Shown here in pieces: positions 1 to 27,145 of a DNA stretch of 27,145 bases. Made by a program: the position numbers and the translations under genes. The number at the start of each line of letters is the position of its first letter. The first letter of the stretch is position 1. This DNA is from a virus. Location: IMG/VR virus record IMGVR_UViG_3300035670_001068, positions 1 to 27,145 of that record, one strand, 5' to 3'. Under the pieces are notes generated by a model. That model had not been told where the DNA came from. It saw only the letters and a list, made by a program, of their open reading frames with translations, and ran no database searches.

Positions 1-155
1 GACGCTCGAGAAGGATTGACGGTCTTTTTCGTCTCGCTGCCATCAGGATTGACCTTGGTCGTCGTCACCGGAAAAATCGGCCCCATCACGTTCTTACGGA
101 GCTTCTTCTTCGCATTCTGGCGACGCAAATCATCCCAAGCCTTGTTGCGAGACAT
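1..155 (-). CDS. Divergent small basic protein, 3' end cut by window
   Basis: Unrecognised. Read on the minus strand from the ATG at 155-153, the frame stays open for 51 codons to the window edge, so the C-terminus is missing. The product begins MSRNKAWDDLRRQNAKKKLR and is rich in Lys and Arg, which fits a nucleic-acid-binding or small HNH-like accessory protein, but no catalytic motif is visible in this piece. There is no Shine-Dalgarno sequence. Instead a TATGAT box lies exactly 7 bases upstream of the ATG, so the gene may be leaderless. It is transcribed away from the structural module and may be the edge of the leftward non-structural region. The call rests on the open frame, normal codon use and the promoter. 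Confidence 0.55.
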   Translation of the reverse strand, partial: MSRNKAWDDLRRQNAKKKLRKNVMGPIFPVTTTKVNPDGSETKKTVNPSRA

Positions 156-207
156 GCAACCGATCATACACCACCGTTGTAGTATCAGTTGGCACGAAAG
201 GGGAAAT
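156..207. promoter_or_regulatory. Divergent intergenic promoter region
   Basis: This 52-base gap separates the leftward gene from the rightward structural module. On the minus strand TATGAT (168-163) sits 7 bases before the ATG at 155. On the plus strand a weaker TAGTAT (180-185) lies ahead of the SD-like GAAAGGGG and the ATG at 208. No clear -35 hexamer was found for either. The two -10 boxes are only about 12 bases apart, so the two promoters would compete or be co-regulated. Confidence 0.45.
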
Positions 208-492
208 ATGACCAAAGTCGAAGAATTGATGTCGTCCGTCGCCAAACTCGGCAACGACATGCTTGTCGCACAGGCTCGAGCCGCCCTGGAGATTGACGGC
301 CACGACCCGACACCCGAGTTCTGCAAAGCCGCATTCGTCGGAATCGCCCACCTTGAGGAAATCGCCCGGCGCGCCCACGACGTCGGCACCCTTACCACCA
401 CGGAGATGCTGGCCTGCCAATCCGTCGCAAGCCTCTGCATGCAGATCTGGGCCACCCTCCACGACATCCTGACCGGAGACATTGAACTATGA
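208..492 (+). CDS. Small helical protein of unknown function
   Basis: Unrecognised 94-residue protein beginning MTKVEELMSSVAKLG, predominantly helical with Ala/Leu-rich stretches and two Cys in the C-terminal half. The ATG at 208 was chosen because a purine-rich GAAAGGGG ends a few bases upstream. The frame extends back to position 16 without a stop, but that part lies opposite the divergent gene and its translation looks non-coding. It opens the rightward operon and overlaps the next gene by the ATGA at 489-492, so the two are probably translationally coupled. Position just upstream of the terminase genes suggests a packaging-associated or regulatory role, which is inference only. Confidence 0.75.
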   Translation: MTKVEELMSSVAKLGNDMLVAQARAALEIDGHDPTPEFCKAAFVGIAHLEEIARRAHDVGTLTTTEMLACQSVASLCMQIWATLHDILTGDIEL

Positions 493-656
493 GCGACGAG
501 ATGGCCGCCGAAATTGAACAATTGCATCTTGTAAACCTGATGTGGCGTCTTACGGCCGACATGCTGTACCACGCGATCCATTGCGCCGAAGACGAGCACC
601 GCATCGAAGCCGAAAACTGGTATCACAAACTCGTAGAGAAACAGAATGCCCGCTAA
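489..656 (+). CDS. Very small protein of unknown function
   Basis: A 55-codon gene that starts in the ATGA overlap with its predecessor and ends inside the start of the next gene (11-base overlap). GGAG at 475-478 could serve as its ribosome site. The product begins MSDEMAAEIEQLHLVNLMWR and is likely a single amphipathic helical hairpin rich in His, Glu and Trp (HxxxCAEDEHRIEAENWYH). No family recognised. Support comes from tight packing on both sides and good codon use. Confidence 0.65.
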   Translation: MSDEMAAEIEQLHLVNLMWRLTADMLYHAIHCAEDEHRIEAENWYHKLVEKQNAR

Positions 657-1200
657 GAAAGTGTGGAAAGACGCCGACGACATCACCGACGGCATCACCG
701 GACGCAAGCCCACCGCGCCCCGACCCCCGAAACTGGTGGTCGACGCCATCGACGACCTCCCCGTCATGTCCAAAGGCGAGAAGAAAGAGATCGAGCGGGC
801 CAAACGGGCCGCCGACATCGAAGAATCCCGGGTCAAACGGCAGCTCGAGAAGGAAGAACAACGCAAACGGGCCGACCAGTTGAAGGCAATGGGTGAAGAA
901 CTGCTCGCCAGAGGGGTCGCCTCCCGCGAAATCCTGCCCAAACTGGCCCAGTCGATCATCGTTGACCTCGGCCTGCGTCTCGTTTCGGGCGAATGGGAAA
1001 TCAAATCGGCTGAAGAAGCCACCAAAGTGTCCAAAATCTGGTACGACATCCTCCGATTGGAGATGGGACAGGCCACCACCATCAACGAACAGCGTGTCGG
1101 CACCCCCGAAGACCGCCTATCCCGCCTCGAAGAACTCAAATTGGAGGCCAAACGCCGTGTTGAGGCCGGATTGCGGGCGATTGGAGACGGATCAGGGTGA
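646..1200 (+). CDS. Putative terminase small subunit
   Basis: 184-residue, highly charged, helical protein placed directly before the large terminase and overlapping it by four bases (GTGA). Small terminases bind the phage DNA recognition site and hand it to the large subunit. The middle (about residues 47-80) is a Lys/Glu/Arg-rich coiled coil. The second half has a helical block (about 95-135, LPKLAQSIIVDLGLRL...) and ends in another charged helix (about 155-178) that could mediate oligomerisation. The assignment comes from position, size and helical character; I see no diagnostic sequence motif, so it could be another packaging-associated DNA-binding protein. Confidence 0.5.
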   Translation: MPAKKVWKDADDITDGITGRKPTAPRPPKLVVDAIDDLPVMSKGEKKEIERAKRAADIEESRVKRQLEKEEQRKRADQLKAMGEELLARGVASREILPKLAQSIIVDLGLRLVSGEWEIKSAEEATKVSKIWYDILRLEMGQATTINEQRVGTPEDRLSRLEELKLEAKRRVEAGLRAIGDGSG

Positions 1201-2768
1201 ATTTGCTGTCAGACGACGAGTTTGTCCAGCTATCTGCCGCCGAACAGGACGAATACCTACGTCTACTTGAGGCAGACCTCCAATCCTGGCGCCTGACCGG
1301 CAACATTCGGCAGGAACGCGCCCACATTCTCGTCGGCAAAACCGATTGGCTGCTTTACGGCGGGGCCGCGGGTGGCGGCAAGTCCGAGTTGTTGGCCTAC
1401 CACGCCCACGAACTCTCAGCCAAATACCCAGGTCACCGTACCCTGCTGATCCGAACCGCCCTACCCGAACTGCGCCGGTCCCTCATCATCCGCTCCCAGG
1501 TGCGGTACGCCCAACTAGACGTATCCGCTCAGTTGCGATCCATTGACAACGTGAAAGCCTGGTGGTACGACAACGGCTCCATCATCGAATACGGCTACTG
1601 CTCTCGAGACGAGGACGTCGGCCAGTTCATGTCGGCCGAATACGACTTCATCGGATTCGACGAAGCCACCCAGTTCACCCCCTACCAGATGCTGATGATT
1701 TCCGGTCGACTCCGTACCAGCCGCCGGATGGCGTCCCTGGGCGTCCGAACCCACGTCATGTTCGCCACCAACCCCGGCGATAGGGGCCACACGTTCCTCT
1801 ACAAGATGCTGGTCCAGCCCACGGCCAACGGCCGGTACGCCGTCGTCTACGACGTGCGGGAAGGCTTCGAGAACCCCGACGTCGTCCGGCGGGTCGAACT
1901 ACCCGACGACAACAACGAACTCGCCAAAGTCGACATCCCCCACGATCCGAACGACCACCTCGTCGTCGCCTTCGTCCCGAGTACCGTGGACGACAACCCC
2001 CACATCGACCCCACCTACCGCAAGCACCTATCCATGCTGCCGGAGACGGAACGTAAGCAGAAACTGCTCGGCGACTGGGATACCTTCACCGGCCAGTATT
2101 TCACCGAGTTCCGGCGCGACCTCCACGTCGTCACCCCGTTCGCCATCCCCGCCGACTGGCCCCGGTATCGGGGCATCGACTTCGGTACCGCCAACCCATA
2201 CTGCTGCCTATGGGGCGCATGGGACCCCGCCGACGGCACCTGCTACGTCTACCGGGAGGACTACAGCAAAGGACTCACCGCTGCCCAGCAGGCAAGCCGA
2301 GTCAAAGAGCTATCCAAGATCGACGGCAAGCCCGAACACATCGTCACCTCGGCCATCGACCCCTCCACCTTCAGCAACGTGTCCGGCCTCGGCACCACCG
2401 TCGGAGCCGTCTACAACAGCCTCGGGGTGCCGGTCGTCAAAGCCAAGAACGCTCGAGTCCCAGGGTGGCAGAACGTCCGACGCTACCTCCAGCCGAGTGA
2501 GGTAACCGGAGAGCCGAAACTAAAAATTTTCGCTACCTGCGAGCACCTACTCCGCACGCTACCGGCCATGCGCCACGACAAGACACAGGTCGAAGACATC
2601 GACACCGACGACGAAGACCACGCCGCTGACGCACTCAGATACCTGCTATCGTGCCGCCCATACATTGAAATAACCCGCCGTCATAAAACATCACGGGGGG
2701 ATGCCGAAGGGAGAGTCCAGAAATTCATGGAGAAGCTCGACAAGACTGCCAAGAAGCGCCGGTGGTGA
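1197..2768 (+). CDS. terL: Terminase large subunit (packaging ATPase-nuclease)
   Basis: 523 residues, a normal length for the family. The N-terminal ATPase has a Walker A loop GGAAGGGKS at residues 55-63, a Walker B strand YDFIGFDEA at about 149-157 and the coupling motif ATNPGDRGH at about 190-198. The C-terminal RNase H-like nuclease shows acidic clusters in the expected order: GIDFG with Asp328, AIDPS with Asp388, and DEDHAADALRY with acidic residues near 474-478. It translocates phage DNA into the prohead through the portal and cuts concatemers. It starts at a GTG that overlaps the previous stop (GTGA), with GGAG about 10 bases upstream. The Lys/Arg-rich tail (last 20 residues) is typical of a flexible end. 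Confidence 0.96.
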   Translation: MNLLSDDEFVQLSAAEQDEYLRLLEADLQSWRLTGNIRQERAHILVGKTDWLLYGGAAGGGKSELLAYHAHELSAKYPGHRTLLIRTALPELRRSLIIRSQVRYAQLDVSAQLRSIDNVKAWWYDNGSIIEYGYCSRDEDVGQFMSAEYDFIGFDEATQFTPYQMLMISGRLRTSRRMASLGVRTHVMFATNPGDRGHTFLYKMLVQPTANGRYAVVYDVREGFENPDVVRRVELPDDNNELAKVDIPHDPNDHLVVAFVPSTVDDNPHIDPTYRKHLSMLPETERKQKLLGDWDTFTGQYFTEFRRDLHVVTPFAIPADWPRYRGIDFGTANPYCCLWGAWDPADGTCYVYREDYSKGLTAAQQASRVKELSKIDGKPEHIVTSAIDPSTFSNVSGLGTTVGAVYNSLGVPVVKAKNARVPGWQNVRRYLQPSEVTGEPKLKIFATCEHLLRTLPAMRHDKTQVEDIDTDDEDHAADALRYLLSCRPYIEITRRHKTSRGDAEGRVQKFMEKLDKTAKKRRW

Positions 2769-2769
2769 G

Positions 2770-3261
2770 ATGCGACTCGTCGATCACTACAACTACCTGC
2801 CCGGATGCTGCTGGTTCTGCCGAGGGGTCGCAACCCCCGTCATCGACTGCGAAATCGATCTTGATGGTGTCAACAGTCCAGACGACGCCAACCCCTCAGC
2901 AATCACCCGCCTTTACGTCTGCCCTGACTGCGCTATTGAAATGGGCCGCATGGTCGCAAGCACACGGGCGCTCGAGTTCAATCGTATGGGAGAACTTGCA
3001 CAGGCGAACCGTGTCGCTAACGAACTGGCCGAGCGAGCCGAAACAGCCGAAGCCCAACTAGAGCAGATCGCCGGTGCCATCGCTGGTGTAGCATCCCGTG
3101 TTGCGGAGAAGGCAGGCTCCGCAGAAGTTCCCGACGAGGGCGGTACCGAGTCTTCTTCTGCACCGCTGAAGACAGACGCTTCCCCCCTTCGGCGTCCAGG
3201 GCGCCCTCGTCGGGAACAACCAAAGCCCGAAATCAACACAGACTTCCTAGGTGACCTGTGA
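2770..3261 (+). CDS. Zinc-ribbon, coiled-coil protein with AT-hook-like tail
   Basis: 163 residues between the terminase and portal genes. Two CxxC pairs (Cys14/17 in CWFC and Cys51/54 in CPDC) about 34 residues apart form a probable zinc ribbon. An Ala/Glu-rich coiled coil follows at about 75-115, and then a low-complexity linker. RRPGRPRR at 141-148 carries the GRP core of an AT-hook. These suggest DNA binding, perhaps in packaging or virion DNA condensation, but no family is recognised. ATG 2770 directly follows the terL stop; a longer frame back to 2701 overlaps terL and looks like shadow. It overlaps the next gene by GTGA. Confidence 0.8.
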   Translation: MRLVDHYNYLPGCCWFCRGVATPVIDCEIDLDGVNSPDDANPSAITRLYVCPDCAIEMGRMVASTRALEFNRMGELAQANRVANELAERAETAEAQLEQIAGAIAGVASRVAEKAGSAEVPDEGGTESSSAPLKTDASPLRRPGRPRREQPKPEINTDFLGDL

Positions 3262-3464
3262 TTATCGCAATCGTCGCCATCGTCGCGCTCACCGCAGTTT
3301 CGCTAGTTCTACTCCAAGAGAACCGTCGACTGACTAACCTTGTGGTCGCACGCAACCCCGACGCGGTCATCGCCGCCGAACGGGTCGCCAAGCCACGCAA
3401 GAAAAACCAGGACGACAAGCCCCACTCAGCGTGGGCCAACCCGAGTGAGGCAGTAGGACCGTGA
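3258..3464 (+). CDS. Small single-pass membrane protein
   Basis: 68-residue protein starting at a GTG within the GTGA overlap. Residues about 2-19 are a hydrophobic helix (IIAIVAIVALTAVSLVLL), followed by a charged soluble part rich in Arg, Lys and Pro. No signal-peptidase site is evident, so it is likely an N-terminal membrane anchor. It sits between packaging genes and the portal, and overlaps the portal start by GTGA. A role in prohead assembly at the membrane or in ejection is possible; nothing in the sequence decides this. Confidence 0.75.
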   Translation: MIIAIVAIVALTAVSLVLLQENRRLTNLVVARNPDAVIAAERVAKPRKKNQDDKPHSAWANPSEAVGP

Positions 3465-5386
3465 AAGAGTGGGAGCCGCCGAAACCAGCAGAAGTCATCG
3501 AACTATGGAACAAGGCTGACACCTACCTTCTCAAGGAACGACGCGACTACTGGATGAACGCCAGCTACTACGCTGGCCTCCAATGGATTTGGTGGGATCA
3601 CACCCGCAACATCGTGCAGGAACTTGACTACGCCAACGACGCAGAAAAGTTCACGCGCATCACCGTCGACAAGTTCGGCCCCCGAGTCACCAACCTCGTC
3701 GCCCGCCTCACCCGCTCGCCACTCGTCTGGGAAGTCGAGCCGACCGGCATCGATGACTCCAACCTTCGCCGCCAGCGTTTGCAGGAACAGTTGCTGCTGT
3801 CCGAAGCGCATGAACAGTCGTGGGACGAGATTCGCGAGGAAGCCCTACTCCAAACCCTGTTCGGTGGCGTGAGCGCCATCAGCGTCGACTGGGACCCCGA
3901 CATGGGCGAAATCGTCGCCGTCGACCCCGTCACCGCCGTGCCGATCCCGGCCGGTGGCGTGCGCCTGACACCGCTGTCCGTTTCCGAGTTCACCCTTGAA
4001 CCAGGCTCAGCCGACGAGAACGCCGCACGGTACTGGATCAGGTGCATCGCCCTACCGCCGGAGCAGGTCAAGGAACGCTACAAACTGGACTGGATGCCGA
4101 ACCCCGACGCCGAGGCCGCCCTCTCGTCGCGCCACCGCACCCTCCTGTCGCGTCGCCCACAAGGCCAGCCACCGCGATTGACGCTGGTCTACTGCTACTA
4201 CGAGCGCCCCACCGACACCACCCCTGGCTGTGTCGTACATGTCGTCAACGGCAAGCAGGTGTACGCCTACGGTGACGGCCGAGGCTGGCCGTTCCCATTC
4301 CCGCATCTGAACATCGTGCTCCCGCGCCAGCGTCGCATCCCGCGCACCTGGGTCGGACACACCTTGCTGTCGCCCGCTCGAGACATCCAGTACGCCTACA
4401 ACCGGGCGCGTTCCACCATCCTTGAGCACATGCGGAAGGCGGCCAACGCACGCCTGATGGTGCCGGTCGGGTCGATCGAAGACTCCGACACAGTCACCAC
4501 CGACCCGGCCGACATCCTCGAGTATAACTCCGAGATTGGCGAGCCTCATTGGCAGACCGCGCCGGACGTGCCGCGTTGGATCAGCAACGAAGCCGCCCAG
4601 CTCGAGATGGAGATGGACGACATCTTCTTCACCCACGCCGTCTCCCGCGGCCAGGCTCCCGGCGACCGAAACTCTGGTTTGGCCCTGTCGGTTCTCGCCG
4701 AGAAGGACGACACGCCGCTCGGCCCGATGGCCCGCAACCAGTCGCAGGTCTGGGCCAAGGTCGGCAAGATGACGTTGCAGTTGTACCGCGCCTACGCCCA
4801 GCAGTCCGGCATGGTTCGCACCCAAACCCTCACCACCCCGCAGGGATCGACGGTGCAGTTCTCCTGGTCCGGCGACGACATCGACGAGTTTCCCGTCGTC
4901 AAAGTGCCGTTGGACGCCACCGCGCCCCGATCCAAGATCGCCACCCAGTCGGTCCTCACCAGCCTGGCCGACCGTTTCCCGCAGGCGTTCGCCAACCTGG
5001 ACCCCATCGCCATCGCCCGCATGTTGGATCTGCCAGACCCGAAGGGCTACCTGGCAACCACCGATCCCGACATCGCCAAGGCCGAATGGGAGAACGGGCT
5101 GCTCATGCAGGCTGTCGCCGTCATGCCCGCCATGTTCGACGACCACGCCAAGCACATCGCCCAGCACAACAAGGAGCGCAAGTCGCCCGCCTACGAACTC
5201 GCATCCGACGACATTCGTCAGGCCATCGACGTTCACATCCAGGCGCACGAAACCCTGGCAATGGAAGAAGCGCAGAAGCAGCTCGCAGCCATGCAACAGA
5301 TGCCGGGAGCGCAAGCCCTCCCGCAAGCCAACGAGCCTCCCGGTTCGATGGTTCCCCAACCCCAGGCCGGAGCGCCTGTCCAATAA
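3461..5386 (+). CDS. Portal protein (P22-like)
   Basis: 641 residues, the length expected of large P22-type portals. It forms the dodecameric ring at one capsid vertex through which DNA is packaged and ejected. Family-like features: an N-terminal helical start (ELWNKADTYLLKERRDYWMNASYYAGLQW), TRSPLVWEVEPTG near residue 85, the FGGVSAISVDWDP wing element near 137, the long helix LLSPARDIQYAYNRARSTILEH near 305, and SGLALSVLAEKDD near 405 in the helical region facing the channel. The C-terminal 100 residues are Gln/Pro/Ala-rich, like a portal barrel or disordered tail. It starts at a GTG overlapping the previous stop with AGTAGGA upstream, and the scaffold gene follows 9 bases after its stop. 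Confidence 0.92.
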   Translation: MKEWEPPKPAEVIELWNKADTYLLKERRDYWMNASYYAGLQWIWWDHTRNIVQELDYANDAEKFTRITVDKFGPRVTNLVARLTRSPLVWEVEPTGIDDSNLRRQRLQEQLLLSEAHEQSWDEIREEALLQTLFGGVSAISVDWDPDMGEIVAVDPVTAVPIPAGGVRLTPLSVSEFTLEPGSADENAARYWIRCIALPPEQVKERYKLDWMPNPDAEAALSSRHRTLLSRRPQGQPPRLTLVYCYYERPTDTTPGCVVHVVNGKQVYAYGDGRGWPFPFPHLNIVLPRQRRIPRTWVGHTLLSPARDIQYAYNRARSTILEHMRKAANARLMVPVGSIEDSDTVTTDPADILEYNSEIGEPHWQTAPDVPRWISNEAAQLEMEMDDIFFTHAVSRGQAPGDRNSGLALSVLAEKDDTPLGPMARNQSQVWAKVGKMTLQLYRAYAQQSGMVRTQTLTTPQGSTVQFSWSGDDIDEFPVVKVPLDATAPRSKIATQSVLTSLADRFPQAFANLDPIAIARMLDLPDPKGYLATTDPDIAKAEWENGLLMQAVAVMPAMFDDHAKHIAQHNKERKSPAYELASDDIRQAIDVHIQAHETLAMEEAQKQLAAMQQMPGAQALPQANEPPGSMVPQPQAGAPVQ

Positions 5387-5395
5387 GGAGCAAGA

Positions 5396-6127
5396 ATGAG
5401 TGACATCGCCCCCCAGGGAATGGTGGATGCCATCCCCGCTGGTGAGGCACCTGCCGAACCTGCCGACGTTGACTGGAAGGCCCGCTTTGAGGCCGAAGTC
5501 CAAGACCGCCAGAAGGAACGCGAACGGTATAAGCCGGTCGCCCAGGCGTTCCAGAACCTGCACCCCGACGACGCTCGAGCCATTCAAGACATGGTGCGCG
5601 CCTACGCCTCGGGCGACATCGACACCGCCACCAAGTGGATGATCGACAACGCCCGCACGCTGGCCGGAGACAAGTTCGACAGTTATGTCTCACCCGCCCA
5701 GGAAGCCGCGATCACCCAGCAGGCCCAGGTCGACGGAGCCGCCCAGGGACTTACCCCCCAGCAGGTGGAGCAGATGGTGGAACAGCGCATCCAGCAGTTC
5801 CAGGTGGCCCAGGTGCAGAAGCAGTACGAAGCGCAGATTGAGCAGACCCTCGTCCAGCACGGCTACCAGCCGGACTCGCCTCTCGCCACCGCCGCCATCG
5901 TCGCCGCGTCGAAGCGCCCCGATTTGGATCTGACTGCCGCGATCCGCGAAGTCGAAGAACAGGTGCTTGCCCAAGCTCAGGCCATCAACATGCAGCGCGC
6001 TACGGCCGCCGGTTCGATGGGCAACATGCCCCCGTCAGGCAACGGAGTCCCCGCCGTCAACAACCCGATGGCTGGATCAACACCGCGCGAACGCGCGCTC
6101 GCCCGCCTCGAAGCGAACGGGCTGTAG
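5396..6127 (+). CDS. Capsid scaffolding protein (putative)
   Basis: 243 residues between portal and major capsid, the standard place for a scaffold. Acidic N-terminus (PAEPADVDWKARFEAEVQDRQ), then helical and Gln-rich coiled coil (about 105-170, including QQVEQMVEQRIQQFQ), and a Gly/Pro/Asn-rich linker ending in a basic helix (PRERALARLEANG) that could dock to the capsid protein. Such proteins direct prohead assembly and leave before packaging. AAGGAG at 5385-5390 gives an ideal ribosome site. A strong hairpin lies just after the stop, so it is the last gene of the packaging operon. Assigned by position and composition. Confidence 0.75.
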   Translation: MSDIAPQGMVDAIPAGEAPAEPADVDWKARFEAEVQDRQKERERYKPVAQAFQNLHPDDARAIQDMVRAYASGDIDTATKWMIDNARTLAGDKFDSYVSPAQEAAITQQAQVDGAAQGLTPQQVEQMVEQRIQQFQVAQVQKQYEAQIEQTLVQHGYQPDSPLATAAIVAASKRPDLDLTAAIREVEEQVLAQAQAINMQRATAAGSMGNMPPSGNGVPAVNNPMAGSTPRERALARLEANGL

Positions 6128-6130
6128 ATC

Positions 6131-6168
6131 GTTCCCTGCGCGTCGCTCCCCCTCGGCGCGCAGGGAAC
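6131..6168 (+). terminator. Hairpin terminator after scaffold gene
   Basis: A perfect 12-bp stem, GTTCCCTGCGCG (6131-6142) paired with CGCGCAGGGAAC (6157-6168), closes a 14-base pyrimidine-rich loop four bases after the scaffold stop. There is no T-tract behind it (CACCCCAC follows), as is common for actinobacterial hairpin terminators. It would separate packaging transcripts from the capsid promoter. Confidence 0.75.
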
Positions 6169-6177
6169 CACCCCACG

Positions 6178-6191
6178 CACAACATGTTGTG
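6178..6191. promoter_or_regulatory. 14-bp palindromic operator candidate at capsid promoter
   Basis: CACAACATGTTGTG is a perfect 14-bp palindrome that directly abuts the TATAGT box at 6192. It occupies the spacer between -10 and where -35 would be, and no -35 consensus is present. This geometry fits a dimeric repressor or activator binding site controlling capsid expression. It overlaps no gene. Confidence 0.55.
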
Positions 6192-6204
6192 TATAGTGAT
6201 GCTC
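6192..6204 (+). promoter_or_regulatory. Promoter for the major capsid operon
   Basis: TATAGT (6192-6197) is a good -10 box in a true intergenic gap behind a terminator. Transcription would start about 7 bases downstream, near 6205. No TTGACA-like -35 is seen at 16-18 bases. The predicted start coincides with a GTG that opens a three-codon reading frame (GTG GCC GGA TAG). Confidence 0.6.
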
Positions 6205-6331
6205 GTGGCCGGATAGCCACACAACTCATTGCGACCCAGAAAGTCACGGACGTGGCGAGGCGAACCCGGTGGATGCCGGTTAGCACAGGTAGCGGAAACA
6301 ACACCAACTCACCATCACAAAAGGAGCCACA
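6205..6331 (+). promoter_or_regulatory. Structured 5' leader of the major capsid mRNA
   Basis: About 127 untranslated bases precede the capsid ATG, unusual in a genome where most genes touch. The leader opens with a small hairpin GTGGC (6205-6209)/GCCAC (6216-6220) with GGATA in the loop. A second hairpin, near 6264-6282, pairs AACC(C)GG with CCGGTT. It ends in a strong Shine-Dalgarno AAGGAG (6321-6326), 5 bases before ATG 6332. It may stabilise or regulate the abundant capsid mRNA; I could not match it to a known riboswitch class. Confidence 0.5.
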
Positions 6332-7600
6332 ATGGCCGCATCACTCTCAACCGTTGATGCCATCCTGAAGGACGATTACAAAGACTTTCTGGACAACCTC
6401 AACGAAGCCAACTTCATCCTCTCCCAGGTCGAGACTCGCAAGGACACCGTTCAGGGCCGAATCGCCCGCCACGCTGTCCACCTCGGACGTTCGTCCGGTG
6501 TCGGCGCTCGCGCTGAGAATGGCACTCTCCCGACCGCAGGCAACCAGTCCTACGCCACGGTTCCGGTCCCGGTTCGGTACGTCTACGGACGCATCCAGCT
6601 GAGCGGCCCGACCATTCGTCAGGCTGTTTCGGACCGCGGAGCCTTCATCGACGCGCTCGACGCCGAAATGGAAGGCATCAAGAAGGACGCCATGAAGGAC
6701 GTCAACCGTCAGCTGTGGGGCACCTCGAACGGTGTCATCGCGCAGTGCGGAACCACGTCGTCCTCCACGACCGTCGTCTTGGCCTCCACCACCGGCTCCA
6801 CCGCCCTCCGTCAGTTGTTCTTCGACGGTGGCATGGTTGTCGACATCGGAACCGTCGCAGCTCCGACCACGGTGGCTTCGGCCCGTACCGTGACCTCGGT
6901 GGACGAGACGAACAAGACCATCGCCATCTCGGGCGCTGCCGTCACCACCACCTCGAGCCATTTCGTGTTCCGCTCGGGCGCCGGTGGAGCCAGCAACAAC
7001 TCGGGTCAGCCGGGCGACGGCCAGGTCGAACTCACGGGTCTTCAGACCATCGTGGACGACAGCGCCGTGCTCCACACGATCAACCCGTCGACCCAGCCCA
7101 AGTGGAAGGCGTACGTCAACTCGAACGGTGGAACCAACCGCTCGGTGACCGAGACGCTCATCACCGGCTCCATCATGAAGACCCTAACCAACTCGGGCAA
7201 GAAGCCCAGCCTGTTGGTGTCGGCCGAAGGTGTGAACCTGGCGATCAGCAACCTCCTTCTCTCGCTGAAGCGCAACATGGAGCAGACGCAGCTCAAGGGT
7301 GGATACGCAGGTATCCAGTTCTACAGCCCGTCGGTTTCCGGCAAGGGTGACGAGTCGCCGACGGCCCTCTACGCCGACTTCGACTGCCCGAACAACCGCC
7401 TGTACGGCATCAACCCTGAAGTGTTGGTGTTCCACCAGGTGGGCGACGGATTCCAGTTCATGGACCTGGACGGAGCGGTGATGAACCGTAAGCCCGACCT
7501 CGACGCCTACGAGGCCACGCTCTACATGTACGGCGAACTCGCCTGCAAGCAGCGCAACGCCCACTTCGTCATCAAGGATCTCACCGAGGTGACGATCTGA
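6332..7600 (+). CDS. Major capsid protein (HK97 fold)
   Basis: 422 residues, following scaffold and preceded by its own promoter and the strongest ribosome site so far. The N-terminal helix (TVDAILKDDYKDFLDNLNE) is followed by a likely E-loop hairpin (about 50-90, HAVHLGRSSGVGARAENG...). The spine-helix region is about 100-130 (RGAFIDALDAEMEGIKKDAM), then comes a Thr/Ser-rich beta segment and the A-domain toward the C-terminus (GAVMNRKPDLDAYEATLYMYGELACKQ). That order fits the HK97-type coat protein. There is no N-terminal delta domain or protease gene, consistent with a separate scaffold. Codon use is the most C-ending in the window, as expected for the most abundant product. Confidence 0.92.
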   Translation: MAASLSTVDAILKDDYKDFLDNLNEANFILSQVETRKDTVQGRIARHAVHLGRSSGVGARAENGTLPTAGNQSYATVPVPVRYVYGRIQLSGPTIRQAVSDRGAFIDALDAEMEGIKKDAMKDVNRQLWGTSNGVIAQCGTTSSSTTVVLASTTGSTALRQLFFDGGMVVDIGTVAAPTTVASARTVTSVDETNKTIAISGAAVTTTSSHFVFRSGAGGASNNSGQPGDGQVELTGLQTIVDDSAVLHTINPSTQPKWKAYVNSNGGTNRSVTETLITGSIMKTLTNSGKKPSLLVSAEGVNLAISNLLLSLKRNMEQTQLKGGYAGIQFYSPSVSGKGDESPTALYADFDCPNNRLYGINPEVLVFHQVGDGFQFMDLDGAVMNRKPDLDAYEATLYMYGELACKQRNAHFVIKDLTEVTI

Positions 7601-7601
7601 C

Positions 7602-7922
7602 ATGGCGGCATCGGTAAGCGTCACCTGGGGGCCGGAAGTTCCCGGCAACCGCAAGCAGGTGCTTGGCACCGTCACGTTCGACTCGTCCTATGCGACGGGC
7701 GGCGAGGCTGTGTCGCTTGCCGACCTCGGAGTCTCTCGCCTGGACTGGCTGTCGGTGTCAACCACCGACGGCTATGTCCCGGCTTGGGACGGGTCGAGCA
7801 CCGCACCGAAGATCAAGCTGTTCTGGGTCGACACGACCACAGACGGCGCACCGCTGGACGAAGTGGCTTCAACGACCGACGTGTCGGCTGTTGTGGTTCG
7901 CTTCCACGCCATCGGCGCCTGA
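7602..7922 (+). CDS. Small virion protein, putative capsid decoration
   Basis: 106-residue, beta-rich, Cys-free protein one base after the capsid stop (TGA-C-ATGG). GAGGTG inside the end of the capsid gene could act as its ribosome site. It resembles small proteins found immediately after capsid genes in many phages (VTFDSSYATGGEAV, then alternating strands VSVSTTDGYVPAWDG). A role as capsid decoration or stabilising protein is inferred from place, size and co-transcription. It is the last gene before the UUCG-loop terminator. Confidence 0.65.
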   Translation: MAASVSVTWGPEVPGNRKQVLGTVTFDSSYATGGEAVSLADLGVSRLDWLSVSTTDGYVPAWDGSSTAPKIKLFWVDTTTDGAPLDEVASTTDVSAVVVRFHAIGA

Positions 7923-7941
7923 CAACCAAAACACACGGCAG

Positions 7942-7975
7942 TTGGGGTCGGTTGCCTTCGGGTGACCGGCCCCAA
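7942..7975 (+). terminator. 15-bp UUCG-tetraloop terminator
   Basis: Bases 7942-7956 pair with 7961-7975 over 15 consecutive pairs (three of them G-U) around a TTCG loop closed by C-G, one of the most stable RNA hairpins. It ends the capsid operon. Only a weak TGTCT follows instead of a T-run. The next promoter's TATGAT begins five bases after the stem. Confidence 0.85.
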
Positions 7976-7979
7976 TGTC

Positions 7980-7992
7980 TATGATGGGGCAC
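7980..7992 (+). promoter_or_regulatory. Leaderless promoter of the tail operon
   Basis: TATGAT (7980-7985) is followed by 7 bases (GGGGCAC) and ATG 7993, so the predicted transcript begins at the start codon. No Shine-Dalgarno sequence and no clear -35 is present. The location right after a terminator supports it as a real promoter for the adaptor/tail genes. Confidence 0.65.
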
Positions 7993-8448
7993 ATGATGCG
8001 CGCAGCAGACCTGATGGGAAACGTCGACGGTGGATCGAACATGGCCGAAGTGTCGTTCGACGTCTACGACATCGCCACCCGAATTCAGAAAGGTGACGAA
8101 TCCGGCTGGCGGGGCGACCCGACGGCGTCCCTCATGTTCAACCCGCTCGCAGGACGTTTCGAGGTGTGGATGGTTGACGTCATGGGCAACCCCTACGTCG
8201 CCTGCTCTCACCACCGCTGCGACCACACCCTCATCACCAAACTGATCGAAGGTGACTGGCAGAAGGGCAAAGCCCTGCACGAAGACCTGATGAAGAAGAA
8301 CAAGGCCATCCGCGACGCCCACGAGACGGCCGAGAAAGAGAAGCGCCAGGAACTCGCCGACAAACTCCATTGGGCGCTCATCAAGGATCTTGGGCATCTC
8401 GACGGCGGCAACCGCCGCCAATACTCATTCAACGCGAAAGGCAAGTGA
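7993..8448 (+). CDS. Unknown protein with C-S-H-H-R-C-D-H motif
   Basis: 151 residues if started at ATG 7993, chosen because it lies exactly 7 bases after the TATGAT box; ATG 7996 or 7975 are alternatives (7975 would precede the promoter). Residues 71-78 (CSHHRCDH) are a dense Cys/His cluster that could bind a metal. After it comes LIEGDWQKG and a long Lys/Glu-rich helix (93-128). Similar small proteins occur between capsid and tail genes of actinobacterial phages, with no known function. Its TGA overlaps the next ATG by one base. Confidence 0.75.
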   Translation: MMRAADLMGNVDGGSNMAEVSFDVYDIATRIQKGDESGWRGDPTASLMFNPLAGRFEVWMVDVMGNPYVACSHHRCDHTLITKLIEGDWQKGKALHEDLMKKNKAIRDAHETAEKEKRQELADKLHWALIKDLGHLDGGNRRQYSFNAKGK

Positions 8449-8750
8449 TGGCAACCTACTCAGCCAGCAGCTCAGTCCACAAAACCCTGACCGCCACCGT
8501 GGTCGATACTGTGACCATCACCGGCACCGCTGGGTACATCACCGTCATCAACCGTGGCGCCGGAACCCCAGCCCCGATCTACTTCACCGTTGGCGACAAC
8601 CCGCCCGCCCCGACCGCCGAGGGAAACGACACCTTCGTCGTTCTCAACCTTGACAAGACGGTCGTCAAGTTCGACGGCACCAACACCAAAGTTTCGCTCA
8701 TTTCGGCCGAGGCTGTCGCCTACAGCGTGATCGCAACGTCAGGGATCTGA
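8448..8750 (+). CDS. Small beta-rich virion protein, copy 1 of a tandem pair
   Basis: 100 residues starting at the ATG that shares a base with the preceding TGA (TGATG); a longer frame from 8370 overlaps coding sequence and is rejected. Almost all beta-strand (VVDTVTITGTAGYITVINRGAGT, then IYFTVGDN), with GNDTFVV and a C-terminal VSLISAEAVAYSVI. It matches the next gene in order and spacing of motifs, so both are probably surface or decoration proteins derived by duplication. Confidence 0.7.
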   Translation: MATYSASSSVHKTLTATVVDTVTITGTAGYITVINRGAGTPAPIYFTVGDNPPAPTAEGNDTFVVLNLDKTVVKFDGTNTKVSLISAEAVAYSVIATSGI

Positions 8751-8751
8751 C

Positions 8752-9051
8752 ATGGCTAACTACACCGTCAACATCGGCAAGCATGCCACCCTGACCCCGA
8801 CGACGGTGGACAGCATCACGTTCAACAACCCGGCCTCGTTCATCCTGCTTACGAACCGCACCACCTCGGGCGCGTCGATCTACTTCACGTTCGGCGACCC
8901 AACCAAGGGTGTCACCGATCCGACTGTTGCCGGAGACGACACCTACCACCTGGGCATCGGCCAGACGATCAGCCTCCCTGGTGACGGCACCGCCCCGCTC
9001 GTCAAACTCATCTCCAGCCAGGCTCAGGCGTACAGCGTGCAGGTGATCTGA
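8752..9051 (+). CDS. Small beta-rich virion protein, copy 2 of a tandem pair
   Basis: 99 residues, one base after copy 1 (TGA-C-ATGG). Aligns with copy 1 by eye: TTVDSITF to VVDTVTIT, SIYFTFGDP to PIYFTVGDN, VAGDDTYHL to AEGNDTFVV and VKLISSQAQAYSV to VSLISAEAVAYSV. No enzyme motif. Probably a structural surface protein of head or neck. It overlaps the adaptor start by one base (TGATGG). Confidence 0.7.
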   Translation: MANYTVNIGKHATLTPTTVDSITFNNPASFILLTNRTTSGASIYFTFGDPTKGVTDPTVAGDDTYHLGIGQTISLPGDGTAPLVKLISSQAQAYSVQVI

Positions 9052-9671
9052 TGGACCGCTCCGAACTCCGCACAGCTATCAAGGACCGGCTCGCCATCCC
9101 TTCTACCGGCGACGGCCTCATCACCGACTCGTTTGTCAACACGTCCATCAACGACGCCCTGGCTCGCGTCAGCGCCGAGCGCGACTGGTGGTGGCTGGCA
9201 TCGACCGCCTCGCTGAACTTCGACAGCACCTACGGCCAAGCCCAGTTGCCGTCCGACTTCATGCGCGCCAACCAGCTCGTCATCAACTCGGCGCCGGTCC
9301 AGCAAATCCCGTTTGAGGACTACATCAATCCGCTGTCCGATGACACCAACTACGGATGGGTGATCTACGGCAACTACGTCAAGATCAACCCGATCCCCTC
9401 GACCACCACGCCCGGCACCTTCTACTACTTCCGCTCCGAACCAGCCCTCTCCAGCGACGCCTCCAGCCCCCTGATGCCGGTCGCCTACCACTACGTCGTC
9501 GTCGCCTACGGCTCGTATCTGTGCGCTGCCCGACGCCAGGACGAATCTCGAGCCAGCCTCTACCTGCAAGAGTACGGCAACTGGCTTCGCACCCTGAACG
9601 ACGACAACCGGGCCAGCATCAAGAAGCGCATCAAGTTCGATCGCCTCTCCGACTACGCCTCCTGGGAGTGA
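9051..9671 (+). CDS. Head-tail adaptor (gp4 / tail tubular A-like)
   Basis: 206 residues. The N-terminal helices (ELRTAIKDRLAIPSTGDGLITDSFVNTSINDALARVSAERDWWW) followed by beta strands with LPSDFMRANQLVI and YVKINPIPS, and a C-terminal helical part (YVVVAYGSYLCAARRQDESRASLYLQEYGNWL), match the family of short-tailed phage adaptor/tail-tubular A proteins that sit between portal and nozzle. Location just before the nozzle candidate fits. The sequence is too short to be a tail tube and no tape measure follows. Confidence 0.78.
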   Translation: MDRSELRTAIKDRLAIPSTGDGLITDSFVNTSINDALARVSAERDWWWLASTASLNFDSTYGQAQLPSDFMRANQLVINSAPVQQIPFEDYINPLSDDTNYGWVIYGNYVKINPIPSTTTPGTFYYFRSEPALSSDASSPLMPVAYHYVVVAYGSYLCAARRQDESRASLYLQEYGNWLRTLNDDNRASIKKRIKFDRLSDYASWE

Positions 9672-9672
9672 C

Positions 9673-11307
9673 ATGGGATCGTTTGCGATCACCTATGACG
9701 ATTTCACCGGCGGCCATTACATGGGGGACCGCTCAACTGGCTTGCCCTCTAATAGCTGGAAGGGAACAAACGCGCTTCTTAGCCCACGTGGCGACCTAGT
9801 ACCGTCTGGCGCGAAGCAAATTGCGACAGTCACCCCGCCAGCAATTACACCCGGCCACCCATGGGAATCAGCAGAAATTTTCTCTGCATTCATTCTTGAC
9901 GTCACCGACTCCGTATTTTTCGTCAGTTACTTTGATACCACCGGCCCCACCTACTATTACAACTCCCGAATAATCAAAGTTTCAGCAGACGCCCCAAACT
10001 ACCCAACGACCATCTACACACTTACTGGCGAATTGGCTGGGAAAGTGTCATGGGACAACTTCAGGACAGGCGCCGCAGTCGACCATCGATTTACATACAT
10101 CGACTGGGCTACCTACAACGTACGCGAGTTCAACTGGTGGACCGGCACCGATAGCCTGCTTGTCTCCAACCCATTCGGTACTCGAGACGTGCGCGACCTC
10201 TACAAAGTCGGTTCGCGCCTTGTCACAACATCTGAACGAACGCTGTATTACTCGGCCGCATTGAACGCGGCATCCTGGTCGCCATCGACTGACTATTACG
10301 AGTTTCCTGACACAATCGTCAATGTTTACCCAAGAACAAATGACTTTTTGGTAGCCACAGTCTCAGGTCTTTATTCAGTCACGGGTGTTCTTGGCGAAAA
10401 CGTCACCATCCAAACCCTTATCCCAGACTCCAACATTCACGCCGGATTCGCTCGAGGGTGCATCGATAACCGAACCGTCTTCATACCCGACGAAGGTTTT
10501 TCCGTGCCAGGCTACCCCGACGGGGCAATTTACGCCCTGAACGGCGCCTCCGTCATGCCCATTGCGACACTTGACCAATCAGACATCACGCCCACATTGG
10601 TCCCCCAACGCCGATCTGCTGAACACATTAGCCTTGGCATTTCCTCGGGCAACCAACTTTCATGCTGGTCTCGCTCGGGCGTCGCTTGGTTCCAGAACAA
10701 AAATGGCAGCTGGGCGCGCTTTGTTCCAAGCGGATTTACTGCGCCGACCTACCTGACGGGTTTTTCACGACAGCAAATTATTGCAACACCGATTGCTGTT
10801 CGAGGCAAGCGATACCCCGTCAACGAATACTCAATGGTTGGCGTGCTAGATAATTCATTCAATTTCTACGCCATCAGATACATCAACAACCATCTGTGGC
10901 CCAACTCAAACGATTTCTCTTGGGACTTCTCAACCAGCGTCGCATCAACACCGGCTTCAGCGACGGTCGACCTTTCCGAGTATTGGCACAGCAAACCCCT
11001 GGTTGTCCGTGAGGTTATTGTCGAAGTTGGTTTTGATACAGCGGCAAGCCTCAACCTGACTGGCGACGCCGTTATTCAGCCATTTATCAAACCGACTGGC
11101 ATTATTGACAAGGGGCCAAATGAGACGGGCGCGTTTGTATCGTCAACGCAAACCATAACTGTTGCTCTATCTAGCATTAGCAGCGACAACAGTACCGCCA
11201 TTTACAGATTCAAAATCAATGACGCTGGCCGCAGCTACGGTTTCTACCCCCGCATCACATGGCAGGGCTGTCGCATCCGTCGAGTTATCTGTGTTTGCGA
11301 GGACTGA
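9673..11307 (+). CDS. Tail nozzle / tail tubular B-like protein
   Basis: 544 residues, starting one base after the adaptor. The sequence is a run of beta strands with aromatic and Asp-rich turns (VFFVSYFDTTGPTYYYNSR, TYIDWATYNVREFNWW, ATVSGLYSVTG, YALNGASVMP), consistent with a beta-propeller fold like the T7 gp12 or P22 gp10 nozzle. It would form the distal tail, contacting the adaptor above and fibres below. From about codon 25 codon use shifts to A/T-ending, so it is AT-richer than all flanking genes; this marks a transferred module. Function is by position and fold impression; an alternative is a receptor-binding protein. Confidence 0.62.
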   Translation: MGSFAITYDDFTGGHYMGDRSTGLPSNSWKGTNALLSPRGDLVPSGAKQIATVTPPAITPGHPWESAEIFSAFILDVTDSVFFVSYFDTTGPTYYYNSRIIKVSADAPNYPTTIYTLTGELAGKVSWDNFRTGAAVDHRFTYIDWATYNVREFNWWTGTDSLLVSNPFGTRDVRDLYKVGSRLVTTSERTLYYSAALNAASWSPSTDYYEFPDTIVNVYPRTNDFLVATVSGLYSVTGVLGENVTIQTLIPDSNIHAGFARGCIDNRTVFIPDEGFSVPGYPDGAIYALNGASVMPIATLDQSDITPTLVPQRRSAEHISLGISSGNQLSCWSRSGVAWFQNKNGSWARFVPSGFTAPTYLTGFSRQQIIATPIAVRGKRYPVNEYSMVGVLDNSFNFYAIRYINNHLWPNSNDFSWDFSTSVASTPASATVDLSEYWHSKPLVVREVIVEVGFDTAASLNLTGDAVIQPFIKPTGIIDKGPNETGAFVSSTQTITVALSSISSDNSTAIYRFKINDAGRSYGFYPRITWQGCRIRRVICVCED

Positions 11308-11609
11308 TGCCGTTCAATTACTCGTTTCGGTCGTTTGATCTTCAGTCAATAACTGACGTAGACAAAGACCTGTTGGAAGCTCGCGACCTCGGCCTTGAAA
11401 ACTGGCTTTACAGCGCCGTGCCGACTGGCGGCATAATCCGCTGGCACGGCACATCAATACCCATTCCATCGGGCTGGCTACGCACAAACGGCGCATCCGT
11501 CAGCCGCGCGACCTACCCCGGCCTATTCGACGTCATTGGGTACACTTACGGTGGCTCCGGCGCCAATTTCACCCTGCCTACAGTTACAGACCACATCATT
11601 AGGTACTAA
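11307..11609 (+). CDS. Short tail collar domain protein
   Basis: 100 residues starting at the ATG that shares a base with the preceding TGA; a frame from 11259 extends inside the nozzle gene and is rejected. Residues about 38-97 match a phage tail-collar domain: VPTGGIIRWHGTSIPIPSGWLRTNGASVSRATYP, then LFDVIGYTYGGSGANFTLPTV. Such domains cap or connect short fibres. The N-terminal 35 residues (PFNYSFRSFDLQSITDVDKDLLEARDLG) probably attach to the nozzle. It stops early, unlike full-length collar proteins, so the second half may be lost or supplied by the next fibre gene. Confidence 0.75.
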   Translation: MPFNYSFRSFDLQSITDVDKDLLEARDLGLENWLYSAVPTGGIIRWHGTSIPIPSGWLRTNGASVSRATYPGLFDVIGYTYGGSGANFTLPTVTDHIIRY

Positions 11610-11621
11610 AGGAGGCACGAC

Positions 11622-13532
11622 ATGACGATCCCCCCGTCCTTAGCGCAGCCTTCCGTATCCCAGGCGCCGTTCGAGGAAACCGACCCGAACGCAATCAACA
11701 AGACCATTCTGGACGCCAAAGGCGATCTGGTTGTTGCCTCGGCTGCCGACACCCCCGCCAAGCTCGCCGTCGGCACCGACGGCCAGGTGCTCGTCGCTGA
11801 CTCCACCGCCCCACTCGGCGTCAAATGGACCCTTGACCCCACCACCACCGTGGTTGACGCCAAAGGTGACTTGCTCGCCGGAACCGGCCCCGACACCCTG
11901 ACCCGACTCCCAGTCGGCACCAACGGACAAGTTCTGGTCGCCAACTCGGCCACCGCCACCGGCCTCGAGTGGTCGTCCGAAACCGACCCGAACTCAATCA
12001 ACAAGTCGATCATCGACGCCAAGGGCGACCTCGTCGTTGGAACCGCCAACGACACTCCGGCCCGGCTCGGCGTCGGAACCGACGGCCAAGTTCTGACCGC
12101 CGACGCCCTGTCGACCGAAGGCGTCAAGTGGGCCACCATCAACGTCACGCTCGGCACCGAAACGACCGGCGACTACGTCCAATCCGTCTCGGGTGGCACC
12201 GGGGTCACCGTCACCGGCGGTACGGGCGAAGGATCGACCCCCAGCGTCGCTATCGGCCAGGACGTAGGCACAGGGTCATCCGTCGCGTTTGCGGGCCTCA
12301 ACGTCGATTCTGGCACCCTCTACGTCGACGCCACCAACAACCGGGTTGGCATCAACGACACCACCCCGGCCTACAGCCTGGACGTCACCGGCGACGGCCA
12401 CTTCACCACCGACCTGACCGTCGACGGAACCCTGTACGCCAACCACATCCACGGCGAAATCGCCGGGCCGGTCTACATCCACGTCAAGAACACCTCCGGC
12501 TCCACGATCCCGAACGGCACCCCCGTCTACATCACCGGCACCGTCGGCTCCACCCAAGTTGCCGAAGTCGCCCCAGCCGACGCCTCCCTCGCCGCCAAGA
12601 TGCCCGCCATCGGCCTCACCGACGGAGCCATCGCCCACAACGACAACGGCCACGTCGTCATCCTCGGCCCCCTCGACGGGCAGAACACCGGCACCGGCTG
12701 GGTGCTCGGCGACCACGTCTACGTCGCAGCAGGTGGAGGAACCACCCCCACCAAACCGACCGGCGCCACCGACATCGTCCAATGCATGGGCCACGTCGGG
12801 CGACTCAACGCCCTGACCGGCGAAATCGTCGTCAACGCTGGAAGCATTGCCACCGCCCCCAACACGATCAGCATTCCCGGCAACATCACGACCAGCGCAG
12901 GCCAGTTCAACGGGTCCGGCGCCGGACTGACCAACCTGCCCGCTGGAAGCCTGACCGGCACCATCTCGAGCACCAACATCGGCAACGACAGCATCGCCCT
13001 CGGCACCAAGACCACCGGCGACTATGTTCAGACGGTCAGCGGCGGTACGGGTGTCACGGTCACGGGAGGAACCGGCGAAGGCTCCACCCCGACCATCGCC
13101 ATCGGACAGGCCGTCGCAACAACCAGCAGCCCGACGTTCGCCGAAATCACCACCACCAGCACCGCTTTCCTGGCAGCTGCCACCATCACCAACGCCCTGT
13201 CAGCCAACAGCATTTCGGCCACCACCTCCATCTCGGCGTCAACATTGACCGTTGACAGCATCGAGATTGACACCACCGGCGCAACAAGCAACCAGGTGCT
13301 CCAATACAACGGCACCAAGTTCGCCCCCGCCACCCCGGCCGCCAGCTCCAGCGTCACCGTCTCCGACACCGCCCCCGCCAGCCCGTCGAACGGCGACCTG
13401 TGGTTCGACTCTACGTCGGCCGCCACCTACATCCGGTACGACAGCACCTGGGTGGAAATCGGTGGGGCCACCGTCGCCGGAAGCACCGCCGCTGATCCCA
13501 TCCCAACCTCATTCCTACTCATGGGAGCATGA
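11622..13532 (+). CDS. Long repeat-containing tail fibre
   Basis: 636 residues, preceded by the consensus ribosome site AAAGGAGG (11608-11615) overlapping the previous stop. The N-terminal part has three imperfect repeats of about 40-50 residues (31-69, 79-117, 132-170) of the form DAKGDL...VGTxGQVLxA...GxxW. A DYVQxVSGGTGVTVTGGTG unit occurs twice (about 184-213 and 467-496). Between them lie SLDVTGDGHFTTDL fibre strands and a soluble domain (about 285-400) with NGTPVYITGTVGSTQV and NDNGHVVILGPL. These are found in fibres of many environmental phages. It would be the trimeric shaft binding the host. The Thr/Gly/Ser-rich C-terminus ends with SNGDLWFDSTSAATYIRYD, a common terminal fibre motif. 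Confidence 0.85.
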   Translation: MTIPPSLAQPSVSQAPFEETDPNAINKTILDAKGDLVVASAADTPAKLAVGTDGQVLVADSTAPLGVKWTLDPTTTVVDAKGDLLAGTGPDTLTRLPVGTNGQVLVANSATATGLEWSSETDPNSINKSIIDAKGDLVVGTANDTPARLGVGTDGQVLTADALSTEGVKWATINVTLGTETTGDYVQSVSGGTGVTVTGGTGEGSTPSVAIGQDVGTGSSVAFAGLNVDSGTLYVDATNNRVGINDTTPAYSLDVTGDGHFTTDLTVDGTLYANHIHGEIAGPVYIHVKNTSGSTIPNGTPVYITGTVGSTQVAEVAPADASLAAKMPAIGLTDGAIAHNDNGHVVILGPLDGQNTGTGWVLGDHVYVAAGGGTTPTKPTGATDIVQCMGHVGRLNALTGEIVVNAGSIATAPNTISIPGNITTSAGQFNGSGAGLTNLPAGSLTGTISSTNIGNDSIALGTKTTGDYVQTVSGGTGVTVTGGTGEGSTPTIAIGQAVATTSSPTFAEITTTSTAFLAAATITNALSANSISATTSISASTLTVDSIEIDTTGATSNQVLQYNGTKFAPATPAASSSVTVSDTAPASPSNGDLWFDSTSAATYIRYDSTWVEIGGATVAGSTAADPIPTSFLLMGA

Positions 13533-13535
13533 CAT

Positions 13536-13865
13536 ATGGCAACCGTCTACAAAGTTCTCGGCCAGGTCGAGCCGTCAGCCACAACCGACACAACGCTTTA
13601 CACAGTGCCGTCAGCAACCGAGGCTGTGTGTTCGACACTTTCGGTGTGCAACAAGGCTGCAACATCCGGCACCTTTCGTGTGCGGATCAAGATCAACAAC
13701 GCCGCAGATGACGACAAGCAGTTTGTGTGTTATGACGCCCCTATTGCCGCCAAAGACACGCTGTTGCTGACATTCGGAGCTACTCTCGGAGCGGGCGATG
13801 TAGTCCGAGTGTACGCATCGTCGGCCGATCAGACATTCCAGTTGTTTGGATCAGAACTGACCTGA
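13536..13865 (+). CDS. Small tail-associated virion protein
   Basis: 109-residue, beta-rich protein (MATVYKVLGQVEPSATTDTT, then VCNKAATSGTFRVRIK, FGATLGAGDVVRVYASS) of a type common beside fibre genes in environmental phages, with a fixed pattern of TLYTVPS...DTLLLTFGATL. Two Cys lie near the centre. It starts four bases after the fibre stop; an overlapping ATG (13529) in another frame is a shadow. Function unknown, presumably a fibre cap or neck component. Confidence 0.7.
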   Translation: MATVYKVLGQVEPSATTDTTLYTVPSATEAVCSTLSVCNKAATSGTFRVRIKINNAADDDKQFVCYDAPIAAKDTLLLTFGATLGAGDVVRVYASSADQTFQLFGSELT

Positions 13866-13866
13866 T

Positions 13867-14802
13867 ATGGCAATTCAGTCAGTTAGCAATTCAACATTAG
13901 GCAATCCTTCAAAAGGTCGTTCATTCAAGTCGGTGACGCCTTTGCGGGTGCAGTATTTGGTCATCGCTGGTGGTGGTGGCGGTGGAGGAAATGGATTTAG
14001 CGTTGATGGTGGTGCTGGTGGTGGCGGTGCAGGTGGCTACCGTTCATCTGTTGAATCTGAATCATCTGGGGGTGGTTCATCTGCTGAATCAGCGTTAGTT
14101 CTTTCGGCAAATACTTCCTATTTGATAACAGTCGGTGCTGGAGGTTCTGGTGGGCCATCTGGCAACAACAACGGAAGCCCTGGTAGCAATTCAACTTTTT
14201 CAACGATCATCTCAGACGGAGGTGGCCGCGGCGGTTATCAAAACCAGGTCGGCGGTAATGGTGGTTCAGGTGCAGGCGGGGCCGGTGTTTCAAAAGCCGG
14301 TGGGACCGGAACGGCGAATCAAGGATATGCCGGAGGCACTGGGGGGTCTGGTACGGGTTCTGGCGGTGGTGCTGGCGGTGGAGGTGCTGGTTCCGTAGGT
14401 AGTAACGGAGCAACATCAAACGTCGGCGGTAATGGTGGTTCAGGTGTGTCATCTTCGATTACTGGTTCATCTGTCGCTCGGGCAGGAGGCGGTGGCGGCG
14501 GTACTGTAAGTGGTGGTACAGCAGGAACGGGTCAAGCGGGTGGTGGGAACGGTTCTACAACTGGGCCAACCTCAGGAGGTGCTGGGACTGTCAATACTGG
14601 TGGTGGCGGCGGTGGGGCAGGTGATGGTGGTTCTGCTGGTACTGGTGGTGCTGGCGGTTCCGGCGTCGTGATCCTCCGCATCCCTTCCCTCTACACAGCC
14701 ACGTTCTCCGCTGGTGTCACCCAAACATCCTCAACAGTCGGTGGCGACACCGTGTACACAATCACCGCAGCAGGCGCAACAGACACCGTAACCTTCGCAT
14801 AA
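13867..14802 (+). CDS. Glycine-rich tail adhesin
   Basis: 311 residues, one base after the previous TGA. N-terminal adaptor (residues 1-32), then VQYLVIAGGGGGGG and about 230 residues of Gly-rich segments (AGGGGAGG, GAGGSGGP, TGGSGTGSGGGAGGGGAG), ending at GGSGVVILRIP, then a 40-residue beta cap. The YLVxAGGGGGGG...GVVxLR layout is the glycine-rich domain of many phage tails. Poly-Gly runs can stack as type-II helices that recognise receptors, as in the gp38 adhesins of T4-like phages; that role is inference. The Gly body uses GGT far more than GGC, unlike the flanks, so it has moved in as a module. Confidence 0.8.
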   Translation: MAIQSVSNSTLGNPSKGRSFKSVTPLRVQYLVIAGGGGGGGNGFSVDGGAGGGGAGGYRSSVESESSGGGSSAESALVLSANTSYLITVGAGGSGGPSGNNNGSPGSNSTFSTIISDGGGRGGYQNQVGGNGGSGAGGAGVSKAGGTGTANQGYAGGTGGSGTGSGGGAGGGGAGSVGSNGATSNVGGNGGSGVSSSITGSSVARAGGGGGGTVSGGTAGTGQAGGGNGSTTGPTSGGAGTVNTGGGGGGAGDGGSAGTGGAGGSGVVILRIPSLYTATFSAGVTQTSSTVGGDTVYTITAAGATDTVTFA

Positions 14803-14811
14803 GATACAACA
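14800..14811 (+). promoter_or_regulatory. Leaderless -10/start arrangement
   Basis: TAAGAT (14800-14805) overlaps the end of the adhesin gene (TAA 14800-14802 is its stop) and is followed by 6 bases and ATG 14812, without a Shine-Dalgarno sequence. It could start a leaderless transcript for the next gene. It may instead be chance in coding sequence, since the previous gene reads into it. Confidence 0.35.
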
Positions 14812-15189
14812 ATGGCCCACTACGCACTCATCGACAACAATAATGTTGTGACCCAAGTCTTCGTCGGTCGTGACGAGGACGACCTTGCGGAAAGTGTCAC
14901 CGACTGGGAGGTCTACTACGCCCCCGCCGGGTTCACCTGTAAGCGCACCTCGTACAACACCCACGGTGGCGTGCATATCAATGGAGGCACTCCACTTCGC
15001 AAGAATTACGCCGGAATCGGCTACACCTACGACGAGGCTCGAGATGCTTTCATCCCGCCGAAGCCGTATCCCAGTTGGCTGCTGAACGAAGACACCTGCC
15101 TCTGGGAGCCACCCGTCCCGTACCCGACCGGCAACGGGTTCTACACTTGGGACGAAGCAACCCAAACCTGGACCCCGGTCGGAGACTGA
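14812..15189 (+). CDS. Conserved aquatic-phage tail protein
   Basis: 125 residues. Carries the run KNYAGIGYTYDEARDAFIPP, followed by KPYPSWLLNEDTCLWEPPVPYPT and a final YTWDEATQTW, a combination I recognise from small proteins of cyanophages and other marine and freshwater phages, function not known. The beginning (MAHYALIDNNNVVTQVFVGR) also fits that family, whose usual length is about 110-130. It has no ribosome site; see the TAAGAT box 6 bases upstream. It lies inside the fibre cassette, so probably a virion component. Confidence 0.85.
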   Translation: MAHYALIDNNNVVTQVFVGRDEDDLAESVTDWEVYYAPAGFTCKRTSYNTHGGVHINGGTPLRKNYAGIGYTYDEARDAFIPPKPYPSWLLNEDTCLWEPPVPYPTGNGFYTWDEATQTWTPVGD

Positions 15190-15190
15190 C

Positions 15191-15373
15191 ATGGCAATTG
15201 ATTTCCCCAACTCGCCAAGCGTGAACGACACGTTCACCGTCGGCACCCGCACCTGGATATGGGACGGCACTACCTGGGAACTCGTCACCACGATCACCGG
15301 GATCAACCTGGACGGTGGAGTACCATCGTCTAACTACGGCGGTATCAACCCACTAGACGGAGGCACACCGTAA
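15191..15373 (+). CDS. Very small fibre-associated protein
   Basis: 60 residues, one base after the previous TGA, with CGGAG just upstream. MAIDFPNSPSVNDTFTVGTRTW followed by WDGTTWELV is a short beta module common in tail fibres of environmental phages. It usually occurs as an N-terminal piece, so this may be a split or detached fibre domain. The C-terminal NLDGGVPSSNYGGINPLDGGTP is an unstructured tail. Its stop overlaps the next ATG (TAATGG). Confidence 0.72.
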   Translation: MAIDFPNSPSVNDTFTVGTRTWIWDGTTWELVTTITGINLDGGVPSSNYGGINPLDGGTP

Positions 15374-16005
15374 TGGCAGTCCAAATCCAGCTCCGACGAG
15401 GCACCGCCTCCCAATGGACCTCAGCCGACCCGACGCTCGCCGCCGGAGAACTCGGCCTTGAGACAGACACCGCCAAATACAAGATCGGCGACGGGGCGAC
15501 CGCCTGGTCAGCGCTGAGCTACTCGAGCCTGCCGTCAACAGCCGTCACCTTGACCGGCATCGAAACCCTTACCAACAAGACCCTGACCGCCCCCATCGTC
15601 AACAACGCCGTCCTGCAAGGGGCCGAGGAGTCGTGGAATGTTGCGGCGACTGCGGCGACTGGCACAATCAACTTCGATACGTTGACCTCGACAGCTTGGT
15701 TGTATACGTCGAATGCGTCGGGCAACTGGACGTTGAATGTTCGCGGTGATTCGGGTACGACGTTGGCTTCGTTGTTGGATACGGGTGACTCGATTACGGT
15801 TGTGTTTGCTGTGACGAACGGTGCGACGGCCTACTATTCGACGGCTTTCCAGATTGATGGTTCGTCGGTGACTCCTGAGTGGCAGGGTGGTTCGGCTCCT
15901 GCGGCGGGTAACGCTTCGTCGATTGACGTGTATGTGTATACGATTATCAAGACGGCGGCGACTCCGACGTATACGGTGTTGGCTTCTCAGACGCAGTTCG
16001 CTTAG
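15373..16005 (+). CDS. Tail fibre with Mtd-N-like adaptor domain
   Basis: 210 residues. Residues 1-50 (IQLRRGTASQWTSADPTLAAGELG, then ETDTAKYKIGDGATAWSALSY) match the N-terminal adaptor of phage major-tropism-determinant-like fibres. LTGIETLTNKTLTAPIVNN (about 59-77) is a known fibre connector. The C-terminal domain (about 83-210) is a small beta domain of a type widespread in marine phage tails (TGDSITVVFAVTNGATAYY). Codon use changes abruptly at about codon 85 from C-ending to T/G-ending, consistent with an exchanged C-terminus. No lectin-fold variable region or reverse transcriptase was found, so this is not evidence of a diversity-generating system. Confidence 0.8.
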   Translation: MAVQIQLRRGTASQWTSADPTLAAGELGLETDTAKYKIGDGATAWSALSYSSLPSTAVTLTGIETLTNKTLTAPIVNNAVLQGAEESWNVAATAATGTINFDTLTSTAWLYTSNASGNWTLNVRGDSGTTLASLLDTGDSITVVFAVTNGATAYYSTAFQIDGSSVTPEWQGGSAPAAGNASSIDVYVYTIIKTAATPTYTVLASQTQFA

Positions 16006-16014
16006 GAGTTTGGG

Positions 16015-16959
16015 ATGCCTCTTGTTGGTGTGAAGTCGAACGCTGGGGCGTTTGGTTTAGGTTGGGGTGCGGCTGCTAAACCTATTTTTGGTTCTGGGTA
16101 TGCTGGCGGCGGCGTTACAACCGTTTCGGTAACGACCGTAGATAAATTCTTGTTTTCCGATGACAGCCGCACAACTTTAGGGACAGGTTTGAGTACAGCC
16201 ACATCGGCTATGGCATCGTTTTCGTCTTCAACACATGGTTATTACGCTGGCGGCACCCAAAGTGGGACTCGAACATCAACAACAGGGAAATTTGATTTTT
16301 CGGATGATTCTGAGTCAATTCTTGGAACAGGTTTGAATGATGCTGTTGAAGAACCCTGCGGTTTTGAGTCTTCAACTACAGGCTATGTCATCGGTGGGAT
16401 TACTTCGACTCCCACAAGACCCACCATTTTGAACAAATTTTTGTTTAGCACCGATGCGCGTTCGACCGTCGCAGGACTTTTGTCGACGGGACGTTATGGA
16501 CTGGCAGGATTTTCTTCAGCAACAAATGGCTATGCCTGTGGAGGCGATACTGGTTCTATCGTTTCAACAGTTGACAAAATTGTTTTTAGTTCAGATACGT
16601 CAACCACATTGGGTACGGGGTTGAGTTCTGCTGTTGTTTCAACGTGCGGTGCAGAATCGTCAACAAACGGTTATGTGTCTGGCGGCTATAACGGAAGTGC
16701 CGACATAACAACAGTCAACAAATTCGATTTGAGTACCGATAGCCGTTCAACATTGGCAACGGGTCTAAATACCGTACGCCGAGGTCACTCAACTTTTGCT
16801 TCACAAAATAACTTCTATAATCTTGGCGGCTATACCAGCACGACTGCCAGTCGTCTTTCTTCAGGAGAAAAATTTGCTTTCAGCAATGACGCGCGTTCGC
16901 TGATGGGAACAGGATTGTCAAGTTCTCGCAACCGACCATTTGGGTTTGAAAACCGATGA
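16015..16959 (+). CDS. Six-repeat kelch-like propeller, putative receptor-binding
   Basis: 314 residues behind TAGGAG. Six repeats of 47-49 residues each begin GYxxGG (residues 28, 75, 123, 172, 219 and 267), followed by a Thr/Ser turn, KFxFSxDxRSTLGTGL and then SFSSSTxGY. This is the GG-containing strand pattern of kelch-type beta-propellers, so a six-bladed propeller is likely. Placed right after the Mtd-N fibre, it is a good candidate for the receptor-binding tip. The N-terminal 25 residues are Gly/Ala-rich and could tether it to the fibre. Codon use is T-ending, unlike the packaging genes. I infer host recognition; no enzyme residues are seen. Confidence 0.72.
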   Translation: MPLVGVKSNAGAFGLGWGAAAKPIFGSGYAGGGVTTVSVTTVDKFLFSDDSRTTLGTGLSTATSAMASFSSSTHGYYAGGTQSGTRTSTTGKFDFSDDSESILGTGLNDAVEEPCGFESSTTGYVIGGITSTPTRPTILNKFLFSTDARSTVAGLLSTGRYGLAGFSSATNGYACGGDTGSIVSTVDKIVFSSDTSTTLGTGLSSAVVSTCGAESSTNGYVSGGYNGSADITTVNKFDLSTDSRSTLATGLNTVRRGHSTFASQNNFYNLGGYTSTTASRLSSGEKFAFSNDARSLMGTGLSSSRNRPFGFENR

Positions 16960-17474
16960 ACCTAGAACCGTACACACAAACAACAATCGCACCTTCACGG
17001 TCACGATTTCAACTGCGCCATTTTGTTGTCGGGCAACATGACACACCGCAAATGCAATGGCGACAAATCATCATTGAAGCCCAGCATCTTGCGTTCAACA
17101 TTCGGATGGCTGAACTGTCTATCGAAAAATCGCGTATCGAAATTCACAAACTTCTGTCAACTGGCGACCCGCTAGACGCTATTGAGGCCGAAGAAAAACA
17201 GTTGGGCATTGTGTTGACTGAACGCACTTTGGCTGGCGCACGACTTGAAATGTCATGGTTGGAAGAACTGGCCGAAGAAGTTGGGTCATACACACTTGAT
17301 GAAATTGAGAATGACCAGCCGAACTATTGGGCGAAACGACTTCAGCGACAGGCCGACGTTGACCAGTTCTCTGTTCAGAACGGTATTGGTGCTGGGAACG
17401 TGCAATCCATGTTGAACGCTGGGCTATTGCAAAACAAGGAGGCAGAGCCGTGCGCTATCTCACCTGGAAACTGA
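16956..17474 (+). CDS. Helical protein, putative tail-fibre chaperone
   Basis: 172 residues overlapping the propeller gene by ATGA, a typical position for fibre assembly chaperones. N-terminal beta-like stretch (LEPYTQTTIAPSRSRFQLRHFVVG) followed by a long coiled coil (about 33-115, MAELSIEKSRIEIHKLL, GIVLTERTLAGARLEMSWLEEL) and a short tail. No signature residues, so the chaperone role is inferred only from context and form. Codon use is T-ending like its upstream neighbour, which suggests they were acquired together. Confidence 0.65.
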   Translation: MNLEPYTQTTIAPSRSRFQLRHFVVGQHDTPQMQWRQIIIEAQHLAFNIRMAELSIEKSRIEIHKLLSTGDPLDAIEAEEKQLGIVLTERTLAGARLEMSWLEELAEEVGSYTLDEIENDQPNYWAKRLQRQADVDQFSVQNGIGAGNVQSMLNAGLLQNKEAEPCAISPGN

Positions 17475-17767
17475 CATGGCCTGGTGATGGACGATATGGT
17501 TTCGGGCCTGAGCCTGCCGTTGCCGATAATGGCGGTCGGCTGGAAGCGTCAGGTTGGGTGGACCCAACCGTTGAGGCTGGCACCATCCTCGGCTATCTGA
17601 CCGGCGATGTTGATTTGGCGTTGTTGGCTGATTGGGAGGTTGCCGAATTGCCCCAGTCCGAAGCGTTGGCGTTTGCCCGGGCGTTGAATCCCGAGGCGTT
17701 TCTGACAAATGACGGTCGTATCGGCGCGCCGATGCCCGACGAAGTGTCAGCCGCATTCAACCTCTAA
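17450..17767 (+). CDS. Small protein of unknown function
   Basis: 105 residues starting at a GTG with a consensus AAGGAGG about 8 bases upstream, and overlapping the previous gene by 25 bases. Starts MRYLTWKLTWPGDGRYGFGPEPAV and contains several acidic patches (AGTILGYLTGDVDLALLADWEV). A few features resemble small accessory proteins in phage tail clusters; no family recognised. The strong ribosome site makes the call good despite the overlap. Confidence 0.72.
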   Translation: MRYLTWKLTWPGDGRYGFGPEPAVADNGGRLEASGWVDPTVEAGTILGYLTGDVDLALLADWEVAELPQSEALAFARALNPEAFLTNDGRIGAPMPDEVSAAFNL

Positions 17768-17830
17768 TGACGTGACTTGTCCCCAGCCTGTGGGTAGCCT
17801 TTCGGCGTGACTGCACACAAGGAGGGGAAA
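17768..17830 (+). promoter_or_regulatory. Intergenic gap with -10-like box
   Basis: A 63-base gap between the tail cassette and the HTH gene. GTGACT and TAGCCT (at about 17801) are 17 bases apart, a weak -35/-10 pair; the box is 6 bases from a GTG at 17807. A short CCCA/TGGG hairpin is present but too weak to call a terminator. It may serve the HTH-phosphoesterase operon. Confidence 0.35.
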
Positions 17831-18073
17831 GTGAAGAAGGGACTACTGGACGAAATACTTGCCCATAACCAGGGCAGGCCAGGGACCACCTGCGGAATCA
17901 GCAAACTGTACGAGGCTCTGCCAGCCGAAGACGCCGAAGCCCTGAAGCAGGCCATTGCCGACCCGATGGTCAAGGCAACCGCCATTGCTCGAGCGCTCAA
18001 GGGCCGGGGCTACCAGATCACCGATTCGGTCGTCACCCGGCACCGGCGCAAGGAGTGTGTCTGTGAGTCTTGA
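17831..18073 (+). CDS. Small HTH DNA-binding protein
   Basis: 80 residues. GTG 17831 is chosen for the excellent AGGAGGGG ending 3 bases upstream; an alternative GTG at 17807 lies 6 bases after a TAGCCT box. The C-terminal part (VKATAIARALKGRGYQITDSVVTRHRR) has the helix-turn-helix form of a small winged or MerR-like reader. It ends in CxC. It overlaps the next gene by 11 bases. It could regulate late transcription or act with the phosphoesterase it is coupled to, both inference. Confidence 0.7.
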   Translation: MKKGLLDEILAHNQGRPGTTCGISKLYEALPAEDAEALKQAIADPMVKATAIARALKGRGYQITDSVVTRHRRKECVCES

Positions 18074-19139
18074 AGACGACATCCGGTCGGCCAACGAAAC
18101 GGACGACACCGACAAGCTCCGGGCCATGCTGATTCAGGCCCGACGCCAACGGAACCAGGCCGACCAGGTCAACGCCCAGCTCCTGGCCCGTATGCAGGAG
18201 TTCGAGAAGGCGCTCGAGATTGTCGACGCCGCCGACTCGGCCCAGATCGCCCCACCGAAATGGATGGTCGCCCCACCGTCCGGGCGCAAGAAGCACGCCA
18301 CCCTGGTGCTCCTGCTGTCCGACACCCACTTCGACGAGGTCGTGGACCCGGTCGAGGTTGGCGGCCTGAATGCCTACAGCCGGACCATCGCCGAACAGCG
18401 CCTGCGCCTCTGTGTCGACAACGCCGTCAAGATGGCCCGCCACTACCTGGCCGGAGTCACCTTCGACGGGGTCGTCGTCATGCTCGGCGGTGACATCTTC
18501 TCCGGTGACATCCACGAGGAACTAAAAGACACCAACGAGGCCGTCATCTTGGACAGCCTGCTCCATTGGTCCGAACAGGTGGCCGCTGCCCTCGGATGCT
18601 TCGCCGACGAGTTCGGCAAGGTTCACGTCCCGGTGGTCGTCGGGAACCACGGCCGTCAGTCCCGCAAGCCCCGGATGAAACAGCGCGCCAAAACGAACTA
18701 CGACTGGCTCCTGGGCAAAATGGTGGAGCGCCACTACCAGGGCGACAAACGGTTTACGTTCCAGGTGTCCGAGAACGCCGACACCCTCGTCCAGATCTAC
18801 GGCCACGGGCATCTCCTGACCCACGGCGACCAGGTGTCCGGCGGTGGTGGGATTGGCGGTATCTGGCCCCCGATCATGCGGATGCGGGCCAGGAAAGCCC
18901 AGCGTGCGATGGAAGTCGGCCAGCCGTTCGAGACGCTCTGGATGGGGCATTGGCACCAATACATCTCCACCCCCTACCTGGTCATCAACGGCTCCACCAA
19001 GGGGCTGGACGAGTACGCCTGGCTGAACAACTTCGGTTACGAGGTGCCACAACAGGCTCTCGCTATTGTGACCCCTGAGCACAACATCACGGTCCAAGCC
19101 CCGGTGTTCTGCCAGGACCGCAAGAAGGAGAAATGGTGA
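18063..19139 (+). CDS. Metallophosphoesterase (calcineurin-like)
   Basis: 358 residues from GTG 18063, chosen because AAGGAG lies 7 bases upstream; the frame runs back to 17955 inside the HTH gene without support. N-terminal coiled coil (about 14-58), then the metal site: LLLSDTHF (Asp87, His89), LGGDIFSGD (Asp144), VVVGNHG (Asn195, His196), IYGHGHLL (about 247-250) and MGHWHQY (296-298). The order DxH, GDxx, GNH, GH(x)H defines a two-metal phosphoesterase. The substrate is unknown; these occur in many phages and may act on nucleotides, DNA or RNA ends. Position in the late module just before lysis is unusual. Confidence 0.92.
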   Translation: MSLEDDIRSANETDDTDKLRAMLIQARRQRNQADQVNAQLLARMQEFEKALEIVDAADSAQIAPPKWMVAPPSGRKKHATLVLLLSDTHFDEVVDPVEVGGLNAYSRTIAEQRLRLCVDNAVKMARHYLAGVTFDGVVVMLGGDIFSGDIHEELKDTNEAVILDSLLHWSEQVAAALGCFADEFGKVHVPVVVGNHGRQSRKPRMKQRAKTNYDWLLGKMVERHYQGDKRFTFQVSENADTLVQIYGHGHLLTHGDQVSGGGGIGGIWPPIMRMRARKAQRAMEVGQPFETLWMGHWHQYISTPYLVINGSTKGLDEYAWLNNFGYEVPQQALAIVTPEHNITVQAPVFCQDRKKEKW

Positions 19140-19453
19140 ATGTTGACCGGCACGCCGTAGAAGCCCAAGAACTGGTGCCGGACATCGTCTCGAGAAACTG
19201 GCCCGAGATCGTCCCGATGCACACGCTTGTCATCATCGACGCCATCAACGCCGACGGCAGAAGGGAACTACTCGTCATGTGCGACTCCGAACAACCACCC
19301 TGGGTGACCAGCGGCGTACTGACCTTGGTCAAAGCCGACGTGGAAACCGAATGGGCGCACCACTACCCGTTCATTGACGAAGACGAAGAAACCGACGAAG
19401 ACGAAGACGAGGACGAAGAAGATGACGACGACGAGGACGACGACGATGACTGA
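19136..19453 (+). CDS. Small protein with polyacidic tail
   Basis: 105 residues from GTG 19136 (106 if ATG 19133 is used). GTG was chosen because AAGGAG is 5 bases away rather than 2 and gives the GTGA overlap typical here. A compact 75-residue domain precedes a run of about 28 residues that are almost all Asp and Glu (positions about 77-105). Such tails can mimic DNA or neutralise basic partners, which is inference. The tail is encoded by repeats of GAC/GAA/GAG, so replication slippage could vary its length. Confidence 0.72.
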   Translation: MNVDRHAVEAQELVPDIVSRNWPEIVPMHTLVIIDAINADGRRELLVMCDSEQPPWVTSGVLTLVKADVETEWAHHYPFIDEDEETDEDEDEDEEDDDDEDDDDD

Positions 19454-19580
19454 AGTCAGCGCAGCCACCATCCGGTCGGCCCTCAAGTTCCTGTACCGAT
19501 CCACGCCGGTCGGAGCCGACGAGCAGGACGAGCTGTTCCGGCTCATCAAACGGCTCGAGGCTGCCCTGCACAAGAAATGA
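19446..19580 (+). CDS. Very small protein of unknown function
   Basis: 44 residues starting at ATG 19446 within the end of the acidic gene (8-base overlap). MTEVSAATIRSALKFLYRST and DEQDELFRLIKRLEAALHKK suggest a helical hairpin. The longer frame from 19374 is a Thr/Lys shadow of the acidic codons and is rejected. No family recognised. Confidence 0.6.
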   Translation: MTEVSAATIRSALKFLYRSTPVGADEQDELFRLIKRLEAALHKK

Positions 19581-19603
19581 CTGGTCACCGAACTTCCGGT
19601 TGG

Positions 19604-19615
19604 TATAGTGGAGTC
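19604..19615 (+). promoter_or_regulatory. Extended -10 promoter at the holin start
   Basis: TGG-TATAGT (19601-19609) is an extended -10 element followed by 6 bases and GTG 19616, so a leaderless holin transcript is expected. No -35 is clear. A 7-bp inverted repeat TGGTCAC (19582-19588) and GTGACCA (19616-19622) flanks the promoter and contains the start codon. Confidence 0.6.
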
Positions 19616-19825
19616 GTGACCAAGAAACTTGCCCTCCGAACCCTCGCCGTGTTCGTCGTCGCCACGACCTCCAACATCGGTGTCGGAGCCTTGGTCGACG
19701 TCGAAGTCTGGAAGTCAGCCGTCATGGCCGGAGTCTGGGCCGTCCTGACCGTCGCCCAGCGCCTCGCAATGGCCTACCGGGACGGCATCCTGACCGACAA
19801 GGAACTGAAAGAGATATTCGAGTAA
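19616..19825 (+). CDS. Two-helix holin
   Basis: 69 residues. GTG 19616 was chosen over an upstream GTG-like frame (to 19577) because of the promoter and because the shorter form starts at the first membrane helix. Helix 1 about 6-28 (LALRTLAVFVVATTSNIGVGALV), helix 2 about 33-53 (WKSAVMAGVWAVLTVAQRLAM), then a cytoplasmic tail with YRDGILTDKELKEIF. The DGxLTxxEL tail is typical of holins in actinobacterial phages. It would permeabilise the membrane at a set time and let the downstream lysin out. It begins the lysis cassette. Confidence 0.85.
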   Translation: MTKKLALRTLAVFVVATTSNIGVGALVDVEVWKSAVMAGVWAVLTVAQRLAMAYRDGILTDKELKEIFE

Positions 19826-19840
19826 CAAGGGGAACCTGCC

Positions 19841-20071
19841 ATGTCCTACACCGTCCACGCCACCATCACCTTCCACATCCCGGTCGAAACCCTCCCGCCC
19901 GACATTCCCGGCTCACCCGCCACCGGAACCTCTGACGCCGAACTGCCGGTCGACGGGGCCGAGCAAATCTGTTACGAGTTCCTCGCGAAAATCCAGCAGT
20001 TGCTACCCGAGGGCGTCTACCCGATGCTCCAGGCGACGTCGTACACAAAGGCAGAGCGCACACCGTTCTAA
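19841..20071 (+). CDS. Small protein in lysis cassette
   Basis: 76 residues, with an AAGGGG-type ribosome site upstream. MSYTVHATITFHIPVETLPPDIPGS, then a helical stretch (EQICYEFLAKIQQLLPEGVYPML). No membrane helix or enzyme motif. It lies between holin and lysin. Function unknown; possibly a regulator of lysis timing or an accessory virion protein. Confidence 0.65.
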   Translation: MSYTVHATITFHIPVETLPPDIPGSPATGTSDAELPVDGAEQICYEFLAKIQQLLPEGVYPMLQATSYTKAERTPF

Positions 20072-20075
20072 GTGT

Positions 20076-20088
20076 TAGCGTGTCACTC
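20076..20088 (+). promoter_or_regulatory. Possible leaderless -10 box before the lysin
   Basis: TAGCGT (20076-20081) is followed by 7 bases and ATG 20089. No Shine-Dalgarno sequence is present. The box matches only the TANNNT pattern, so this is weaker than the others; it lies in a 17-base gap. GCGTG/CACGC pairing could put the ATG in a small loop. Confidence 0.35.
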
Positions 20089-20577
20089 ATGGCACGCCCA
20101 TACACAGGAACCAAAGACGCGCCCCACCCGAAAGCCCGGCAGGGAACTATTGCCGTGTACGACTGGCTGCGCTTCCTGTTCGGCCTGAAAGGACTGGGCG
20201 TCTACGCCAACCGCAACGTGCGCGGTGTCGACAAGGCACAGTTGTCCGTCCACGCCACCTTCCGGGCGATGGACTTGGGTGGCACACCCGAACAGCTCCA
20301 CAAGGTGATTTCATTTGTCTACCAGAACCGGCAGGTTTTAGGTATCGAAGAAATCCACGACTACGCCGGGAACTACATCCCGAACCCTAAGGGCTGGGGC
20401 GCCGGATACCGCTGTTCTCGAGACTGGGGCCGACTCATGGACGGCTGGAAGGTCTACTCCAAGAACACCATCGGCTCCCGAGGTGCAGCCTGGACACACG
20501 TCGAAGTGTCGCCTGCGATAGCCGACTCCACCCGTCAACAGATCGACGCGATCTTCACCAAGTTGCTGGAGGCATGA
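20089..20577 (+). CDS. Endolysin, M15-like zinc peptidase
   Basis: 162 residues from ATG 20089; a GTG 9 bases earlier (20080) is possible but overlaps the -10-like box. SVHATFRAMDLGG (53-65) matches the SxHxxxxAxD metal motif of peptidoglycan carboxypeptidases (His55, Asp62). WTHVEVSP (136-143) supplies the last metal His137 and Glu139. The family cuts peptide cross-links in the cell wall. Between them IEEIHDYAGNYI and GAGYRCSRDWG match small lysins of actinobacterial phages. There is no extra wall-binding domain. Directly follows the holin region, so it is the likely lysin. Confidence 0.82.
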   Translation: MARPYTGTKDAPHPKARQGTIAVYDWLRFLFGLKGLGVYANRNVRGVDKAQLSVHATFRAMDLGGTPEQLHKVISFVYQNRQVLGIEEIHDYAGNYIPNPKGWGAGYRCSRDWGRLMDGWKVYSKNTIGSRGAAWTHVEVSPAIADSTRQQIDAIFTKLLEA

Positions 20578-20578
20578 C

Positions 20579-20830
20579 ATGGAAGGCATCCTCGTTGCCC
20601 TCATCGGAGCCGTCGCCATCATCATCGTGGCCCTGATCGAGCGTGGTCGCAAAGAAAACAAGCGGGACCACGGCAACGTGATGGACAGGCTTGACCTAGT
20701 TTCCAGCGAAATCCGATCCGACCTGCGACAGGTGCGCGCCGAAATCTCCAACCACGCCAACGGACCCGCCCACGGAGGCACGGCACAGCCTGCTAAAATG
20801 CCCCGTAAGCGCACCCCGAAGGCTGGATAG
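20579..20830 (+). CDS. Second membrane protein of lysis cassette
   Basis: 83 residues, one base after the lysin stop, with GGAGG upstream. An N-terminal helix (about 4-20, ILVALIGAVAIIIVALI) is followed by a charged coiled coil (about 28-58, NVMDRLDLVSSEIRSDLRQVRAEI) and a basic Pro-rich tail. This is the layout of small one-helix proteins found beside holins in actinobacterial phages (DUF2746-like), which may act as a second holin or a spanin-like lysis factor. The family name is my impression. Confidence 0.68.
   Translation: MEGILVALIGAVAIIIVALIERGRKENKRDHGNVMDRLDLVSSEIRSDLRQVRAEISNHANGPAHGGTAQPAKMPRKRTPKAG
20791..20806 (+). promoter_or_regulatory. Promoter of the internal-protein block
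   Basis: TGC-TAAAAT (20791-20799) is an extended -10 element; transcription would start at about 20806, giving a short leader that carries GGCTGGATAGCC (20821-20832) before SD CAGGAGA and ATG 20851. It lies within the end of the membrane-protein gene. No -35 is seen. Confidence 0.5.
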
Positions 20831-20850
20831 CCAGAGGTTCAGGAGACTTC

Positions 20851-21642
20851 ATGGCCTACGAAGCAACAGCCGAACTCTACAGACGGGAATACGAACTCGC
20901 TAAGAAGCGCGCCCAGTCTGCCTATGACTCGCGTATCGCCCAGTTGGCAACCGCGCACCGGCAGGCCAACCGCGACCTCGAAGCCAACCTAGAGTCGCGC
21001 GGTATTCTGCGGTCCGGCGAAGGCATGCGCGGCCGTGTCGAATTGGGTGCAGCCGAAAAATCAGGTCAGCTCGCAGCATTGGGTGAGCGTGAAGATGCTT
21101 GGAACCGTGCCGGATTGGCGTTGGCTCAGCAGCTAGCCGAACTTGAAGCCAAGGGTGGCACGGGTGGAGCCGGTGGCGGCGGAAGTACCGGCGGCGGCGG
21201 TGGTGGCGGAACTGGAACAGGCACGCCAGGAACCATTACTCGGCCCGTAGAACCGACACCAACCCCACCCGCGGAACAACCACGAGTCAAGCCGCCGAAG
21301 CCTGGCAACCCGCCCCCCGGCTACGACTATGTGTGGAACGAGGCCAAGTGGGCTTGGGAATTGGTCGCGCTTACCTCTGGTGGACCCGCCCAGCCCGGCA
21401 TGCCCCAGCAGCCACCGGGTCAAGGTGGACCAAACGAAATTGGTTCTGGCGGTCGGCCAATTGGCACGCCACCGCCTGGTTTCGTCCCGCCTGGCACAGC
21501 ACCAGGAACCATCGTCGGCGGCCCCGACCGCCGCCTGCCCAACGGCGGCGGAGTTGTCGACGGCATCTACATCCCACCGGGAACTATCTTTGGTCCACCA
21601 CCACCCAAGGCAGGAGGCGGCCCTAGAGTGCCGAAACGATAA
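20851..21642 (+). CDS. Coiled-coil, Gly/Pro-rich putative internal virion protein
   Basis: 263 residues behind CAGGAGA. Residues 1-100 are an Arg/Glu/Ala coiled coil (LYRREYELAKKRAQSAYD, ALGEREDAWNRAGLALAQQLAELEA). A Gly-rich stretch follows (about 101-127, GGGGSTGGGGGGGTG), then Pro-rich repeats (PPPGYDYVWNE, GTPPPGFVPPGTAPGT). No enzyme motif. With the next three genes it forms a block of large, helical, repetitive proteins such as those carried inside podovirus capsids, which enter the cell on ejection. A role in DNA ejection is inferred. Confidence 0.62.
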   Translation: MAYEATAELYRREYELAKKRAQSAYDSRIAQLATAHRQANRDLEANLESRGILRSGEGMRGRVELGAAEKSGQLAALGEREDAWNRAGLALAQQLAELEAKGGTGGAGGGGSTGGGGGGGTGTGTPGTITRPVEPTPTPPAEQPRVKPPKPGNPPPGYDYVWNEAKWAWELVALTSGGPAQPGMPQQPPGQGGPNEIGSGGRPIGTPPPGFVPPGTAPGTIVGGPDRRLPNGGGVVDGIYIPPGTIFGPPPPKAGGGPRVPKR

Positions 21643-22160
21643 TGGCAGAAAACCCCTTTGGCACCCCCTTGGCCCAACTGGCCCTCGACATGGCGCTCCG
21701 CAACCAGGCGCTCATTCAGGACATCCCGGCAGCAGCCGAACGTCAGCGTGGCCTCATCAACCAGCGCCTGCAACGCTATGGTGGCGACATCAGCCAATAC
21801 GAAAACATCATGGACGTCGGCTACCAGCCAGCCGTCAACTCGCTCGTCACAGAAGCCACCGCAATGCGCGACTACCTCGTCGGTTTGCCGGAGCTGTTGA
21901 GCAAGGCAGCCAAAGAAGGCAAGACCGGCACCGGAGGATCGACGTCGGGCGCTTCCGAGCTGAAAGCCTATTTCGATAACGCTCTCAAAAAGGCAGAGGA
22001 CTACATGGGCCGCTTCGCCCAGCCCGTGACACGACTCGGAACCGCCGACACGGCCGAACGGTGGGCGAACCCCATCACCCCACGCCCCGCAACAGCCCGC
22101 CGAGTCACCTCCCAATCCATCCGTCCCGGCGGCACGTCATTCGGGATCAAGGTTCGATGA
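21642..22160 (+). CDS. Putative internal or neck virion protein
   Basis: 172 residues, starting at an ATG that shares a base with the preceding TAA. MAENPFGTPLAQLALDMALRNQ, helices throughout (QRGLINQRLQRYGG, ELKAYFDNALKKAEDYMGR), and a Gly/Ser/Thr linker at about 92-103, with basic C-terminus (TARRVTSQSIRPGG). No catalytic site recognised. Its ATGA overlap with the next gene suggests coordinated synthesis. Assigned to the ejection block only by context. Confidence 0.62.
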   Translation: MAENPFGTPLAQLALDMALRNQALIQDIPAAAERQRGLINQRLQRYGGDISQYENIMDVGYQPAVNSLVTEATAMRDYLVGLPELLSKAAKEGKTGTGGSTSGASELKAYFDNALKKAEDYMGRFAQPVTRLGTADTAERWANPITPRPATARRVTSQSIRPGGTSFGIKVR

Positions 22161-23686
22161 GCCAATCACCCATGCTTCGTGCTGGCCGCGGCGTCCGTGG
22201 CGTCACCGTCGATGACGTCGCCCGTGTAGCCAACCAAGGTTCGAGCGGCATGCGCGGCGGGTACACGTTCTCGCGCCCATCTACCGGCCCGGCCTACGAT
22301 CCCAGCGAGTTCGCCAAATTGGTCATCGGCGGCCCAGCACCCACCTACGGCGAAAAGTACGGCGGGTATACCACCCTCGGCATGCTCGAGTCGGCGGTAC
22401 AGGGCATCGCGTCGCTCATCCCGCAGGCCCAGCAGCAAGCATTGTTGGAAGCCGACATCGCCCAATCCGGCCTGGTCGCTGGCGCGCAAAGCGCCGCTCG
22501 AGACGAATACCGTCGACTCCAGCAGGAATTGACATCGCCCCTGTCCAGTTCGGCCGGTGTTCGGTCGGCGCAGGGGAGGTTGGCTGAATTGCAGGCCCGC
22601 CAAGCAGCATTCGATCCGGCCATCCAAGGCTTGGAAACAATGCAGGATTACGAAGATCGCTTGCGCCGTAGCCGAATTACCGAAGAAGATTTCCTTGATG
22701 CTTACCTGCCGACTCGAGCCGCTCAGCGTGCCGAATACGCCGACTTGCAGCGCCTCGTCAATAATGCCCCGGCTGAAATCGGCGACAATTTCTTCCAGCG
22801 TGCGCTAGCTGAAGCAAGGGCCAAGCAAGACATCCGCAACGCTACATACGGCGCCGCGATGGATCGCATGAACTTGGTGCGAGGCACCGGCGAAGCCGTA
22901 CCCCAGGACGTTTACAACCCCGCCACCGGAGCCGTCGAACCCTTACTCGTGCCGTACACGAACCAAACTCAAGGCACCGTTGAGCAGCTCACGCCGGTCG
23001 CCTCGGCTGTCGCCCAAAGAAACGTGGGGGCCGAACTGCAGCAGGACTTGGCCCAGCAGGTCGATCCGCTGCGCCAGTTCGCCGCCGAACTCGCTGCCAC
23101 ACCCATGAGCCAGTATCAGCAGCAGATCGCCACAAGCCAGTTCGGCCTCGACCCTGCGCTTGCCGCTGGCCTGTTCGGCCCGCAGGCAGACATCAACTAC
23201 ATGCAAGAACAAATGGACCTCGCCGAGGCCCAAATGAAGTTCAACATGATGCAGGCAGGATTCAACCCCAACGCTACAACGGAAGAAATCATCTTCCAGA
23301 CCGGTGGCCCCGACGCTCTCGCCCAATACCAGCAGTTCCAGTATGACTCGGCGATGGAAAAGGCGAACGAGGGACCGGCTACGGCCGAAGAAGAAGCGTT
23401 TGATCTTGAGGTTGCGAACAACCTAGGCGTGTCTGTGAGCAGCGCTGCCGGTGACCTGCCCGACCGTCTGGCTCGAGAAGCCCTGACCGATCAGGAGTTT
23501 GTCGACTTCATGGCTCAGTCTCGAGACGGTCTGTTGCAGTCGGGAGCATTGACGATTGAACAGCAGAAGAATGCGATTCGCGACATTGGACGTCAGTATT
23601 ACGAGCAGACAGGTGACGCCGTGAAGGCACAGATTCTTGTCAACATTCTGATGTCGTTTGAGTTCCTGCAAGCCTTCGGAGGCTAG
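22157..23686 (+). CDS. Large helical internal virion protein
   Basis: 509 residues from ATG 22157, four bases before the preceding stop; the frame extends back to 22061 but that is the overlapped tail of the previous gene. Mostly helical, Gln/Ala/Glu-rich, with repeated AAxxEYRRLQQEL and QARQAAFDPAIQGLETMQDY patterns, several Gln-rich coiled coils (about 285-385, ELQQDLAQQVDPLRQF, INYMQEQMDLAEAQMKFNMM) and no Cys. This fits a long internal virion or ejection protein of a short-tailed phage. No lytic transglycosylase motif seen. Confidence 0.68.
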   Translation: MSQSPMLRAGRGVRGVTVDDVARVANQGSSGMRGGYTFSRPSTGPAYDPSEFAKLVIGGPAPTYGEKYGGYTTLGMLESAVQGIASLIPQAQQQALLEADIAQSGLVAGAQSAARDEYRRLQQELTSPLSSSAGVRSAQGRLAELQARQAAFDPAIQGLETMQDYEDRLRRSRITEEDFLDAYLPTRAAQRAEYADLQRLVNNAPAEIGDNFFQRALAEARAKQDIRNATYGAAMDRMNLVRGTGEAVPQDVYNPATGAVEPLLVPYTNQTQGTVEQLTPVASAVAQRNVGAELQQDLAQQVDPLRQFAAELAATPMSQYQQQIATSQFGLDPALAAGLFGPQADINYMQEQMDLAEAQMKFNMMQAGFNPNATTEEIIFQTGGPDALAQYQQFQYDSAMEKANEGPATAEEEAFDLEVANNLGVSVSSAAGDLPDRLAREALTDQEFVDFMAQSRDGLLQSGALTIEQQKNAIRDIGRQYYEQTGDAVKAQILVNILMSFEFLQAFGG

Positions 23687-23688
23687 TC

Positions 23689-26600
23689 ATGGCCGAAAAT
23701 CCGGTTCTGGGAGCGCCAACCAATAGGCGCCCCCCGGCAGGCGGGATCAACATGGTTACCGCAACGCGCCCCGCTACGCCGCGTCTTGGCAGGCCAGCAG
23801 TACCTAGCACACAACGCACCGGCCGTCTGAAGCCACCGGAAATAAAGGGTGCGCCAGACTTCGGCGACAAGAACTTATTCGAGAAGCTGGTCGACATCCC
23901 GCAATCGGCTGTCAAAGCAATCGGTTCCGGTATTGCCGCAATCCCAACCCTGGCCGGGAAAGTAGCGCAGACCGGCGTCGGCCTCGGCGAGTTTGTGGTC
24001 GACACCGCCGCCGACATTATTGACGAAGACATTTACAAGAGCCGTTGGGAGACCGACTACGAGCGGGGCGAGGAACTTGGCCTGGAAGGTGAAGCGTTGC
24101 TCGCCTATGCAGCTCAGCGCCAATATCCGTTGGCCTCAATGGTGATTCCGTCGGTGACCGCGACCGGACGGCGCCTGGCAGAAGTCGGCACACTTGGAGC
24201 GTACGACACCGGCGAAGAAGGCATCGACTACGCCCGCGCATTCCGTGAAGGCGACCTCGGTGGCCTGCTGGTCGAAGACATTGGCAACGTGATCCTTGCT
24301 GGCCGTGCTGGTGGCCTTGGCAACGTCGTAGCTCGAGGTGGTGGCGCATTGAGCCGTATGGGCGCTACCCGCACCGGCCAGGCCGTCTCCACCGCCGGGC
24401 GATTCATCGAAGAACCAGTCGGCACCACTGCCCGCGGTGTCGCCGGAACAGCAGCACGTTCGGGCCGTCTCGCCACCGTGGCCCCTGGCGCCATTGAGCC
24501 GCTCGGTCGAGTGGGCCGCGCGGAGGCGCCGTTCCGTCAGGTCGCCACCGAATTGCGTGGGGCGTACCAGGCGTTCAACGAGCGTCGTATCGCTGATCTG
24601 ACTAGCAAGATCGCCGACCTGAAGACGCAGCAGGACATTGCCCAAAGCACCGGCAACACCGAAGTTGCCCAAAACCTCCAGTCGCAGATCGCTGATCTGG
24701 AAAGCCGCCGCACCGACTTGGAGCCGAGCGTCGGTATTGGCCGGGCCACCGCCCGCCGCGGCACTCTCGCCGGAGAACGTGCTCGCCAAACAAAGGTGGC
24801 CGAGTTCCAGCGCATCTCGCAGCGCGGCCCAGCCCCCGAAACACCGGTAGCCAACCGGCAGACGGCAGTCAGATACCGCCAGTTGGCAGACGAAGCAGAA
24901 CCGGCACGAGCGCAAGCGTTGCGCGAAGCCGCCGACGACCTCGACCGTCTTGCCACCCTGAAGGAACAGAACCCTGATGTGTTCTCGCCCGAGGGATGGA
25001 AGCAGCGTCAAGCATGGGTGGAAGAAGCCGCCATCCACTTCGACACCGGCAAAGCACCCGAACTACTCACCCAGCAGCAGTACGGCGCGACGCCGGACGA
25101 GCTGGTGCGCGCGGCCACCGACCCAATGGTTGGCCCGTACCTTGCCAGCCAAGGCATGCAGCCGAGCACCCAGGGTGTCATCGCCGCCATCGAATACACG
25201 AAAGCCAAGCGCGGCCTGCCGTCCCAGTTGAGCGAAGCCGAAGTCACGCTCATCGACATGACCTACGCCGCGATGGTCAGGTTCTCCAAGGAATACACGG
25301 CCGCGATGGCTCGAGGCGAAGGCATGCCACAGGGCGCAGCGCCGTTCTACTGGGTCGCCGACACGCCTGTTCCGACATTCATGCTGGAAGTCCTGAACAG
25401 CATGAACGCCACGACCAAGTCGGAAATCCTGCAAGCCTTGGACCGTCGCGTGATCGCATTCTTGGACGAAATGATCGCTCTCGGAGCGTTGCCGGAAACA
25501 ATCTTCGATGACCTCGGAATCGACCGTGGCTCGTTGCCCGAGGTCATTGACGACAATGTCCGAGCACCAGCCGATCTGTTCGAGAACCTGACCAAGGAAG
25601 GCGACGCCGCCATCGCCCGAGGCGACCGCGAGCCGCTCCCGTACATCATCGCGTTCAACACAGTCAAAGCGTTCTACGACGACCTGCGTCAAGAGTTCCC
25701 AGACTTCATCGCCAACGAAAACATCTACTCGGCCGTCATGCGGCCCATGATGCGTACACGCCGTCAAGGCATCCGTCGCCTGACCGGCGAAGACGTGCAG
25801 GCCACCGTCGACCAGTTGATGACCATCGGCCGAGACTACGCCGACGTGATCGACGGGAACCTGCTGACCGGCATTATGAACGACATTCGGGCCGCCCTCG
25901 ACCCGACACAGCGAATCCAGAAGTCGGTGTGGGAGCGCGTCAACAAGCGTGTCATCACCCTCGTCAACAAGGCGGCCGACCGTCGAGATGCCCTCCAAAC
26001 ACAGAAAAAGAAACTGACCGACCAGCAGCAGAACGAGCTGACCAAACTGATCGAAGCCGACCAGGCTCTCGGCGCCATCCAGGCCACCCTCCGCACCATT
26101 GCCGAAGACCCCGTGCGCGCGTTCGGTGAGACTCCCGAAACGGCACGCCTTCGCACCCTGGAAGAAAACCGCCGTCGCCTCGGCATGCGCGAGCAGGTGC
26201 TGACCAACATCGAAGCCAGCCGTGCGGCACGGTTCATGGCGCGCGCTCCCGAAGCAGAAGTCGGCGAAATGCGTGCGCGGCCCAGCCTGCGTGGTCGCAC
26301 CGCCTACAGCCAATTCCTGATTCGTCGCAAGCGTGACGTTCGCAAGGAACTGAACCGCCTGACCGCCGTGATCCGTGGCATGGACGCCGCCGTCACCCGC
26401 AAAGAAAACGATGTGACCCGCCAGCGCATTGCGATCAGCGAGCTGGAAAACATCGTTCGCATCGTTGAGGAAACAGCGCCAGAAGACCGAGCTGCCGTCA
26501 TCGCCGAATACAGCGAATTGCTTGACCTCGCCCAGCAGCCGGTGCCGATGGGGTATGGCGAAATCAAACAGACCCGAACCATCGAAGAACAGATGTATGA

Positions 26601-27145
26601 GGGCCGCTCTGAAGCCCCTCGGTTCCCCGAGTATTACCTCGAAGTGCTGAACGCATTCATCGACATTGAGCCGATCAAAGCGCGCATTGACCAGCTCAAC
26701 GCAGAGATGCCAGCGATCCGCGCCGAGGCCGAGGCCGCCCGCGCTGAACTACCTACGCGCCAGGCTGACATCCTTGCGGAGCGCGAAGCCGTGCGTGCCG
26801 AAGGCCAAGACCTGCGGATGAACACGCCCGAAATCATCAACGATGCCATCGCCAAGTTGCGGTCATATCTGGATGAAGTCGACGGCGTAGACCGACTGGA
26901 AATTGAGCAACAGATCGCCAGCCTGGAGAACCTGGCCCGTCTCTACCGTGGCCGCAATGCGATGGGCGTCGACCGCAGCCTGCTTGGAGTTCTTCGTCAG
27001 CAGATCGCCAAGCTCGACCGGCAGATCCCAGCACAAGCAAAGCGCGCCACCAGGTCGCAGACTCGTCTCGCCCGTGAACGCCTCCGTGGCGTTGCAAGCG
27101 TTGGCATGCAAGATCGACCCAGCGTTTCGGCTGCGAAGAAAGCAC
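23689..27145 (+). CDS. Very large ejection-type virion protein, 3' end cut by window
   Basis: Starts at ATG 23689, behind GGAGG (23678-23682), and stays open with no stop to the window edge, at least 1,152 codons, so the C-terminus is missing. It begins MAENPVLGAPTNRRPPAGG. Residues about 75-120 are amphipathic (IGSGIAAIPTLAGKVAQTG) and about 205-250 are Gly/Ala-rich with LLVEDIGNVILAGRAGGLGN, possible membrane-inserting helices. Several long coiled coils follow (about 295-345, 770-830, 870-930, 990-1025, 1065-1115), rich in Arg, Glu and Gln. Size and form suggest a gp16-like internal protein that helps thread DNA through the cell envelope. No polymerase or protease motif is evident in the visible part. 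Confidence 0.82.
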   Translation, partial: MAENPVLGAPTNRRPPAGGINMVTATRPATPRLGRPAVPSTQRTGRLKPPEIKGAPDFGDKNLFEKLVDIPQSAVKAIGSGIAAIPTLAGKVAQTGVGLGEFVVDTAADIIDEDIYKSRWETDYERGEELGLEGEALLAYAAQRQYPLASMVIPSVTATGRRLAEVGTLGAYDTGEEGIDYARAFREGDLGGLLVEDIGNVILAGRAGGLGNVVARGGGALSRMGATRTGQAVSTAGRFIEEPVGTTARGVAGTAARSGRLATVAPGAIEPLGRVGRAEAPFRQVATELRGAYQAFNERRIADLTSKIADLKTQQDIAQSTGNTEVAQNLQSQIADLESRRTDLEPSVGIGRATARRGTLAGERARQTKVAEFQRISQRGPAPETPVANRQTAVRYRQLADEAEPARAQALREAADDLDRLATLKEQNPDVFSPEGWKQRQAWVEEAAIHFDTGKAPELLTQQQYGATPDELVRAATDPMVGPYLASQGMQPSTQGVIAAIEYTKAKRGLPSQLSEAEVTLIDMTYAAMVRFSKEYTAAMARGEGMPQGAAPFYWVADTPVPTFMLEVLNSMNATTKSEILQALDRRVIAFLDEMIALGALPETIFDDLGIDRGSLPEVIDDNVRAPADLFENLTKEGDAAIARGDREPLPYIIAFNTVKAFYDDLRQEFPDFIANENIYSAVMRPMMRTRRQGIRRLTGEDVQATVDQLMTIGRDYADVIDGNLLTGIMNDIRAALDPTQRIQKSVWERVNKRVITLVNKAADRRDALQTQKKKLTDQQQNELTKLIEADQALGAIQATLRTIAEDPVRAFGETPETARLRTLEENRRRLGMREQVLTNIEASRAARFMARAPEAEVGEMRARPSLRGRTAYSQFLIRRKRDVRKELNRLTAVIRGMDAAVTRKENDVTRQRIAISELENIVRIVEETAPEDRAAVIAEYSELLDLAQQPVPMGYGEIKQTRTIEEQMYEGRSEAPRFPEYYLEVLNAFIDIEPIKARIDQLNAEMPAIRAEAEAARAELPTRQADILAEREAVRAEGQDLRMNTPEIINDAIAKLRSYLDEVDGVDRLEIEQQIASLENLARLYRGRNAMGVDRSLLGVLRQQIAKLDRQIPAQAKRATRSQTRLARERLRGVASVGMQDRPSVSAAKKA

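Follow-up and report, generated by a model that had tools for sequence, protein, structure and literature searches.

Does the inverted repeat that surrounds the promoter of a putative holin gene hide the gene's start codon in RNA arriving from upstream, as proposed in the initial annotation of this 27,145-nt stretch of viral DNA (the window), and does it thereby act as a timing device for lysis? The arms TGGTCAC (19582-19588) and GTGACCA are exact reverse complements and form a perfect 7-bp match with a 27-nt spacer around TATAGT, just as that annotation had it. This pair is the sole such match in the window, where 0.01 would be expected for the exact sequence. We suggest, with a probability of about 0.68, that the complementarity is a by-product at a conserved leaderless promoter (Table 1).

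Table 1. Coordinates of the features at the putative holin locus, in window positions
Feature	Position	Strand	Details
Small upstream gene, 44 aa	19446..19580	+	ATG 19446; stop TGA 19578-19580, 1 nt before the left arm
Conserved promoter-upstream block, CTGGTCACCG	19581..19590	+	includes the left arm TGGTCAC; block present as CTGGTNACCG in L002, L203, L207 and L208
Inner hairpin part (predicted fold)	19590..19615	+	19590-19591 with 19614-19615; 19594-19598 with 19609-19613
Extended -10, TGG-TATAGT	19601..19609	+	6 nt before GTG; TATAGT at 19604-19609; TGGTATGGT in L207/L208, TGGTACGCT in L203
Right arm GTGACCA	19616..19622	+	spans the GTG start, the Thr codon and the first Lys base
69-aa membrane protein, putative holin	19616..19825	+	two hydrophobic stretches; PHROG 26427, E 6.7e-17
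Putative M15-like peptidase gene	20076..20577	+	ATG 20089; leaderless-type -10 TAGCGT at 20076-20081

The 69-aa protein is encoded one gene before a protein assigned to M15 by the motif HATFRAMD...WTHVEVS only, with no family above cut-off. All seven homologues scanned match PHROG 26427 as well, a family labelled nuclease, and this label finds no support in such short hydrophobic proteins. Its size, its pair of hydrophobic stretches and its position favor the earlier label of holin, but neither a curated holin family nor any Pfam family matched the protein, and the PHROG 443 holin match reached only E 0.37. We therefore keep the label as a plausible guess from position and shape. Phage records gave no DNA or protein match, and no relative was found in bacterial and archaeal genomes. 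Among the loci compared (numbered with an L), L001 is identical to the window, while the nearest relative, L002, encodes a 90% identical protein on a contig that is also present as L005, L084, L113, L204 and L315. Proteins of L207 and L208 are 62-64% identical, and these loci are syntenic and have the same upstream gene, a homologue of which occupies the same place in L203 and L206-L209. The window also encodes a 106-aa protein (19133-19453) with a long Asp/Glu-rich tail built from GAC/GAA/GAG-type repeats, and the length of this tail varies between relatives.

An in-frame ATG at 19577, overlapping the stop of the upstream gene, would open a possible 82-aa frame in place of the 69-aa frame that GTG 19616 opens. 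Both the family alignment and the conserved protein N-terminus begin at the GTG, the PHROG 26427 match begins at profile position 7 (residue 18 of the long form), and the ATG equivalent to 19577 is out of frame and meets a stop in L207 and L208 and ends after 11 codons in L203, which together make GTG 19616 the likely true start. An N-terminally extended protein was rejected on the grounds that its frame is not kept in these three relatives. The gene could also have a dual start, with read-through RNA read from ATG 19577 by coupling to the upstream stop to give an 82-aa form besides the 69-aa form. The overlap of the ATG with that stop and the 13 in-frame codons that link it to the GTG in both the window and L002 are in its favor; however, two of the three L002 changes alter the additional residues, family homology begins at the GTG, and the same ATG leads to a stop or another frame in the three relatives, so that we consider this reading most improbable.

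Leaderless genes of M. tuberculosis typically have TANNNT shortly before a start codon at which transcription also begins (PMC3898074). Taking TANNNT placed 6-7 nt before the start as the leaderless pattern, we find it here as TATAGT, 6 nt and GTG. L207 and L208 have TGGTATGGT (TATGGT), 7 nt and ATG, so that promoter and start position are kept despite a different start sequence; in L203, where the putative holin gene is lost, TGGTACGCT is followed by 6 nt and ATG. A loose -35-like TGGTCA lies inside the upstream block, 16 nt before the -10. The putative peptidase gene follows the same pattern (TAGCGT, 7 nt, ATG 20089), and L002 keeps the hexamer. The spacing, the conservation in L207 and L208 and the alignment of the N-terminus at the GTG thus uphold the initial proposal that the gene has its own promoter and a leaderless start, and we regard the site as well supported by sequence as the gene's own leaderless promoter. 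The sequence comparison shows the layout of the site, the conservation of promoter and start and the loss of pairing in relatives; promoter activity, the transcription start, leaderless translation and holin function are inferred.

RNA reading through from upstream is predicted to fold into a hairpin of -14.9 kcal/mol for 41 nt, whose stem comprises 14 bp, beyond the 7 bp first noted (the 7 bp of the arms, GA/TC and UUCCG/UGGAG). In this predicted RNA the pairing probability of the GTG is ~1 when 100 or 160 nt of context are folded and ~0.9 with 250 nt. RNA begun at 19616 lacks the left arm. The notion of a GTG buried in read-through RNA and free in promoter-derived RNA is thus borne out by folding in silico, with a stem of 14 bp and not 7. 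When the left arm was altered in silico, pairing of the GTG was reduced but not lost, with other partners substituting.

Comparison of relatives was carried out directly on the arms in register, as the MAFFT alignment has gaps throughout the inner stem and its pair columns were left unused. L002 differs from the window at three positions within the hairpin (19595, 19612 and 19613) and retains pairing at all of them: T to C at 19595 is matched by A to G at 19612 (U-A to C-G), and G to A at 19613 turns U-G into U-A. When three substitutions were placed at random, 4% of trials put all of them in stems and left every pair intact, and 1.8% included a two-sided change as well. These changes are the best evidence for the hairpin, but they come from a single post hoc comparison in which two of the three substitutions fall side by side. 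In L207 and L208 the gene, the promoter and TGGTNACCG are retained (CTGGTAACCG, with the left arm mostly preserved as TGGTAAC), but their start, ATGACAG, breaks three of the seven arm pairs; the ATG is predicted to be mostly open in L207 and paired with other bases in L208. The compensatory changes to be looked for in relatives amount to one pair change in L002, against absent pairing in L207 and L208. Pairing over the putative holin start is confined to the window lineage (L001 and L002). Distant homologues (about 40-57% identical) mostly use Shine-Dalgarno sequences or coupling to the upstream stop (ATGA) and lack the repeat. L158 and L165 have TACAAT just before the ATG and a start with no covering arm, while the homologues L118 and L132 start with ATGACCA and have no left arm, so coding sequence is a ready explanation for the right arm. 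In L203, TGGTCA and TGACCA are both still present, the second copy before its ATG, although the gene has gone.

The surroundings of the promoter vary further among these phages. L203 is a close relative with a 95% identical exonuclease, and around its positions 4620-4700 the putative holin gene is lost while the promoter and TGGTCACCG are kept; downstream of the promoter come a 12-codon frame and then the 76-aa gene that in the window follows the putative holin gene. At the corresponding position after the small gene, L206, L007, L008 and L009 have a leaderless-type TAGACT, 7 nt and ATG, then a short lipoprotein-like frame and an overlapping membrane-protein gene, which may be an exchanged lysis cassette with a similar promoter ahead of it. 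In L205 and L220 an extra gene between the exonuclease and the next gene carries HNH-like motifs recognized by eye (LEHR...VHHINGIRDDNRxENLELW) and looks like a homing endonuclease. The gene after the small gene in L226 and L230 (also L219, L221 and L237) has TAATCT or TAGAGT, 6 nt and GTG, again of leaderless type; in L226 and L230 a CACCGCA/TGCGGTG stem extends to the start codon, and L219 lacks that left arm.

How often such stems arise by chance was estimated in several ways. Across the loci compared, perfect stems of at least 7 bp contain the start codon at 9 of 692 gene starts (1.3%), and one of these comes from a locus fetched via a similar DNA pattern. Shuffling only the 50 nt upstream of the putative holin gene gave stems of at least 7 bp in 0.8% of cases, and the flanking-stem geometry gave 1.25%. 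The chance expectation is ~0.3-0.5 such stems per window with some tens of genes, and with ~1.3% of starts bearing an equally long stem, a single case per window is nothing unusual. Relative to dinucleotide shuffles, the z of the fold is -1.9 in the window and -2.4 in L113 (the L002 contig). Pairing at 28 leaderless-type starts exceeds that at Shine-Dalgarno starts (P 0.017) but does not exceed that at the remaining starts (P 0.62); a general excess of structure at leaderless starts is thus not demonstrated, and no long stem was found at the window's other leaderless-type starts (14812, 17807 and 20089). A search of viral contigs for both arms plus a TATA box returned 21 stretches; L084 and L099 are the putative holin gene by contig name, and L197 is also among the background stems of the 692-start survey. 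A search for TATART-N6-GTGACCAA returned 28 stretches, in which other genes with a promoter and start match at most 4-5 of the 7 left-arm bases; promoter and start thus do not bring the arm along.

Repeats of a similar kind occur at the leaderless-by-sequence start of a YqaJ-domain recombinase gene (PF09588) in related phages, flanking the -10 from about -30 to +6 of the start (L282, L284-L286, L289-L292, L294, L296, L300, L302, L305, L308 and L310). The arms differ yet pair: TGCTGT/ACAGCA, CATGCTG/CAGCATG, CTGTG/CACAG, TTCATGTA/TACATGAA, ATCCATGT/ACATGGAT and GCTGGT/ACCAGC. A perfect stem of at least 5 bp is present in 16 of 22 distinct YqaJ sequences, compared to 20% of 173 Shine-Dalgarno starts, and the summed stem length of 115 (83.5, sd 4.4, in shuffles) was reached by 0 of 500 shuffles, a figure that gives no strict probability as the sequences are related. 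A subgroup (L293, L295, L297 and L301) lacks the repeat. As a possible start-hiding or operator element, this YqaJ repeat appears more promising than the one in the window.

Returning to the window, the repeat could still act in its own small lineage (the window and L002) as a lock, in which read-through RNA would fold over the GTG and only RNA from the local promoter would be translated. The stable fold over the GTG, slightly more stable than in shuffles, the L002 differences that all keep pairing (one of them two-sided) and the covarying arms at leaderless YqaJ starts would agree with this, but the pairing is lost in L207 and L208 despite conservation of gene, promoter and left block and is absent from the other homologues, stems of this length have a base rate of 1.3% per start, and a ribosome terminating at 19578-19580 would probably cover the left arm. 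With relatives that have the gene and promoter but not the pairing, the very outcome that the initial annotation named as refuting its idea, and distant homologues mostly without the repeat, the hairpin is unlikely to be the timing device for lysis that it was first taken for, and a lock restricted to this lineage is unlikely too. We are similarly doubtful about a broader version, a leaderless lock resembling that of T4 gene e, with the promoter in the hairpin loop, that would arise lineage by lineage, at the putative holin here and at YqaJ elsewhere.

Alternatively, the repeat could serve as the DNA target of a regulator that contacts both arms around the promoter and thereby represses it. 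Two-fold symmetry around the promoter would suit such an operator, as would the persistence of both half sites in L203 after loss of the gene. However, the window contains a single full TGGTCAC and no second such site, the spacing of half sites is unequal between the window (27 nt) and L203, L207 and L208 lack the right half, and the two-sided change in the inner stem is more in keeping with RNA than with a protein-binding site; we therefore regard an operator as quite improbable.

We favor the by-product reading. The promoter would lie in the narrow gap that separates the small upstream gene from the GTG at which a small membrane protein begins, close to a putative peptidase. RNA polymerase would recognize the extended -10 TGGTATAGT, aided by the upstream block, transcription would begin at or beside the G of the GTG, and ribosomes would initiate at the 5' end of the resulting leaderless mRNA. 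On this view the left arm forms part of the upstream promoter block, the right arm encodes fMet-Thr-Lys, and the two became complementary in one small lineage, probably as a by-product. A hairpin is not required for translation to depend on the promoter, because read-through RNA lacks a well-spaced Shine-Dalgarno sequence (GGAG is only 2 nt from the GTG), and the GTG in such RNA should be a weak start whether or not the hairpin forms. In agreement with this reading, L203, L207 and L208 keep CTGGTNACCG but not its pairing partner. Counted against it are the pair-keeping changes in L002 (2-4% of random trials), TGGTCA...TGACCA in L203 and the covarying repeats at unrelated leaderless YqaJ starts in related phages.

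In phage T4, long early RNAs of genes e, soc, 49 and I-TevI hide the start, and for gene e and I-TevI, late promoters within that structure give rise to RNAs devoid of the 5' arm; the effect on gene e is 100-fold, and there too the structure is absent in some relatives (PMC3014915). Similarly, the window promoter is placed such that its RNA lacks the 5' arm, and in the read-through RNA the start of a putative lysis gene is predicted to be concealed, a likeness that holds in silico only. However, the T4 gene e structure hides a Shine-Dalgarno/AUG and was experimentally tested, whereas the window start, read from sequence alone, would be leaderless; unlike in a lock of the gene e type, pairing is not kept in L207 and L208, where gene and promoter are, and is kept only in L002. 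On present evidence the window resembles T4 gene e in anatomy only. If the hairpin did work, it would extend T4-style silencing of early lysis mRNA to leaderless translation, and the covarying repeats at YqaJ starts make the wider idea of leaderless locks testable. Similarity is also seen to the leaderless actinobacterial promoters of M. tuberculosis (PMC3898074), with TANNNT 6-7 nt before ATG or GTG, an extended -10 TGN, a purine start and no clear -35. The differences are that the window comes from a phage genome, that its transcription start is predicted and that a conserved block lies ~17 nt upstream of the -10. A conserved leaderless promoter of this kind fixes the true start of the putative lysis gene and suggests how these uncultivated phages may begin its expression.
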